Below are positions 1-64,000 of a stretch of DNA of 64,000 nucleotides, piece by piece. Both the position numbers and the translations under genes were made by a program. Origin of the DNA: Rhodospirillales bacterium (GTDB lineage: Bacteria > Pseudomonadota > Alphaproteobacteria > Dongiales > Dongiaceae); assembly GCA_009885795.1 (NCBI GenBank), contig VFKA01000040.1, positions 1 to 64,000 of the forward strand, in the 5' to 3' direction. The number at the start of each line of letters is the position of its first letter. Positions within the stretch are counted from its first letter, which is position 1. The notes under the pieces are model-generated. The model ran no database searches, had not been told where the DNA came from, and was given only the letters and a program-made list of their open reading frames with translations.

Positions 1-37
1 CACGGATGCCATCCTGGACTTGACGCGCGACCGTTGA
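1..37 (+). CDS. possible 3' end of an unidentified gene
   Basis: A short open frame enters from the left edge and ends at a TGA at 35-37, giving a C-terminus reading TDAILDLTRDR. It looks like ordinary coding sequence, and a stem-loop follows directly at 51-99, as expected after the end of a gene. With eleven residues visible no family can be named, and the frame could be chance. Confidence 0.25.
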   Translation, partial: TDAILDLTRDR

Positions 38-50
38 TCGGCGGCGATCG

Positions 51-99
51 CGGCTACTTCCCCAGCCTATCCCCGATCGCGCCGGGCTGGGAGTAGCCG
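51..99. terminator. imperfect inverted repeat, possible terminator hairpin
   Basis: The arm CGGCTACTTCCCCAGCC (51-67) pairs with GGCTGGGAGTAGCCG (85-99), leaving a two-base bulge and a 17-base loop. A smaller hairpin, CGAAG-TGG-CTTCG, follows at 99-111. There is no T-run, so Rho-independent termination is not assured. Confidence 0.3.
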
Positions 100-196
100 A
101 AGTGGCTTCGACCGATCGCGAAGCCCAGTGGTGTCCGAGTTTGACCCGGAGCGGACTCGTCCCAACGCATAGTGGTTATTTTTCGTGCGGTCAGGG

Positions 197-307
197 TCAA
201 TACCCGCGGATTTCCTTCAAGGCATCTCTCGCATAGCTGCCGATGACACTTTCACCTTGTAGAGCCTCCAGGACAGGGATCGCGGCTTTGGCGGCCGGCC
301 CGATCTT
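197..307 (-). pseudogene. remnant of the C-terminal HEAT-like end of an adenylate cyclase/TPR protein
   Basis: The last 36 residues of this short minus-strand frame (KIGPAAKAAI... to ...ALKEIRGY) match the C-terminus of the complete cyclase gene at 2392-4584, with 21 of 36 residues identical by eye. The match stops near 307, and the residues upstream in the same frame are unrelated. This is therefore a detached 3' fragment of a paralogous gene, left beside the solute-binding protein gene. A small real protein of 76 residues (197-427) is possible but less likely. Confidence 0.5.
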
Positions 308-416
308 GGTGTCAACCTTGGCGATGTGATTGTCGTCGCGACGGCCACCATCAACCCAAATCGAACAATGATTTGGTCGAGCCCACTCATGGCGCGAATT
401 GCCGCGAAGTTCTCGC

Positions 417-2015
417 TTACGCTTCAAACCACCAACGTTCGATCAAGCGGGCCCCGTCGTCGGGCAAGTTCGGTGCCACTTCCTCGTGCCCGAGCTTCGC
501 GTCGTGGGCGCTCACATAGGAATTGAACACCAGATTCACGAGCCCGCCGTCGTCATGCACCAGTTGCTGCATCTCGGCATAAATCGCCGCCCGCTTGACC
601 TCATCGGTCTCCGAGCGGCCTTGGATGAGCAGCTCGTTGAAGCGCGGATGCTTCCAGAACGTTTCGTTCCAAGGTGCGTCCGCCGCGTAGGCGAAGGTGA
701 ACATCCAGTCGCAGGTGGGCCTGCCGACCCAGAAGGAACCAACGAACGGCTTCTTCAGCCATACATTGTTCCAATAGCCGTCGTTGGGCTCGCGGATCAC
801 GTTGAGCTCGATGCCGGCCTTGGTCGCATGCTCCTTCCAGAGCACAGCCGCATCGACGCAGTTCGCGAAGGCCCCATCCGACGCCGAGAGGTCGACCTTC
901 AGGGTCTCGAAGCCCGCCTTCTTGAGGTAGCTCTTGGCCTTCTCGGGATCGTAGGCGTGCTTCGGCTGGGGATCGACCGCAAACTTCACGCTCGGCGAGA
1001 TCGGGTTGTCGTTGCCGACCTGGCCATGGCCGAGGAACACCTTCTTCACGATGTCCTCGCGGTCGAGCGAGTATTTGAGAGCGGTGCGCACGTCCACGTT
1101 GTCGAAGGGCGGGACGGTCACGTTCATCACGAAGATGTAGTGCCCATAGCCCACCACCTCGAGGATCTTGATGTTCTGGTTGCGCTTGAGGAGGTGAAGG
1201 GTCTTGAGGTCGAGCCGATCGATGTAGTGAACCTCACCCGAGGTGAGCGCGTTTGTGCGCGCCGCCACGTCGATGATCGACAGGACTTCCGCGCTGTCGA
1301 AGTGTCCGCGATCGGTCCGGTAGTAGTTCGGATACTTCTTGAGCGTGGTCTTGACGCCCGGCTCGAACTTCTCAACCACGTAGGCGCCAGTCCGCACGCC
1401 CGACTGCCAATCGGCCTTGCCGTCGGCCGACGGCATGATTGGGATGTCGCTGGTGATATAGGGGAAGTCGGCATTGCCGCCGTCGAGCTCGAAGATGACC
1501 GTTTCCGGGCCGTCGGTCTTGATGTCCTTGACGGCCTTCAAGAGCGACTTGGAGGGGGACTTCGTGCCTTCGGTCATGTGGTGCCGGTAGGAGGCCACCA
1601 CGTCGTCGGAAGTCACGGTCTTCTCGTTATGGAAGGTCACGCCGCTGCGCAGCTTGAAGACCCACTTCTTCGCCCCGTCGGCGGGCTCCACGGTGTCGGC
1701 CAGATCGCCGACGGCATTGCCCGCCGCGTCGACCTCGGTCAGGCCGTTGTCGGCCGAACCCCAAACAGCGACCGTCATGTACTGATCGGCATAGGTCGCG
1801 GGGTCCAGTGTATCCGTCGTAGAGCCCTGGCCTAGCGCCATCTTGAAGTGCCCGCCCTTCTTCGGCTCAGCACGCACGGCCGTGACGAACATCGCGTCCG
1901 CCGCCGCAACCGTGAACCCGGCGGCGAGCGCCAGTTGCACGAACTCCCGGCGGGATATCTTGCCGCGCCCCACGAGACGCTCGGCAAATTTCAGCTTGGA
2001 TGAAATCTCGGACAT
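417..2015 (-). CDS. ABC transporter periplasmic peptide/dipeptide-type solute-binding protein (SBP family 5)
   Basis: This 532-residue protein has a twin-arginine signal peptide: SRREFVQ at residues 21-27, a hydrophobic run, and a probable cleavage after VRA near residue 49. The mature part reads as SBP_bac_5: an N-terminal block with LDPATYADQ, the V-F-L-R-G-V-F-H pattern of DppA/OppA-type proteins (WVFKLRSGVTFHN), and a C-terminal lobe ending in a W-rich segment. It would capture oligopeptides or similar solutes in the periplasm and hand them to a permease. No permease or ATPase gene lies nearby, so the substrate is unknown. The ATG at 2015 is preferred over one 14 codons upstream because it has GGCAGGGC just before it and puts the Tat motif at the usual distance. 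Confidence 0.88.
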   Translation of the reverse strand: MSEISSKLKFAERLVGRGKISRREFVQLALAAGFTVAAADAMFVTAVRAEPKKGGHFKMALGQGSTTDTLDPATYADQYMTVAVWGSADNGLTEVDAAGNAVGDLADTVEPADGAKKWVFKLRSGVTFHNEKTVTSDDVVASYRHHMTEGTKSPSKSLLKAVKDIKTDGPETVIFELDGGNADFPYITSDIPIMPSADGKADWQSGVRTGAYVVEKFEPGVKTTLKKYPNYYRTDRGHFDSAEVLSIIDVAARTNALTSGEVHYIDRLDLKTLHLLKRNQNIKILEVVGYGHYIFVMNVTVPPFDNVDVRTALKYSLDREDIVKKVFLGHGQVGNDNPISPSVKFAVDPQPKHAYDPEKAKSYLKKAGFETLKVDLSASDGAFANCVDAAVLWKEHATKAGIELNVIREPNDGYWNNVWLKKPFVGSFWVGRPTCDWMFTFAYAADAPWNETFWKHPRFNELLIQGRSETDEVKRAAIYAEMQQLVHDDGGLVNLVFNSYVSAHDAKLGHEEVAPNLPDDGARLIERWWFEA

Positions 2016-2391
2016 TTCTTGCCCTGCCGTTTTGTTTGAATTAAAATAAGATAACACTTCGAACGCTCTACTTGTCGTTGCTAGTCCTCAGCCCTAGGGC
2101 GGCGACCGCAGTTAGGCTTGTCTGCCGAAGTCTAGCACGGTGGATGCCGGCAATACTCCGTCAATGGGGCAATATGATCAGTGTGCGGAGGGATTGGTCG
2201 AACAGGGCTTCTCACTTCAGACCGCGCCCCCTCATCCCTGCATCTGCTTGGAGCCGCGGCCCATGCGCCAGCCCGAGAGGCCGCCAACCGAGGGCAGTCT
2301 CTCCTCTCCAGTTTGGTCACGAGTCTCGGGTCCGGGTGCGATCCGTTCATCCTATTCCGACCGTCATGTCGTCCAGGACCGCGTACTCGCA
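2016..2391. other. intergenic region, no gene seen
   Basis: This 376-base gap separates the binding-protein start from the cyclase stop; both genes are on minus. Short frames exist on both strands but have no recognisable protein features. The part nearest the binding-protein gene (about 2037-2060) is AT-rich, with TTATCTTATTTTAAT on the minus strand, and may hold its promoter. I could not fix a -35/-10 pair. Confidence 0.5.
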
Positions 2392-4584
2392 TCAGTTCTC
2401 GAGGATATCGTTCAGCGCCTCCTTGGCATAGGTGCCGATGACGGCCTCGTTCTGTAGGGCCCGGAGCGCCGCAACGGCGGCCTTGGCCGGCGGTCCAATC
2501 TTTCCCAATGCCTCTACCGCCTGTTGGCGAAGGGCATCATCTTCGAGCGCTTGAGCCAGGACCGGTACCGCTTCGGCAGCCGCCGCGCCGAACCAGCCCA
2601 AGCGTTTCATTGCGAGTTGCCGGGCAAACGGATCGTCGCCCTTCAGCTCACCAATCAGTTTCGGGACGGTGACGTCCAACGGCAGGCCGGCTATCCGAAA
2701 GCCATCAAATAAGCGTTCGCCAAACCGCTTCGACCCGCCTTCCCATATTATTATTGGAAACGCGAAGGGCAGGTTCTCAAGGGTAGTTTGGTCTGATCCT
2801 GGCCGCAAGGTGAGCAATGTCTCTCTTGCCTCCTTGCGGCGATCGAGGTGAGCGAGCACGGAGGCGTAGGCCGGCAGAATGGCAATTGCAGATGGATTGC
2901 GTCTGAAGCCCTCCTCGAACACTTCTGCCGCTTGCTTGAGATCGCCGTGTTGGAAGAGCGCCACTCCGCGAGCTAGAACGTAGTGGCTCGGGTATTTTGG
3001 GTTAAGGCGAATGGCCGTCGCAAGGAAGTTCAGCGCCTCTTCCGGCTCGCCTGAAACGATAAGAGCCCAGGCCATGGCAACGTGTGCCTCGGGGTCATTC
3101 GGGTCGAGCGCAATCGACCTGCCGGCCGCTCTGCGTGCTTCGTTAGTCTTGCTAAAGGGGACGAGATTGAGGGCCTCAGCGGTATAGGCGAGGGAGGTCG
3201 GATACTTTTGAGCTTGCTGCAAGTACCTTTCCCATTCTAAGACTTGACCCCTGCGCGCGACATCCGCGACTCCAAAGTCCTGATACCACCCATAGAAGCC
3301 AGCCCTCAGATACACCAAGCTGAGAGCGGCGTAGGCGCGCCCGTACTGCGGATCGAGCTCGATCGCCTTCTCGAAATGCCTGACGGCTTCGAAACTGTCC
3401 TCTAGGTTGAAACGGAGATAGAGGTTCCAGCCTCGCTCGAATGCCTCCTTGGCGGCGATGTTGCTGGGCTTGGCGTGTTCGATCTCCTCCTTCTCGGTCT
3501 TGGTCAGCGTGACCTGCAGGGCCTCGACGATCTTGGAGACGAACTCGTCCTGGGCGGCAAAGATGTCGGTGACGCTGCCATTGAAGCGGTCGGCCCAGAC
3601 ATGGCCGCCCGTCAGGGCATCGATCAGCTGGGCATTGACGCGAACCTGATCGCCCGCCCGCTGCACGCTTCCCTCGAGCACATAGCGGACACCAAGCTCC
3701 TCGGCGACCTGACTGATTTTGACAGGCTTGTCCTTGTAGAAGAAGGTCGAGTTCCTGGCGATCACGAACAAGGCAGAAATCTTAGAAAGGTCCGTGATCA
3801 GATCATCCGTCATGCCGTCGGCGAAGTGCTCCTGTCCGGCATCGCTCGACATGTTGGCGAACGGTAGGACGGCAATTGACGGCTTGTCGGGCAGAGGGAA
3901 GGCCATGCTGGCTTTCGATGCCACGTCAGCGGGTGGTGCTGAGCCGATGTGGCTCCACAGTGCCACCCCGCCGGCCACTAGGATGACCGCGCCGGCAACT
4001 GCAGCCCACACTAGCCACGGCCGGCGCCGGATGACGCGCGCATCGACCGCGGCCCTGCGTGCGCCAAGGCCCACCTGATAGACACGGACCGGCTTTTCGA
4101 GGTTCTTGACGTGCTGCTCGCCCAGAAACTCGATCTCCTGGTCGAGCCTTCCCTGCACCTGGTCGAACACCGTTCCCGAAATCAGAACGCCGCCGGGCGT
4201 GCACAGTCTCTCTAGCCTCGCCGCGACATTGACGCCCTCGCCATAGATGTCGTCTCCTTCCACGAGGACATCGCCAAGATTGACCCCGATGCGGAGTTCG
4301 AGGCGTTGGTCTTTGGGCAGTTCGGCATTGAGCGCAGCAAGAGCCCGCTGGGTTTCTACGGCGCAGCTGACCGCATTCACTACACTGGCGAATTCGGCCA
4401 AGAGCCCGTCGCCCATGAGTTTCACGACACGTCCGTCGTGCTCGGTAATTTTCGGCTCGATCAGCGTCTCACGATTCGTCTTGAGACGTGCAAGCGTGCC
4501 TGCCTCGTCGATCTCCATAAGGCGGCTGTAACCGACCACGTCTGCCGCAAGAACGGCTGCGAGCCGGCGTTGGGTTCGCTGCAA
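2392..4584 (-). CDS. class III adenylate/guanylate cyclase with TolB-like, TPR and HEAT-like regions
   Basis: This 730-residue protein has four parts. First is an N-terminal class III cyclase domain (about 5-165) with both metal-binding aspartates, in AADVVGYSRL (Asp15) and KLMGDGLLAEF (Asp59). A single membrane helix follows at about 189-209. A FlgO/TolB-like segment (PSIAVLPFANMS... GGHVWADRF) precedes tetratricopeptide-like helices, and the C-terminus is HEAT-like. It should make cAMP from ATP at the inner face of the membrane, under control of the C-terminal interaction modules. This architecture is common in large numbers in soil alphaproteobacteria. The start is taken as TTG at 4584, which has GGGAGG seven bases upstream; a GTG five codons earlier (4599) is the alternative. 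A decayed copy of its 3' end lies at 197-307. Confidence 0.88.
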   Translation of the reverse strand: MQRTQRRLAAVLAADVVGYSRLMEIDEAGTLARLKTNRETLIEPKITEHDGRVVKLMGDGLLAEFASVVNAVSCAVETQRALAALNAELPKDQRLELRIGVNLGDVLVEGDDIYGEGVNVAARLERLCTPGGVLISGTVFDQVQGRLDQEIEFLGEQHVKNLEKPVRVYQVGLGARRAAVDARVIRRRPWLVWAAVAGAVILVAGGVALWSHIGSAPPADVASKASMAFPLPDKPSIAVLPFANMSSDAGQEHFADGMTDDLITDLSKISALFVIARNSTFFYKDKPVKISQVAEELGVRYVLEGSVQRAGDQVRVNAQLIDALTGGHVWADRFNGSVTDIFAAQDEFVSKIVEALQVTLTKTEKEEIEHAKPSNIAAKEAFERGWNLYLRFNLEDSFEAVRHFEKAIELDPQYGRAYAALSLVYLRAGFYGWYQDFGVADVARRGQVLEWERYLQQAQKYPTSLAYTAEALNLVPFSKTNEARRAAGRSIALDPNDPEAHVAMAWALIVSGEPEEALNFLATAIRLNPKYPSHYVLARGVALFQHGDLKQAAEVFEEGFRRNPSAIAILPAYASVLAHLDRRKEARETLLTLRPGSDQTTLENLPFAFPIIIWEGGSKRFGERLFDGFRIAGLPLDVTVPKLIGELKGDDPFARQLAMKRLGWFGAAAAEAVPVLAQALEDDALRQQAVEALGKIGPPAKAAVAALRALQNEAVIGTYAKEALNDILEN

Positions 4585-4829
4585 GGCCGGACCTCCCACT
4601 ATGCCACCATTATAGCAAGTTCGACAGAGAAAGCGAACGTATCGCCAAGGCGGTTACTGGCAGAAGGTCTGGTATTGGCACAATGAAGCCCGGCACGCCG
4701 AATCAACATGAATGCTGGCGTTTGCCGTTATGACAATTCGGGAGAACAGTCGCCGGTGCGCGGCGCGCTTGCCGACCTCTTCTTCGAGACGGGCCCCTAT
4801 CCTGAGCCGGCCGACCTCTGGTTCGAGAC

Positions 4830-4844
4830 GCGCCCTTTGGGCGC
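4830..4844. repeat. short hairpin repeat, GCGCCC-TTT-GGGCGC
   Basis: A perfect 6-bp stem with a 3-base loop sits between gyrB and the cyclase gene. It is embedded in the string GACGCGCCCTTT.GGGCGCTCCTCA, which recurs at about 21122-21146. On the minus strand it lies 48 bases past the gyrB stop and could act as a processing or termination hairpin, although no T-run follows. The rest of the 4585-4891 gap shows no gene. Confidence 0.5.
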
Positions 4845-4891
4845 TCCTCACCATGAGGTCGGCTCTGTGAGGGCGTCGCGCGCTGCCCGCT

Positions 4892-8591
<3,700 letters not shown>

Positions 8592-8595
<4 letters not shown>

Positions 8596-9707
8596 ACCCG
8601 CATGGGCATCAGCACGTAGAGCGCGCTCGAATCGTTGACTTCGCTCAAGAGCGAGGGCGACGCGGCGTCGGCAAGCTGGAGGCGGATGCCCTCGCCCTGG
8701 ATTTGCAGCGCCACGTCGAGCAGGTAACGGGCATTGAACCCGATGTCGATGACGGGGCCGCTGTAATCCACTTCCAACTCCTCGCTGGCGCTGCCGCTGT
8801 CGGGGCTGGTGGCCGACATCGTCAGGCTGTTCGCCTTCAAGGTGAACTTCACGGCCCGGGATTTTTCGCTGGAGATGGTCGAGACCCGGTCGACGGCGGC
8901 GGCGAATTCCTCCTTGCGGACGATCAGCACCTTGTCGTTGCCGGTCGGGATGACGCGCTGATAGTCGGGGAACGTGCCGTCGATCAGCTTCGAGGTCAGC
9001 ACGATCTTGTCGAAGGCAAAGCGGATGCGGCTGTCGGAGAGCGCGATATCGACCCGGGCATCGCCATCGGCCACCAGCTTGCGCAGCTCGGCCACCGTCT
9101 TGCGCGGCACGATGATGCCCGGCATGTCGACGATTCCGGCCGGCAGCGGCATCTCGAAGCGCGCCAGCCGGTGACCGTCGGTGGCGACGGCGCGGAGCTT
9201 TCCGATGGCGCCGTCGGCAAAGGCGTGGAGATAGATGCCGTTGAGGTAATAGCGCGTTTCCTCGGTCGATATGGCGAAGCTGGTTCGATCGACGAGCGCG
9301 CGCAATTCGGCCGCCGCCAGGGAAAACTCGTGCGGCAACTTCTCGCCTCCCGCGGCGGGGAAGTCGTCCTTGGGCAGTGTCGGCAATTGAAAGCGCGGCC
9401 GCCCGGCCCTGATCGCGAGGTGCCCGGCGCCTTCGGCCGATAGCTGGACTTCGGCCCCCTCGGGCAATTTACGGGCAATGTCGTAGAGCGTATGGGCGTG
9501 CGCGGTGGTGCCGCCGGCCTCGGCCACGACGGCCGGGCAGCCCTCGACGATCGTCAGATCCATGTCGGTCGCGGTCAGGGTCATCGCCCCGTCGCGCGCG
9601 TCGATCAGCACATTCGAGAGGATGGGTATGGTGTTGCGGCGCTCGACCACGCTTTGCACATGGCCGAGCGATTTCAGGAGCGCGGAACGTTCAACGGTGA
9701 GTTTCAT
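8592..9707 (-). CDS. dnaN: DNA polymerase III beta subunit (sliding clamp)
   Basis: DnaN is the ring-shaped processivity clamp of DNA polymerase III. The 371 residues form the usual three repeated clamp domains, from MKLTVERSALLKSLGHVQSVVERRNTIPILSNVL to the conserved C-terminal end ALYVLMPMRV. The gene follows dnaA after 215 bp and overlaps recF. It has no unusual features. Confidence 0.98.
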
Positions 9708-9922
9708 GGGTTAGGACGCGTGCCAGATGCACCCGGGCGGCCCCCAAATCACATCGGCTCGGCAAGAAAATCGGCTTCGCGCGAGCCTACTTAGGAACAC
9801 CCCTCCGCACACCCCTTCAATGGGTTGTTGTTCGACAAGAAAAATTATACCAGATGCGGCGGATTTGGTAAGGAAAATCGGTCGCAAGGAACCTGATTTC
9901 GGGCGCGCGGCGGAGGCCCGAT
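9708..9922. other. dnaA-dnaN intergenic region
   Basis: These 215 bases lie between the dnaA stop and the dnaN start. An AT-rich stretch at about 9838-9855 (AAGAAAAATTATACCAGA) stands out from the GC-rich surroundings and could be promoter or unwinding sequence for dnaN. I see no run of TTATCCACA-type DnaA boxes, so I do not call an origin. Confidence 0.45.
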
Positions 9923-11323
9923 TCAGCCTTCCAGCATCCGGCGAAGCAGGTCCAGATCCTCGGCGAAGCCGTTGTCGATGCTGGTCAGTTCCTCGACCTT
10001 CTTGACCGCGTGCATCACCGTGGTGTGGTCGCGCCCGAACTTTCGCCCGATTTCCGGGAGCGAGCGCGAGGTGAGCTGCTTCGACAGGTACATCGCCACC
10101 TGGCGCGGCCGGGCGACGGCGCGCGCGCGGCGCGCCGAATGCATGTCGGAGAGCTTGATGTTGTAGTGTTCGGCCACGCGTTTCTGGATTTCCTCGATGG
10201 TGACACGCCGGTCGCTGGCACGAAGGAGGTCGTGCAGGATTTCTTGCGCCGTCTCCAAGGTGATTACGCCGCCGACGAACTGGAGATCGTGGGCAAGGCG
10301 CACCAGCGCGCCTTCGAGCTCGCGCACGTTCGACGTGATCTTGTCAGCGAGAAATTCCAACACCTTGGGTGGAACCTCGAACTTCGCCTGCTCGGCCTTG
10401 GATTGTAGGATGCCGAGGCGCAGCTCATAGGTCGTGGGGTGGATGTCGGCCACCAATCCCCAGGCGAGGCGCGATTTCAGCCGCTCCTCGATGCCTTCGA
10501 GATCCGAGGGCGATCTGTCCGCCGACAGGACGACCTGCCGGCCCTGGTCGACCAAGGCGTTGAAGGTGTGGAAGAATTCTTCCTGGGTCGACTCCTTGCC
10601 GACGATGAACTGGAGATCGTCCACCATCAGCACGTCGACGTTGCGGAAGACGTCCTTGAAGGCCATCACGTCTTTTTCCTTGATCGCGCGCACGAACAGC
10701 ACGGTGAACCGTTCCGCGGACAGGTAGATGACGCGCCGGTCCGGCGCGCGCCGGCGAATGGCCCAGGCGATCGCGTGCATGAGATGGGTCTTGCCCAACC
10801 CGACTCCGCCATAAAGGAACAAGGGATTGAACGGGACAGCTCCGGCCTCCGACACACGTTGGGCCGCCGCGTAGGCAAACTCGTTGGGCTTGCCGACCAC
10901 GAAATTGTCGAAGGTGCAGCGTGCATCGAGCCCGGACAGCACGAGGTCGCTCCCGGCGCGTCCCGGCTCGGACGGCGAAACGGGCGGAACCGGGGCCGGT
11001 TCCGCCGGCCGGGTCGCGTCGCCGCCGGTTGCGTCCGCGCTCGAGTGCTCCGAGCGGCCCGGATCGACGATCACCTCGACAGTCAGGATATCCTTGGTCT
11101 CGATTTGCCAAAGCTCCAGCAGCCGGACACCATAATGGGTGGCGACCCAGTCGCGCATGAAGCGGGTCGGAACCGCCATGCGAAGTTCGGAGCCGCGCAT
11201 CCCGACAAGCGTCAGGGGCTTGAGCCAACTGCGGAAAGCGGCATCGCCGCACTCGCGGCGCAAGTAACCGCGCACCCGCGCCCATCGCTGCTGAATCTGA
11301 TTGTCGCCGCTATCGGATTTCAT
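9923..11323 (-). CDS. dnaA: chromosomal replication initiator protein DnaA
   Basis: DnaA is the AAA+ initiator that binds DnaA boxes and opens the origin. The 466-residue protein has the N-terminal DnaB-interaction domain (QQRWARVRGYLRRE), a proline-rich linker at about 100-125, and Walker A GGVGLGKTH at 172-180. It also has Walker B with VDDLQF and the C-terminal box-binding signature GRDHTTVMHAVKKVEEL. The ATG at 11323 is chosen because the longer frame (11374) would add 17 residues that only re-read the end of the rhodanese gene. It lies 14 bp downstream of that gene and is probably co-transcribed with it. Confidence 0.97.
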   Translation of the reverse strand: MKSDSGDNQIQQRWARVRGYLRRECGDAAFRSWLKPLTLVGMRGSELRMAVPTRFMRDWVATHYGVRLLELWQIETKDILTVEVIVDPGRSEHSSADATGGDATRPAEPAPVPPVSPSEPGRAGSDLVLSGLDARCTFDNFVVGKPNEFAYAAAQRVSEAGAVPFNPLFLYGGVGLGKTHLMHAIAWAIRRRAPDRRVIYLSAERFTVLFVRAIKEKDVMAFKDVFRNVDVLMVDDLQFIVGKESTQEEFFHTFNALVDQGRQVVLSADRSPSDLEGIEERLKSRLAWGLVADIHPTTYELRLGILQSKAEQAKFEVPPKVLEFLADKITSNVRELEGALVRLAHDLQFVGGVITLETAQEILHDLLRASDRRVTIEEIQKRVAEHYNIKLSDMHSARRARAVARPRQVAMYLSKQLTSRSLPEIGRKFGRDHTTVMHAVKKVEELTSIDNGFAEDLDLLRRMLEG

Positions 11324-11337
11324 ATTGCCCGTCCGGC

Positions 11338-11754
11338 CTATTGCTGCGCCCAGGGAAGGTTGGCGGCCTTCCATCCCGCGACCCGCCCACGATGGCGCTC
11401 GGGATCCGGGGGGCCTTCGAAGCCATCGGAAACGTTGAAACAGCGCCTATATCCAAGGGCGGCCATGGCGTCGGCCGCGGCACGCGACCGGCCGCCGGTA
11501 CGGCAAACAAACAGCAGCATCGTATCGCGATCCGGCGCCACGGCACCGAGCTTCCCGGTGAAATCGGCATCGACGTTCATCGCCGGAAAGACTTGCCAGG
11601 ATTGCAGGATCGCTTTTCGGCCAAGCGACGACAGATCGGGCGTTCCGGTAAACATCCATTCGGGCCCGGTCCGAACGTCAACCAGAAGAGCCTTTGGGTC
11701 TTGGGCCAGCATCTCCCAAGCTTTCTTCGGATCGACATCGCCGGCATAGCCCAT
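11338..11754 (-). CDS. rhodanese-like domain protein
   Basis: This is a single-domain rhodanese of 138 residues, with the active-site loop CRTGGRSRAA (sulfur-carrying cysteine about two thirds along) and the entry motif LLVDVRTGPEW. Such proteins transfer or bind sulfane sulfur in the cytoplasm. The substrate is not predictable. The start is uncertain: ATGs at 11754, 11772 and 11814 are in frame and none has a strong ribosome site. The shortest is given because homology-like sequence (MGYAGDVDPKKAWE) begins there. The gene is just upstream of dnaA on the same strand. Confidence 0.85.
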   Translation of the reverse strand: MGYAGDVDPKKAWEMLAQDPKALLVDVRTGPEWMFTGTPDLSSLGRKAILQSWQVFPAMNVDADFTGKLGAVAPDRDTMLLFVCRTGGRSRAAADAMAALGYRRCFNVSDGFEGPPDPERHRGRVAGWKAANLPWAQQ

Positions 11755-11901
11755 GGACCGAGGACCCCACATGACGATCGAAATCGGGCTGCTTCCCCCA
11801 CGGAGGAAAAGCATCGTCGTGCCGCAAAGGAGAAGGGGTCAACGCCACAACCATCCACGCAAGCGCATTCGCGCGGCCGATTGGTGACGCTCTGATTCGA
11901 T

Positions 11902-11940
11902 GTTGGGTACGACCGCTATTTAAGACTTATCGTACCCGAC
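11902..11940. promoter_or_regulatory. inverted repeat upstream of the rhodanese-dnaA pair
   Basis: GTTGGGTACGA (11902-11912) and TCGTACCCGAC (11930-11940) form 11-bp arms with one mismatch around a 17-base AT-rich centre. The element lies about 90-190 bp upstream of the possible rhodanese starts, depending on the start chosen. It resembles an operator or a weak hairpin; no T-run follows. Confidence 0.35.
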
Positions 11941-12145
11941 GCGCGACGTTCCCCCTGTCCTTCGCAAAGAAACATTACAGACCCGCGCGCGTGGTTTGCA
12001 ACAACCGCGAACGCGTCAACGCGCGAAAAAATTCGCGCGCGACATTTCTGCAATGATCCCGGGGAGACGCGGCGAGTACCGCCGCTTGTCGCGTTGGCGC
12101 GAACAATTGCCAGCGCGTGGAAGGCGATAGGCCGAGTTGCTATGT

Positions 12146-12162
12146 CCGGCGTTAAACGCCGG
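12146..12162 (-). terminator. hairpin directly after rpsT
   Basis: CCGGCGT-TAA-ACGCCGG is a perfect 7-bp stem with a 3-base loop, starting 4 bases beyond the rpsT stop codon on the minus strand. No T-run follows, so it may stabilise the mRNA end or act with Rho rather than as an intrinsic terminator. Confidence 0.4.
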
Positions 12163-12166
12163 CGCG

Positions 12167-12427
12167 TTACAACGCTTTGATACGAGCCGAAAGCCGCGAC
12201 AATTTTCGCGAAGCCGTGCCGTGACGGAGTACGCCCTTGCCGACGCTGCGGTGAATTTCCGGCTGCGCCTTCACCAAGGCGTCTCGCGCCGCGGTCTTAT
12301 CCCCTGACGCGACGGCTGTTTCGACGTTCTTGATAAACGTCTTCAGGCGGCTCGAGCGCGCGCGATTGACCGCCGCGCGCCGTGCCGTTTGTCGGATGCG
12401 TTTCTTCGCCGATTTGTGTTGGGCCAT
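12167..12427 (-). CDS. rpsT: 30S ribosomal protein S20
   Basis: This is an 86-residue, very basic protein with the family pattern: [17 protein letters not shown] at the start, [15 protein letters not shown] in the middle, and [20 protein letters not shown] at the end. S20 is a primary binder of 16S rRNA. The gene lies between the enoyl-CoA hydratase gene and the rhodanese-dnaA pair, as in many alphaproteobacteria where rpsT is next to dnaA. Confidence 0.98.
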
Positions 12428-12510
12428 CCTAAGGTCTCTCGCATTCGCGGTGGGTGACAGGGGGGCGGGTTATATCCGTGGCCGCCGCTGCCGTCAAGTT
12501 ACCAGAATAT

Positions 12511-13287
12511 CTAACGATTCTTGAAGTTCGGTTTCCGCTTCTCGGTGAAGGCCGCCATGCCTTCCTTTTGATCCTCGGTCGCGAACGCGGCATGAAACAG
12601 GCGGCGCTCGAAGCGGATGCCCTCGGAGAGCGTCGTCTCATAGGCGCGATTGACGGATTCCTTAACCATGAGAACGATCGGCTGGGAGAAGCCGGCGATC
12701 TTGTCGGCGAGCTTCATCGCCTCGCCGAGAAGCTCGGCCGCCGGAACGATCCGGGCGACGAGGCCGGCACGTTCGGCCTCGACCGCGTCCATCATGCGGC
12801 CGGTCAGGCACATCTCCATGGCCTTCGACTTGCCGACGACGCGGGTCAGTCGCTGGGTGCCGCCGGCGCCCGGCAGCGCGCCGATGGTGATTTCCGGCTG
12901 CCCGAACTTGGCCGTGTCCGCGGCCAGGATGATGTCGCACATCATGGCGATTTCGCAGCCCCCGCCCAACGCATAGCCGGCTACCGCGGCAATCACGGGC
13001 TTGCGGCAATGGGCGACGCGCTCCCAGCCGCGGGTGATGAAGTCCCGGCGATAGACATCGACGAAATCGCGATCCTTCATTTCCTTGATGTCGGCGCCGG
13101 CCGCGAAGACCTTGTCGCCGCCGGTCAACACGATGGCGCCGATGGCGTCGTCGTATTCGAGGTCGTCGAAAACCCGGTTTAGTTCGACGATCAATTCGTC
13201 ACACAAGGCGTTGAGGGCCTGAGGGCGATTGAGCGTGACGAGCCCGACGCGACCGCGACGCTCGACCAGGACGTGGCGCAACGTCAT
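12511..13287 (-). CDS. enoyl-CoA hydratase (crotonase family)
   Basis: This is a 258-residue crotonase-fold protein expected to hydrate 2-enoyl-CoA in fatty-acid beta-oxidation. Both catalytic glutamates typical of true hydratases are present, in [13 protein letters not shown] and [21 protein letters not shown]. The oxyanion-hole segment AAGADIKEM is also there. The first glycine of the oxyanion region and the length match short-chain enoyl-CoA hydratase. It stands alone on the minus strand between rpsT and a small exported-protein gene. Confidence 0.95.
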
Positions 13288-13319
13288 GTCATTCTCTCCA
13301 ACCTGGATTCAGCGGATTC

Positions 13320-13694
13320 TTATTCCGGCGACAGGGTATAGCGCAGTGTGAGCACGTCGCCGCCGAACACGTCGAGTTTCAAGACCTCGCCCTCGCGCAG
13401 GTAGCGCTCGCGCCCCGCCGCCGCCCAGCCCAGCCGCGGCAAGGTTTCGGCATAGAAGCCCGACACGCCGGCTTCGTCGACGGGGCCCGTCGCCCAGGCA
13501 ACGACGATGCGGCCATCGGTGGTGTCGAGACGAACCGCGGCGTCGCGCTGCTCGGTCAGGCCCGGCATCAACGGCACGTCCTCGAGCGTGGAGAGAAATG
13601 CCGTCGGTTCATCGGCAAGCCCCAGCCGCGGGGGCTGGAACATCGACAACGCCGCCAAGGCGGCCAGACAGGCAAGAAAAAGGCGACCGGCCAT
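13320..13694 (-). CDS. small exported protein of unknown function
   Basis: The product has 124 residues with a clear signal peptide (MAGRLFLACLAALAALSMF) and probable cleavage before ADEPTAF. The mature part has alternating strand-like stretches (RIVVAWATGP, KLDVFGGDVLTLRYTLSP) and no cysteines. I do not recognise a named family. It lies 64 bp downstream of mutM on the same strand, a neighbour often seen in related genomes, so it may be co-transcribed. A periplasmic role is inferred only from the signal peptide. Confidence 0.75.
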   Translation of the reverse strand: MAGRLFLACLAALAALSMFQPPRLGLADEPTAFLSTLEDVPLMPGLTEQRDAAVRLDTTDGRIVVAWATGPVDEAGVSGFYAETLPRLGWAAAGRERYLREGEVLKLDVFGGDVLTLRYTLSPE

Positions 13695-13758
13695 GGACGA
13701 TACATCTATCAGGCTGGCGCCGATCTGTCATGGCCCGCATCGCGGCGGCGGCCCGCTA

Positions 13759-14601
13759 TCAGCGCTGCCGGCGGGGGCAATAAAATGTGCCGCGGCCGGA
13801 CTGCGCGATCCGCTCGATGCCACCGGTGCGGGCAATCTCGCAAGCGCAGCCGGGGCAGGGCATGCCTTCGCGGCCGTAGACCGCCCAGAGATGCTGGAAA
13901 TACCCCAATTCGCCGTCGGGCTGGACGTAATCGCGCAAAGAGGATCCGCCGGCGGCGATCGCCTCGCGCAAGACGCCCTTGATCGATTGGGCGAGAAGGC
14001 GCGCGCGGTCGCCCTTTACGCTTCCCGCCCGGCGGCGCGGCGACAGGCCGGCACGAAAGAGACTCTCGCACGCATAGATGTTGCCGACACCGGCGACGAC
14101 GCGCTGGTCGAGCAGGGCCGCCTTGATGGACGTTTTCTTGCCGGCGAGCGCCCGGCCCAGCGCGGCGCCGTCGAAGCTGTCATCGAGCGGCTCCGGCCCC
14201 AGAGACTTTATCAAGCGGTGCCGGTCCAGCGACCCACGCGCCACCAAATCCATGACGCCGAAGCGCCGCGCGTCGTTATAGCGAACCACGATTCCGTCAT
14301 CGGTCTCGATCAGGATGTGGTCATGGGCTTCGGGCGCCGGCATCGGCGCCCGGCCGAGAAGCAGTCGGCCCGACATGCCCAGATGGCACAGCAGGACCAT
14401 ATCGTCGTCCAGATGAATGAGGATGTACTTGCCGCGGCGCCCGACACTTGTCACGCGCCGCCCTTGCAGGCGGGCGGCGAAGCGGGCCGGCAGCGGAAAG
14501 CGCAGATCCTTCCGCCGCTGAACGACGCGCACGAACCGGCGGCCGACGAGGCTACGGGCGAGGCCCCGGCAAACGGTCTCGACTTCGGGAAGTTCCGGCA
14601 T
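13759..14601 (-). CDS. mutM: formamidopyrimidine-DNA glycosylase (Fpg/MutM)
   Basis: This bifunctional glycosylase/AP lyase excises 8-oxoguanine. It starts with the catalytic MPELPEVETV (Pro2 nucleophile, Glu3), and has the conserved lysine block (KKTSIKAALLDQRVVAGVGNIYACESLF) and a helix-two-turn-helix. It ends in a zinc-finger-like segment. The finger has CPGC for the first pair, but the second pair reads YCPRRQR where the family normally has YCPRCQ. One zinc ligand cysteine therefore appears replaced by arginine (codon CGG, 13771-13773). Length (280) is otherwise normal. It is divergent from ubiE with 50 bp between starts. Confidence 0.95.
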   Translation of the reverse strand: MPELPEVETVCRGLARSLVGRRFVRVVQRRKDLRFPLPARFAARLQGRRVTSVGRRGKYILIHLDDDMVLLCHLGMSGRLLLGRAPMPAPEAHDHILIETDDGIVVRYNDARRFGVMDLVARGSLDRHRLIKSLGPEPLDDSFDGAALGRALAGKKTSIKAALLDQRVVAGVGNIYACESLFRAGLSPRRRAGSVKGDRARLLAQSIKGVLREAIAAGGSSLRDYVQPDGELGYFQHLWAVYGREGMPCPGCACEIARTGGIERIAQSGRGTFYCPRRQR

Positions 14602-14651
14602 GGGGGAAGCACCGTAGCGCGAGGCGGCGAGGGCGCGCTATCTTTATTGCC

Positions 14652-15413
14652 ATGATCGAGACCCCCCCGCGGCCCGATGAGGCCTGGTTCGGCTTCAAAC
14701 GCGTCGAGGCCGAAGCCAAGTCGGGCCTGGTGCGCGGCGTCTTCGACAGCGTCGCCGGCCGTTACGACCTCATGAACGACCTTATGTCCCTGGGGGTTCA
14801 CCGGTTTTGGAAGGACCGCATGGTGCGCCGCCTGGCGCCACGGCCGGGCGAGCACATGCTCGACGTTGCCGGAGGCACCGGCGACATCGCCTTCCGGATC
14901 ATCGGGCAAACCAAGGGCCGGGCGCGCGTCAGCGTCTGCGACCTGACGCCGGCCATGGTCCTGAGAGGACGCGAGCGCGCGATCGATCGAGGCATCGTCG
15001 CCGATATCGACTGGATCGCCGGCGACGCCGAGGCGCTGCCTTTCGCCGATATGAGCGTCGACGGCTACACCATCGCCTTTGGACTGCGCAACGTGACGCG
15101 GATTGGCGCGGCACTTCGGGAGGCCCGCCGGGTATTGCGGCCGGGCGGCCGGTTCCTGTGCCTGGAGTTCAGCCACGTCGCCGCGCCGGTCATCGACCGG
15201 ATTTACGATCTCTATTCCTTCAAGGTGTTACCGGCGCTGGGCGCGATGGTCGCGGGCGATGGCGACGCCTACCGGTACCTCGCCGAAAGCATTCGCCGAT
15301 TCCCCGGGCAGGCCGAATTGACGGAACTCATCGCCGGGGCGGGATTCGAGCGTGCCGGCTTTGAAAACCTGTCCGGCGGCATCGCCGCGCTGCATTCCGC
15401 CTGGCGGATCTAG
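14652..15413 (+). CDS. ubiE: ubiquinone/menaquinone biosynthesis C-methyltransferase
   Basis: UbiE is a SAM-dependent methyltransferase of quinone biosynthesis. The 253 residues include the UbiE signature near the N-terminus (VFDSVAGRYDLMNDLMSLGVHRFWK), SAM motif I LDVAGGTGDIAFR, and the second family signature (FGLRNVTRIGAALREARRVLRPGGRFLCLEFS). The ATG at 14652 is used; a longer frame opening at 14448 runs into the mutM promoter region and is not credible. It heads a plus-strand group that continues with ubiB, coaBC, dut and moeB/thiF. Confidence 0.97.
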   Translation: MIETPPRPDEAWFGFKRVEAEAKSGLVRGVFDSVAGRYDLMNDLMSLGVHRFWKDRMVRRLAPRPGEHMLDVAGGTGDIAFRIIGQTKGRARVSVCDLTPAMVLRGRERAIDRGIVADIDWIAGDAEALPFADMSVDGYTIAFGLRNVTRIGAALREARRVLRPGGRFLCLEFSHVAAPVIDRIYDLYSFKVLPALGAMVAGDGDAYRYLAESIRRFPGQAELTELIAGAGFERAGFENLSGGIAALHSAWRI

Positions 15414-15445
15414 TGTAACGACTCTGACACTTCGAACCCACCGGT

Positions 15446-15519
15446 GTCATGGCCGGGCTCGACCCGGCCATCCAGGAATCGGCGAAAAACCTGGATGCCC
15501 GGATCAAGTCCGGGCATGA
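15446..15519. repeat. palindromic intergenic repeat (family A)
   Basis: TCATGGCCGGGCTCGACCCGGCCATCCAGG and, 15 bases later, its near-inverse form a long cruciform (arms 15446-15475 and 15490-15519). Each arm is itself palindromic around CCGGG-N-CCCGG. The same core occurs as a single hairpin at 42958-42988. It lies in the ubiE-ubiB gap and resembles mobile palindromic repeats common in alphaproteobacteria. Confidence 0.7.
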
Positions 15520-15579
15520 CAAGGGGGCGAAAGTCGCGAGCGGAGGAAACATCCGATTGATCGACTACACTAGTTTCCA

Positions 15580-17148
15580 ATGATCCGAGGTCTTTGCCAT
15601 GTGGCCCGCCTGGTGGCGATCGCGCGCAATTTGGCGCGGCACGGCGCGCTTGCTCCGCTTGTCGAGGCGCTCGACAATGTCGGCGCCACGCCGGGCTGGC
15701 TGAAGCTGCTTCATTCGTTGCTGCCCCGCCCTGGAAACCGCGCGATCGGGACTTTACGTCCAGGCGAGCGGCTGGCGGCGGCGCTGGTAGCGCTCGGTCC
15801 CGCCTTCATCAAGTTCGGCCAGATGCTGTCGACGCGATCGGACCTTCTGGGCGATGAGGCGGCCGCCGACCTTTCCCGCTTGCAGGACCGGCTGGAGCCC
15901 TTCTCCGCGGCGGAGGCTCGCGAGACCATCGCGGCGCAGCTCGGCCGGCCGGTGGAGGCGTTGTTCCTCGCTTTCGACGACACGCCGGTATCGGCGGCGT
16001 CGATCGCCCAGGTTCACTTTGCCACGATTGCCACGGGGACCGATGACGCGGGCGAACCGCTGGAAGTCGCGGTCAAGGTCTTGCGCCCCGGCATCGAGCA
16101 GGCGTTCGGGCGCGACGTTGCGCTCTTGCGGTGGCTGGCGGAATGGATCGAACGCACGCAGCCGAGATTGCGGCGCCTCAAGCCCGTGGACGTCGTCGAG
16201 AGCTTCGCCGAGACCGTCAGGGTCGAGATGGATCTGCGCATGGAGGCGGCGGCGGCGGCGGAGCTTGCCGGGAATTTCCTCGGCGACTTGACTTATCGGG
16301 TGCCCGAGGTCGATTGGCAGCGCACCGCAAGGCGGGTTCTGACCTTGCGCCGGGTTACGGGAATCCCGATCGACGACCGCGACGGCCTGATCGCGGCCGG
16401 CCACGACCTGGACCGGGTCTTGACCCTGGCCGCCGCCATTTTCTTCAAGCAGACCTTTCGCGACGGCTACTTCCATGGCGACCAGCATCCCGGCAACATG
16501 TTCGTCGGGGCCGACGGAAACATCGGGGCGGTCGATTTCGGCATCATGGGCCGGCTCGACAAGAGGACGCGCCATTACCTGGCCGACATGTTGACGGCGT
16601 TCCTTCAACGCGACTACCGGCGGCTGGCGGATTTGCATTTCGACGCCGGCCTGGTTCCCGCGCACCGGTCGCGCGACGCCTTCGCCCAGGCCTGCCGCTC
16701 GATCGGCGAGCCCATCTTCGGCCGGGCGCTTGGCGACATTTCCTTCGCGTCGCTGTTGGGCCAGTTGTTTCGTCTGGGCGACGCCTTCGACATGGAAGTG
16801 CAGCCGCAGCTTCTGCTGCTGCAGAAGAACATGCTGATGGCGGAAGGGGTGAGCCGCCGGCTCAATCCGAGCCTCAACATATGGACGCTGGCGCAGCCCT
16901 TGATCGAGGAATGGGTGCGCGACAATCGGGGCCCCGAGGCGAGGATACGCCAAACCGGCGAGGCGCTGGCCGGGATCGTCGAGCGCCTGCCGGCGACCCT
17001 TGCATCGCTGGAAAAAGCGCTGGCGGCGGCTGGGAATCCGGGGAGTGAGGCGCGGCAATCGGCGCCCGCGTGGCGCGCGGCCGACTGGCTGCTGTTGGCC
17101 GCGATCGCGGCGACGGCCTTGGTGGCGATCCTGGCGCTGCTGGATTAG
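15580..17148 (+). CDS. ubiB: UbiB, ABC1/ADCK atypical kinase-like protein of ubiquinone biosynthesis
   Basis: The 522 residues carry the family hallmarks. The KxGQ motif lies in PAFIKFGQMLSTRSDLL, the Ala-rich nucleotide loop in SAASIAQVHF, the invariant lysine in VAVKVLRPG, the catalytic loop in FHGDQHPGNMF and the metal-binding motif in AVDFGIMGRLD. A C-terminal membrane helix (about 498-521, WLLLAAIAATALVAILALL) anchors it in the inner membrane. UbiB is needed for aerobic coenzyme Q synthesis as an ATPase aiding lipid intermediates. It follows ubiE after a 166-base gap that holds a palindromic repeat. Confidence 0.96.
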   Translation: MIRGLCHVARLVAIARNLARHGALAPLVEALDNVGATPGWLKLLHSLLPRPGNRAIGTLRPGERLAAALVALGPAFIKFGQMLSTRSDLLGDEAAADLSRLQDRLEPFSAAEARETIAAQLGRPVEALFLAFDDTPVSAASIAQVHFATIATGTDDAGEPLEVAVKVLRPGIEQAFGRDVALLRWLAEWIERTQPRLRRLKPVDVVESFAETVRVEMDLRMEAAAAAELAGNFLGDLTYRVPEVDWQRTARRVLTLRRVTGIPIDDRDGLIAAGHDLDRVLTLAAAIFFKQTFRDGYFHGDQHPGNMFVGADGNIGAVDFGIMGRLDKRTRHYLADMLTAFLQRDYRRLADLHFDAGLVPAHRSRDAFAQACRSIGEPIFGRALGDISFASLLGQLFRLGDAFDMEVQPQLLLLQKNMLMAEGVSRRLNPSLNIWTLAQPLIEEWVRDNRGPEARIRQTGEALAGIVERLPATLASLEKALAAAGNPGSEARQSAPAWRAADWLLLAAIAATALVAILALLD

Positions 17149-17195
17149 AGCGTATCCTTGCGCTCAAGCGGGGCCAGCCTTACCCTTGACGGACA

Positions 17196-18398
17196 ATGCT
17201 TTCGGGAAAGCGCATCCTTCTCATCGTGTCGGGCGGCATCGCCGCCTACAAGGCGCTCGACCTCATCCGCGCGTTGCGCAAGCGCGGGGCGGCGGTACGT
17301 TGCGTCTTGACCAAGGCCGGCGCCAGGTTCGTGACGCCGCTGTCGCTGGCCGCGCTGAGCGAAGACAAGGTCTATGGCGACCTGTTCTCGCTGACCGATG
17401 AGAGCGAGATGGGGCACATCAGGCTGTCGCGCGAGGCGGATCTTATCGTCGTGGCGCCAGCGAGCGCCGACATCATGGCCAAGTACGCGGCCGGGATGGC
17501 GAACGATCTGGCGACGACCGTGCTGCTGGCCGCCGACAAGCCGGTGCTGATGGCGCCGGCCATGAACCACCGCATGTGGGGAGCCAAGGCGACGCGGGAG
17601 AATCTGGCGATCCTGAAGCGGCGCGGCGTGCTCACCGTCGGACCCGACGAAGGCGACATGGCGTGCGGCGAGTTCGGCACCGGGCGCATGGCCGAGCCGC
17701 AAGACATCCTTGCCGCCATCGAAGCGCATTTCGGCGCCGGCGCGCCCTTGAGCGGCCGGCGCGCGCTGGTGACCAGCGGTCCGACCTATGAGCGGATCGA
17801 CCCGGTGCGTTATCTCGCAAACCGTTCCTCGGGACGCCAAGGCCACGCCATCGCCGGCGCCCTGGCGCGGGCCGGCGCCCGGACGATCCTGGTTTCGGGA
17901 CCAACCGGCGAACCCGATCCGCCGGGGGTTGACGTGCGCCGCGTCGAAACCGCCGAGGAAATGCTGGCAGCCTGCCGGGCCGCGCTGCCCGTCGATGTCG
18001 CCGTCTGCGCCGCCGCCGTGAGCGATTGGAAAATCGCCAACGCCCGGCCCCAGAAGATCAAGAAAGGCGGCCAAGCACCACAAATCAAGCTGGCCGACAA
18101 CCCGGACATCCTGAAGTTGCTGGCGGCGGCCGGCAAGCGGCGCCCGCGCCTGGTCGTCGGCTTCGCCGCCGAGACCGAGAACCTGATCGCCAACGCCAAG
18201 GCCAAGCTTAAGGCGAAGGGCGCCGATTGGATCGTCGCCAACGACGTGTCCGCCAAGGGGGGCGCCATGGGCGGGCCCGACAACAAGGTGCACCTGGTAA
18301 CCAAGAGCGGTGTCGAATCCTGGCCGCGCTTGAATAAGAACGAGGTGGCGCGGCGGCTGACCTTGCAAATTGTCGGCGCTTTGGCTGGAAAGACGTGA
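17196..18398 (+). CDS. coaBC: bifunctional phosphopantothenoylcysteine decarboxylase / phosphopantothenate-cysteine ligase
   Basis: CoaBC carries out two steps of coenzyme A synthesis. The N-terminal CoaC flavoprotein domain (about 1-185) starts [17 protein letters not shown] and carries the PAMNHRMW substrate loop. The C-terminal CoaB domain (about 190-400) has [21 protein letters not shown] and the AAVSDWK segment. Length 400 is standard. Its stop overlaps the dut start by 4 bp (GTGA). Confidence 0.97.
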
Positions 18399-18886
18399 CC
18401 GATCGCGTCGTCATCGAGATAACGCGCCTGGCGAATGGGCGGGATCTGCCCTTGCCGGCCTATGCCAGCGCCGGCGCCGCCGGCATGGATCTCCACGCGG
18501 CGGTGGCCGCCGACACCGTGGTGGCGCCGGGCGAGCGAGCCTTGATCCCGACCGGTATCGCCATCGCGCTGCCGGCCGGATTCGAGGCGCAGATTCGCCC
18601 GCGTTCGGGCCTGGCGCTCAAGGCCGGGGTCACGCTGCTGAACGCGCCGGGGACGATCGATGCCGATTACCGCGGCGAGATCGCGGTGATCCTGATGAAT
18701 TTCGGCCGCGAGCCGTTCGTGGCGCGGCGCGGCGACCGCATCGCGCAACTGGTCGTGGCGCCGGTCGTCCACGCGACTTGGACCGAAGTCGCGACGCTTG
18801 CGGTTAGCGGCCGGGGCGCGGGTGGCTTCGGCTCGACCGGCGGATCGGCCCCGTTGGGCCAAAGGGCCTCCAAACACAACAAATGA
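18395..18886 (+). CDS. dut: deoxyuridine 5'-triphosphate nucleotidohydrolase (dUTPase)
   Basis: This trimeric dUTPase removes dUTP and supplies dUMP. All five motifs can be seen: [47 protein letters not shown], and the C-terminal ATP-like loop [12 protein letters not shown]. It begins at GTG 18395, overlapping coaBC, and its stop overlaps the next gene by 4 bp (ATGA). The coaBC-dut-moeB/thiF trio is therefore translationally coupled. It has 163 residues. Confidence 0.97.
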
Positions 18887-19686
18887 CCGAGGCGGCCGAA
18901 CTCAGCGACCAGGATTTCGAGCGCTACGCCCGACACCTCATCCTCGATGAGATCGGGGAGGCCGGCCAGGCCCGGCTGTTGCGCTCGCGGGTGCTGGTCG
19001 TGGGCGCGGGTGGGCTCGGCGCCCCGGCGCTGCTCTACCTCGCGGCCGCCGGCGTTGGCACGATCGGCATCGTCGACGACGACGTGGTCGAGCTTTCGAA
19101 CCTGCAGCGCCAGATCATCCACGCGACGGAACGCATCGGCGCGCCGAAGACCGCCAGCGCCACGGAGGCCCTGCACCGGGTGAATCCGGGCGTTCGTGTC
19201 GAGCCTCATCAGCTCCGCCTGGTGGCGGCCAACGCGCGCGGCCTGGTTCGCGGCTACGACATCGTCGTCGATGGCAGCGACAATTTCGCCACCCGGTTCC
19301 TGGTGAACGACACCTGTTTCGCCGAGGGCAAGACCTTGGTCAGCGCGGCGCTGTTGCGCTTCGACGCCCAGATTTCGACCTTCAAGGCGCATCTGGGGCC
19401 GCCGCACCCTTGCTATCGGTGCCTGTTTCCCGAACCGCCGCCGCCGGGGCTGGTCCCGCGCTGCGAGGAAGCCGGGATTCTGGGGGCTTTGGCCGGCACT
19501 GTCGGGAGCCTGCAAGCGATCGAGACGGTGAAGGAGCTTCTGGGCCTGGGCGAGAGCCTGTCCGGGTGGCTCCTGCTCTATGAGTCCCTCGAGGCTACTT
19601 TCCGCAAGATCAGGGTCCCACGCGACCCGAATTGCGCGCTTTGCGGAGGGGTGGCCCCCAGGGCCGGATTAGCCGGATTAGATTGA
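18883..19686 (+). CDS. HesA/MoeB/ThiF family sulfur-carrier adenylyltransferase
   Basis: This is an E1-like enzyme of 267 residues that adenylates the C-terminus of a ThiS- or MoaD-type sulfur carrier. It has the Rossmann loop [21 protein letters not shown], the [12 protein letters not shown] motif, the [14 protein letters not shown] segment and two zinc-binding CxxC pairs (CYRC and CALC). A C-terminal rhodanese domain, present in some MoeB homologues, is absent. Without a carrier gene nearby I cannot decide between molybdopterin and thiamin pathways. Confidence 0.93.
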
Positions 19687-19783
19687 TCCTTACATTAAAT
19701 TGCCTCGGGCGGCCCGGCCGAATCATGCTATAGGGCCAGCCGGTGCGCTGTTGTTTCACTCAATTGATCGAGGAGAACGCTCA

Positions 19784-19921
19784 ATGACTAGTTTGCTAAA
19801 GGGGATTCTGGCCGTGTTCGCCCTGATGGGCTTGCTGGCCGTGGCCGCCTGCGATGATGCGGAAGAGCAGACCACAACCGAACCCACGGCCGAGACGACG
19901 GCCGAGAGCGCCACGACCTAA
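19784..19921 (+). CDS. small lipoprotein (45 residues)
   Basis: This short gene is preceded by AGGAG nine bases before the ATG. The product has a hydrophobic signal (LLKGILAVFALMGLLAVAAC), a lipobox (AVAAC) with cysteine at residue 23, and a mature tail of acidic residues and threonines (DDAEEQTTTEPTAETTAES). It is entericidin-like in size and layout but has no sequence match that I can name. The Asp at +2 after the cysteine would favour inner-membrane retention by the rule known from enterobacteria. Confidence 0.75.
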   Translation: MTSLLKGILAVFALMGLLAVAACDDAEEQTTTEPTAETTAESATT

Positions 19922-19997
19922 CACCGCAGCCTCGCGGCTCGACCATCGAATTCCCAAGGGGCGCTCGGATCGGCAAGGTCCGGGCGCCCGTTCGTTT

Positions 19998-20981
19998 TCA
20001 GAACATCGCTTCAAGCACCCGGTCGGGCGGCTTGTGGCCGTCGGCGAAGGTCTTGATGTTGACGATGACCTTCTCGCCCATGTCGGTGCGGCCTTCGATC
20101 GTGGCCGAGCCCATATGCGGCAGCAGCACGACGCTGTCGAGTTTCAAGAGCTTCGGGTTCACCGCCGGTTCGTGTTCGAACACGTCGAGACCGGCGCCGG
20201 CGAGCTCGTTTTTCTCGAGCATGCGCGTGAGCGCGTTCTCGTCGATCACCTCGCCCCGCGAGGTGTTGACGACATAGGCGTGGCGCTGCAGGAGCTTGAG
20301 CCGGCGGGCCGACAACAGATGATAGGTCGCCGGCGTATGGGGGCAATTGACCGAAATGATGTCCATGCGCGACAGCATCTGATCGAGGCTTTCCCAATAG
20401 GTCGCTTCGAGGGACGCTTCGAGTTCGGACTGGACGCGGCGGCGATTGTGGTAATGGATCGCGAGGCCGAAACCCTTCGCCCGGCGCGCGACCGCGCTGC
20501 CGATGCGTCCCATGCCGATGATGCCGAGCCGCTTGCCCCAAATGCGCTGGCCCAACATGGAGGTGGGGCTCCAGCCGCTCCAATTGCCCGAGCGGATGAG
20601 GCGCTCCCCCTCGATCAGGCGCCGCGGCACCGCGAGGATGAGGGCCATGGTCATGTCCGCCGTGTCCTCGGTGAGTACGCCCGGCGTGTTGGTGACGGTG
20701 ATGGCGCGCTGGCGGGCGGATTTGAGGTCGATGTGGTCGACGCCGGTGCCGAACGAGGCGATGAGCTTCAAACGCGGGCCGGCTTGCGAGAGGATCGCGG
20801 CATCGATGCGGTCGGTGACGGTGGGCACCAGCACGTCCGCGTCCTTGACCGCCTCGACGAGCTGGCTTTGCGTCATCGGAGCATCGCTAAGATTGAGGCG
20901 CGCGTCGAACAGCTCCATCATCCGCGTTTCGATCGGATCGGGCAGTTTGCGCGTGACGATGACGATGGGTCTTGGCGGCAT
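19998..20981 (-). CDS. D-isomer specific 2-hydroxyacid dehydrogenase (glyoxylate/hydroxypyruvate reductase type)
   Basis: This NAD(P)-dependent dehydrogenase of 327 residues has the catalytic Arg-Glu-His triad in NTSRGEVIDE, GLDVFEHEP and LLPHMGSAT. The dinucleotide-binding loop is GIIGMGRIGSAVARRA. The arginines after the second beta strand (HNRRR) suggest NADP preference. Glyoxylate or hydroxypyruvate is the likely substrate, but 2-ketogluconate reductases look alike. The ATG at 20981 (MPPRPIVIVTRKLP) is chosen over one 12 codons upstream. Confidence 0.92.
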   Translation of the reverse strand: MPPRPIVIVTRKLPDPIETRMMELFDARLNLSDAPMTQSQLVEAVKDADVLVPTVTDRIDAAILSQAGPRLKLIASFGTGVDHIDLKSARQRAITVTNTPGVLTEDTADMTMALILAVPRRLIEGERLIRSGNWSGWSPTSMLGQRIWGKRLGIIGMGRIGSAVARRAKGFGLAIHYHNRRRVQSELEASLEATYWESLDQMLSRMDIISVNCPHTPATYHLLSARRLKLLQRHAYVVNTSRGEVIDENALTRMLEKNELAGAGLDVFEHEPAVNPKLLKLDSVVLLPHMGSATIEGRTDMGEKVIVNIKTFADGHKPPDRVLEAMF

Positions 20982-21084
20982 GGCCGGGGCTGATAATGAA
21001 GATGCCTGCCATAGCAAGCCCTCCTATCCTTGTCCAGCGAGGGGCTGGGTGGTGCCAGGGCAATCGCATTTGAGCGTATCGGGT

Positions 21085-21220
21085 TTCCTCGCCCTTCGTC
21101 CCTCGACAAGCTCGGGATGAGGACGCGCCCTTTCGGGCGCTCCTCAGGTGAGGAAACCCCGAGAGTGCCTCATGGTGAGGAGGCCGCGCCAGCGGCCGTT
21201 TCGAACCAAGAGGCACCGGT
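21085..21220. repeat. composite intergenic repeat (family B)
   Basis: The region contains CCCTCGACAAGCTCGGGATGAGG followed by GCGCCC-TTTC-GGGCGC (21125-21140) and several TCCTCA/TGAGG inversions. The core GACGCGCCCTTT.GGGCGCTCCTCA is shared with 4828-4850. A relative with the CTTCGACAGGCTCAGGGTGAGG sequence is at 24214-24273. Related elements are scattered through many alphaproteobacterial genomes. The whole 20982-21314 gap shows no gene. Confidence 0.6.
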
Positions 21221-21314
21221 TGGGTCAAATGCGATAGCCCTGTGGGTGGTGCTTGACCGGTATCTTTAGCGTCGGTCATGGTGCGGGGTCCGATGAATTC
21301 AGGGAGATCGATGC

Positions 21315-21830
21315 ATGAGCGGCGCCGAAAACGTCCGGCGGCGGGCCTGCCGAATCTTCGCGATTGGCGCGGCTCTAGCCGGAACGCTGGCAATGGCGGC
21401 GCCGGCGCCGGCGGATCAGGATCGGCCGCTGCCGCGTTTCGTGTCGCTGCGATCGGACAAGATCAACCTGCGCACCGGCCCCGGCACGAACTATCCGGTC
21501 GAATGGGTCTATACGCGCCGGCGCATGCCGGTCGAGGTGACGGCCGAGTTCGAGAATTGGCGGAAGATCCGCGACTGGAAGGGCACGGAAGGCTGGGTCC
21601 ACCAAAGCATGATCGACGGCCGGCGCACGGCGCTCGTCGTCGGTGGGATTCGGGTGTTGCGCCTTGCCGCGGCCGATGAATCGGGCCCGGTGGCGCGGGT
21701 CGAGCCGGGAGTCATCGGCCTCATCCTCGAATGCGATCCGGATTGGTGCCGGATCGAGGTCGATGGCTATCTCGGCTGGCTGCGCCGCGACGCGTTCCAT
21801 GGCGTTTATCCCGACGAGCGGATCGAGTAA
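21315..21830 (+). CDS. exported protein with two bacterial SH3-like domains
   Basis: This 171-residue protein has an N-terminal signal region (GAALAGTLAMAAPAPA) and a typical SH3b domain (RFVSLRSDKINLRTGPGTNYPVEWVYTRR ... WRKIRDWKGTEGWVHQSMI). A second, weaker SH3-like unit follows (RVEPGVIGLILECDPDWCRIEVDGYLGWLRRDAFHGVYPDE). Such proteins bind peptidoglycan or other envelope ligands in the periplasm. Members with this SH3 pair are frequent in alphaproteobacteria near 2-hydroxyacid dehydrogenase genes. No catalytic domain is present. Confidence 0.9.
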   Translation: MSGAENVRRRACRIFAIGAALAGTLAMAAPAPADQDRPLPRFVSLRSDKINLRTGPGTNYPVEWVYTRRRMPVEVTAEFENWRKIRDWKGTEGWVHQSMIDGRRTALVVGGIRVLRLAAADESGPVARVEPGVIGLILECDPDWCRIEVDGYLGWLRRDAFHGVYPDERIE

Positions 21831-21847
21831 GCCCAGAGGGCGGCAAG

Positions 21848-22030
21848 ATGGGAACCACCCGCAAGACGATCACCGTTACCGATCGGCAAGACGAATGGAT
21901 CAAGGCACGGATCGAAGCCGGAGGCTTCACCAACGACAGCGGGTATATCCGCGACTTGATCCGTCGCGATCAGGCACGCGGCGCGGAAAGCCGCGACCTT
22001 TCGACGCCACGCGGTTCAAGAAAAACATGA
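21848..22030 (+). pseudogene. frameshifted ParD-type antitoxin gene, with possible ParE remnant after it
   Basis: The first 45 or so residues (MGTTRKTITVTDRQDEWIKARIEAGGFTNDSGYIRDLIRRDQ) are a good ParD/CopG ribbon-helix-helix N-terminus. A normal ParD tail of the type PRPFDxxxFKxxM is encoded only one frame over, from about 21985, so the gene appears frameshifted and slightly deleted. From 22032 another frame reads REGYRRGSVGRHVIP, which resembles the C-terminal GYRRxxVGxHVIFY segment of ParE toxins, but the rest of a toxin gene is missing. The 60-residue product may still be made. The assignment of the C-terminal pieces is by eye. Confidence 0.55.
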
Positions 22031-22116
22031 CCGCGAAGGCTACCGCCGCGGCAGCGTCGGGCGGCATGTGATACCAACGGCCGCAAGTGCCGACTCATGC
22101 GACGCGCCGACGCGCT

Positions 22117-22156
22117 TCCCCTCACCCCGACCCTCTCCCGCAAGGGGAGAAGGGGA
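22117..22156. repeat. intergenic repeat of the CCCTCACCCC...GGGGAGA type (family C)
   Basis: CCCTCACCCCGACCCTCTCCC-GCAA-GGGGAGAAGGGG forms a hairpin between the parD remnant and the DUF3501 gene, both of which end here. A longer copy of the same family is at 45159-45277. It could terminate both convergent transcripts. Confidence 0.55.
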
Positions 22157-22183
22157 AACTGCCGGGCCTTGCCGAAGCGGTCT

Positions 22184-22768
22184 TCAGTCGAAATCCTCGG
22201 CCAGCGCCTGGCGCATGTGTTCCGGCATGACCGCCATGTGCGCGTAGTTGGGGTGCGAGAAGCCGACCACGATCTCGACCCCGGGAGCGCGAAAGGCGGC
22301 GATCTCCCCGGCCGTAAAGGGAAAGCGGATGAATTGGACCGATGACGCCTTGCCGTCCTCGTTGGTACGGTCCTGGTCCGCTTCGGCAAGGCCCCGGATG
22401 GTATGCGAACCAACCTTTATGAAGGCGGTGTTCTCGATGCCGCCGGCGCGGCCGAGAAAAGACGCGCGGGTCTTGGGATCGTCGATCTCGAACATGATTG
22501 TCGCCACCAGCTCCCGCCCCTGGGGGATGAGCGGATTGTAGGCGGCAAGCTCGCCCTCGATCTGCTCCTCGCCGCCTTTTTCGATGTGCAGCATTTCCTG
22601 CACCTGAAGCCACATGCTGTCGTAGTTTTCGAAATAGAAGGTGGCGAAGGTCCCGACCTCCATGCGCCGGCGGCGCTTGCCGGCGATGATCGCCAGGCGC
22701 AATTCCTGGCGCCGGAGGGCGTAGTCCGGCCCGGACAAGAGATCGGCGCGCGCGATCGTCCGTGCCAT
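22184..22768 (-). CDS. DUF3501 family protein
   Basis: This 194-residue cytosolic protein matches the DUF3501 pattern: an N-terminal RRQELRLAIIAGKRRRRMEVGTFATFYFENYDSMWLQVQEML, then VATIMFEIDDPKTR and FSHPNYAHMAVMP near the end. Its function is unknown. It is the last gene of a three-gene minus-strand set with a CCG-domain Fe-S oxidoreductase (9-bp gap) and rubrerythrin. This association recurs in other genomes and suggests a shared role in peroxide or iron/redox defence. Confidence 0.9.
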   Translation of the reverse strand: MARTIARADLLSGPDYALRRQELRLAIIAGKRRRRMEVGTFATFYFENYDSMWLQVQEMLHIEKGGEEQIEGELAAYNPLIPQGRELVATIMFEIDDPKTRASFLGRAGGIENTAFIKVGSHTIRGLAEADQDRTNEDGKASSVQFIRFPFTAGEIAAFRAPGVEIVVGFSHPNYAHMAVMPEHMRQALAEDFD

Positions 22769-22777
22769 CCTTCCCCC

Positions 22778-24112
22778 TCAAAGCCCGTAGGACCGAGCCA
22801 GCAGCTCGATCGGATGAGCCGACTGCCGCGCCGGACCAACCTTCCCCAGCCGTTCCATCCCTTGCGCGATATGGAGGGTGGCCAGCGGACACTCGGACGC
22901 GATGAACGCCTTGCCGGCGTCATGCGCCTGGCGGGCGACGGGCTTTCCCACCTTGAGCGCGACGGGGAAGTTCGCCTTCTTGACGCCCCACGAGCCGCCA
23001 TGGCCCGAGCAGCGCTCGATGACGGCGATGTCGGCGCCGGGGATGAGGCGCAACATTTCGGCCCCCTTCTGGCCCATGTTCTGGGCGCGGGCGTGGCAGG
23101 CGATGTGAAGAGCGACACCGCCTTTCAACGGCTCGAGGCCCGGCGCGATGCCGTCGCGCTTGGCAATGTCGACGACATACTCGCTGAGGTCGTAGGTGGC
23201 GCCGGCCAAGCGCTTGACGCCGGAATCATCGGGCAGAATGAGCGGCCATTCGAATTTCAGCATCAGCGCGCAGGAGGGAACCAGCGCGATGACATCGTAG
23301 CCCTTGTCGATCCAGGGGATCAGCGCCGACGCGGCAATTCGCGCCTTCGTTGCCACGCCGGCGATGTCGCCCTGCTCCAACTGGGGCATGCCGCAGCAGG
23401 TGGGATAGACGATCTCGCATTCGACGCCGTTCTTGGCGAGCACGGCATGGGCGGCCTCGCCGATTCCGGGCTCGTTGTAGTTGGCGTAACAGGTGGCGAA
23501 CAACACCGCCTTGCGCCCGAAGGCTGGAGCGTCGCGGTTGACGGAAGGCGGCTTCGCCCTGGCGCGGGCCGCGAACGCGCGGCCATGAAAGCGCGGCAAG
23601 GCGGCCTCGCGGTGGATTCCGGCCACTCGCTCCAGCAATCGCCTGGTCAGCCGGTTCCTGGTATGGCCGGCCCAATTGGCGAGCCGCGCCACTCTGCCGG
23701 CCCACCGGCCGTTGCGGTCGGTCTTGGCGATCTCGCGATCGACCGCGGGAATCCCGTCGCGGCGAAATTCGGCGGCGCGATAGCGCAACATGAGATGGGG
23801 AAAGTCCAAGTTGAATTCGTGCGGCGGCACATAGGGACACTTGGTCATGAAGCACATGTCGCAGAGCGTGCAGGCATCGACGACCGGCTTGAAGCCGTCG
23901 CTGGCGACGCGGTCGAGCTCGCCCGTCGGCGAGGCGTCGATCAGGTCGAACAGACGCGGGAAACTATCGCAAAGATTGAAGCAGCGCCGGCAGCCATGGC
24001 AGATGTCGAAGACGCGGCGCATTTCCGCGTCGAGCTTCGCTTCGTCGTGGAAATCCTCGTCCCGCCAGGCGAGCGCATGGCGGGTCGGGGCTTCGAGGCT
24101 GCCTTCACGCAT
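22778..24112 (-). CDS. (Fe-S)-binding oxidoreductase with CCG domains, GlpC/heterodisulfide-reductase type
   Basis: The 444 residues contain two 4Fe-4S-type motifs near the N-terminus (CHGCRRCFNLCDSFP and CTLCDMCFMTKCPYVPP). Two cysteine-rich CCG domains follow (CYANYNEPGI ... YPTCCGMPQLEQGD and IACHARAQNMGQKG ... ERCSGHGGSWG). This is the GlpC / HdrB-D layout used to pass electrons through Fe-S clusters to a thiol, quinone or partner protein. The second CCG domain reads CSGHGG rather than CCG, a known variant. The partner is likely rubrerythrin or the DUF3501 protein in the same operon. The electron donor is unknown. Confidence 0.93.
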   Translation of the reverse strand: MREGSLEAPTRHALAWRDEDFHDEAKLDAEMRRVFDICHGCRRCFNLCDSFPRLFDLIDASPTGELDRVASDGFKPVVDACTLCDMCFMTKCPYVPPHEFNLDFPHLMLRYRAAEFRRDGIPAVDREIAKTDRNGRWAGRVARLANWAGHTRNRLTRRLLERVAGIHREAALPRFHGRAFAARARAKPPSVNRDAPAFGRKAVLFATCYANYNEPGIGEAAHAVLAKNGVECEIVYPTCCGMPQLEQGDIAGVATKARIAASALIPWIDKGYDVIALVPSCALMLKFEWPLILPDDSGVKRLAGATYDLSEYVVDIAKRDGIAPGLEPLKGGVALHIACHARAQNMGQKGAEMLRLIPGADIAVIERCSGHGGSWGVKKANFPVALKVGKPVARQAHDAGKAFIASECPLATLHIAQGMERLGKVGPARQSAHPIELLARSYGL

Positions 24113-24213
24113 CGATCGTACCCGACATGGTGAACAGGGCGTAACGCAGCCAGTTCGTTTCGGATGGAGAATACTCTAGCAAGTTGCCGAGAGCCGCCTA
24201 ACGACCGCGCCAG

Positions 24214-24273
24214 CCTCACCCTTCGACAGGCTCAGGGTGAGGCCCTCATGTTGAACCTGTCGAAACATGAGGG
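24214..24273. repeat. double-hairpin intergenic repeat
   Basis: Two adjacent palindromes lie between rubrerythrin and the Fe-S oxidoreductase gene. The first is CCTCACCCT-N11-AGGGTGAGG (24214-24242) and the second CCCTCATGTT-N11-AACATGAGGG (24243-24273). The first contains CTTCGACAGGCTCAGGGTGAGG, related to family B at 21085-21220. Located inside an operon, it could tune the ratio of the two mRNAs. Confidence 0.7.
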
Positions 24274-24285
24274 CCGTTGTCGCCA

Positions 24286-24705
24286 TTACGTCAGCGTGTC
24301 GAGCGCCTTTTGGAAACGGCCGGCATGCGACTTCTCGGCCTTCGCCAGGGTTTCGAACCAGTCGGCGACTTCCTCGAATCCCTCCTGGCGGGCGGTGCGC
24401 GCCATGCCGGGATACATGTCGGTGTATTCGTGCGTCTCGCCGGCGATGGCCGCGGCGAGATTCTTGCGCGTGTTGCCGATCGGCTTGCCGGTGGCCGGGT
24501 CGCCCACTTCCTCGAGAAACTCGAGATGGCCATGGGCGTGACCGGTCTCGCCCTCCGCGGTCGAACGGAACACGGCCGAGACGTCGTTGTAGCCTTCGAC
24601 GTCGGCCTTCTGGGCGAAATAGAGATAGCGGCGGTTCGCCTGGCTTTCGCCGGCGAAGGCGTCCTTCAGGTTCTGCCAGGTCTTGCTACCATTGAGTGAC
24701 GGCAT
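24286..24705 (-). CDS. rubrerythrin (ferritin-like diiron domain only)
   Basis: This 139-residue four-helix diiron protein has the ligand motifs in [72 protein letters not shown]. The C-terminal rubredoxin domain of classical rubrerythrin is missing, so electrons for H2O2 reduction must come from a separate protein. The Fe-S oxidoreductase encoded next is a candidate. It heads the operon and has its own promoter with an Irr-box-like site (24791-24807) upstream. Confidence 0.93.
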
Positions 24706-24764
24706 GGTCTTGGTCTCCCTTCCTCGATGCCGGGCATCCGACGGCCCGGTCTTGCTCTTTATGC

Positions 24765-24787
24765 GCTTTCGCGCGGTTCTTTGTCAA
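24765..24787 (-). promoter_or_regulatory. probable promoter of the rubrerythrin operon
   Basis: On the minus strand a perfect -35 hexamer TTGACA (24782-24787) is followed by AAGAACCGCGCGAAAGC and a weak -10 region (GCATAA or CATAAA, near 24763-24769). It lies about 60-80 bp upstream of the rubrerythrin ATG. The Irr-box-like sequence starts 3 bp upstream of the -35. Confidence 0.5.
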
Positions 24788-24790
24788 CAC

Positions 24791-24807
24791 TTTAGAATAA
24801 ATACAAA
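24791..24807. promoter_or_regulatory. Irr box (iron control element)-like sequence
   Basis: TTTAGAATAAATACAAA matches 14 of 17 positions of the iron control element recalled from rhizobial Irr work (TTTAGAATAATTCTAAA). The left half is perfect and the right half degenerate. It lies between irr and rubrerythrin, against the -35 of the rubrerythrin promoter, where bound Irr would affect transcription. The consensus is from memory and no search was run. Confidence 0.5.
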
Positions 24808-24835
24808 AAACATAATAAAGATAACAACCTGAACG

Positions 24836-25255
24836 CTAATCCTTGTCGGAACCGACCCGAACGACGACGTCGACGCGCCTTACGCGGGTGCCTGCCGGCG
24901 GTTCGGGCAGGGCGGAGAGGATGACGCGCTCGGCCGGGATGTCCTCGAGCCTGGCATGGTCCTCGAAGTAGAAGTGGTGATGATCGGCCATGTTGGTATC
25001 GAAATAGGAGCGGCCGGGCTCGACCACCACCTCGCGCAGCAGGCTAAGCCGATTGAGCTGATGGAGGGTGTTGTAGACCGTGGCCAGCGACACCCGCACA
25101 TTGGCGGCCAGCGCCTCGCCGTGCAGCTGTTCGGCGCTGACATGACGGTGGCCGCGCCCGAAGAGGATGCGCGTCAACGCCAGACGCTGGCGCGTCGGGC
25201 GAAGCTTCGCCTGCTTCAGGATGTCGAGCGCGGGCGTGAACGGGCGAGCGGTCAT
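24836..25255 (-). CDS. irr: Irr-type iron response regulator (Fur family)
   Basis: This 139-residue Fur-family repressor has a winged-helix N-terminus (LRPTRQRLALTRILF ... HVSAEQLHGEA ... VSLATVYNTLHQL). The HHHFYFED segment is that of Irr rather than Fur, where HHDH is usual. Irr represses or activates iron- and heme-linked genes when heme is scarce. The GCPW heme-regulatory motif of the Bradyrhizobium protein is absent, as in most Irr proteins. ATG 25255 is used; a frame from TTG 25306 adds 17 residues without a ribosome site. It sits directly upstream of the rubrerythrin operon. Confidence 0.9.
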   Translation of the reverse strand: MTARPFTPALDILKQAKLRPTRQRLALTRILFGRGHRHVSAEQLHGEALAANVRVSLATVYNTLHQLNRLSLLREVVVEPGRSYFDTNMADHHHFYFEDHARLEDIPAERVILSALPEPPAGTRVRRVDVVVRVGSDKD

Positions 25256-25356
25256 GATGAACGATACATGGGATCGTGGCTGGGTATTTCTAAGTAGCGG
25301 CGGCAAAGAACATTGTCCACGACGGGCAAGGAACGGTCAACGGGTCGGGCGACCCC

Positions 25357-26757
25357 TCAGGATCCCGTCTGCAACCGCTCGACGAGCTGGCTCACGGTCG
25401 GAACGAAATTGTTGGAGTAGAAGGGATCGGTCTTGAAGCGGAAGGCGTTGTGGCCGGCGAACATCAACTGGTACTGGATGTCGTCGGAATGGCTGATGGT
25501 CTGCAGCGTCTTCTGGATGCAGTAGGAGCGCGGATCGGCCTTCTTGCCGGTGGTCGCGGCGTCGTTCTGCGCCCAGTTCGAGAAGCGGCACTCCGACAGG
25601 CATCCCATGCAATTGATCTGGTCGGTGAGGATCTGGTCCTGGTCGGCCGGGGTGACGAAGATCAGCGTCGAATCGGGCGTTCGCATGGCCGAATCGAAGC
25701 CTTGGCGCATCCATTCCTCGGCCCGCAGGCGGTCGGCGGCGGTCACATAGACGAGGCGCCCGCGCGCCCCCACCGGCAGCGGCCAATCGTGTTCGCCCAC
25801 GCGCTCGCTCGAAAAGGCGATCTGGCGCTCCGAGCGCTGGCGCAGATCGGTCAGGAAGGGATTGATCACCGCCGAGGAATAAAATCCAGTCGGCGAGTAG
25901 CGGTTGAGATGCACGTCGCCTTCGTCCAGCGTCAACAGGCGCGATTTCCAGGCATCCGAGATCGGGCTTTCCTTGGTCAGCAACGGCCTTGTGCCGAACT
26001 GGAAGGCGATCGGCCCCAGATCGGGATTGTCGATCCAGTCCGTCCATTCCTTGAGGCACCACACGCCGCCGGCCATGAAGATCGGCGTATCGCCAAGGCC
26101 GCATTCGCCGCTCATCAGCCGGCGAAGCTCGAGCACGCGCGGCATCGGCGGCCCGGGCTTCAACGGGTCTTCGCTGTTCGACAGCCCGTTATGGCCGCCG
26201 GCAAGCCAGGGGTCCTCGTAGACGACACCGCCCAGCCAGTCGCGAAAGCGGTGATAGGCCCGCTTCCAGAGGGCGCGGAAGGCCCGGGCCGACGACACGA
26301 TCGGATAATAGTAGACACCGTAGGAGGCGCAGATTTCCGCGATCTTGTAGGGCATGCCGGCGCCGCAGGTGACGCCGTGGATGAGGCCGCGCGCGCCTTC
26401 GAGGACGCCGTGGAGCACGCGCTCGGACGCCGCCATCTCCCAGAGCACGTTCATGTGGATGGGGCCCTTGCCGCCGGCCAACTGATGGGCGATGCGGGCC
26501 TGGTGAATGCCGCCCTGGATGGCGAACTGCACGAGCTCTTCATGCCGCTCTCGCCTTGTGCGACCCTTGTAAACCTGCGGGATGAGCCTGCCGTTCTCGT
26601 CATAGGAATCGGCGTTGACGCCGGAGAACGTGCCGACGGCGCCCGAGCGCGACCAGGCGCCCGAGCTTTCGCCATTGGAGATCGAGATGCCCTTGCCGCC
26701 TTCGACCAGCGGCAGCACGTCGAACCCGGAAATACGAAGCGTTTTCAGTGGTTGCAA
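25357..26757 (-). CDS. nitronate monooxygenase-like FMN protein with C-terminal cysteine cluster
   Basis: This 466-residue TIM-barrel flavoprotein belongs to the 2-nitropropane dioxygenase/enoyl reductase family. It has GGKGISISNGESSGAW at the N-terminus, THG-type segment LIHGVTCGAGMPYKIAE, and TPIFMAGGVWCLKEW followed by IAFQFGTRPLLT for FMN phosphate. It is about 100 residues longer than usual, and its C-terminal part has Cys383-x2-Cys386-x3-Cys390-x22-Cys413 (CMGCLSEC ... SYC), which suggests a bound Fe-S cluster. No ATG is near the start of homology. TTG 26757 is proposed because the promoter at 26784-26812 would begin transcription about 20 bases before it. The natural substrate is unknown. 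Confidence 0.82.
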   Translation of the reverse strand: MQPLKTLRISGFDVLPLVEGGKGISISNGESSGAWSRSGAVGTFSGVNADSYDENGRLIPQVYKGRTRRERHEELVQFAIQGGIHQARIAHQLAGGKGPIHMNVLWEMAASERVLHGVLEGARGLIHGVTCGAGMPYKIAEICASYGVYYYPIVSSARAFRALWKRAYHRFRDWLGGVVYEDPWLAGGHNGLSNSEDPLKPGPPMPRVLELRRLMSGECGLGDTPIFMAGGVWCLKEWTDWIDNPDLGPIAFQFGTRPLLTKESPISDAWKSRLLTLDEGDVHLNRYSPTGFYSSAVINPFLTDLRQRSERQIAFSSERVGEHDWPLPVGARGRLVYVTAADRLRAEEWMRQGFDSAMRTPDSTLIFVTPADQDQILTDQINCMGCLSECRFSNWAQNDAATTGKKADPRSYCIQKTLQTISHSDDIQYQLMFAGHNAFRFKTDPFYSNNFVPTVSQLVERLQTGS

Positions 26758-26783
26758 GGCTGGTTCCCGATGGTCCGATAGGG

Positions 26784-26812
26784 AATATAGACCCGCCCGC
26801 GCAAGACTCCAA
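26784..26812 (-). promoter_or_regulatory. sigma-70-type promoter of the nitronate monooxygenase-like gene
   Basis: Minus strand: -35 TTGGAG (26807-26812), 17-base spacer, -10 TATATT (26784-26789). Expected transcription start is near 26777, leaving a leader of about 20 bases before the TTG at 26757. Confidence 0.55.
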
Positions 26813-26842
26813 CCCGGACGAACCGGCGGCAAGGTCGAGGCC

Positions 26843-27586
26843 CTATCGACCCGTTGACAAGAGGTCCGGCCGGTCGGTGACGACGGCCCCGACCCCCCAG
26901 CGCCAAAGGGTGGCCGCGCGCCTCGGATCGTTGACGGTAAAGACGCCGAGCGCGAACCCCGCCTTGCGGATGGCGCCGGCCCAGGCGCGGGTCATGAAAC
27001 GGTCGGCGCAGATCACCCAGCCGCAATCGAGGTCGCGCGCCGCCGCCGCCCAATCGTCCGGATGCTCCCAGACGTTGAGGCCGCGCGGCAGGCGCGGCGC
27101 GGCGCCGCGCGCGGCCGCGAGGGCAAGGCGCGAGAAGCTGGTCATGAGCGGCTTGCGCCGGCGCGCCGGCCAGCACCGCGTCACCTCGGCCACGACCGCG
27201 AGCGCGGTCTCGACCTCGCGCCCCGCGCTCGGCTTGATTTCGATGTCGCACTGGAGATCATGGGCGCGGGCGAGGTCGAGCGCCTGGGCGAGGGTCGGCA
27301 CGCGCGAGGCCCGCCAATCGGGCCCGAACCAACCCCCGGCATCGAGCTTGCGGATCGCGCGCCAGGGCGCCGCCGCCACGGGGCCGCGACCATCGGTCGT
27401 CCGATCGAGCATGTCGTCATGGATCAAGACGCAGACGCCGTCGGCGCTGAGCTTCGCGTCGAACTCAACGGCGCGCGCGCCAAGACGCGCCGCCGCCGCC
27501 AGGCCCTCGAGGGTATTCTCCGGTGCCAGCCCCGCGGCGCCGCGATGGCCGACGATTCGGGGCAGCCACCCGGCGCGATCGTTCAA
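26843..27586 (-). CDS. ugpQ: glycerophosphodiester phosphodiesterase
   Basis: GDPD enzymes split glycerophosphodiesters into glycerol-3-phosphate and an alcohol. This 247-residue protein has the catalytic [15 protein letters not shown], the metal-binding [26 protein letters not shown], and DIEIKP later. It has no signal peptide, so it is cytosolic, as UgpQ is. It starts at TTG 27586 within a 4-bp overlap with the pnp stop (TTGA), so its translation is coupled to pnp. Confidence 0.92.
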
Positions 27587-29703
27587 GCGACGTCCGCTTG
27601 TTTCGTCAGGTCTTCGCCGGACTTCTGGTCGACGGCTTTCATGCTGAGCTTCACCTTGCCGCGGTCGTCCATGCCCAGCACCTTGACCCGAACCGCGTCG
27701 CCGACCTTGACCACGTCGCCGGTCTGTTTCACCCGTTGGGGGCTAAGTTCGCTGATATGGACCAGGCCGTCGCGGCTGCCGAGAAAGTTCACGAACGCGC
27801 CGAACTCCATGATCTTCACGACCTTGCCGGAATAGATCACGCCGATTTCCGGCTCGGCGACGATGCCGCGGATCCAATCGATGGCGGCCTGGGCGGCGGT
27901 GGCATCGACCGCGGCCACCTTGATGGTGCCGTCGTCCTCGATGTCGATCTTGGCGCCGGTGGTCTCGGTGATCTCGCGGATCACCTTGCCGCCGGTGCCG
28001 ATCACTTCGCGGATTTTGTCCTTGGGGATGGTGATGACCGTGATTCGAGGCGCGTTGTTGGAGACCGAATCGCGCGAGGTCGACAGCGCCTTCTCCATTT
28101 CGCCGAGGATATGGAGGCGCCCTTCGCGCGCCTGGTCGAGCGCGATGCGCATGATCTCGGGCGTGATCGAGGTGATTTTGATGTCCATCTGCAAGGCAGT
28201 GATGCCTTCGACCGTGCCGGCGACCTTGAAGTCCATGTCGCCCAGATGGTCCTCGTCGCCGATGATGTCGGAGAGAACCGCGAAGCCGTCGTCTTCCTTG
28301 ATGAGGCCCATGGCGATGCCGGCGCAGGGGCGCTTCAGCGGCACGCCCGCGTCCATCAGCGCCAGCGAAGTGCCGCAGACGGTGGCCATGGAAGAGGAGC
28401 CGTTCGATTCGGTGATCTCGGAAACGACGCGCAAGGTGTAGGGGAAGTCCTCTTTCCTAGGCAGCAGCGGACGGATCGAGCGCCAGGCGAGCTTGCCATG
28501 GCCGATCTCTCGGCGCCCCGGCGAGCCCATGCGCCGGACCTCGCCCACGGAGTAGGGCGGGAAGTTGTAATGGAGCATGAAGTGCTCGCGGAATTCGCCT
28601 TCGAGCGCGTCGATGATCTGCTCGTCCTGGCCGGTGCCCAACGTGGCGACGACAAGGGCCTGGGTCTCGCCCCGGGTGAAGAGCGCCGAGCCATGCGTGC
28701 GCGCCAGCACGCCCACTTCGGAAACGATCGGACGGACGGTTTTGGTGTCGCGCCCGTCGATCCGCCGGCCGGTCTCGAGCGCGGCGCGGCGCATGACCTT
28801 GCTTTCGAGATCCTTGAACAGGCGCCCCAACAGCTCGGGCGCGTGTTCGTCGCCGGCCACGGCCTCGATCGCCGCCAGCCGCACGGCGGCAACCTTTTCC
28901 TGGCGAACCTGCTTGCGCGTTTCCTGGTAGGCGATCTTGAGATCGCTCTCGGCATGGGCGTGGAGCCGCGCGGCGGCCGCTTCTTCCGTCGGTCCCGGCC
29001 GGGGCACCGGCCAGGGATCCTTGGCGCATTTCTCGGCGAGCGCGATGATCGCGTTCACCACGTCGCGAGCCGAGTCATGGCCGAAGGCGACGGCGCCCAG
29101 CATGATTTCCTCGCTGAGTTCGTGGGCTTCCGATTCCACCATCAGCACGCCGCCGGCGGTCCCGGCCACGATGAGGTCGAGCTTGCTTTGGGCCATGTCG
29201 CCCTGCAGCGGATTGAGCACGTATTTACCGTCGATGTAGCCGACGCGCGCGGCGCCGATCGGCCCCTCGAAGGGGATGCCGGAAATGGTCAGCGCCGCCG
29301 ACGCGCCGATCAGGGCAACGATATCCGGATCGTTTTCGAGATCGTGCGACAGCGTGGTGCAGATGACCTGGGTTTCGTTGCGATAGCCGTCGGCGAACAG
29401 CGGCCGGATCGGGCGGTCGATGAGGCGGGAGGTGAGAACCTCCTTCTCGGTCGGCCGGCCCTCGCGCTTGAAGAAACCGCCGGGAATCTTGCCGGCCGCG
29501 AAGGTCTTTTCCTGGTAGTTGACGGTCAGTGGAAAGAAGTCGATGTCGGGACGGGCCTTGCGCGCGGCGGTCGCGGTACAGAGAACCGCTGTATCGCCAT
29601 AGGTCGCGAGTACGGCGCCGTCGGCCTGGCGCGCCATGCGCCCGGTCTCGAGTACGAGCTTGCGCCCGCCCCATTGGATTTCCTGACGGTGAATCTTGAA
29701 CAT
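27583..29703 (-). CDS. pnp: polyribonucleotide nucleotidyltransferase (PNPase)
   Basis: This is the phosphorolytic 3'-5' exoribonuclease of the degradosome. The 706 residues hold two RNase PH domains ([30 protein letters not shown]... and [18 protein letters not shown]-type segment in the second), a helical linker, KH ([27 protein letters not shown]) and S1 ([34 protein letters not shown]). It lies 207 bp downstream of rpsO, the standard order. That leader has no obvious gene and may be the site of PNPase autocontrol known from enterobacteria. Confidence 0.98.
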
Positions 29704-29910
29704 GGAAGAGCGGTCCTTTCGGTCGTGGCCGGAATGGGTGCGACCGGACCCGCGAAAGCGTCGGCACTACCGCCGCTTGCGTCGGCCCGGCCTCGTGAAC
29801 GAACGCGCCCGTACCGGCCTGACGATGGCGCGCGCTCGAATGGATGAAACGTTGACGGCCGCCGGAGGCGTTCGATCACGTCGGGATCGCTCTTCGCCGG
29901 TTCGGCAAGA

Positions 29911-30180
29911 TTAGCGGCGCAACCCAAGGCGCTTGACCAGTTCCTGGTAACGTTCGTTGTTCTTGCGCTTCAGGTAGTCGAGAAGGCGCCGGCGTTGGCC
30001 GACGAGCACCAACAGCCCGCGCCGAGAACTGAAATCCTTCCCGTGCGTCTGCAGGTGATCGGTAAGGCCGCTGATGCGTTCGCTCAATAGCGCCACCTGG
30101 ACCTCGGGCGACCCGGTGTCCGCGGCGCCTTGGGCATACTCCTTGATGAGCGACTGTTTGCGCTCAACTGAAATCGACAT
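29911..30180 (-). CDS. rpsO: 30S ribosomal protein S15
   Basis: The product has 89 residues with the S15 signature [51 protein letters not shown]. It binds the central domain of 16S rRNA. Minus-strand order is truB-rpsO-pnp with 16 bp to truB. A clear AGGA-type ribosome site (GAAAGGATAAGG) precedes the ATG. Confidence 0.98.
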
Positions 30181-30196
30181 CGACCTTATCCTTTCC

Positions 30197-31144
30197 TCAA
30201 AGGTTCAGGACACGCACGGGGCGAAGATCGCCGGCCTCGAAGCGAGCGATCGCCACCAGTTTGCCACCCGACATGGCGCAGACCAGCGTGCCGCTCTCCA
30301 ATTGGCCGATGCGTTCGCGGTCGCTCCGCCGGACGAGTCCGACCGGTTGACCGCTGCGCAGGCGGTTTGCCTCCGCGACGGTCAGGGCCAGTGCCGGGAT
30401 GTCGTCCAGCGCGGTCTCGACCGCCAGCAAATGCCCCGCGAGGTTTCCAGGGAAATCCCCGAGGGCGGCGGCACTATGCCCGAGCGCCTCCAAGGTTTCC
30501 AGGGAAATCGCAGCCTTTTCGGCAAAGGGTCCGACGCGGGTCCGGCGCAACCGGGCGACGTGCCCGACCGTGCCCAGCGCCACCGCCATGTCGCGGGCGA
30601 GCGAGCGCATATAGGCCCCCTTGCCGCACTCGCAGGCGAAATCCACGTCATCGGGGCCGGGCTCGCCCACCAGCTCCAGGCGGTCGATACGCACGAGCGA
30701 GGGCGCCAGCGTCACGGCTTCGTGCCGGCGGGCAAGGTCATAGGCCCTGGCGCCATCGACCTTGCGGGCGGAATAGTTGGGCGGAACCTGCTCGATCGAG
30801 CCGGTGAACCGGGGAAGGATGGCGCGGATTTCCTCGGGTGTCGGCCGCTTGGCGCTTGTCGAGATCACCGCGCCTTGCGCGTCGTCGGTGTCCCGCGCCT
30901 CGCCCCAGCGCACGGTGAAGCGGTAGGATTTGCTTGAATCCACGAGATGGGAGACGGTCTTCGTGGCCTCGCCCAAGGCGATCGGGAGCACGCCCGTTGC
31001 CATGGGATCGAGTGTCCCGGCATGGCCGGCCTTGGCGGCGCCAAGCATGCGGCGCACACGGTTGACCACATGGCTCGAGGTCGGACCCGCCGGCTTGTCG
31101 ATGACGAGCCAGCCATGGATGGCGCTGCCCTTACGCCTTGCCAT
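30197..31144 (-). CDS. truB: tRNA pseudouridine(55) synthase TruB
   Basis: TruB makes pseudouridine 55 in the T-loop of tRNAs. The catalytic aspartate is in [23 protein letters not shown]; other motifs are [18 protein letters not shown] at the N-terminus, YKAT-like [17 protein letters not shown], and the C-terminal PUA-like region. The real ATG is at 31144 ([12 protein letters not shown]), overlapping rbfA by 14 bp. The longer open frame upstream re-reads rbfA. It has 315 residues. Confidence 0.96.
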
Positions 31145-31541
31145 CGTCGGCCCCCGGGTCCGACCCTGGGTCCGACCGGCGCAGGAGCGTTTCGATGCGT
31201 CCCGCGGTCTCGAAGCTACGGTCGGGTTCGAAGCGCAGCTCGGGCGCGAAGCGCAGCTTGACCGCCGCCGCGACCTGCTGGCGCAGGAACGAACGGGCGC
31301 GGCGCAAGGCCGCCACCAACGTGGGCGCGTCGCCGTCGCCAAAGGGCGACACGAAGACGGTGGCGACCCGGAGATCGGGCGACATGCGCACTTCGCTCAC
31401 CGTGACGATGCGCCCGGCAAGCCCCGGATCGCGCAGATCCCCCTCCGCGAGAACACGCGAGAGCGCATGGCGGATTTCCTCGCCCACGCGCTGCTGGCGG
31501 GTCGATGGGGATTGGCCAAGCCGACCCTTGGTCCTACTCAC
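31131..31541 (-). CDS. rbfA: ribosome-binding factor A
   Basis: RbfA is a KH-fold maturation factor of the 30S subunit. The 136-residue protein begins VSRTKGRLGQSPSTRQQRVGEEIRHALSRVL and includes VTVSEVRMSPDLRVATVFVSPFG and LKLRFAPELRFEPDRSFE-type segments. The GTG at 31541 overlaps the stop of the preceding ImmA/IrrE-like gene by 4 bp (GTGA). Its translation is thus coupled to an accessory gene rather than to infB, which is the normal neighbour. Confidence 0.92.
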   Translation of the reverse strand: MSRTKGRLGQSPSTRQQRVGEEIRHALSRVLAEGDLRDPGLAGRIVTVSEVRMSPDLRVATVFVSPFGDGDAPTLVAALRRARSFLRQQVAAAVKLRFAPELRFEPDRSFETAGRIETLLRRSDPGSDPGADDGKA

Positions 31542-32848
31542 TCTTCCGATATCTCGGCGATCTGGTGATTTCTCACCTGGTGGCGGATCACCCAACTCGA
31601 CACGGCAAAGTCCTCGGCCAGTTCGTCAATCGAATCCGAGTCCAAGACCGGGCGGCTCACGGCGTCTCGAATGAGATGGGACGGGGCAAGAAACTCAGCA
31701 GCAAACGCCCGGCTCGCCTGCTGGCGTTCCGTCCGTACATCGGCGACGATCGAAGCGCGATCCAGTAACGCGGGCGCGAGGTAGCCGTAGACGGCTCGGC
31801 AAAACGCAAACCGCCGCGTCATGTCGAGCGGACTCCACGCCAGGACAAATCCCGGAGCTTCATCTTCACCAACACCGATGACGGCCTTCAGCCCATCGGC
31901 GGGGCTATCGACCGTCACAACGCAAGATCGATCCCCGGCGCCGTCAAACAATGCCACAACCTCCTCGATGGATCGCAGGCGCCGGCCATTCAATTCTAGT
32001 TTTGCTCGAAGCTTTCCCGCCGCGTCGTAGCCGTGGCTCCATGGCGAACCGACAATCGGTTGATGATCAAGCGTTCGGCGCAGATCGCGCAAATCCTCCA
32101 TGCGATGCTGCCAGCTATCAATAGCCGCAAGATTTTCGGTTACCCAGCCCGCGTTGACGCTAAAATCGGCGGGGCTCGATACGCCGCAGAGATCGCGCAA
32201 AGCCTGATCGGGCAGCCGTTCCGCGTAGCTTTCGAGCGCCCGCGCGTCGTCTGCTCCTACGTCGTATGGATCCAGACCAAGCGCCGCGGCGGCTCGACAG
32301 AACGAGCGTTCCTCGGGGTCGGCTTGGGACCGGCGAATCGTATCCCACTCGGCGACCAGGCCCGTTTGCGCCGCCTCATGCCTCGGCAGCCTTCCTATAA
32401 CGGCCTCGATGAACGCCGCCAGTTCGTCCTCGATGGCCGCAAGGGGCACTGTCGCATCGCCCGATTCCATGAATTCGATTTGCGCCGCCCCAATCGTCCA
32501 GCGCCGCCATTCAAGCTTGGCTCCCTCTCCTCGAGGGATCAAGCGCAGACTCGGCAGGGCGTAGCCGTCGCGAGCAAACCGCAGATCGTGCCGCCGTTGG
32601 AAGTCGGGGCGCGGGGTATCGCCTTCGCATTCCGCCGACAAAAACCACCAATTCTCCGCCAACCATTCCGCTAGGGGGAAAAGCGGCACATAGATGTCTT
32701 CTCTCGTGACACGGGACCGCTTGTCGAAAACCCGCGTCACGCACTGCCCGTCCACGAGAATACGAAGCCGCGCGAAGGTGGCGCCAAGCGCCTCGTCGGC
32801 GATCCCATCTCCGGGCAGCGGATCAAAATCGAGCTTGAATGTCGCCAT
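31538..32848 (-). CDS. ImmA/IrrE-like domain protein lacking the HExxH zinc motif
   Basis: This 436-residue protein has three parts. The N-terminal region is W-rich (FPLAEWLAENWWFLSAECEG) and of no family I can name. The middle is helical, with many acidic and Arg residues. The C-terminal 120 residues follow the ImmA/IrrE peptidase layout. In a normal member the helix reads RRFTLAHELGH; here it is RRFAFCRAVYGYL, so both zinc histidines and the catalytic glutamate are gone, while the downstream ERQQASRAFAAEFLAP helix is intact. A C-terminal helix-turn-helix-like piece follows (DELAEDFAVSSWVIRHQVRNH). It is probably a non-catalytic binding protein or repressor. It starts 3 bp after the small gene 32852-33202 and overlaps rbfA by 4 bp. 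Confidence 0.75.
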   Translation of the reverse strand: MATFKLDFDPLPGDGIADEALGATFARLRILVDGQCVTRVFDKRSRVTREDIYVPLFPLAEWLAENWWFLSAECEGDTPRPDFQRRHDLRFARDGYALPSLRLIPRGEGAKLEWRRWTIGAAQIEFMESGDATVPLAAIEDELAAFIEAVIGRLPRHEAAQTGLVAEWDTIRRSQADPEERSFCRAAAALGLDPYDVGADDARALESYAERLPDQALRDLCGVSSPADFSVNAGWVTENLAAIDSWQHRMEDLRDLRRTLDHQPIVGSPWSHGYDAAGKLRAKLELNGRRLRSIEEVVALFDGAGDRSCVVTVDSPADGLKAVIGVGEDEAPGFVLAWSPLDMTRRFAFCRAVYGYLAPALLDRASIVADVRTERQQASRAFAAEFLAPSHLIRDAVSRPVLDSDSIDELAEDFAVSSWVIRHQVRNHQIAEISEE

Positions 32849-32851
32849 GGC

Positions 32852-33202
32852 CTACACACCTCGCGGCGCTTCGTCCGCCTCGATCGGCCACCCCTTGTAT
32901 TCGCCTTGACCTCGGTTGACGAGGCGACCCTCAAACACAGTATCGCTCTCGCGATGCCATACGTAACGAGGGAACCCTCCTTCCCACGCGGCGGTTCGGC
33001 CGGCGCGGATAGCGTCTCGTACCCACAAGGTCGCGCGGTCAAAGCCGCTCTCGTCTTCGATCGGACATATCGAGGCATCGGGACGAGGACGGGCCGGACC
33101 CGCCGGCGACGGACCCGTCTTGTGTTCCGGACTGCCCACATAGCGAACTCGCCGGATCACGGCATCGATGTCCAGGTCGGGCGGCGCCGGAACCAGCGTC
33201 AT
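32852..33202 (-). CDS. small conserved protein of unknown function, partner of the ImmA/IrrE-like gene
   Basis: The product is about 116 residues long and soluble. Conserved-looking blocks are RRVRYVGSPEHK, RPRPDASICP, and GGFPRYVWHRESDTVFEGRLVNRGQGEYKGWPIEADE. I recognise this as a recurrent type of hypothetical protein but cannot attach a function. His, Asp and Cys residues in the HK...RPDASICP part could form a metal or active site. ATG 33202 is preferred; ATG 33235 would add 11 basic residues. It lies 62 bp after the infB stop and 3 bp before the ImmA/IrrE-like gene, so the two form one cassette inside the operon. Confidence 0.65.
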   Translation of the reverse strand: MTLVPAPPDLDIDAVIRRVRYVGSPEHKTGPSPAGPARPRPDASICPIEDESGFDRATLWVRDAIRAGRTAAWEGGFPRYVWHRESDTVFEGRLVNRGQGEYKGWPIEADEAPRGV

Positions 33203-33264
33203 CCGGGACTTGCGTCGACGGGTTGGGCGGCGCATGCCCAGGCGATCGGCGGACCGGCCGTCCG

Positions 33265-35748
33265 TCAAGCCAGCACGCGCGCGACCTGCTCCAATTCGAA
33301 GCATTCGATCACGTCGCCCGGCTGGATGTCCTGGTAATTCTCGAAGGCCATGCCGCATTCATAGCCTTCCTTCACGTCGCGGACCTCGTCCTTGAACCGC
33401 TTCAAGGTGCGCAACGACCCCTCGTGAATGACGACGTTGTCGCGGAGCAACCGCACCTTGGCGCCGCGCTTGACCTGCCCCTCGGTCACCATGCAGCCGG
33501 CGACGCGGCCGACCTTGGTGATGGTGAAGACCTCGCGAATGGCGGCGTTACCGAGGAATTTCTCGCGCAGGATCGGTTTCAGCATACCCGACAGAATGGC
33601 CTTCATGTCGTCGACGACATTGTAGATGATCGAGTAATAGCGGATGTCGACGCCATCGCGCTTGGCCATCTCGCGCGCCTGGGGATTGGCGCGGACGTTG
33701 AAGCCGATGATGATGGCGCTCGATGCGCGGGCCAGCGTCACATCCGATTCGTTGATGCCGCCGACGCCGGCATGGAGCACGCGCATGGCCGCTTCCTCGT
33801 CGCCGAGGCGCGACAGCGAATCGCCGATCGCCTCGAGCGAACCTTGCACGTCGGACTTCAACACGACCGCGACTTCCTTGGCCTCGCCGGCCGCCATCTT
33901 GGAGAACTGCTGCTCCATCGTGCCGCGCACGGCCGCCGCGGCGTCGCGCTCGCGCTCGCGCGAGCGGCGGAATTCCGTGATCTCGCGGGCGCGGCTCTCG
34001 CTTTCGACGACGACGAAATCGTCGCCGGCCAAGGGTATCGCCTGAAGGCCGACGATTTCGGCGGGCGTGCCGGGACCCACCGCGGTAATCGCGCCGCCGC
34101 GGTCGTCCAGCATCGCGCGCACGCGCCCCCATTCCTTGCCGCACACGAGGTTGTCGCCGACATTGAGGGTGCCGCGCTGCACAAGAAGCGTCGCCACGAC
34201 GCCGCGCCCGCGATCGAGGCGCGCCTCGATGACGCGCCCGCTGGCCGGGCGGTTCGGATTGGCCCGAAGGTCGAGAATCTCGGCCTGCAGCAGAATGATC
34301 TCTTCCAGCTTTTCGATGTTCTGCCTGGTCTTGGCCGAGACCTCGACATCGAGAACGTCGCCGCCCATCGCCTCGACGACCAGCCCGTGCTGCAGCATTT
34401 CCTGGCGCACGCGCTCGGGCTTCGCGTCCGGTTTGTCGACCTTGTTGATGGCGACGATGATCGGCGCGCCAGCCGCCTTGGCGTGATTGATGGCTTCCAC
34501 CGTCTGCGGCATGATGCCGTCATCGGCGGCGACAACCAGGACGATGATATCGGTCACGTTGGCGCCGCGCGCGCGCATCTGCGAAAACGCGGCGTGTCCC
34601 GGCGTGTCGATGAAGGTGATCCGCTGCCCGCTCGGCCGGGTTACCTGATAGGCGCCGATATGCTGGGTGATGCCGCCGGCTTCGTGGCCGGCCACGTCGG
34701 TCTGGCGTATGGCGTCGAGCAACGAGGTCTTGCCATGGTCGACGTGGCCCATGACGGTGACCACCGGGGGCCGGGGCGAGAGCGTCGCCGGGTCGTCCGT
34801 ATCGCCCGCCAGGCCCATCTCGACATCGGCGGCCGACACGCGGCGCACGCGGTGCCCGAACTCGATGACGACCAGCTCGGCCGTTTCCGGGTCGAGCGAC
34901 TGGTTGACGTTGGCCATGATCCCGGCTTTCATCAGCGACTTGATCACGTCGGCGCCGCGTACCGCCATGCGATTGGCGAGCTCCTGAACCGTGATCGATT
35001 CGGGCACCACCACGTCGCGGATGACTTTCTGGCCCTCGCTGCGCAGCTCCTGGGCGCGCTGCTTTTCCTTCTCGCGCGCCCGGCGCACGGATGCGAGCGA
35101 ACGCATGCGCTCTTCATCGGCATCGCCAAGGGCCTGGGTGACGGTGATCTTGCCGGCCCGCCGGCGCGGTTCGCCGCGCCGGGCGATCGAGATCGGCTTG
35201 GCGAGCGTGGTCTTGCCCGGCCGGCGCCTTGTGGGAGCTTCCTCTTCCTCCTCGGCCTCGACCTTGGGCAGGGCCCTGGCGGCCCGCGCCACGGCCGCCT
35301 CGACATCCGTCGGCGGTGCCGATTGGGAAGCAGCGGCCGCCTCGGCCGCCCGTTCCTCGGCGAGGTCGACGCCGCGCAGGAGCGCATCGGCTTCGGTGAC
35401 GCGGCGCAGTTCATCGTCGCGACGAGCCTCCTCGAGCGCTTTCAACCTTGTCGCGCGCTCGCCGACCGTTAGATGGTCGATCGCATCGGCGCCAAGCATC
35501 GGCGTGCCTTCGACCGCCTTGGCCGCTTCGGCGCCGGCCACGACCTCGGTCATGCCCCCGCCCGCGCCTAGCGCGAAGGTACGCTTCTTCTTGACCTCGA
35601 CCTGGACGGTCTTGGTGCGGCCATGGGGGAAGCTTTGGCGGACCTGCCCGGCCTCGACGGTCTTCTTGATTTCGAGCCGTCCCGGCCGCGACAATCTCAG
35701 CGACTTGCGCTCGCCACCTTCCGGCACTTCTTTTTGCTGCTCGGTCAT
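33265..35748 (-). CDS. infB: translation initiation factor IF-2
   Basis: IF-2 is the GTPase that places initiator tRNA on the 30S subunit. The 827 residues comprise a charged N-terminal region (about 1-230), the IF2_N motif [21 protein letters not shown], and the G domain with G1 [19 protein letters not shown] and NKVDK. The C-terminal domains end in [20 protein letters not shown] 35748 is preceded by AGGAC and overlaps the stop of the ylxR-type gene (ATGA). A GTG 12 codons upstream is unlikely. Confidence 0.97.
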
Positions 35749-36407
35749 TGTCCTGTTCGTTCCTTGCCGGCGTCCCAGCGCCACTCAGCCATCCGCCGCC
35801 ATTCGACAGCCAATCGTTCCGCCATGCGCCCGCGCGCCACGGCGCCATGGACGACGTGCTCGCGGCCAAGCGCGGATGATAGCGCCGAGGCTTCGAACCC
35901 GTCGATGATCACGATGTCCGGGGACAGCTTTCCGAGCTTTCGCCGCCCTTCCGCGGAGGCATCGCTGGCTTGGACCAACACGCCGGCGCCCCCGGCGCGG
36001 ATCATGGCGCGAACCTGCTCGAATCCCAGCACGACATCGCCCGAGCGGCGGGCCAGTCCCAAGGCGTCGAGAACGCGACGCGACAACGCTTCGCCGATCC
36101 GCTCGCCGAGATCGGGCGCCACCGCGACCGCGCACCGGGCGGCCTTGCGGAAGAGGCCGCGGGCAACCGCCTGGTCGAACAGCCGGCGCGAGGGAACGAG
36201 CCACAATCCGCGCCCCGGCAGGCGGCCGGCCAGATCGGGCGTCAGCTGGCCGTCGGGCGCGACGACGAATCGGAGCATCGCTTCCTTGGCCCGCGACGAG
36301 CGCGTAACGACACAGCGCCGTCGAGGATCGACGCCTGGCGCGCGCGCCGGTCCCGATTCGAGAGCCGGCACCCCGGACATTGCCGCGGTCGTTGCGATCG
36401 TCTGCAT
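35745..36407 (-). CDS. YlxR-like RNA-binding protein fused to an L7Ae-like domain
   Basis: This gene sits between nusA and infB. The N-terminal half is the YlxR/DUF448 fold ([21 protein letters not shown] ... [19 protein letters not shown]). The C-terminal half resembles ribosomal L7Ae-type RNA-binding domains ([41 protein letters not shown]). The fusion is typical for alphaproteobacteria and suggests binding of structured RNA. The start is uncertain among ATG 36407, ATG 36380 and TTG 36422. It has about 220 residues, and its stop overlaps infB by 4 bp. Confidence 0.9.
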
Positions 36408-36431
36408 GCCTACCCGATTCAATTCCCGTTC

Positions 36432-37982
36432 CTAGGCCTCGGCGGCGCCATCGCCCGGCGCCGGTTCATTCGCGAACCAGTGCGCGCGCGCCGCCATGAT
36501 GATGGCGTTGGCGTCGTTCTCGGCAAGCGAGAAATCCTTGAGAATGCCTTCGGCGCGATCGGTCAGCTCGTCGGAGGCAAGATCGGCAAGATCGTCGATG
36601 GTCTTCACGCCCTTCTCGCCCAGCGCCACCAGCATCGCCGGCGTCAGGCCGGGAACGGCCGCGACTTCGTCGCTGACGCCAAGCTCGCGGCGCTTCTCGC
36701 CCAGTTTTTCGTCGCGCTCCTGCAGAAAGACGCGGGCGCGGTCGCGCAACTCGCGCGCTACGTCCTCGTCGAAACCCTCGATCTCCGCCAATTCCTCCAG
36801 CGGCACGAAGGCGACCTCCTCGACCTTGGTGAAGCCCTCGGTGACGAGGAGATGGGCGATCACGTCATCGACGTCGAGCGCCTCGATGAACGTGCTGGTA
36901 CGGGACCGGACCTCCTCGGTGCGGCGATCGGATTCCTCCGCCTCGGTCAGGATGTCGATGTTCCAGCCCGTGAGCATGGAGGCGAGCCGCACGTTCTGCC
37001 CGCGCCGGCCGATGGCGAGGCTCAACTGATCGTCGGGCACGACCACGTCGATGCGGTGCGCGTCTTCGTCCAGCACGACCTTGGTCACCTCGGCCGGCGC
37101 CAGCGCGTTGACGACGAAGGTGGCCGTATCGGGCGACCAGGGAATGATATCGATCTTTTCGCCCTGCAATTCGCCGACCACCGCCTGCACGCGGCTGCCG
37201 CGCATGCCGACGCAGGCCCCCACCGGATCGATCGAGCTGTCGTTGGAGATGACGGCGATCTTGGCGCGGCTGCCGGGGTCGCGGGCGACGGACTTGATTT
37301 CGATGATGCTGTCGTAGATTTCCGGCACTTCCTGGGCGAAGAGCTTGGCCATGAACTGCGGATGCGTGCGCGACAGGAAGATCTGGGGCCCGCGCGATTC
37401 TTCGCGCACGTCGACGATGTAGGAGCGCACCCGGTCGCCGACGCGAAACGTCTCGCGCGGCAGCAATTCGTCCCGGCGCAGCATCCCTTCGGCGCGCCCG
37501 AGATCGACGGTGACGTTGCCGAACTCGACGCGCTTGACGAGGCCGTTCACGATCTCGCCCTTGCGGTCCTTGTACTCCTCGAATTGGCGTTTGCGCTCGG
37601 CTTCGCGCACGCGCTGGACGATGACCTGCTTGGCGGTCTGCGCCGCGATGCGGCCGAAATCGATGGGCGGCAGGTCTTCGACCACGAACTCGCCCAGCGC
37701 CATCGGCGGTTTGTAGCGCAGGGCTTCGGCGAGCGGGATCTGCGTCGCCTCGTTCTCGACTGGGTCGGCTATTTGACGGAAACGCTGCAAGCGGATCTCG
37801 CCCGATTTGCGGTCGATGACGGCGCGGATGTCGTGCTCATGGCCGTACTTCGAACGGCCGGCTTTTTGAATCGCCTGCTCCATCGCCTCCAGCACCTCGT
37901 CGCGCTCGATGCCCTTTTCCCGGGCGACGGCGTCGGCGACTTGCAACAATTCGTGCCGGGTGACTGTTAGAATCGCTTCCAT
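36432..37982 (-). CDS. nusA: transcription termination/antitermination protein NusA
   Basis: NusA is an RNA-polymerase-binding factor of 516 residues. It has the N-terminal domain (about 1-125), then S1 (VEFGNVTVDLGRAEGMLRRDELLPRETFRVGDRVR). KH domains follow (DPGSRAKIAVISNDSSIDPVGACVGMRGSRVQAV and SLAIGRRGQNVRLASMLTGW). The C-terminal helix-hairpin-helix acidic repeats (AAVPGLTPAMLVALGEKGVKTIDDLADL) are those expected in this class. The order rimP-nusA-ylxR-infB is standard. Confidence 0.98.
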   Translation of the reverse strand: MEAILTVTRHELLQVADAVAREKGIERDEVLEAMEQAIQKAGRSKYGHEHDIRAVIDRKSGEIRLQRFRQIADPVENEATQIPLAEALRYKPPMALGEFVVEDLPPIDFGRIAAQTAKQVIVQRVREAERKRQFEEYKDRKGEIVNGLVKRVEFGNVTVDLGRAEGMLRRDELLPRETFRVGDRVRSYIVDVREESRGPQIFLSRTHPQFMAKLFAQEVPEIYDSIIEIKSVARDPGSRAKIAVISNDSSIDPVGACVGMRGSRVQAVVGELQGEKIDIIPWSPDTATFVVNALAPAEVTKVVLDEDAHRIDVVVPDDQLSLAIGRRGQNVRLASMLTGWNIDILTEAEESDRRTEEVRSRTSTFIEALDVDDVIAHLLVTEGFTKVEEVAFVPLEELAEIEGFDEDVARELRDRARVFLQERDEKLGEKRRELGVSDEVAAVPGLTPAMLVALGEKGVKTIDDLADLASDELTDRAEGILKDFSLAENDANAIIMAARAHWFANEPAPGDGAAEA

Positions 37983-38007
37983 GGAATCCTCTGGTTCTCT
38001 TCTTTTT

Positions 38008-38511
38008 CTAACGAGCGGCCGGCTTGCCCGCGATGAGCTCGTCGGTCAGCACCAGCTTGGCGCGCAGAATTTCGGCTAGCGGCACCGCGGCTTCGCCTTC
38101 GGGCGTCGCGATCCGCACGCGGTCGCCGTCGAGGCCGACGAGACGCCCACGAAATCGCCGGCGGCCCTCGACCGGCGCTTTCGTCTCCAGCTTGGCCTCG
38201 TGGCCGGCGAAACGCTCATAGTCGCCGGCCCGCGTCAGCGGCCGGTCGATGCCGGGGGAACTGACCTCGAGCGCATAGGCGCCGGCAATCGGATCCTCGA
38301 CATCGAGCAGCGCCGAGAGCGCCTGGCTCACCGCCCGGCAATCCTCGACCGCCAGCGCCCTGGCGTCGGCGCGCTCGATCATGACCTGCAGGGCCGTACG
38401 GTGGCTGCCGCCCGAGAGCAGCACGCGCACCACGCGGTAACCCATCGCCTCGACGGTGGGTGCGATCGACGTTTCGATGTCCGCGGCCTTGTCCACGTCT
38501 TTGGTGCCCAT
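38008..38511 (-). CDS. rimP: ribosome maturation factor RimP
   Basis: RimP assists early assembly of the 30S subunit. The 167 residues include ALQVMIERADARALAVEDCRAVSQALSALLDVEDPIAGAYALEVSSPGIDRPLTRAGDYERFAGHEAKL, the family core, and a C-terminal SH3-like domain. It heads the nusA-infB operon. A terminator-like hairpin lies 48 bases upstream of the ATG inside a probable leader. Confidence 0.96.
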   Translation of the reverse strand: MGTKDVDKAADIETSIAPTVEAMGYRVVRVLLSGGSHRTALQVMIERADARALAVEDCRAVSQALSALLDVEDPIAGAYALEVSSPGIDRPLTRAGDYERFAGHEAKLETKAPVEGRRRFRGRLVGLDGDRVRIATPEGEAAVPLAEILRAKLVLTDELIAGKPAAR

Positions 38512-38558
38512 GGTTCTTGAAAAACGATCAGGCCAAGAGTTCCGGCTTCCGGTTCAAC

Positions 38559-38584
38559 AAAAAAGGCGGGCCGTTGGCCCACCC
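38559..38584 (-). terminator. Rho-independent terminator/attenuator upstream of rimP
   Basis: The minus-strand RNA has GGUGGGCC-AAC-GGCCCGCC (8-bp stem with one G-U pair) followed by UUUUUU. It is either the terminator of the methyltransferase-like gene ending at 38690 or an attenuator. The best promoter lies upstream of it (38626-38655), and I see none between it and rimP. An AAGGCGGG at 38596-38603 (minus) could also pair with the 3' arm CCCGCCTT. Confidence 0.7.
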
Positions 38585-38625
38585 TTTTTCAAGTCCCCGC
38601 CTTCATGGACGAGGTTGGTTGCTGG

Positions 38626-38655
38626 GATATAAGGGCGAAAGCCGGATTTTCGCAA
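38626..38655 (-). promoter_or_regulatory. probable promoter of the rimP-nusA-infB operon
   Basis: Minus strand: -35 TTGCGA (38650-38655), 18-base spacer, -10 TATATC (38626-38631). Transcription would start near 38619 and give a leader of about 108 bases containing the hairpin at 38559-38584. Confidence 0.5.
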
Positions 38656-38689
38656 GGGTTTTCTGGCCTTCCGGCGGGCGGGAGCGGAC

Positions 38690-39481
38690 TTATCGAGGCC
38701 GTGGCGTGGGCGGAGCCTGCCAGCCGCCCCTTCGGATCGCCGCGTTCGCGGTCGCGTCTCGCTCGATGCCGAGAAATTCGTCCGTCGTTCGAAGCCGCAG
38801 CAAGTGGCGGAAATGAAGCCGGAAGAAGCGGAACGCCGCCGCATGATCGTGGCCGAGACTCGTCCATTGCTCCACGAGCGGGTCGTGTTCGGTTTTCGCG
38901 GTCCGCGGGGAGGGCGGTCGCGGGGGCGCGGCACGGCGCAGCAATTCCTTGGGCGGAACCGTCCGCCGGATCAGCCCGCATCCGAAATCCGTATCGATCG
39001 TGTAATAGTCGAGCGGCGAGTACTTGATGACGAAATCGAGATAGGCCTTGTAGGTCAGGCCGCACCAAAGACCCCTGTGAAATTCCGGCGTGACCTGATC
39101 TTCGCCGGTCGGAAGGCAATCGTGCACGATCATCGCGCCGCCCTCCGCCAGCAGATAGTAGCCGGCCGCCAGATCGCGAACGGAGGCCTCGTAGCTATGC
39201 CAGGGATCGACGAGGATGACGTCGTAGCGCAGGCGCCGTTCGTCGATCCGCCGGATGCAATCGGCGATATCGATACCGTCACTCTGGAAATCGACCGGCA
39301 GGCCGTCCTCGGGCGGCCGCAGGCAGAGGTAGGATAGCCGATGACAGGTGGTGAACTGGCCGCGGTCGATCTCGGAATATTGTCCGCCGGTCGTCAACGC
39401 GCCGAATTCCAGGTATCGGCGCCAGCCGTTGAGCGCGCCCAGCGTGTTCACGACGTCGGCCTTGGTCCAGGATTTCGACAT
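38690..39481 (-). CDS. class I SAM methyltransferase-like protein
   Basis: This 263-residue protein has a Methyltransf_24-like central region: YLEFGALTTGGQYSEI at the motif I position, and DVILVDPWHSYEASVRDLAAGYYLLAEGGAMIVHDC as the acidic loop and strand 5. The motif I glycines are atypical, so SAM binding is inferred. The C-terminal 70 residues are proline- and Arg-rich. ATG 39481 (MSKSWTKADVV) is used. It lies in a three-gene accessory group between trmB and rimP; the substrate is unknown. Confidence 0.75.
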   Translation of the reverse strand: MSKSWTKADVVNTLGALNGWRRYLEFGALTTGGQYSEIDRGQFTTCHRLSYLCLRPPEDGLPVDFQSDGIDIADCIRRIDERRLRYDVILVDPWHSYEASVRDLAAGYYLLAEGGAMIVHDCLPTGEDQVTPEFHRGLWCGLTYKAYLDFVIKYSPLDYYTIDTDFGCGLIRRTVPPKELLRRAAPPRPPSPRTAKTEHDPLVEQWTSLGHDHAAAFRFFRLHFRHLLRLRTTDEFLGIERDATANAAIRRGGWQAPPTPRPR

Positions 39482-39556
39482 GGTCCGACATTTCCCACCT
39501 CGCCCCGGCATTTCAAGTCTGTTGTTTCCAGGCTGACTCGGAAGTCGCCAATGCGG

Positions 39557-40144
39557 CTACTCCGGCGCCACCGGCGCCGTCGCGCAATCGCCGTGAGCCT
39601 TGATCTTACGCCGAATCTCTTTTTCTCCAAGCATGTCCGGCGTTTCGCAGTCGTTGAGGCAGACTCCAACATACTCCTCGCCATTCCACCACATGCCGTC
39701 AACCCACGAGTAGATATCGACGTGGCCTTGCCGGCGGGTCCCGCTGACGCACAGATTTTCTGCCTCGGACACCGACAGCCAGAGATACTCGCTCCAAACT
39801 CCGTCCTGTTCGCGCATGATGATCGTCTGACAGCCGACAGTGCCGCAAGCCCAGACGATGTAGACGACGAGTTCGCGCCGGCCATCACCGTCGAAATCGT
39901 AGTGTCCGCCATAGAGCCGGTCACGACGCAAGACCTGCCAGGCCTCTTCCGGCGTGTCGGCCATGCCTTCGAGGATGGCCAATTCCTCAATGGGATATTC
40001 GTGATCGGCGAAGTACGACTTCACGATCTCGAACTCGGAATCGGTCAGCCGACCGCGCTCCAGCGAAACGCGCTCGTGCGCCGCGGCGGTAGACGCAACC
40101 GCTACCGCCGCGGCGAAAAGAATTGGGCGTAAAGGCCCGATCAT
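39557..40144 (-). CDS. exported protein of unknown function with a DxDGDG motif
   Basis: This 195-residue protein has a signal peptide (PLRPILFAAAVAVASTAAA) and six cysteines in the mature part, likely disulfide-bonded (WACGTVGCQT, NLCVSG, GVCLNDCETP). The stretch HYDFDGDGRRELVVYIVW is a calcium-binding FG-GAP-like loop often seen in surface or periplasmic proteins. I do not recognise a named family. It begins 4 bp downstream of the lysozyme-like gene, so both are probably one transcript. Confidence 0.75.
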   Translation of the reverse strand: MIGPLRPILFAAAVAVASTAAAHERVSLERGRLTDSEFEIVKSYFADHEYPIEELAILEGMADTPEEAWQVLRRDRLYGGHYDFDGDGRRELVVYIVWACGTVGCQTIIMREQDGVWSEYLWLSVSEAENLCVSGTRRQGHVDIYSWVDGMWWNGEEYVGVCLNDCETPDMLGEKEIRRKIKAHGDCATAPVAPE

Positions 40145-40148
40145 GGCG

Positions 40149-40859
40149 CTATCGGCCCCGCCCGGCTTTGGCCGGCGGCAGAGGCGGCGGGAACGGTAGC
40201 GGCTTCTTGTAGGGGACGCCCTCGAACTCCCGCAGGCGCTCCTCGATACGCGAAAAAGTCTTGCCGTCCTCGCCCTCGACCGCCGCCGGATTGCTAATCC
40301 AGCCCTGATCCCGGACATACGCCAAATAGTCCCTGACTGCCCCGGCCCCTTGGCGGTGGGCGGCGGCGGCAAGTCCGGCGTCCGTGACCGCGAAAGTGCC
40401 GTTCTTGCTGAACACCTTCTGACCGATGTTGCGATAGCCGACCGGGTCCATCGCGAGCGTCACCCGGTTGGCGCGCATGTAAGCCGCGAAGGCGGCCTCC
40501 TGCGCCTGCGGATCGGCCAGGAAATCGGCGGCGCTGTTGACCCCCATCGCACCGGTCCATTGCCCCGCCGCGTCCACCAACCCGGCAGCCATCAAGGCGC
40601 CCTGGCGCAACTGATAGCGGCCGAAGGCGCCCATGGCGCCGCCGGCGGGATTGAACGCGCGGTAGCCGTCCAACTGCGATTCGCGGCGACCGATCTCGTC
40701 GCGGAATTGCAGCGTGAACGGGGATTGTGGCCACGGATCGGCATCAAAATCGCCGGGCGGAACGGGTTTCACTGGAGGTACGGAAAGCGGCGGCGCGTCG
40801 TGCGCGGCGGCTTCGGTCCACGAGCGGTGGGGAGCGTAAGGAAGGTGGGGATTGGGCAT
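40149..40859 (-). CDS. lysozyme/lytic-transglycosylase-like protein
   Basis: The 236 residues include GRRESQLDGYRAFNPAGGAMGAFGRYQL, which matches the catalytic Glu region and the A-x-G-x-YQ signature of SLT-type muramidases. Helical sequence with AAFAAYMRANR and AAAHRQGAGAVRDYL follows. The N-terminus is proline-rich and without a signal peptide, as in phage or tail-associated lysozymes. The C-terminus is a PLPFPPPLPP tail. The product probably cleaves peptidoglycan; the export route is not visible. Confidence 0.65.
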   Translation of the reverse strand: MPNPHLPYAPHRSWTEAAAHDAPPLSVPPVKPVPPGDFDADPWPQSPFTLQFRDEIGRRESQLDGYRAFNPAGGAMGAFGRYQLRQGALMAAGLVDAAGQWTGAMGVNSAADFLADPQAQEAAFAAYMRANRVTLAMDPVGYRNIGQKVFSKNGTFAVTDAGLAAAAHRQGAGAVRDYLAYVRDQGWISNPAAVEGEDGKTFSRIEERLREFEGVPYKKPLPFPPPLPPAKAGRGR

Positions 40860-40948
40860 CGGCGTGCTCCTCGGAATCGATGGAAATGAATAAAATCATC
40901 GTACCCCACGGCATGGAAATTGTAAAGAACAAAAAGAGAACATACGCT

Positions 40949-41692
40949 TCAGGCCCCCGCCCGGCGGAACGTCAGGTAGGTCGAGGGCCGGCCTTGCACC
41001 GCCGCCTTCGCCTCATAGCGTGTTTCGGGCCAATCGGCGGGGCGAACGCGCCAGTCGCCGGCGCGCCGCGCGGTCCAATGGAAGGATGGGTGCGCGAGGA
41101 TCCGCGCCAGGATCCAGGCGACATGACCCGGATCGTCGCTGGCGACGCGCAGCTCCGCGCCCGGTTTCATCACCCGCGCCAAGCGGTCGAGGTTCGCGTC
41201 GGACACGAAGCGGCGGTCGGCGTGGCGCTTTTTCGGCCAGGGGTCCGGAAACAGCAGGAAGGCGCGGCCAAGGCAGGAATCCGGCAACGCATCGAGCAGG
41301 CGCCGGGCGTCGTCGGGAAAGATACGAATGTTGGCGAGGCCCTTGGCTTCCACTTGCGACAGAAGCGCCGCCACGCCGTTCACGAACATCTCCGAGCCGA
41401 TGAAGCCGATTCCCGGATGGGCCTCGGCTTGCTCGGCCAAATGCTCGCCCGCGCCAAAACCGATCTCGAGCCAAACTTCGGCCGGGGGCGGCTGGAACAG
41501 GGCGAAGGGATCGAGGCGGCCGGCATCCAGGCTGACGGTAAGTCGGGGCAGCAGATCGTCCAGCAGGCGCTGGCGGCCGGGGCGCAGGCGCCGGCCGTGC
41601 CGCCGCCCGTGCCAGTGCAGGGCCTCCGGGCCGGGTGTATCGTTCAGCTCAGCGCCGCGGCGAGCTCGCCGGCGAGATCGAGCCGCTCCCAC
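40949..41692 (-). CDS. trmB: tRNA (guanine-N7-)-methyltransferase
   Basis: TrmB methylates G46 of tRNA. The SAM motif [16 protein letters not shown], the [13 protein letters not shown] segment and [18 protein letters not shown] are diagnostic. No ATG is available: homology starts around [12 protein letters not shown]. The frame can begin at GTG 41692 (49 bp inside metK) or at CTG 41647, which overlaps the metK stop. The GTG is given here, with low certainty about the exact start. It follows metK as in other alphaproteobacteria. Confidence 0.88.
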
Positions 41693-42813
41693 GAGAAGCC
41701 GCCATCGGGCTCGGGCGCGCGGCCGAAATGGCCGTAGGCCGAGGTGCGCGCATAGATGGGCCGGTTCAACCCCAGATGCTTGCGGATGCCGCGCGGACTG
41801 AGATCGACCAGCGAACGCAAGACACCGGAGAGGCGATCCTCGTCCACGCGACCGGTGCCGTGCATGTCGATATAAACCGCGAGCGGCTTCGACACGCCGA
41901 TGGCATAGGCCAACTGGATGGTGCAGCGCTCCGCCAGTTTCGCCGCCACCACATTCTTTGCGAGATAGCGCGCCGCGTAAGCCGCGGACCGATCGACCTT
42001 GGTCGGATCCTTGCCGGAAAAGGCGCCGCCGCCATGGGGCGCGGCGCCGCCATAGGTATCGACGATGATCTTGCGCCCGGTGAGGCCGGCATCGCCGTCG
42101 GGGCCGCCGATCACGAACCGCCCGGTGGGGTTCACGTAGAAATCTTCTTCCGGGCACATCCAGCCGGCGGGAAGCACGTTCAGCACATGGGGGCGCACGA
42201 TCTCGCGCACGTCGTCCTGATCGAGATCGGGCGCATGCTGGGTGGAGACGACGATCGAGGTCGCGCGCACCGGACGGCCATCCTCGTATTGCAGGGAAAC
42301 CTGGCTCTTGGCGTCGGGGCCGAGGCCGGGTTGGGCGCCGGAATGGCGCGCCTCGGCGAGCGAGCGCAAGATGTTGTGGGCGTAATGGATCGGCGCCGGC
42401 ATCAGCACCTCGGTCTCGCGGCAGGCGTAGCCGAACATGATGCCCTGGTCGCCGGCGCCTTCATCCTTGTTGCCGCTGGCGTCGACGCCCTGGGCTATGT
42501 CGGCCGATTGGCTGTGGATGTGGATCTCCACCTTCGCGGTCCGCCAATGAAACCCTTCCTGTTCGTAGCCGATATCGCGGATGGCGGCGCGCACGCCGGC
42601 TTCGAGAACGGCCGGCGTGATCGAGGCGGGGCCGCGCACTTCGCCCGCGAGGACGACGAGGTTGGTGGTCGCGAGCGTTTCCACCGCGACCCGCGATTCC
42701 GGATCGGCGCCGAGATACGCATCGACGACCGTATCCGAGATCCGGTCGCACACCTTGTCGGGATGGCCTTCGGAGACGGATTCGCTGGTGAAGACGTAAC
42801 GGCGGCTGGACAA
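41644..42813 (-). CDS. metK: S-adenosylmethionine synthetase
   Basis: MetK makes SAM from methionine and ATP. The 389 residues contain [58 protein letters not shown] (the P-loop-like signature) and the final GRF/DLS region. It starts at TTG 42811-42813, with GCGGAG eight bases before it and no in-frame ATG upstream, so the TTG is probably genuine. No SAM riboswitch pattern is obvious in the 221-base leader. Confidence 0.97.
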
Positions 42814-42957
42814 GGCGACGGCTCCGCGAGAGTCGGATCGATGGGCGCGGCGACTTTGTTGCAGGCGCCCTGGCGCCGGTCAAGCCTCTCAAGCCTCTAA
42901 GAGCCCGTAAGGCAGTAGCTGAATCGATCCGAGCTGTGGGGCGCCAAGTAAAAATGC

Positions 42958-42988
42958 TGTCATCGCCGGGCTTGACCCGGCGATGACA
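42958..42988. repeat. perfect palindromic repeat (family A, single unit)
   Basis: TGTCATCGCCGGG-CTTGA-CCCGGCGATGACA has perfect 13-bp arms and a 5-base loop. It lies between the HTH gene stop and metK on the minus strand and is related to the double unit at 15446-15519. It may end the HTH transcript. Confidence 0.75.
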
Positions 42989-43034
42989 ATTGGGGGGTAG
43001 CGCGGAGGACAACATGCATCGAGAAGAAACGGCG

Positions 43035-43487
43035 CTACTTGCCGGGGGCGGCCAGGGACTTGGTCAGCTCGAAGACGCGCTTGCGGAGTTTCGGATCCTT
43101 GATCCGGTAATAGGCGCGCACGAGTTCGAGGGTCTCGCGCTTCAAGGTCGGGTCGGGCTCGAAGGCCAGGGGCTTGGTCTCGGCAAAGCCGGCGAGGCGG
43201 CTGGGCGAGCGCGCCTGGACTTGCTGGCTCATCTCGTCGAAGAAGAAGGATATCGGCACTTCGAGGACGCGGGCGACATCGAAGAGCCGGCTCGACCCGA
43301 CCCGATTGGCGCCGCGCTCGTATTTCTGCACCTGCTGAAATGTAATGCCGAGCATGGACCCCAGTTTTTGCTGGGTGACGCCCTGAAGCGTGCGGCGCAG
43401 GCGGATCCGCTGCCCCACATGAATGTCGATGGGGTTGGGATGGCCCAGGCTGGCGGTCCGTCCGGATGGTTTGCGGCCCCGCGGCAT
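43035..43487 (-). CDS. XRE-family helix-turn-helix regulator linked to metK
   Basis: This 150-residue protein has an HTH_3 domain at about 20-75 (VGQRIRLRRTLQGVTQQKLGSMLGITFQQVQKYERGANRV) and a C-terminal helical part with LVRAYYRIKDPKLRKRVFELTKSLA. Proteins of this type between lnt and metK are conserved in alphaproteobacteria. The regulated genes are not known from the sequence. Two tandem inverted repeats just upstream of its ATG (43505-43535) suggest autoregulation. ATG 43487 is used; a longer frame would cover those operators. Confidence 0.9.
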   Translation of the reverse strand: MPRGRKPSGRTASLGHPNPIDIHVGQRIRLRRTLQGVTQQKLGSMLGITFQQVQKYERGANRVGSSRLFDVARVLEVPISFFFDEMSQQVQARSPSRLAGFAETKPLAFEPDPTLKRETLELVRAYYRIKDPKLRKRVFELTKSLAAPGK

Positions 43488-43504
43488 CCTCGCCCCCTCT
43501 GCAA

Positions 43505-43535
43505 CATACGATTGTATGAGCATACTGGGGTATGC
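43505..43535. promoter_or_regulatory. tandem CATAC-N4-GTATG operators before the HTH gene
   Basis: CATAC-GATT-GTATG (43505-43518) and GCATAC-TGGG-GTATGC (43520-43535) are two copies of the same inverted repeat with centres 16 bp apart. They lie 18-48 bases upstream of the HTH start. The spacing places two dimers nearly one and a half helical turns apart. They are most likely binding sites of the HTH protein itself. Confidence 0.6.
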
Positions 43536-43563
43536 AACCGGACGCAAGGCCCGCGCCGGACGG

Positions 43564-45126
43564 TCAGATCCGGGCGCGGGCCAGGATCGCGGCCAGCCCG
43601 CCGGCAACCGTCAAGAGAATGACGAGAGTCCAGTTGCCGAGCCGGGCATAGGGCGTGAGGCCGGGCAGGGCGCCGGGCAGCGGGCTGTCGAGCACGCCGC
43701 TGGCACCGAGCGCGATCTGCCCGCGCACGCGCCCGAACGCGTCGACCACGGCCGAGATGCCGGTGTTGGCGGCACGCACCAGCGGCAGTCCCTCCTCCAC
43801 CGCGCGGAAGCGGGCGCTGGCGAAGTGCTGGTAGGGGCCGCTGCTGGTGCCGAACCAGGCGTCGTTGGTGAGGTTGAGAAGCCAGGCCGGACGGTCGGAT
43901 CGGTCGACGACGCGGCCGGGAAAGACGATCTCGTAGCAGATGAGCGGGCTCGCCGGCGGCAGGCCCGGAAGGCGCAGGGTGCGGGGACCGGGCCCGGCCG
44001 AAAAATCCATGCTGCCGGGCGTCAACTTGCGGAGGAACGGCAGGAAGCGGCCGTAGGGCACGTATTCGCCGAACGGCACCAGGTGAAACTTGTCATAGGT
44101 GGCAAGTATCCGCCCGGCGGAATCGAGGGCGACCATGCTGTTCCACACCCGCTCGATATCGCCATCGAGAGGCTCGGCGCGGGGCGCGCCGGTGATGAGC
44201 GCGCCGCCCGGAGGCGCCGCGGCCCCGAGCGCGCGGCGCAAATCGGGCGAGCGTTCGACCAGATAACGCACGGCCGTTTCGGGCCACACCACATGGGTGA
44301 CGTTGGCAAATCCGGGCGTATCGGTGGTGAGGGCAAGGTGGCGTTCGAGATCGACCTCGCGCATATCCGCGGCCGCCTTCTGGCGCGGGTCGATCGCCGC
44401 TTGAACCAGCCGCAAGGTGACCCCAGGCACGTCGGGGGGTTCGGCGCCGGCGAGGCGCGCGGCCCCGCCCGCCCAAAGAACGGCGATCGCCGCCCATGAC
44501 ACCAGCACGCACGCAACCGCGCCTCTGGCCTTGGTGCCGGCGGGCGCGCCGGCCGTGGCCAGGGTCGCCGGCATCGCGGCGGCGAGAATCGTCAGGAAGC
44601 TCAAGCTCCAACCGCCGCCCAGGGCGGCAACCTGCATTGCCGCGTCGGAAAACGCCCAAGCATGGGCGACGAGAGCCCAGGGAAAACCGGTGAATATCCA
44701 GCCGCGCAGCCATTCGAAGAAGACCCAGGCCGCGGCGAACAGCACGACACGGGCGGCGCCTCGGAACCGCGACGCGGCGGTGGCGGCGAGCGCCAGGGCG
44801 GGAAAGACCGCGAGAACCGCGGCGAGGCCGCCCACCGCGAACGGTATCATCCAGCCGAAGCGTTCCACATCGGTGAGGAACGCGTTGGCCATCCACTGAA
44901 CGCCCACCAGGAAGTGCCCGAACCCGAACCACCAACCGAGAAAGAAGGCGCCCCTGACCGGCTTGGCGCCAACGGACAACCACAGCAGTCCGACGAGGCT
45001 CGCGATCAGCAGCGGCACGGCGTGAACGGGCGGCAGGGCGAGCGCGCCAAGCGCCCCTAGTGCCAGCGCGCCGGCGCATCGGCGCCAGCCGGATAATTGC
45101 CGCAGCCCCGTTGCGAGACGCGTCAT
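43564..45126 (-). CDS. lnt: apolipoprotein N-acyltransferase
   Basis: Lnt adds the third acyl chain to lipoproteins in the inner membrane. The 520 residues have about seven hydrophobic segments: six in the N-terminal 220 residues and one at the end, WTLVILLTVAGGLAAIL. The nitrilase-like periplasmic domain carries the Glu-Lys-Cys triad in VVWPETAVRYL, TYDKFHLVPFGEYVPYG and PLICYEIVFPG. ATG 45126 (MTRLATGLRQ) is chosen. It is followed on the minus strand by the HTH gene and metK. Confidence 0.97.
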   Translation of the reverse strand: MTRLATGLRQLSGWRRCAGALALGALGALALPPVHAVPLLIASLVGLLWLSVGAKPVRGAFFLGWWFGFGHFLVGVQWMANAFLTDVERFGWMIPFAVGGLAAVLAVFPALALAATAASRFRGAARVVLFAAAWVFFEWLRGWIFTGFPWALVAHAWAFSDAAMQVAALGGGWSLSFLTILAAAMPATLATAGAPAGTKARGAVACVLVSWAAIAVLWAGGAARLAGAEPPDVPGVTLRLVQAAIDPRQKAAADMREVDLERHLALTTDTPGFANVTHVVWPETAVRYLVERSPDLRRALGAAAPPGGALITGAPRAEPLDGDIERVWNSMVALDSAGRILATYDKFHLVPFGEYVPYGRFLPFLRKLTPGSMDFSAGPGPRTLRLPGLPPASPLICYEIVFPGRVVDRSDRPAWLLNLTNDAWFGTSSGPYQHFASARFRAVEEGLPLVRAANTGISAVVDAFGRVRGQIALGASGVLDSPLPGALPGLTPYARLGNWTLVILLTVAGGLAAILARARI

Positions 45127-45158
45127 ACCAAAGGACCCTGATTCCAACCCGCCGGTGT

Positions 45159-45277
45159 CCCCTCACCCTCCCATCGCCCGAGGCGATGGGGCCCTCCCTC
45201 TCCCGCGAAGCGGGCGAGGGTAAGACAGTTCTTCTCCCTCGCCCCCGTCTTCGGGGGAGAGGGCCGGGGTGAGGGGG
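45159..45277. repeat. long intergenic palindromic repeat (family C)
   Basis: The ends CCCCTCACC (45159-45167) and GGTGAGGGG (45268-45276) are inverted copies. Inside are further hairpins: CATCGCC-CGA-GGCGATG, CTCCCGC-GAA-GCGGGCGAG and CCCCCG-TCTT-CGGGGG. A short relative is at 22117-22156. It fills the gap between lnt and the CorC gene. Such elements are widespread in proteobacterial intergenic DNA. Confidence 0.75.
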
Positions 45278-45313
45278 AGCCTTGTCGGCGCGTCGGCGCC
45301 AACCGTTGAGTCG

Positions 45314-46213
45314 TCAAGCATCGCCGGATGACGGCGGCAGATTGCGCAGGCGCAGGCGCTTGGCCCGGCGCGGGTCGGCATCGAGAACTTCCAAGGCGAT
45401 GCCGGAGGAGTGGGAGACAAGCTCGCCGCGGCTCGGCACCCGGCCCGTGAGCGTGGCGACGAGGCCGCCCAGCGTCTCGATATCCTGTTCGCGTTCGTTT
45501 TCCGTCAGCAGCGGCCCGAATTGCGACTCGAATTCCTCTATCGTGGTCCGCGCATCGGCGACGACGGTGCCATCGGGACGGCGAACGAGGCGCGGACGCT
45601 CGGCCGCGTCATGCTCGTCCTCGATCTCGCCGACGATCTCCTCGACCACGTCCTCGATGGTGACGAGGCCGTCGACGCCGCCGAACTCGTCGACCACGAG
45701 AGCCATGTGGACGCGCGACAGGCGCATCTGCAGCAACAGGTCGAAGGCGCGCATCGACGGAGCGACGAACAGCACCTCGCGTATAAGCTTCGCCAGATCG
45801 TAGGGCCGCTCGCCGGCAAGGCAGGCGAGAACGTCCTTGATATGGACCATGCCGACGATGTCATCGAGCGTGTCGCGGTAGATCGGCATGCGCGAGTGGC
45901 CTTGCTTGGTCAGTTCGGCCACCAGATCGCGCAGCGCGATCTCCTTGTCGGCGGCCACGATATCGGCGCGCGGCACCATGATGTCGCGCGCGGTGCGGTC
46001 GGCGAATTTGAGAATGTTGCGCAAGAGCCCGCTCTCGCCGGGCGGCATCGGCGGGGTCTCGGTGTCGGCCTCGCTTTCCTCGATCAACTCGACGATGGCC
46101 TCGCGCAACGTCGATTCGCCGTTCTTGCGCCGCAGGCTCTTCAACCATCGGCGCAAGCCCTGGAGCGGGGATTCCTCGCCCTCCTCCGCGCGCGGACGGA
46201 TGTCCTCGCTCAT
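45314..46213 (-). CDS. CBS-domain protein of the HlyC/CorC family
   Basis: This 299-residue cytosolic protein is of the CorC type: a leader helix region, two CBS motifs ([53 protein letters not shown] and [47 protein letters not shown]) and the CorC_HlyC C-terminal domain. It lacks membrane segments, like E. coli CorC. It is often linked to magnesium/cobalt efflux, and its position between ybeY and lnt is conserved. Its ATG overlaps the ybeY stop by 4 bp. Confidence 0.94.
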
Positions 46214-46740
46214 GGACGCCGGCCGCGGCGATAAGGATCGGCGACACCAAGGCCGGCCAGGATTGCGGCCTCGGCGCGCTGCATCCGGCGGGCTTCGGCG
46301 GGGCGCTCGTGGCCGTGTCCCAGCAGGTGAAGCACGCCATGCACGACCAGGTGGCTGACGTGGTCGGCGAGCGCGATGCCGCCGGCCCTGGCTTCCCCCG
46401 TGACCGTCTCGTGGGCCAGCACCACGTCGCCCGGTGCCGCCCTCGCGCCCGGCGCCTTGTCGTAGCCGCCGAAGGCCAGCACATTGGTCGGTTTGTCGAT
46501 GCCGCGATAGGCGCGGTTGAGGCGCCGCAAACACGCGTCGTCGGCAAGGACCAGGCAGACCTCGACCGACCGGCCGTTTTCGGCGCTGTCGAGGGCGGCC
46601 AGCGCGGCGCGGCGCGCCAGCGTGGCGGCGCGCGGCAGGGTGCCGCGCCAAGCGGAGCTAAGACGCATGACGGCGACGCGCGGCGGCGCCTTCGCGGTTG
46701 GCGATGCGGCTGAAGCGGCTCTCATCGCTAATCCGTCCAT
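46210..46740 (-). CDS. ybeY: endoribonuclease YbeY
   Basis: YbeY is a zinc-dependent RNase needed for 16S rRNA 3' maturation. The zinc motif is HGVLHLLGHGH near residue 134, and NRAYRGIDKPTNVLAFGG is the other family block. The start is ATG 46740; an ATG 24 codons downstream (MRLSSAW) is also possible, since the first 24 residues look like spacer. It has 176 residues. It lies directly after phoH with a 3-bp gap, and its stop overlaps the next gene. Confidence 0.95.
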   Translation of the reverse strand: MDGLAMRAASAASPTAKAPPRVAVMRLSSAWRGTLPRAATLARRAALAALDSAENGRSVEVCLVLADDACLRRLNRAYRGIDKPTNVLAFGGYDKAPGARAAPGDVVLAHETVTGEARAGGIALADHVSHLVVHGVLHLLGHGHERPAEARRMQRAEAAILAGLGVADPYRRGRRP

Positions 46741-46743
46741 TTT

Positions 46744-47760
46744 TCAGGGCTCGTTCGTCGGTTCGTTCTCGCGCGCCCCGTAGGCGCGCACGATGCGGGT
46801 CACCAGCGGGTGGCGCACCACGTCGGCGTCGGTGAATCGAACGATGCCGATATCCGTGACGTTGTTGAGTGTCGCCACCGCGTCGCGCAGGCCCGACAAG
46901 CTGCCTTCCGGCAGATCGACCTGGCTGAGATCGCCGGTGACGGCCATGCGCGAGTTTTCGCCGAGCCGCGTCAGGAACATTTTCATCTGCACCGGGGTGG
47001 TGTTCTGCGCCTCGTCCAGGATGACGAAGGCGTTGGCGAGCGTGCGCCCGCGCATGAAGGCCAGCGGCGCGATCTCGATCTCGCCCGTGGACAGACGCTT
47101 CACGACCTGGTCGGCCGGCAGCATGTCGTAGAGCGCGTCGTAGAGCGGACGCAGGTAAGGGTCGATCTTTTCGCGCAGATCGCCCGGCAGGAACCCGAGG
47201 CGCTCCCCGGCTTCGACCGCCGGGCGCGACAGGATGATGCGGTCGACCTTGCCCTTGGTCAGCATGGCGACCGCGACCGCGACCGCGAGATAGGTCTTGC
47301 CGGTCCCGGCCGGACCCAGGCCGAACACCAGATCGAGCTCCTGAAGTGCCCGCAGATAGCCGGCCTGGGTCGGCGAACGGGGCGTCACCAGCCGGCGCTG
47401 CGTGCGCACCGCGCTGCCGTCGTCGCTCGGGCCGCCGAAGAGGCCGCGCTCGCCTTGGGCGTTGGCGGGTGCGCCGGCGGGGCCGTGACGAAGCGCCGCC
47501 TCGACTTCCGGCCGGCCGACGTCCTGCCCCCGTTTCAGGCGCTGATAAAGACCGGCGAGCGTCGCGCGCGCGGCTTCGACGTTCGCGGCCGGACCCGAGA
47601 TCGCGATCCGGTTGCCGCGCGAGACCAGGGACACGCCCAATTGCTCCTCGATCGCGGAGAGATTCCGGTCGTGCTCGCCAAAGAGGATCGGCAAGAGCCG
47701 GTTGTCGTCGAACTCGAGATGAATGGGGGGCGCGATGATGCCGGCGGTTTGTTGCGTCAC
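46744..47760 (-). CDS. PhoH-like ATPase
   Basis: This 338-residue PhoH/YbeZ protein is a P-loop NTPase. It carries an N-terminal KH-like domain ([26 protein letters not shown]), Walker [17 protein letters not shown] and Walker [12 protein letters not shown]. The C-terminal sensor is [15 protein letters not shown]. It works with YbeY in RNA metabolism and ribosome maturation. It starts at GTG 47760 and overlaps the miaB stop by 4 bp (GTGA). Confidence 0.95.
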
Positions 47761-49172
47761 GCTTCGATCCTCGTTTCCATGGTCGCCGATGTCGTGGCGG
47801 GGCCGATTCGGTCGGCCGGGAGCAGCGTGCCTTCCAGGCTGTTCCACCTGGCGTCCACCACCGTCGCCTCGACGACCCGGCCCGCGAGCGGGCGGCCCGC
47901 CCGGACGTGCATGGACTGCATATAGGGCGTGCGGCCGATCCATTGCCCGGCTTGGCGGCCGGCTTGCGTGAACAGCACAGGCGGGCGCCGGCCGATGGCG
48001 GCGCGGTTGAAATCCAGCTGTTGGCGGCGCAGCAGCGCTTGCAGCTCTTGCAGGCGCGCGGCCTTCTGGGCCTCGCCGATTTGCGGCAGCAGGGCGGCGG
48101 GCGTTCCGGGCCGCGCGGAGTAGTGGAACGAGTAGGCCTGCGCGAAGCCGACGCGCCCGACGAGATCGAGCGTGGCTTCGAAATCGGCATCGCTTTCGCC
48201 TGGAAACCCGACGATGAAATCGGAACCAAGCGCCAGGTCCGGGCGCGCGGACCGCAATCGATCGACGAGCCGAAGGTAGTCGTCCCTGGTGTGGCGGCGG
48301 TTCATGGCCTCGAGCACGCGGTCGGAGCCCGACTGCGCGGGCAGATGCAGGAAGGGCATGAGCTGCGGCAGGTCGGCATGGGCGGCGATCAGATCGTCGT
48401 CCATGTCGCCGGGATGCGAGGTCATGTAACGCAATCGCAAGAGTCCGTCGATGTCGCCAAGAGCGCGCAAGAGCCGAGCCAGGCCCCATGTGCCGCCGTG
48501 GGGGCCACCCTCGCCGCGATAGGCGTTGACGTTCTGGCCGAGCAGGACGATTTCGCGCGTCCCGCCCTGAACGAGCGCGCGCGCTTCGGCCAGGATTTGC
48601 GCGGCCGGGCGCGAGAACTCGGCGCCGCGCGTATAGGGCACGACGCAGAAGGTGCAGAACTTGTCGCAACCCTCCTGCACCGAAAGCAGGGCGCTGACGC
48701 CGCGCGGGGAAGCGGTCTCGGGAAGAAAGTCGAACTTCGATTCCGGCGGGAACGAGGTATCGAGAACGCCGCCGCCGGCACGCGTCGCCCGCGCCACAAG
48801 CTCCGGCAGGCGATGATAGGCCTGCGGCCCGACGACGATGTCGACATGGGGGGCGCGCCGGAGAATCTCCCGGCCTTCGGCCTGGGCGACGCAACCGGCG
48901 ACGGCGAGGAGAAGCCTGCCGCCCTCGGCGGCCCTGTCGGCCTGCAAGGATCTCAGCCGGCCAAGCTCCGAGAACACTTTTTCCGATGCCTTCTCCCGGA
49001 TGTGACAGGTGTTGAGGATGACCATGTCGGCGTCCTCGGGACGCGTCACCGCATGGAATCCGAGCGGCGCCAGAACGTCCGCCATGCGGGCGGAGTCATA
49101 GACGTTCATCTGACAGCCGTAGGTCTTGATGTAGAGCGATCTTGGCAACGCGAAGCCGCCTCGCGCCGTCAC
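47757..49172 (-). CDS. miaB: tRNA-2-methylthio-N6-dimethylallyladenosine synthase MiaB
   Basis: This radical-SAM methylthiotransferase modifies A37 of tRNA. The 471 residues include the N-terminal MTTase domain ([17 protein letters not shown], first cluster cysteines), the radical-SAM motif [15 protein letters not shown], and a C-terminal TRAM domain. It is followed by phoH and ybeY in one coupled unit. Its length matches the family. Confidence 0.97.
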
Positions 49173-49268
49173 GCACTGGGCGGGCAGGCCACGGGTCGCC
49201 CGGCAAAATATTGAAGCATCATCCTAACTTAGCATCCAACCAGGAGGTTTTCCAGCGGTAACAAGAGC

Positions 49269-50117
49269 CTAATCCTGGGCGTTGGCCCGGCCGGAGAGCG
49301 CCGCCGACAGCCCGGAGGCGATTTGGCGTTCGCAATGCCGGCTTAGCGTCTTGCGCGAGCCGAACCCATCCAACGTCACGGGTTCGTGGAACCTGACGAC
49401 GGCCTTGATGTGGCCAAGGCACATCAAGCGCCACAGATGGCTGGTAAGGTTCATGTCGCCATACCAGGCGACAAGCGAGCGAAGCGTGTAGCCGAGTGGC
49501 GCTCCGTCGAGCTCGGTGTAGGCGAGCGTGAGCGGCTGCACGACAAGCGGACGGCCTTGCGCGTCGTGCCGTTCGGCGACGGCGAACAAGGCGCTGAAGA
49601 AGGGCTTCAGCCGGTTGCCGTCGTTGCTGGTGCCTTCCGGGAACAGCATCAGATTGTCGCCGGCGGCGAGGCGCGCTTCGATAGCGCTGGCCTGCGCCTT
49701 GGTGGAGTGCCGTTTCCGGTCGACAAAGACGGTGCGCTGGAGCTTCGCCAAGAGCCCGAAGAACGGCCAGTCGGCCACTTCGCTCTTGGCGACGAAGGAG
49801 ACGGGCATCAGGGTCGAGAGCACGATGATGTCGACATAGGAACAGTGATTGCAGACAAAGAGCGTGGGGCGCGCCGGTGAGACAATCCCCAGCGATTCGA
49901 CCCCGAAGCCGAAGAGGCGGCAGCACCAGCGGTGATAGCGCAAGGGAATGCGCTCGCGGGCATCGAGCTTGAGCGCCAGCGCCAGCGCCTGAACGGGAAT
50001 GATCGCGGCGGTCAGCAGCAGATAGAAGCCCAAGCGAATGGCACCGCGAATCGGCGAGCCCAGGCTCAACTCGCCGCTGGCGCGGCGCAAGCCCGATGTT
50101 CCGGCCGCTTCGGTCAT
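49269..50117 (-). CDS. olsA: 1-acyl-glycerol-3-phosphate-type acyltransferase, probable OlsA
   Basis: This PlsC-family acyltransferase of 282 residues has an N-terminal membrane helix (LGFYLLLTAAIIPVQALALAL), the catalytic NHCSYVD (NHx4D variant) and FPEGTSNDGNRLKPF. It lies 11 bp downstream of olsB on the same strand, so OlsA, which acylates lyso-ornithine lipid, is more likely than PlsC. Together OlsB and OlsA make ornithine lipid from ornithine and two acyl-ACPs. Confidence 0.88.
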   Translation of the reverse strand: MTEAAGTSGLRRASGELSLGSPIRGAIRLGFYLLLTAAIIPVQALALALKLDARERIPLRYHRWCCRLFGFGVESLGIVSPARPTLFVCNHCSYVDIIVLSTLMPVSFVAKSEVADWPFFGLLAKLQRTVFVDRKRHSTKAQASAIEARLAAGDNLMLFPEGTSNDGNRLKPFFSALFAVAERHDAQGRPLVVQPLTLAYTELDGAPLGYTLRSLVAWYGDMNLTSHLWRLMCLGHIKAVVRFHEPVTLDGFGSRKTLSRHCERQIASGLSAALSGRANAQD

Positions 50118-50128
50118 GCCGGGCGCGC

Positions 50129-50962
50129 TCAAGCGCCGTCGCGAGCCGTCCCCGCCGGCGGCTGGGGGCCGGTATAATGGCGGACATAGCGCGCGGTCAC
50201 GCGCTCGGATACCACCACGATGCAGACATCGACGGTTCCAAACTGCTTGTCGACGACGGCGCCATCGCCGATGAACCCGCCGACGCGCAGGTAACCCTTG
50301 ATCAGCGGCGGCAATGCCACCAGGGCCATGCGCTTGTCGATGCTCTCCGGCGGCAACAGCCGCATGTCCACATAGCGATCCGCCAGCGCGCGGGGCCGCA
50401 ATTCGGGCGGCGCCAGGTGATGATGATAGAGATAGGAAAGCGGCATGGCCCAACGCTTCGGATCGGTGCCGGGGAAGCTGGCGCAGCCGAACATGACGCC
50501 CACGTCGTAGTAGCGGACGTAATCGGCGATGCCGCGCCACAGCAGCTGCATGGCCGACGCGGTCCTGTGTTCGCGGCCGATGCACGACCGGCCGAGTTCC
50601 AGGATCTCGCCGGGATAGGCGACCAAGGGCGCGATATCGAACTCGTCCACCGAATAGAATCGCCCATGCGAAGCGGCGGCCGCGCGGCGCATCAGCCGAT
50701 AGGTGCCGACGACACCGGACGCGCCGGCGCCGCGGCGCCGGTCGATGACCAGGAGATGATCGCAATAGGGATCGAAACTGTCGAAGTCGCGCCGCGCGGC
50801 TGCCATCGCCGGGGTCGGCGTTGCCGACATCTCCTCGTAGAAGACGCGATAACGCAAGGCTTGCGCCGCCGCGATCTCGTCTTGCGTCTCCGCCAGCCGC
50901 AACTCGAAATCGCCGGCGCGGACATCGACCGGCTTTCCGCTCGCCAGATGTTCAACCGCCAT
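50129..50962 (-). CDS. olsB: L-ornithine N-alpha-acyltransferase, probable OlsB
   Basis: This 277-residue protein belongs to the OlsB-type acyltransferases in the GNAT superfamily. It has RLAETQDEIAAAQALRYRVFYEEM, then FDPYCDHLLVIDRR, GTYRLMRR, ELGRSCIGREHRTASAMQLLWRGIADYV and the GCASFPGTDP block. It transfers a 3-hydroxyacyl chain from ACP to the alpha-amino group of ornithine. Its start lies 11 bp inside fur, linking ornithine-lipid synthesis to an iron/manganese regulator in one transcript. Confidence 0.88.
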   Translation of the reverse strand: MAVEHLASGKPVDVRAGDFELRLAETQDEIAAAQALRYRVFYEEMSATPTPAMAAARRDFDSFDPYCDHLLVIDRRRGAGASGVVGTYRLMRRAAAASHGRFYSVDEFDIAPLVAYPGEILELGRSCIGREHRTASAMQLLWRGIADYVRYYDVGVMFGCASFPGTDPKRWAMPLSYLYHHHLAPPELRPRALADRYVDMRLLPPESIDKRMALVALPPLIKGYLRVGGFIGDGAVVDKQFGTVDVCIVVVSERVTARYVRHYTGPQPPAGTARDGA

Positions 50963-51485
50963 GACCCCTCCCCCCCGATGCCACGGCCCGACCCAAGGTT
51001 GCGTGGCCGTCCTTGTCCGGCCCGTTCGCGGGCTTCTCCGTTTTCGCGGCAAGGGGCACGGCATAGAGTTCCAGCCGGTGCCCCGCCAGTCTGTAACCGA
51101 GCCGTTCGGCGACCTTGCGCTGGAGCGCCTCGATCGCCTCGTCGCGGAATTCAATGACCCGCCCCGACTGAATGTCGATCAGATGGTCGTGATGCTCGGT
51201 CGGGGTTTCCTCGTAGCGCGCGCGCCCGCCGCCGAAATCATGGCGCTCCAGGATATTCGCCTCTTCGAACAGGCGCAGCGTGCGATAGACGGTGGCAACG
51301 CTGACGCCGGCGTCGATTTTCGTGACCCGGCGATGGAGCTGCTCGACATCCGGGTGGTCGGTCGCCTCGGACAAGACCCGCGCGATCAGGCGCCGTTGAT
51401 CGGTCATGCGCAAGCCCTTCGCGGCGCAGAGCTGCTCGAGACGCGACGGTACGACCGGATCGGTTCCCTCAAGGGTGCCCGCCAT
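50952..51485 (-). CDS. fur: Fur/Mur-family metal-responsive regulator
   Basis: This 177-residue Fur-family protein has a winged helix (LCAAKGLRMTDQRRLIARVLSEATDHPDVEQLHRRV ... VSVATVYRTLRLFEEA) and the metal site EHHDHLIDIQSGRVIEF. There is no CxxC zinc pair in the C-terminal part, as in many alphaproteobacterial Fur/Mur proteins. Some of these sense manganese rather than iron. The C-terminus is extended by about 40 residues rich in Gly, Lys and Asp. It is the second Fur-family gene of the window, after irr. Confidence 0.92.
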   Translation of the reverse strand: MAGTLEGTDPVVPSRLEQLCAAKGLRMTDQRRLIARVLSEATDHPDVEQLHRRVTKIDAGVSVATVYRTLRLFEEANILERHDFGGGRARYEETPTEHHDHLIDIQSGRVIEFRDEAIEALQRKVAERLGYRLAGHRLELYAVPLAAKTEKPANGPDKDGHATLGRAVASGGRGHGG

Positions 51486-51585
51486 GGGCGAATTATAACC
51501 GATGGGCCTGGAGCCGCCTAATGCGAAGACGCGTTTGACCCCAAGGTTTAACATTCCAGGATTATTATTGTTTTTCCATCTGTTA

Positions 51586-52050
51586 TCAGGAAGTTTCACC
51601 GCCGTCGCGGCGCAAGAGGATAGCGTCGATGACGCCGGACTTGGTCCGGTAGTAGCCGCGCCGCCGGCCGGCCGGCAGGAATCCGGCGCCGGCGTAGAGG
51701 GCGAGCGCGGCCATGTTGTCCTGCGACACCTCGAGAAAAATCGGCTGGGGCCCGAGCCGGGCGACGGCGGCGGCGAGCAGCGAACGCCCGACGCCTTGCC
51801 GGCGGCTTTCCGGCAGCACGCCGATCGACAGGATTTCCGCCTCGCCGCCGGCCGCGCGTACAAGGACATAGCCGCGCGGGGCGCCATCGACATGCGCGAT
51901 CCAGCCCATCGCCCCCGGCGACGCCAACAGCGCCGCGATGGCGTCGCGGTCCCAATGTTCGTCGAAGCAGGCGCGGTTGATGCCGGCCACGACATCGAGC
52001 GAAAACGCGTCGAGCGGATCGATCGCCGGAGCCGAGTTCGACTTGTTCAC
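51586..52050 (-). CDS. rimI: ribosomal protein S18-alanine N-acetyltransferase RimI
   Basis: This 154-residue GNAT enzyme has the acetyl-CoA loop ILSIGVLPESRRQGVGRSLL and the substrate-side NMAALALYAGAGFLPAGRRRGYY. It acetylates the N-terminal alanine of S18. It starts at GTG 52050 with a 4-bp overlap with the tsaB stop. The tsaB-rimI-fur order is conserved in alphaproteobacteria. The 51486-51585 gap before fur is AT-rich and may hold its promoter. Confidence 0.93.
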   Translation of the reverse strand: MNKSNSAPAIDPLDAFSLDVVAGINRACFDEHWDRDAIAALLASPGAMGWIAHVDGAPRGYVLVRAAGGEAEILSIGVLPESRRQGVGRSLLAAAVARLGPQPIFLEVSQDNMAALALYAGAGFLPAGRRRGYYRTKSGVIDAILLRRDGGETS

Positions 52051-52739
52051 GTGGCCAGCGTGACGGCTGGGGCCTGAAGATAGATCGGCGTGGGCGGGAG
52101 CCTGGCCGCCATCGGTCCTTCGGCCACGAGCCACGCGACATCGCCGGCGTCGGGAAGGCCCGGACCCGGCGCGACGGTGATGGTCCGTCCGGACATAGCG
52201 GCGAGGGCAAGCGCCGGCGCGCCATCGCCGACCACGAGGACGGGGCCGTCGGGAAGTGTCGCGACGAACGCTTCGGGCGAGAAGACGCCGGGTTCGGTCC
52301 TTGGCGCAAGATCGGGACCGAAGCGCTGCGCGTAGAGCCCGGCGCGCTTGTTGTCGATGACGGCGGCGATCTCGCCATCCGTTGGCGCCGCGAGGCGCGC
52401 GCCCGCGGCAAGCGCCTGGAGCGTGCCGATCCCGATGACCGGCCGGCCGGCGGCAAGGCCGATCCCAAGGGCGGCGGCAAGTGCTATTCGCAGTCCGGTA
52501 AAGGCGCCGGGACCCACGGTCACGGCGACCGCGTCCAAATCCGCATAACCGATTCCGGCGCCGGCCATGATCGTCTCGATCATCGGCACAAGAACTTCCG
52601 CGTGGCCGCGCGCCATCGGGCGGGATTGGCTGGCCGCGATCGCGCCTTGACGCCACACCGCCGCCGAACATGCGGCCGCGGAACAGTCGAGGGCAAGCAC
52701 GACCCGAAAGGGCGAGGGGTTGCTTTCATTGCCGGCCAT
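52047..52739 (-). CDS. tsaB: tRNA threonylcarbamoyladenosine biosynthesis protein TsaB
   Basis: TsaB is an ASKHA-fold partner of TsaD in t6A37 synthesis. The 230 residues begin near VLALDCSAAACSAAVWR and include GPGAFTGLRIALAAALGIGLA. ATG 52739 is preferred over the longer frame, since the first 25 extra residues are low in family similarity. Divergent from the VanX-like gene with 32 bp between starts. Confidence 0.93.
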   Translation of the reverse strand: MAGNESNPSPFRVVLALDCSAAACSAAVWRQGAIAASQSRPMARGHAEVLVPMIETIMAGAGIGYADLDAVAVTVGPGAFTGLRIALAAALGIGLAAGRPVIGIGTLQALAAGARLAAPTDGEIAAVIDNKRAGLYAQRFGPDLAPRTEPGVFSPEAFVATLPDGPVLVVGDGAPALALAAMSGRTITVAPGPGLPDAGDVAWLVAEGPMAARLPPTPIYLQAPAVTLAT

Positions 52740-52771
52740 GGTAGGAGTGGCCGTCTTTGTTGGGGGGCGCG

Positions 52772-53341
52772 ATGAATCTGTCACCCGGGGGCGGCCTCGT
52801 TGCGATCGGACCACCCGAATTCGACCTCGACGTGGCGCTCGCTTACGCCACCGCCGACAATATCACCGGCAAGCCGATCTATCGCCACGCCCGTTGCTAC
52901 CTGCACCCCAAGGCGGCCGAGCATTTGGGGCAAGCCATCGCGCTGGCCCGGCATATCGGTTGCCGGCTCAAGATCTTCGACGCCTTCCGCCCGACCGAGG
53001 CGCAATGGGTGTTGTGGAACCACACGCCCGATCCGGAATTCCTGGCCGATCCCCGGAAAGGTTCGCCGCATTCGCGCGGCGCCGCCGTCGATCTGACGCT
53101 GATCGACGAGACAGGCGTCGAACTCGACATGGGCACCGGCTTCGACGCCTTCAGCCCCCAGGCGCACCACGGCCGGCTCGACATCCTCCCCTCGGCCGGG
53201 CGCCATCGCGCCATTCTGCTCGGCCTCATGACCGCCGCCGGCTGGGACAATTATCGCAACGAATGGTGGCACTACCAGCTGTTCAACGCCCGCGACTATC
53301 CGCTGGTGAGCGACGGGGAGCTCGGCGCCGGATTGATGTAG
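52772..53341 (+). CDS. D-alanyl-D-alanine dipeptidase (VanX/DdpX family)
   Basis: This 189-residue zinc dipeptidase has the motif SPHSRGAAVDLTLID (SxHxxGxAxD) and NEWWHYQLF (ExxWH) near the end, both complete. No signal peptide is visible, so cytosolic turnover of D-Ala-D-Ala from peptidoglycan recycling is the likely role, as for E. coli DdpX. No vancomycin-resistance ligase or regulator is nearby. ATG 52772 is preceded by GGGGGGCG; a TTG 5 codons upstream is less likely. Confidence 0.92.
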   Translation: MNLSPGGGLVAIGPPEFDLDVALAYATADNITGKPIYRHARCYLHPKAAEHLGQAIALARHIGCRLKIFDAFRPTEAQWVLWNHTPDPEFLADPRKGSPHSRGAAVDLTLIDETGVELDMGTGFDAFSPQAHHGRLDILPSAGRHRAILLGLMTAAGWDNYRNEWWHYQLFNARDYPLVSDGELGAGLM

Positions 53342-53346
53342 CCGCC

Positions 53347-53937
53347 TCACAGGATCCGGCATGCCTCGTCGAACGCCAGGCGGGCCGCGCGCGGTTTCAG
53401 GCGCGCCCCGTCGCCATGGCCCAGATTGAGGAGAAAGTTCGACTTCACCTTGCCCTCGGGAAAGAAGGCGGCATCGACCTTGGCATTGTCGAAGCCGGAC
53501 ATGGGGCCGCAATCGAGCCCAAGAGCGCGCGCCGCCAGGATGAAATAGGCGCCTTGCAGCGAACCGTTGCGAAAGGCCGTGCTACGAATGGCCGCGTCCT
53601 TGCCGACGAACCAGGAGCGCGCGTCGGCCTCTGGGTGGAGAAGCGGCAAGCGCTCGTAAAATTCGAGGTCATGGGCGACGATGGCGCAAACGGGCGCGCT
53701 CATCGTCTGTTCGACATTGCCGCGATCGAGCGCCGGCCGCAGACGCTCCTTGGCCTCGGCCGAGCGAACGAAAACGAGGCGCATCGGACTGCAATTGGCG
53801 CTGGTCGGCCCCATCTTGGCCAGTTCGTAAGCCGCCTGCAGCAGCGAATCGGGAACCGGATCGGGGCGCCAGGAGCGGTGCGTCCGCGCTTCGCGAAAGA
53901 TGACGTCGAGCCAGCGGTCGTCGAGAATTTGTCGCAA
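53347..53937 (-). CDS. nitroreductase-family malonic semialdehyde reductase-like protein (RutE/HadB type)
   Basis: This 196-residue FMN protein belongs to the RutE/YdfN branch: [39 protein letters not shown] at the N-terminus, [28 protein letters not shown], and [12 protein letters not shown]. RutE reduces malonic semialdehyde to 3-hydroxypropionate in uracil breakdown, but no other rut genes are here, so the substrate may differ. Its stop faces that of the VanX-like gene, 5 bp apart. Confidence 0.9.
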
Positions 53938-53950
53938 GGAAGAACCTGCT

Positions 53951-54964
53951 CTAGCGGCGCGCGACGATGAGGTTGGACGATATGCGCCGATCGAGGCGGG
54001 CCTTGTCGAATCGCGCGAGTCCGTTATCGCGGATGAGCCCGCGAATGTCGGCTACATAGGCTTCGCGCCGCTCCGAATAGAGGCGCAAATAACGCGCCAG
54101 CCGATAGCCGTCGAGCCGGTCCCCGGCTCGGCGAATCTCGGATCGCACTTTACGAAAATCGGCATAGGCCCGATGGTTGTTGAGGTTGCGCGCATAGGAA
54201 TGGACCGCGCCGAAGAGGTCCGCGAATTCCCGCACTTGACCGGACCCGCCGATCTTGGCGCCGGCGGCGGACACCATTTCGCCGAAGAGCGCATTGTCCT
54301 CGCGCGCCGGGCGCGACGTGCCCCAACCGGTTTCGATCGCGGCTTGCGCCAGCGCCAGCGACGGCGGCACGATATCGACGCGCTTCACGAGATCGTCCAG
54401 CCGGTCCGTCCGACCGCCATAGCGCCGGGCGAGGTCGGCGAGCCAGGCGCGATCCTTGGCGCTTGGCGTCGCGCCGGAGCGCACCCGCGCCTCGATGTCT
54501 TGAAGCCGCCGACGTTCGGCGGCAATGGTTTCGTTCACCAGCAGCACGAGCGGCAATGCCGCGCGGATGAACAGCGATTTTCGCGAACCATTGTCCGGAA
54601 TGCTTTCGATGTCGCCGGGCAGGCTGGCGGAGAAAAGGCGCGGAACCGCCGATCCGGCTTTGACCCCTTCGAGATCGAACCCCTCGGCGTGGAACATGGA
54701 CGCAAGCGCGTCGGCGTCGTCGATCCGCACGACCTCGGCATTGAGCAGCGACCCGGGCTTCGCGACACGATGGCTGTCGGCCAAGCCGGCGCCGAGAACC
54801 GTCAAGCCGAGCAATGTCGCGCCGGCGAGGAGCGCCGGAATGGCGACAAGAATATAGGCGCGGCGGCCGCGCCATAGGGGCGCGAGCCTTGTCATTGTCG
54901 AACGAATCGCCGCGGCTCGGAACTCATCGGCCAATCGAAAGCGCTCCCGATCGTTGGATGTCAA
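53951..54964 (-). CDS. Bax-like glucosaminidase, membrane-anchored
   Basis: This 337-residue protein has one N-terminal membrane helix (about 36-58). The C-terminal half is the mannosyl-glycoprotein endo-beta-N-acetylglucosaminidase (Bax/FlgJ-like) domain: [29 protein letters not shown] contains the catalytic Glu. Also seen are [17 protein letters not shown] and [23 protein letters not shown]. It probably cleaves peptidoglycan at the outer face of the inner membrane. It lies 13 bp upstream of the RutE-like gene. Confidence 0.9.
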
Positions 54965-55009
54965 GGGTGACGGCGAGGGTGTCCGAGACGCCCGCGCGGC
55001 CGCGCCAGG

Positions 55010-55561
55010 TTATTGCACGGCGCGGATTTCCAGGATTTCTGGGATATAGTGCCTAAGCATGTTCTCGATCCCCATCTTCAAGGTCGCCGTCGAGCTCGGG
55101 CATCCGGCGCACGAGCCTTGCAAGTGAAGATAGACGATGCCGTCGCGAAACTCTCGAAACACGATGTCGCCGCCATCCTGGGCCACGGCGGGGCGCACGC
55201 GCGTGTCGAGCAGTTCCTTGATCTGGGTCACGATTTCATCGTCCTCGCCCGCCGAGACCTCGGGCGCGGGCGCTTCGGACTCGATCACCGGCCTGTTGGC
55301 GACGAAGTGCTCCATGATGACGCCGAGAAGGGCGGGCTTCAGCACCTGCCATTCCTTGTCGGCGCGTTTGGTGACGGTGACGAAATCGCCGCCGAGGAAG
55401 ACCCCGCCGACACCGTCCACCTGGAAGAGCCGGAGCGCCAGCGGCGAGCGCCCCGCCGTCTCGGGCGACGTGAAATCGGCGGTCCCTCGTCCCATCACGG
55501 CGCGGCCCGGCAGGAACTTCAGCGTCGCCGGATTCGGGGTCTGTTCGGTTTCGATGAACAT
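55010..55561 (-). CDS. NifU-like Fe-S cluster scaffold protein (Nfu)
   Basis: This 183-residue Nfu protein has an N-terminal Nfu_N domain (MFIETEQTPNPATLKFLPGRAV) and a C-terminal NifU domain with the cluster-binding CAGC (HLQGSCAGCPSSTATLKMGIENMLR). It delivers 4Fe-4S clusters to target enzymes. It lies near uspA and tsaB, as commonly found. Divergent from the second cyclase gene. Confidence 0.95.
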   Translation of the reverse strand: MFIETEQTPNPATLKFLPGRAVMGRGTADFTSPETAGRSPLALRLFQVDGVGGVFLGGDFVTVTKRADKEWQVLKPALLGVIMEHFVANRPVIESEAPAPEVSAGEDDEIVTQIKELLDTRVRPAVAQDGGDIVFREFRDGIVYLHLQGSCAGCPSSTATLKMGIENMLRHYIPEILEIRAVQ

Positions 55562-55694
55562 GTGCCTCTCCTTAGGTTCAAGGGAAGATGGGCCGGGACA
55601 GGGTCGATTTCAAGCGATTAGCTTGCCAGCGGCGGAGGGCGCCCCCAAATAACCTAGGTCCTTGCGAGCGCTATGGCCCCTGCCCACGAAGCTC

Positions 55695-56903
55695 ATGAAC
55701 ACCTCACGGTCCATGCCAAAGCCATCTTCCGAGCCCCGCAACGCCGCCTTGGTCGAATGGTTGGTGCGCGAGGCCCGCGAGCTGCCGAGCATGGCCGCCG
55801 TCATCGGCGGTTTCGCCCGCCACCTTGCCCAAGACGGCCTTAGCTTCCAGCGCCTGTTCGTCAGCACGCGCACGCTTCACCCGCAATTGGCCGCCGTCGG
55901 CTATGTGTGGCGTCATGGCGACCAGGATGCGCGCGAAGCCCCGCGCCCGCATGGGATATTGGAGAGCGCGCTCTACCTCGGCAGCCCGATTAAGATTGTC
56001 TTCGATTCCGGCCAGGAGGTGCGTCGTCGGTTGGAGGCGCCGGAATCGACGGAGGAGTTTCCGATTCTGGCCGAAATGCGCGCGGAAGGCGCTACCGATT
56101 ACGTGGCCATGCCGATCCGCTTGAGCCAGGGCCGCATGAACGTGCTGACGCTGGCGACCGACCGGCAAGGGGGCTTCGCCGAAGCCGAGCTCGCGCTGGT
56201 GCGCGACGCTCTTCCCTATCTGGCGCTGGTCCTCGAGATCAAGGAAACCCGGCGCATGGCGGCGACGTTGCTGGAGACTTATCTCGGGCGCGACGCCGGC
56301 CGGCGCGTGCTGGGTGGTTTGGTGAAGCGCGGCGACGTGGTCAGCCTGGCGGCGGCGCTCTGGTACTGCGACCTGCGGAATTTCACCGCCCTATCCGAGC
56401 GGATGGAGCGCGGCGAGCTGATCGGCGCGTTGAACGATTATTTCGCCTGCATGGCGGGCGCCGTGCATGCCCATGGCGGCGAGGTGCTGAAGTTCATCGG
56501 CGACGCCATGCTGGCGATCTTTCCCATCGCCGACGACCTCGACCGCGACCGCGCGTGCCTGGCCGCGTTTGCCGCCGCCGAGGACGCGCTGGCGGCGTTC
56601 GACGAGATGAACACGCGCCGGCGCGCCGATGGGCTCGAAACCCTCGAACTCGGGCTGGCGCTCCATGCGGGATCGGTCACCTACGGCAACATCGGCGCCC
56701 CCGACCGCCTCGACTTCACCGTCATCGGCCCCGCCGTCAACATGGTGACCCGGCTGGAAAGCCTGTGCCGAAAGTTGGGGCGCCGGCTTCTGGCGTCGGC
56801 GCGATTTGCCTCGCCCTGCGGCTCCAAGCTGATCCCGCTCGGCCGCCACGCCTTGCGCGGTATCGCCGAACCGCAAGAAATCTTCGGCCTGCCGAAGGAT
56901 TAG
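55695..56903 (+). CDS. adenylate/guanylate cyclase, class III, with N-terminal GAF-like region
   Basis: This 402-residue cytosolic protein has a C-terminal cyclase domain from about residue 215. Both metal aspartates are in ALWYCDLRNFTALSERM and LKFIGDAMLAIFPI. DFTVIGPAVNMVTRLESLC follows, with LGLALHAGSVTYGNIGAPDRL just before. The N-terminal 190 residues (PQLAAVGYVWRHGDQDAREAPRPHG, ATDYVAMPI ... NVLTLATDRQGGF) read like a sensory GAF-type fold. The ligand is unknown. The start could also be ATG 55713. It is the second cyclase in this window. Confidence 0.9.
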   Translation: MNTSRSMPKPSSEPRNAALVEWLVREARELPSMAAVIGGFARHLAQDGLSFQRLFVSTRTLHPQLAAVGYVWRHGDQDAREAPRPHGILESALYLGSPIKIVFDSGQEVRRRLEAPESTEEFPILAEMRAEGATDYVAMPIRLSQGRMNVLTLATDRQGGFAEAELALVRDALPYLALVLEIKETRRMAATLLETYLGRDAGRRVLGGLVKRGDVVSLAAALWYCDLRNFTALSERMERGELIGALNDYFACMAGAVHAHGGEVLKFIGDAMLAIFPIADDLDRDRACLAAFAAAEDALAAFDEMNTRRRADGLETLELGLALHAGSVTYGNIGAPDRLDFTVIGPAVNMVTRLESLCRKLGRRLLASARFASPCGSKLIPLGRHALRGIAEPQEIFGLPKD

Positions 56904-56949
56904 GCGATCGATTCCATGAAACCTCTCATGTCCCCGAGCAAGGATTCAC

Positions 56950-57011
56950 CACAGAGACACAGAGGCACAGAGCCAGGACCAAAGGCGCCTCTGTGCCTCT
57001 GTGCCTCTGTG
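56950..57011. terminator. long hairpin of period-8 CACAGAG repeats between convergent genes
   Basis: Three CACAGAG units spaced one base apart (56950-56972) and their exact inverse, three CTCTGTG units (56989-57011), give perfect 23-bp arms round a 16-base loop. It lies between the ends of the cyclase gene (plus) and uspA (minus), so it can serve both transcripts. Similar CACAGAG-rich intergenic repeats occur in other bacteria. Confidence 0.6.
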
Positions 57012-57060
57012 ATTCCGGCGATGGTTCCGAGCATATGATTCGATCCTCGGAAACGATGTA

Positions 57061-57588
57061 CTAGGCGATCTTCTCGATGTCCTCGAGGGTGAGGTTGCCG
57101 GGCACGATCGTGACCGGCACCCGCAGCCGGCCGACGAACTTGCCGGTCAGCGACGAGACCAACGGCCCCGGACCCTTGGCGCCGGTCGCCGCGCCCAGCA
57201 CCAGGATCGAGATGCCGGGTTCCTCGGCGATGAGCTTCAAGACCTCATCGGGGCGCGCGCCTTCGCGCACGTAGAGGATCGGCATGGACCCCGAAAGCTT
57301 GTCCACCTCGGCCGCCATCTTCTGCAGCAAGCGCTCGGCTTCCTGGCGGCTTTCCTCCTTCATGAGTTCGCCCACGCCGATCCATTCGCTGGGCTCGCCG
57401 GTCTCGACCACGTAGAGGAGGGCGACGCGCCCGCCGGTCTTCCAGGCGCGCCGGCACGCATAATGAAGCGCCAGCTTGAGCTCGGGCGTGTTGTCGACGA
57501 CGACCAGGAAAACGCGGTCGGCCACCTTCCGGGGCGGCGGTGGCGGCTGGGTGGGATCGCTCGGCGGCGCCGATGTCGGTTCGTTCAT
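57061..57588 (-). CDS. universal stress protein (UspA family)
   Basis: This 175-residue UspA-type protein reads VFLVVVDNTPELKLALHYACRRAWKTGGRVALLYVVE, ending in ILVLGAATGAKGPGPLVSSLTGKFVGRLRVPVTIVPG. The G-x2-G-x9-G-(S/T) nucleotide motif is recognisable. The first 30 residues are proline-rich. ATG 57588 has GGGAGGT eight bases upstream, overlapping the stop of the TIGR02186 gene. In alphaproteobacteria this gene lies near nfu and trpS. Confidence 0.92.
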   Translation of the reverse strand: MNEPTSAPPSDPTQPPPPPRKVADRVFLVVVDNTPELKLALHYACRRAWKTGGRVALLYVVETGEPSEWIGVGELMKEESRQEAERLLQKMAAEVDKLSGSMPILYVREGARPDEVLKLIAEEPGISILVLGAATGAKGPGPLVSSLTGKFVGRLRVPVTIVPGNLTLEDIEKIA

Positions 57589-57593
57589 CGTCT

Positions 57594-58328
57594 TTACCTC
57601 CCGCGGAACGCCAAATGGGCGATCCAACCAGCCAAGAGCGCGACCAGTATGGCGATGGCGCCATAGAGCGCGCTGTTACGGTGCGCGAATTCGAAGATGT
57701 CCGCGCCCACGCCGATTTTGCCGATGACAAGGGGGGTCGTCTGCGCGCTGACGACCGCGCCCTCGCGCACCAGCAGAACCTCGATGAGATAGGAGCCGGT
57801 CGGGACGTTGGCGGGAAAACGCAGATTGGCGCGAAACAGCTGACCGCCGAGAAACGAGACCTGGCCGACTTCGTCCGCGAAGTGACCCAGCGCCTGCTTG
57901 TTGCGGATGAGCGCCTTGCGGAATGGCTCGGCCTCCGGCCCCTCCGGTGTCGCAGCGAGTACCAGGCGGTCGTACCCGATCTGATGGGGCGCCAGCACGC
58001 TCTCGGCGATCGTGTCGTCGAGCAGTCGGCTGCTGGCCAGCGCATAGAAGCTCGGCACCTCGGAGAAGCGCACCTGCGCGCGATTGACCCACAGGCCGGC
58101 GACCCGTTCCTTGCGCCGCACCACGACGTCGCCCACCGGCCCGCGTATCACGATGATGATATCGCCCGGACCATCGACGGACCCAAAGAGGACGACGTCG
58201 GTGCCGGTGAACCCGGCGGTGATCGCGACCAGATGGTCCGACAGATCGGCGACCAGCGCTTCGCCCGCCGCGGCCCCCGGGGCGAGCAGCGCCGCCGCGA
58301 AAGCGAGCACGCGAAGCAGGCGGCTCAT
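57594..58328 (-). CDS. TIGR02186-family membrane protein
   Basis: This 244-residue protein has a signal peptide (LLRVLAFAAALLAPGAAAGEAL), a long periplasmic portion (FTGTDVVLFGSVDGPGDIIIVIRGPVGDVVVRRKERVAGLWVNRAQV) and one C-terminal membrane helix (GAIAILVALLAGWIAHLAF). It matches what I know of the TIGR02186 family of alphaproteobacterial proteins next to TauE/SafE exporters. The function is unknown; a periplasmic accessory to the exporter is plausible. It overlaps the exporter gene by 4 bp. Confidence 0.88.
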   Translation of the reverse strand: MSRLLRVLAFAAALLAPGAAAGEALVADLSDHLVAITAGFTGTDVVLFGSVDGPGDIIIVIRGPVGDVVVRRKERVAGLWVNRAQVRFSEVPSFYALASSRLLDDTIAESVLAPHQIGYDRLVLAATPEGPEAEPFRKALIRNKQALGHFADEVGQVSFLGGQLFRANLRFPANVPTGSYLIEVLLVREGAVVSAQTTPLVIGKIGVGADIFEFAHRNSALYGAIAILVALLAGWIAHLAFRGR

Positions 58329-59254
58329 GATCCGATCCCCAACGCGAACGACGCGATCGAATAGAGCTCGGTCGGCCGCTTCGTCAGTTCCACGAACAAC
58401 GCCAGCGCCACGGCCAGAATCACCGCCGAAAGCAGCACGCGCATGAGATCGGCCGGCAGGCGTCCGGAGAGCCTGCCGCCGAACTGGGCGCCGATCACGC
58501 CCCCGGCGGTGAGCAGCAGCGCCAGCAGCGCGTCGACCGTGTGGTTCTGCACGGCCTGCAGGAAGGTGACGTTGGCGGCGACGAAGATGATCTGGAACAG
58601 CGACGTGCCCACGACGACGGCCGTCGGCATCCCCAAGAGATAGATCATGGCCGGAACCAGGATGAAGGCGCCGCCGACACCCATGATCGCCGCCATCAGC
58701 CCGACGCCGAAGCCGATGGTCAGCGGCAGCAACGCGCTGATGTAGAGACGCGAGCGGCGGAATCGCATCTTGAAGGGAAGCCCGTGAACCCAGATGTGCT
58801 GGTGGAGCTTGCGCAATCCGGCCTGCCGGGTGCGCTGGCGAACCATGGTGCGCACGGATTCCCAGAACATGGTCGCGCCGATGGCGCCCAGCGTCGTCAC
58901 ATAGGCGAGATTGATCACCAGATCGATCTGGCCGGCCGCGCGCAAGGCACTGAAGACGAAGACGCCGAGGGTCGATCCGACGATGCCGCCGATCAGCAGG
59001 ACCAGCCCCATCTTGAAATCGACGTTGTCCTTGCTCCAATGCGCGAGAACGCCGGAGACCGAGGACGCGACCACGTTGTTGGCCTGGGTGGCGACCGCGA
59101 CCGCGGGCGGCACGCCGATGAAGATGAGAACCGGCGTCAACAGGAACCCGCCGCCCACGCCGAACATACCCGACAGGAATCCGACACCCCCGCCGATGGC
59201 GAGCAGGAGCAGGATGTTGAGCGAAAGCTCCGCGATCGGCAGATAGATCTGCAT
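58325..59254 (-). CDS. TauE/SafE (TSUP) family exporter
   Basis: This 309-residue membrane protein has about eight predicted helices. It starts LPIAELSLNILLLLAIGGGVGFLSGMFGVGGGFLLTPVLIFIGVPPAVAVATQ, the TSUP repeat, and has a matching second repeat (GFGVGLMAAIMGVGGAFILVPAMIYLLGMPTAVVVGTS). Family members export sulfite or other C2 sulfonates and organic anions; the substrate here is unknown. It is coupled to the TIGR02186 gene by a 4-bp overlap. Confidence 0.93.
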   Translation of the reverse strand: MQIYLPIAELSLNILLLLAIGGGVGFLSGMFGVGGGFLLTPVLIFIGVPPAVAVATQANNVVASSVSGVLAHWSKDNVDFKMGLVLLIGGIVGSTLGVFVFSALRAAGQIDLVINLAYVTTLGAIGATMFWESVRTMVRQRTRQAGLRKLHQHIWVHGLPFKMRFRRSRLYISALLPLTIGFGVGLMAAIMGVGGAFILVPAMIYLLGMPTAVVVGTSLFQIIFVAANVTFLQAVQNHTVDALLALLLTAGGVIGAQFGGRLSGRLPADLMRVLLSAVILAVALALFVELTKRPTELYSIASFALGIGS

Positions 59255-59357
59255 GGCCGATGGTCAGGGTCGGGTCAGGGTCTCGTTCGACAAGCGCCAG
59301 ACGGTAGACTACACGCCGACCCCACTTGCCGCCAAGGCCCGCCACGCCGGAAAGCGG

Positions 59358-60329
59358 CTATTTCAGCAGAATATTCGTGATTTCGCGGAGCTGCGTGCGG
59401 GCGCGCAGGAGATAGAAGCCCTGCGTGGCGAGATGGCTCGGGAGGAACTGGCCATCGGGAGCGCCGTTGACGACGACCCAGGGCTGCAGGGCGGCGGCGG
59501 TCAGCATGTTATCGACGGTCTGCGCCCAGGCCGCTTGGGCCTGGCGCTCGGCGATGACCGGGGCGTAGTCTTCCCCTAGCGCGCGGAGCAGCAGCCCATA
59601 GGCGTAGAGCTTGCCCTTGATGTTGTAGAAGACATCGTCGCCGCGAAAATCGATGAACGCGCCCGAGCCCTCGTGAAGCTGGCGGTCGAGGGTCGCCGAG
59701 TCCGAACCGATATCGGCGGCGATGCGCTCCAGGGTCGCGAGCAAATTGTCGGCCCGGCGCTCGTAAACCGCGTCGCCGGAAGCGAGGCGCTCGTTGTAGC
59801 GCCGCAGCGCCCGAAATCCTTCACGATACTGGCTTTCCGAGGAGGCGGCGATAAAGGCCGGCGCCGAGGTATCGAAGACCCAGATGTCGCCCTGATAGCT
59901 GAGGCGCGACGCCGCGGTTACGAGATCCGCGTCGGCCTCGCTCGACCCCCGAGTGCGGCCCAGATGGTCGGTGAGTTCGCGCGCGAAGCGCGATACCGCC
60001 GAGAGGATGCCCTGCTGATAGTTCGGCATGTTGTCGAGCAGCGAGCCGGGCAGGAAGAACGGGTCGTTGGCGGTCCAGTGATGATCGTCCACTTCGCGTT
60101 CCACCAGCGCCGAGGCCATCGCCACCGCTTGGGCGGCGCCGGGCGGCACCGCCGGCGGCTGGAAGGCGGTGTCGTCATCGATACGATGCACCCAGAACGC
60201 CCCGACGACGTACCAGAGCAGGACCGCCGCCACCCCGCCGGCAAAGGCGCCGGCGACGAGGCGCCGCGGCCGCCGGCCGCTTCCCGCAGGCGCATCCGGT
60301 TCTTCGAAGGGCAGGAGGTCGTCGTCCAT
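59358..60329 (-). CDS. DUF2333 family membrane-anchored protein
   Basis: The 323 residues begin with a short acidic cytosolic tail. One membrane helix follows (about 25-47, VAGAFAGGVAAVLLWYVVGAFWV), then a periplasmic part with DDHHWTANDPFFLPGSLLDNMPNYQQGI and the end FLPSHLATQGFYLLRARTQLREITNILLK. This matches DUF2333 proteins, typical of alpha- and gammaproteobacteria. The function is unknown. It ends the trpS-DUF2333 pair (47-bp gap). Confidence 0.85.
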   Translation of the reverse strand: MDDDLLPFEEPDAPAGSGRRPRRLVAGAFAGGVAAVLLWYVVGAFWVHRIDDDTAFQPPAVPPGAAQAVAMASALVEREVDDHHWTANDPFFLPGSLLDNMPNYQQGILSAVSRFARELTDHLGRTRGSSEADADLVTAASRLSYQGDIWVFDTSAPAFIAASSESQYREGFRALRRYNERLASGDAVYERRADNLLATLERIAADIGSDSATLDRQLHEGSGAFIDFRGDDVFYNIKGKLYAYGLLLRALGEDYAPVIAERQAQAAWAQTVDNMLTAAALQPWVVVNGAPDGQFLPSHLATQGFYLLRARTQLREITNILLK

Positions 60330-60376
60330 GACGCCCCTCACATGGGAGCCGCGCGCGTTGCGTGCAAGCGCCGGTT

Positions 60377-61405
60377 TTAAGGCCGCAGGAAGCCGACGAT
60401 GTCCTCGACCTCGGCCATCGTCGGCGCGGCGATCGCGCGCGCCCGCAGGGCACCCTGGCGCAGAACGGAATCGATGTAGCCGGGATCGGCCATCAGGCGG
60501 CTCATTTCCGCGCCCATGGCGCCGAGCGTCGCCACCGCAAGGTCGGTCAGCACCTTCTTGAAAAGCGAGAACTCGGCGCCGGCGAATTCGGCCACGACCG
60601 CGGCCGGCGTCTTGTCGGCAAGGGCGGCGTAGATGCCGATGAGGTTGTAGGCCTCGGGGCGCCTTTCCTCGTCGGCCGGATCGACGGTGCCATCGGGGCG
60701 GAGTGCCTCCGGGCCCGGCAGCGGCAAGGGATCGGTCTTGGCCTTCCTGATCTTCAAGGCGACCGCGTCGGCGTCGTCGGTCATGTTGATGCGGCTCATG
60801 TCCGAGGCGTCGGACTTGCTCATCTTCTTGCGGCCGTCGCGCAGGCTCATCACCCTGGTGGCGGCGCCGAAGATCAGCGGTTCGGGCAGCGGGAAGAAAT
60901 CGACGCCGTAGTCGTTGTTGAATTTCTGGGCGATGTCGCGGGCGAGTTCCAGATGCTGCTTCTGGTCCTCGCCCACCGGCACGTGGGTGGCCTTGTAGGC
61001 GAGGATGTCGGCGGCCATCAGCACCGGATAGGCATAGAGGCCGATGCTGGCGTTCTCCCGGTCCTTGCCGGCCTTCTCCTTGAACTGGGTCATGCGGTTG
61101 AGCCAGCCCAGGCGGGCGACGCAATTCAGCACCCAGGCGAGCTGGGCGTGGGCCGGCACCTGGCTCTGATTGAAGACGATATGGCGCCCGGCATCGATGC
61201 CGGCGGCGAGGAACGCGGCCGCCACCTCGCGAGTCTGGGCGCGCAGTTCCTTTGGGTCCTGCCGCACGGTAATGGCGTGCTGGTCGACGATGCAATAGAG
61301 GCAGTCGTAGTCGCCCTGCAGCTTCACCCAGTTGCGGATGGCGCCGAGATAGTTACCGAGATGCAGATTGCCGGTGGGCTGAACGCCGGAAAAAATTCGT
61401 CGCAT
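60377..61405 (-). CDS. trpS: tryptophanyl-tRNA synthetase
   Basis: This class I synthetase of 342 residues has HIGH-like [15 protein letters not shown], the class I signature region, and KMSKS in [12 protein letters not shown]. It charges tRNA-Trp. The conserved neighbour murJ is displaced by the 61.5-63.4 kb islet, and trpS has a candidate promoter of its own at 61453-61481. Confidence 0.98.
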
Positions 61406-61452
61406 GGGATCCTGGACATCACGGGAAAGCGGGGCCGGGCGAGCGACGCGTC

Positions 61453-61481
61453 TTATCCCCCCAATGGCCCCGGCCGGTCAA
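61453..61481 (-). promoter_or_regulatory. candidate trpS promoter
   Basis: Minus strand: -35 TTGACC (61476-61481), 17-base spacer, -10 GGATAA (61453-61458), about 48 bases before the trpS ATG. The -35 is good and the -10 fair. Confidence 0.4.
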
Positions 61482-61550
61482 GCGGCGGGGGGCATGAACC
61501 AATAAAGGAAGTGGCTACACCCGAAGTCGGAGGAGCCTCGGCGGCAGGGT

Positions 61551-62402
61551 TCAACTAACTAATGCATTTGGGGGACGAGTCGCGGTGATGCGCATCGTCA
61601 TTAAGTCGAAAATAGCGTCTTGGTCCGTGAGTTCCAGGAGGCATCCAAGTGCATTCTGCTCGACCACGCGAGTGTCGAGGGGGCCAGTCATGCTCGATGT
61701 GGTCATGATCTCTGGGCGATGCCAGGGTTGAGTGTAAAGAACCCAGAATCGCCGCCGGTCGATGGACATCCATATCGGCTGTTCGGGATCTTGAGGCTGG
61801 ACCGTCGTCTTATCCTTAAGTAGCGATGCAATAATTCGCGCCTGACCCTCGGCAATTTCTTGCGCCATTTTCGCTGGAGCGTTTGCTCCCAAATTATACG
61901 CGGCAGACACGACGGTCAGTAGGGAGCCAATGTCAACGTTCCTTGCGTTGACTTCTTCAGCGAATTCGGCGGCCGTGCGCACGAGAATTGATCCAGCATA
62001 CACCTCGCCTTGGCTCGTGTTCACGTAGACGCGAAGGCGTCCCTTAGTATTCAATCTACAGGGCGAGATGGCGACTTTTAGCGTTGCGTGTTGAAGTGGC
62101 GCTTCATCCACGTCGGAGATAGCCGTTGCGCTCGGAGTCGGAGTAGGCAGCGCCTGTATGAAATCGTCGTGTCCAGGAATTTCCGTTCGAACGGATTTCA
62201 GAATCAATTCACGCTCGTGTGTCCATTTCACATTGATGAGCAGCGAGAGGCTCGCAAGCGTAAATGGCAGATCCGGGACCATGATATCCGGGCCATAGAC
62301 TCCGACTAGGATGAACTTGCCCGACGCCTCTTGACGCAATTCGTCGCAGAACAGCACGGTGGCCGAAAGCTCCGGCAACAGTGCGCCCCTGAAAGTCTTC
62401 AT
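61551..62402 (-). CDS. DUF6941-like protein
   Basis: The 283 residues have an N-terminus, ATVLFCDELRQEASGKFILVGVYGPDIMVPDLP, that fits the DUF6941 family pattern (short proteins beginning with a CD(D/E)xRQE and VGxYGxDI segment). The C-terminal 150 residues are not recognised; they include a helical stretch (ANAPAKMAQEIAEGQARIIASLLKDKT) and WMSIDRRRFWVLYTQPWHRPE. The function is unknown. It is the third gene of the islet between murJ and trpS, 23 bp after the HTH gene. Base composition is visibly less GC-rich than the flanking genes. Confidence 0.65.
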   Translation of the reverse strand: MKTFRGALLPELSATVLFCDELRQEASGKFILVGVYGPDIMVPDLPFTLASLSLLINVKWTHERELILKSVRTEIPGHDDFIQALPTPTPSATAISDVDEAPLQHATLKVAISPCRLNTKGRLRVYVNTSQGEVYAGSILVRTAAEFAEEVNARNVDIGSLLTVVSAAYNLGANAPAKMAQEIAEGQARIIASLLKDKTTVQPQDPEQPIWMSIDRRRFWVLYTQPWHRPEIMTTSSMTGPLDTRVVEQNALGCLLELTDQDAIFDLMTMRITATRPPNALVS

Positions 62403-62425
62403 TGTTGTCTACCGGTCCTTGCGGA

Positions 62426-62875
62426 TCATGCGGTAGCTGCATGCTCGGTGATGCGCTTGTTCAGCGACGGGTCCGGGATTTTTGCATTACCCAACAAGAA
62501 CTTCGTCACCCTATTGGGTGAAGGAAAAAAATTCGTAGGCGGAAAAGTGTTAATGACGCTATCGCTGGAAGTCTGGGTTCCAACTTGGCCGCGATCATTG
62601 CCCCTGGCGTTAGTCATGAAATCGATCCGAACTTCGATATCGGCCTCTAGGGCCCAGAGCAGATGGGCGTATGAGGTCATCGTCATCTCGCTTGTGCCCT
62701 TAAGCCATCGCGTGATCTGGGAGCGATCGACGCCTAGCTTCTCGGCCAAGCGGATGCGTTTCATTCCACGCCGGTCACGCGCCTCTTCATAGGCGCGCTG
62801 TAGTTCGCGCCTCAGCTTTCCTACGAAGCGCGCTGCCCAAAGATCCTTAGGAGCGACGTCGATCTGAAAGGACAT
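62426..62875 (-). CDS. XRE-type HTH protein, probable antitoxin of the islet pair
   Basis: This 149-residue protein has an HTH domain in the first 90 residues: KLRRELQRAYEEARDRRGMKRIRLAEKLGVDRSQITRWLKGTSEMTMTSYAHLLWALEADIEVRI. The C-terminal tail is Asn- and Pro-rich and low in structure. The ATG at 62875 or 62881 lies inside the end of the upstream gene (29- or 35-bp overlap), a coupling typical of toxin-first (HigBA-like) modules. A palindrome at 63336-63355 at the start of the upstream gene is a likely binding site. Confidence 0.7.
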   Translation of the reverse strand: MSFQIDVAPKDLWAARFVGKLRRELQRAYEEARDRRGMKRIRLAEKLGVDRSQITRWLKGTSEMTMTSYAHLLWALEADIEVRIDFMTNARGNDRGQVGTQTSSDSVINTFPPTNFFPSPNRVTKFLLGNAKIPDPSLNKRITEHAATA

Positions 62876-63344
62876 CGTCATACTCCGTGCTTGAGATGAA
62901 TTTGGGGTTCGGCAAATGGAGCGCATCGCGTTCGCGCACCGATTCGTCCCGAAACCCAGCGTAAAGATTCCAATCCTTGATTCTCCGGGCCTCGTTTGCG
63001 TTTGTTGCGATGAACACGTCGCGCGCCAAGAACCATCCAAAGATTCGTACGTCCACGGGGGTCAACTCCCAGATGCCCAAATTGGCGGGCCTCATGACAT
63101 GGAGCAGGCTGCGGCCATCGCCAATTTCGAGATGTTCCCCGACGACATAGCGGTTCAATAGTTCGACGAACTGCGCCAATGGCGCGGAAGACCCATGGTC
63201 GGGCCGCAAGAGAGGCAGCGCCTCGCGGATCCAGCTCTGCAAACGAAGGTGCAGCCAAAGCTGGCGATACTGCAGTTGGTTGGGGCCGAGGGGTCCGACA
63301 TAGTTGTCATATCCAGCTTTTCGCAGTGTTATATCTGTTGACAT
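62847..63344 (-). CDS. unknown protein, possible toxin of a toxin-antitoxin-like pair
   Basis: The 165 residues include YRQLWLHLRLQSWIREALPLL, then a conserved-looking block ELTPVDVRIFGWFLARDVFIATNANEARRIKDWNLYAGFRDESVRERDALHLPNPKF. I do not recognise a named family; the block recalls small RelE/HigB-like or phage-encoded proteins of similar layout but I cannot confirm that. The C-terminus is charged. It is the first gene of the murJ-trpS islet and overlaps the HTH gene. The ATG at 63344 (a TTG 4 codons earlier is possible) lies within the palindrome. Confidence 0.6.
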   Translation of the reverse strand: MSTDITLRKAGYDNYVGPLGPNQLQYRQLWLHLRLQSWIREALPLLRPDHGSSAPLAQFVELLNRYVVGEHLEIGDGRSLLHVMRPANLGIWELTPVDVRIFGWFLARDVFIATNANEARRIKDWNLYAGFRDESVRERDALHLPNPKFISSTEYDDVLSDRRRS

Positions 63345-63355
63345 CAACGTCAACA
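63336..63355. promoter_or_regulatory. palindrome overlapping the start of the islet's first gene
   Basis: TGTTGACATCAACGTCAACA (plus strand) has perfect 7-bp arms (TGTTGAC/GTCAACA) around 6 bases and contains the ATG of the gene (63342-63344). It is probably an operator where the HTH protein shuts off its own operon. A -10-like TATGAA lies about 25 bases upstream on the minus strand. Confidence 0.5.
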
Positions 63356-63580
63356 ACCTTCTTTGTAAGACTCGAATTCATAATAACTCGTGAACGTGAG
63401 GCAGCGGCCACGTCCCCGATAGATACAAGATATTGCGCTTCCACGGCGGCGTTCGGCAAGATGAACACCTGAAAAGCCGCGCAGTAGAGCCTTCCCGATC
63501 CTGCTCTACCGTTGTAACTTGACCGAAAAATGGGCGTCACCGTGGCATTCGCCAGGGTAGCCCGCGCCTGCGGCACACTT
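63356..63580. other. intergenic region between murJ and the islet
   Basis: About 225 bases, including an AT-rich block (63357-63400) that probably holds the promoter of the islet operon. A minus-strand open frame here (63307-63576) has no credible protein features. Confidence 0.4.
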
Positions 63581-64000
63581 CTATGGAACCGGCCGGCGGA
63601 AATGGCGCTTCAGCTCCGCTGGCGTGATGACGCCGGTCGCCATCACCAGCGCGCCATAGAGCGCGGCCCCGCCTAAGGTCAGCGCCGCCAGCGCCGCCGC
63701 CTTGGCCAGCGCGGAACCGTCCCATGCATCGGCCAGCAGCGCCGCCGCCGCCGCGAGGGCCACGCCCAGCGCCAGGCTCGCCCCGCCGATGCGCCATAGA
63801 TTTCGACGTAAGGTGTCATCCAAGTCGAGGTAACCGAGGCGATGGAGGCGCCAGCCTAGCAACGCGGCGTTCACCCAGGCCGCGGCGGCGGTGGCGAGCG
63901 CGATGCCGAGCGCCTGGACGAAGGGAAAGAGCGCCAGGCTGAGCGCGATATTGACCGCGACGCCCACCGCCGCGTAGCGGAATGGCGTGCCCGTATCTTC
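63581..64000 (-). CDS. murJ: MurJ lipid II flippase, C-terminal part (continues beyond the window)
   Basis: The visible 139 residues, starting EDTGTPFRYAAVGVAVNIALS, carry the last membrane segments of the MurJ/MviN fold. They include LFPFVQALGIALATAAAAWVNAALLGWRLHRLGYL, then LWRIGGASLALGVALAAAAALLADAW and LAALTLGGAALYGALVMATG, ending PAELKRHFRRPVP. MurJ flips lipid II across the inner membrane for peptidoglycan synthesis. The gene starts outside the window. murJ followed by trpS is the usual order, but here the islet separates them. Confidence 0.92.
   Translation of the reverse strand, partial: EDTGTPFRYAAVGVAVNIALSLALFPFVQALGIALATAAAAWVNAALLGWRLHRLGYLDLDDTLRRNLWRIGGASLALGVALAAAAALLADAWDGSALAKAAALAALTLGGAALYGALVMATGVITPAELKRHFRRPVP

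Follow-up and report, generated by a model that had tools for sequence, protein, structure and literature searches.

A putative rimP-leader attenuator upstream of the rimP-nusA-ylxR-infB operon of a Rhodospirillales bacterium

Layout of the leader

NusA stimulates intrinsic termination. The operon that encodes it in this Rhodospirillales bacterium is itself preceded by a terminator-like hairpin, which raises the question of whether the hairpin ends the transcript of the upstream gene or belongs to the leader of the operon and controls it. The features that bear on the question are listed below in the order of transcription; the window is the whole 64 kb stretch of DNA that was analyzed.

38690..39511, minus strand: methyltransferase-like ORF, outside the element (Methyltransf_24 PF13578, 9.2e-05, below its cutoff)
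38626..38655, minus strand: promoter-like TTGCGA-18-TATATC (TTGCGA 38655-38650, TATATC 38631-38626), from sequence and conservation
38595..38614, minus strand: predicted small upstream stem-loop P1, CCUCGUC-CAUGAA-GGCGGGG, from folds and tentative
38596..38603, minus strand: AAGGCGGG, complement of the terminator 3' arm, from sequence; putative antiterminator of the first-pass annotation
38564..38584, minus strand: terminator hairpin GGGUGGGCC-AAC-GGCCCGCCU, from sequence, fold, conservation and covariance model match
38559..38564, minus strand: terminator U-run (U6), from sequence; identical T6 in 17/17 family leaders
38008..38511, minus strand: rimP, operon gene 1 (PF02576 2.7e-22, PF17384 1.1e-14)
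36432..37982, minus strand: nusA (PF08529 1.2e-37, PF13184, S1)
35745..36422, minus strand: ylxR (PF04296 4.5e-19), ORF as listed, real start maybe further in
33265..35784, minus strand: infB, encoding IF-2 (PF11987 9e-42, PF00009, PF04760)

After the hairpin, the minus strand thus carries rimP (start codon at 38511), nusA, ylxR and infB, with 47 nt (38558-38512) between the U-run and rimP, and the intergenic gap upstream of rimP that holds the terminator is 178 nt long. In this genome the ORFs at 38690-40859 sit between trmB and rimP as an insertion, and the one at 40149-40859 has no Pfam match. The first-pass annotation had described a GC stem followed by UUUUUU, and this is present on the minus strand at 38584-38559, reading GGGUGGGCC-AAC-GGCCCGCC and then U6. 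The stem arms GGGUGGGCC (38584-38576) and GGCCCGCCU (38572-38564) enclose an AAC loop, and the predicted fold has nine pairs, a U-G and a G-U among them, and could be extended by A-U pairs; the plus-strand fold of the region is not relevant to this minus-strand element. A strict terminator scan of both strands of the 64 kb found only the rimP-leader terminator, shuffled windows averaging 0.5. One such terminator anywhere in 64 kb is unremarkable; one within a 178-nt gap and conserved in the class is beyond chance.

The sequence TTGCGA-18-TATATC scores 8/12 to consensus, and a sigma-70 scan of 37400-39400 reported no site, the sequence falling under the threshold of the tool. Nevertheless, 62 of 92 leaders carry a promoter of at least 8/12 at a distance of 26-66 nt upstream of the stem, compared to 4.9% of shuffles, and this conservation renders the promoter, which had been proposed earlier and is present at 38655-38626, believable despite its sub-threshold score. 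Transcription would accordingly be placed to start near 38619-38620.

Conservation of the hairpin and its link with rimP

The locus sample comprised the 80 top-ranking relatives of NusA in named genomes and 17 family genomes, the window's own included, giving 97 loci, all but one of which (L016) have a RimP match. A hairpin was assigned in 94 of the 96 rimP leaders, counting that of the window, 83 of them by pattern (hairpin and U-run) and 11 by eye; among these 96 leaders, L018 (a rimP fragment) and L028 have no assignable hairpin. The comparison of related leaders, suggested previously as a check, therefore finds the hairpin conserved. The strict scan, when applied to the collected loci, returned 70 rimP-leader terminators versus 27 others. 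The sequence of the stem is also preserved: of the 78 distinct hairpins, 64 have U-G as the central pair, 9 have U-A and 3 have C-G, and the pairs at -1, +1 and +2 relative to the central U are G-C in 77, 75 and 78, respectively, and never C-G. Acetobacteraceae-type leaders carry GGGUGGCC where the window has GGGUGGGCC. In seven of the 94 leaders (L017, L030, L031, L045, L070, L076 and L080), all belonging to the 11 assigned by eye, the U-run is broken or gone while the hairpin is kept, such that termination may not be its sole role.

Specificity for rimP was examined with a covariance model, R1, built from 30 leaders. On the window's own genome, R1 gives one strong match (48.6 bits), followed by 20.5 bits for the opposite strand of that site and then by 16.2 bits. 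In the class (124 genomes), all 21 listed matches scoring at least 35 bits lie directly upstream of a RimP domain, as do 39 of the 55 listed at 30 bits or more, and at least 54 of the 110 class genomes having PF02576 show a match (E<=0.01) upstream of rimP. Of the other 56, 20 were inspected visually: a divergent promoter-proximal hairpin is present in 16, and an intact hairpin is absent in four (broken in L119; none in L111, L123 and L124). On 60 genomes of the phylum, R1 matched 10 at E 1e-4, including the window's own and one family member. Three phylum matches outside the class score 40.2 bits, and the two examined both precede a RimP match; below 40 bits, the five examined (L128-L132) are not upstream of a RimP match.

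The spacing of the elements addresses the question of ownership. Between the -10 box and the stem the interval varies little (median 41, quartiles 34-45, range 27-64), and between the U-run and rimP it varies widely (-9 to 161). The upstream neighbour changes as well: in the 77 loci usable for this count, 17 being too short, trmB is the immediate neighbour in 34, lies elsewhere in 18 and is missing from 25. Since it is the promoter to which the hairpin holds a steady spacing, whereas its distances to rimP and the upstream gene vary, a leader attenuator describes it better than a terminator closing the methyltransferase transcript. The hairpin would thus belong to the rimP promoter, which argues against a terminator of the upstream gene. 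The earlier proposal that rimP-nusA-infB is attenuated by a leader terminator finds strong support in this comparison (94/96 leaders, the specificity of R1 and the promoter spacing), which at the sequence level establishes the order promoter-terminator-rimP, its conservation, its link with rimP and, as detailed below, the absence of a conserved antiterminator.

Known rimP leaders and the probable mechanism

An element of this type has been described by Naville and Gautheret (2010, PMC2965389) as the rimP-leader, the most ubiquitous attenuator, with a GGGc...gCCC stem and no antiterminator; NusA is named there as the best candidate effector. The window's leader is likewise located 5' of rimP, the first gene of rimP-nusA-infB, its stem GGGCC-AAC-GGCCC fits the GGGc(...)gCCC form with U6 directly after, and its 47 nt between terminator and gene fall within the 4-130 nt given in PMC2965389. 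As in that description, no antiterminator is conserved here, one match occurring in the window alone. The leader therefore has all the testable sequence features of the general rimP-leader and is a new example of an element already described, to which the window's family contributes a further small stem-loop, predicted to form between the start site and the terminator. A literature search found no paper on the rimP leader in Alphaproteobacteria among the sources it covered.

The Rfam family RF01770 (rimP) is listed as a gammaproteobacterial rimP leader in PMC5955585. The gene context of the two is alike, yet RF01770 has no match in the window, neither at its gathering score nor at E up to 10, and over 61 relatives none scores above the cut-off, with sub-threshold scatter only. 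By score, the window's leader is not a member of RF01770.

Two published systems share the arrangement. As in the NusA-autoregulated leader of B. subtilis, a promoter is followed by an intrinsic terminator and then by a nusA-containing operon; in contrast to that leader, the terminator of the window looks canonical rather than weak, and its dependence on NusA would be by analogy. The B. subtilis leader studied by Mondal et al. in 2016 reportedly lacks an antiterminator. B. subtilis NusA is autoregulated via NusA-stimulated termination in its leader, according to a review (PMC12288461). In S. agalactiae, which is of another phylum than the window's organism, RNA-seq of gbs0413-gbs0418 revealed, upstream of rimP, a short RNA whose end lies 31 nt from the start, and NusA feedback was put forward as the explanation (PMC4448216). 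The terminator there, as here, directly precedes rimP, at 31 nt from the start compared to about 60 in the window; in S. agalactiae, RNA-seq documents a short and a long transcript that share one start (PMC4448216), as would be predicted for the window's leader.

We consider it probable that the hairpin is a promoter-proximal intrinsic terminator, an alphaproteobacterial rimP-leader, most likely serving NusA-stimulated negative feedback. RNA polymerase would start near 38620 and reach the terminator about 60 nt on, where some polymerases would stop and yield a short leader RNA, the remainder reading into rimP-nusA-ylxR-infB. The stopped fraction would most likely rise with NusA, so that a product of the operon would restrain its expression without the need for an RNA switch. 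We infer that termination takes place at the hairpin in vivo, and the candidacy of NusA as effector draws on general NusA biology and on the B. subtilis and S. agalactiae cases. What counts against NusA feedback is that the window's terminator looks strong (nine pairs, U6), which would leave less room for NusA; the B. subtilis terminators that are most NusA-dependent are weak ones (PMC12288461).

The leader might instead be an attenuator that answers to a signal other than NusA, such as RimP, a ribosomal signal, NusG or a dedicated RNA-binding protein reading the G-rich arm, or one that simply sets a fixed low read-through. The conservation of the stem in sequence beyond pairing (G-C in 77, 75 and 78 of 78) points to recognition, as Naville and Gautheret also argue (PMC2965389), and the hairpin is kept where the U-run is lost; the published cases, however, point to NusA, and the present analysis found no candidate factor. 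We regard this explanation as unlikely.

Alternative structures in the leader and meaning of the element

The folding of the region between start and terminator differs among groups of leaders, whose labels (aceto, rhizo, other) were taken from record titles and in some cases from the hairpin type, and are not independent of the leader. The small stem-loop is strongest in the 17 family leaders (mean z -1.82; 9/17 at p<=0.05), and the same region gives a mean z of -1.19 in 30 assorted Rhodospirillales-like leaders (10 at p<=0.05), -0.58 in 21 Rhizobiales-like leaders (2) and +0.38 in 25 Acetobacteraceae-type leaders (0). The window's P1 (CCUCGUC-CAUGAA-GGCGGGG) has z -1.36 (p 0.09) and contains most of AAGGCGGG. 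Its arms vary among relatives yet pair (100%), a tally biased by the picking of arms from folds, and an unbiased covariation count in one subclade of seven leaders gave no two-sided change and was not above shuffles. MAFFT misregisters the P1 arms, so that RNAalifold on the alignment displays the terminator only. P1 is thus a tentative lead, a small predicted hairpin 5' of the terminator, and the only part of the leader that we have not seen described before. That P1 might modulate NusA loading or termination, as in a two-part sensor, with the hairpin also read as a termination-independent RNA signal (a pause or protein site), is rather improbable.

Several further features of the leader were noted. 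ATGA recurs in family P1 loops with no conserved reading frame by eye, and a leader peptide (ATG AAG GCG GGG ACT TGA, 38606-38589, five codons) was rejected for lack of a Shine-Dalgarno sequence and of conservation by eye. A 9-nt perfect complement, CUUGAAAAA/UUUUUCAAG (38593-38585 and 38524-38516), has p 0.007 in the window; as a pairing of the leader with the stretch before rimP it was rejected, the relatives having different matches or none. At the inferred 5' end of the transcript, a similar stretch (ATCCCATA, ACCCATA, ATCCCAG, TTCCCAG or ATCCCGT) was seen by eye in L012, L014, L015, L020, L023, L029, L090, L093, L094 and L096-L105.

The first-pass annotation had envisaged an antiterminator, and AAGGCGGG (38603-38596) is indeed an exact 8-nt complement of CCCGCCUU (38570-38563) in the terminator 3' arm. 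An RNA switch would follow, in which pairing of AAGGCGGG with CCCGCCUU would keep the terminator from forming and P1 (CCUCGUC/GGCGGGG) would hold AAGGCGGG back; P1 and the antiterminator are mutually exclusive by sequence, and the window's own 3'-arm duplex is unusual (z about -2.4 to -2.5, p 0.01-0.03). The exact match stands, but its conservation does not: it is present in one of 17 family leaders, the window's own, the longest perfect match between leader and 3' arm being 3-6 nt in the 16 relatives, and 3'-arm pairing beats shuffles in just 2/17 family leaders and in 0/30, 0/25 and 1/21 leaders of the other groups. Over 93 leaders, pairing is no better than in dinucleotide shuffles (mean z -0.15 for the 5' arm and -0.22 for the 3' arm). 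Comparison of relatives, proposed as a check of the alternative pairing, thus speaks against it; AAGGCGGG was rejected as antiterminator, as was a fixed duplex between the leader 5' end and the 5' arm of the terminator, and a switch of this kind is very unlikely. In Acetobacteraceae-type leaders, a CAUCUUCC-like stretch near the start (L027, L033, L037, L040, L044, L048, L053, L058, L060 and L064) can pair with the GGGGGGUG terminator 5' arm. For the 25 leaders of this type, 5'-arm pairing has a mean z of -0.73, three being at p<=0.05, and CAUCUUCC/GGGGGGUG is a possible clade-specific antiterminator.

We give hardly any credence to the explanation that the hairpin merely ends the methyltransferase transcript, with rimP starting downstream of 38559, for although the hairpin lies 105 nt past the stop codon of that ORF and would also block its read-through, it tracks rimP and the promoter while the upstream gene changes, none of the 95 other rimP loci contains a homologue of the ORF, and a scan of 38558-38512 found no promoter between hairpin and rimP, in agreement with the first-pass annotation, this last being weak evidence as the same scan misses the upstream promoter.

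NusA, IF-2 and RimP connect transcription with ribosome assembly, and a leader terminator before their genes would be a direct handle for feedback. The element escapes the Rfam model in Alphaproteobacteria, where it is very widespread. The R1 model and the set of about 95 leaders may be used to ask whether NusA feedback extends throughout the class and what reads the conserved G-rich arm.
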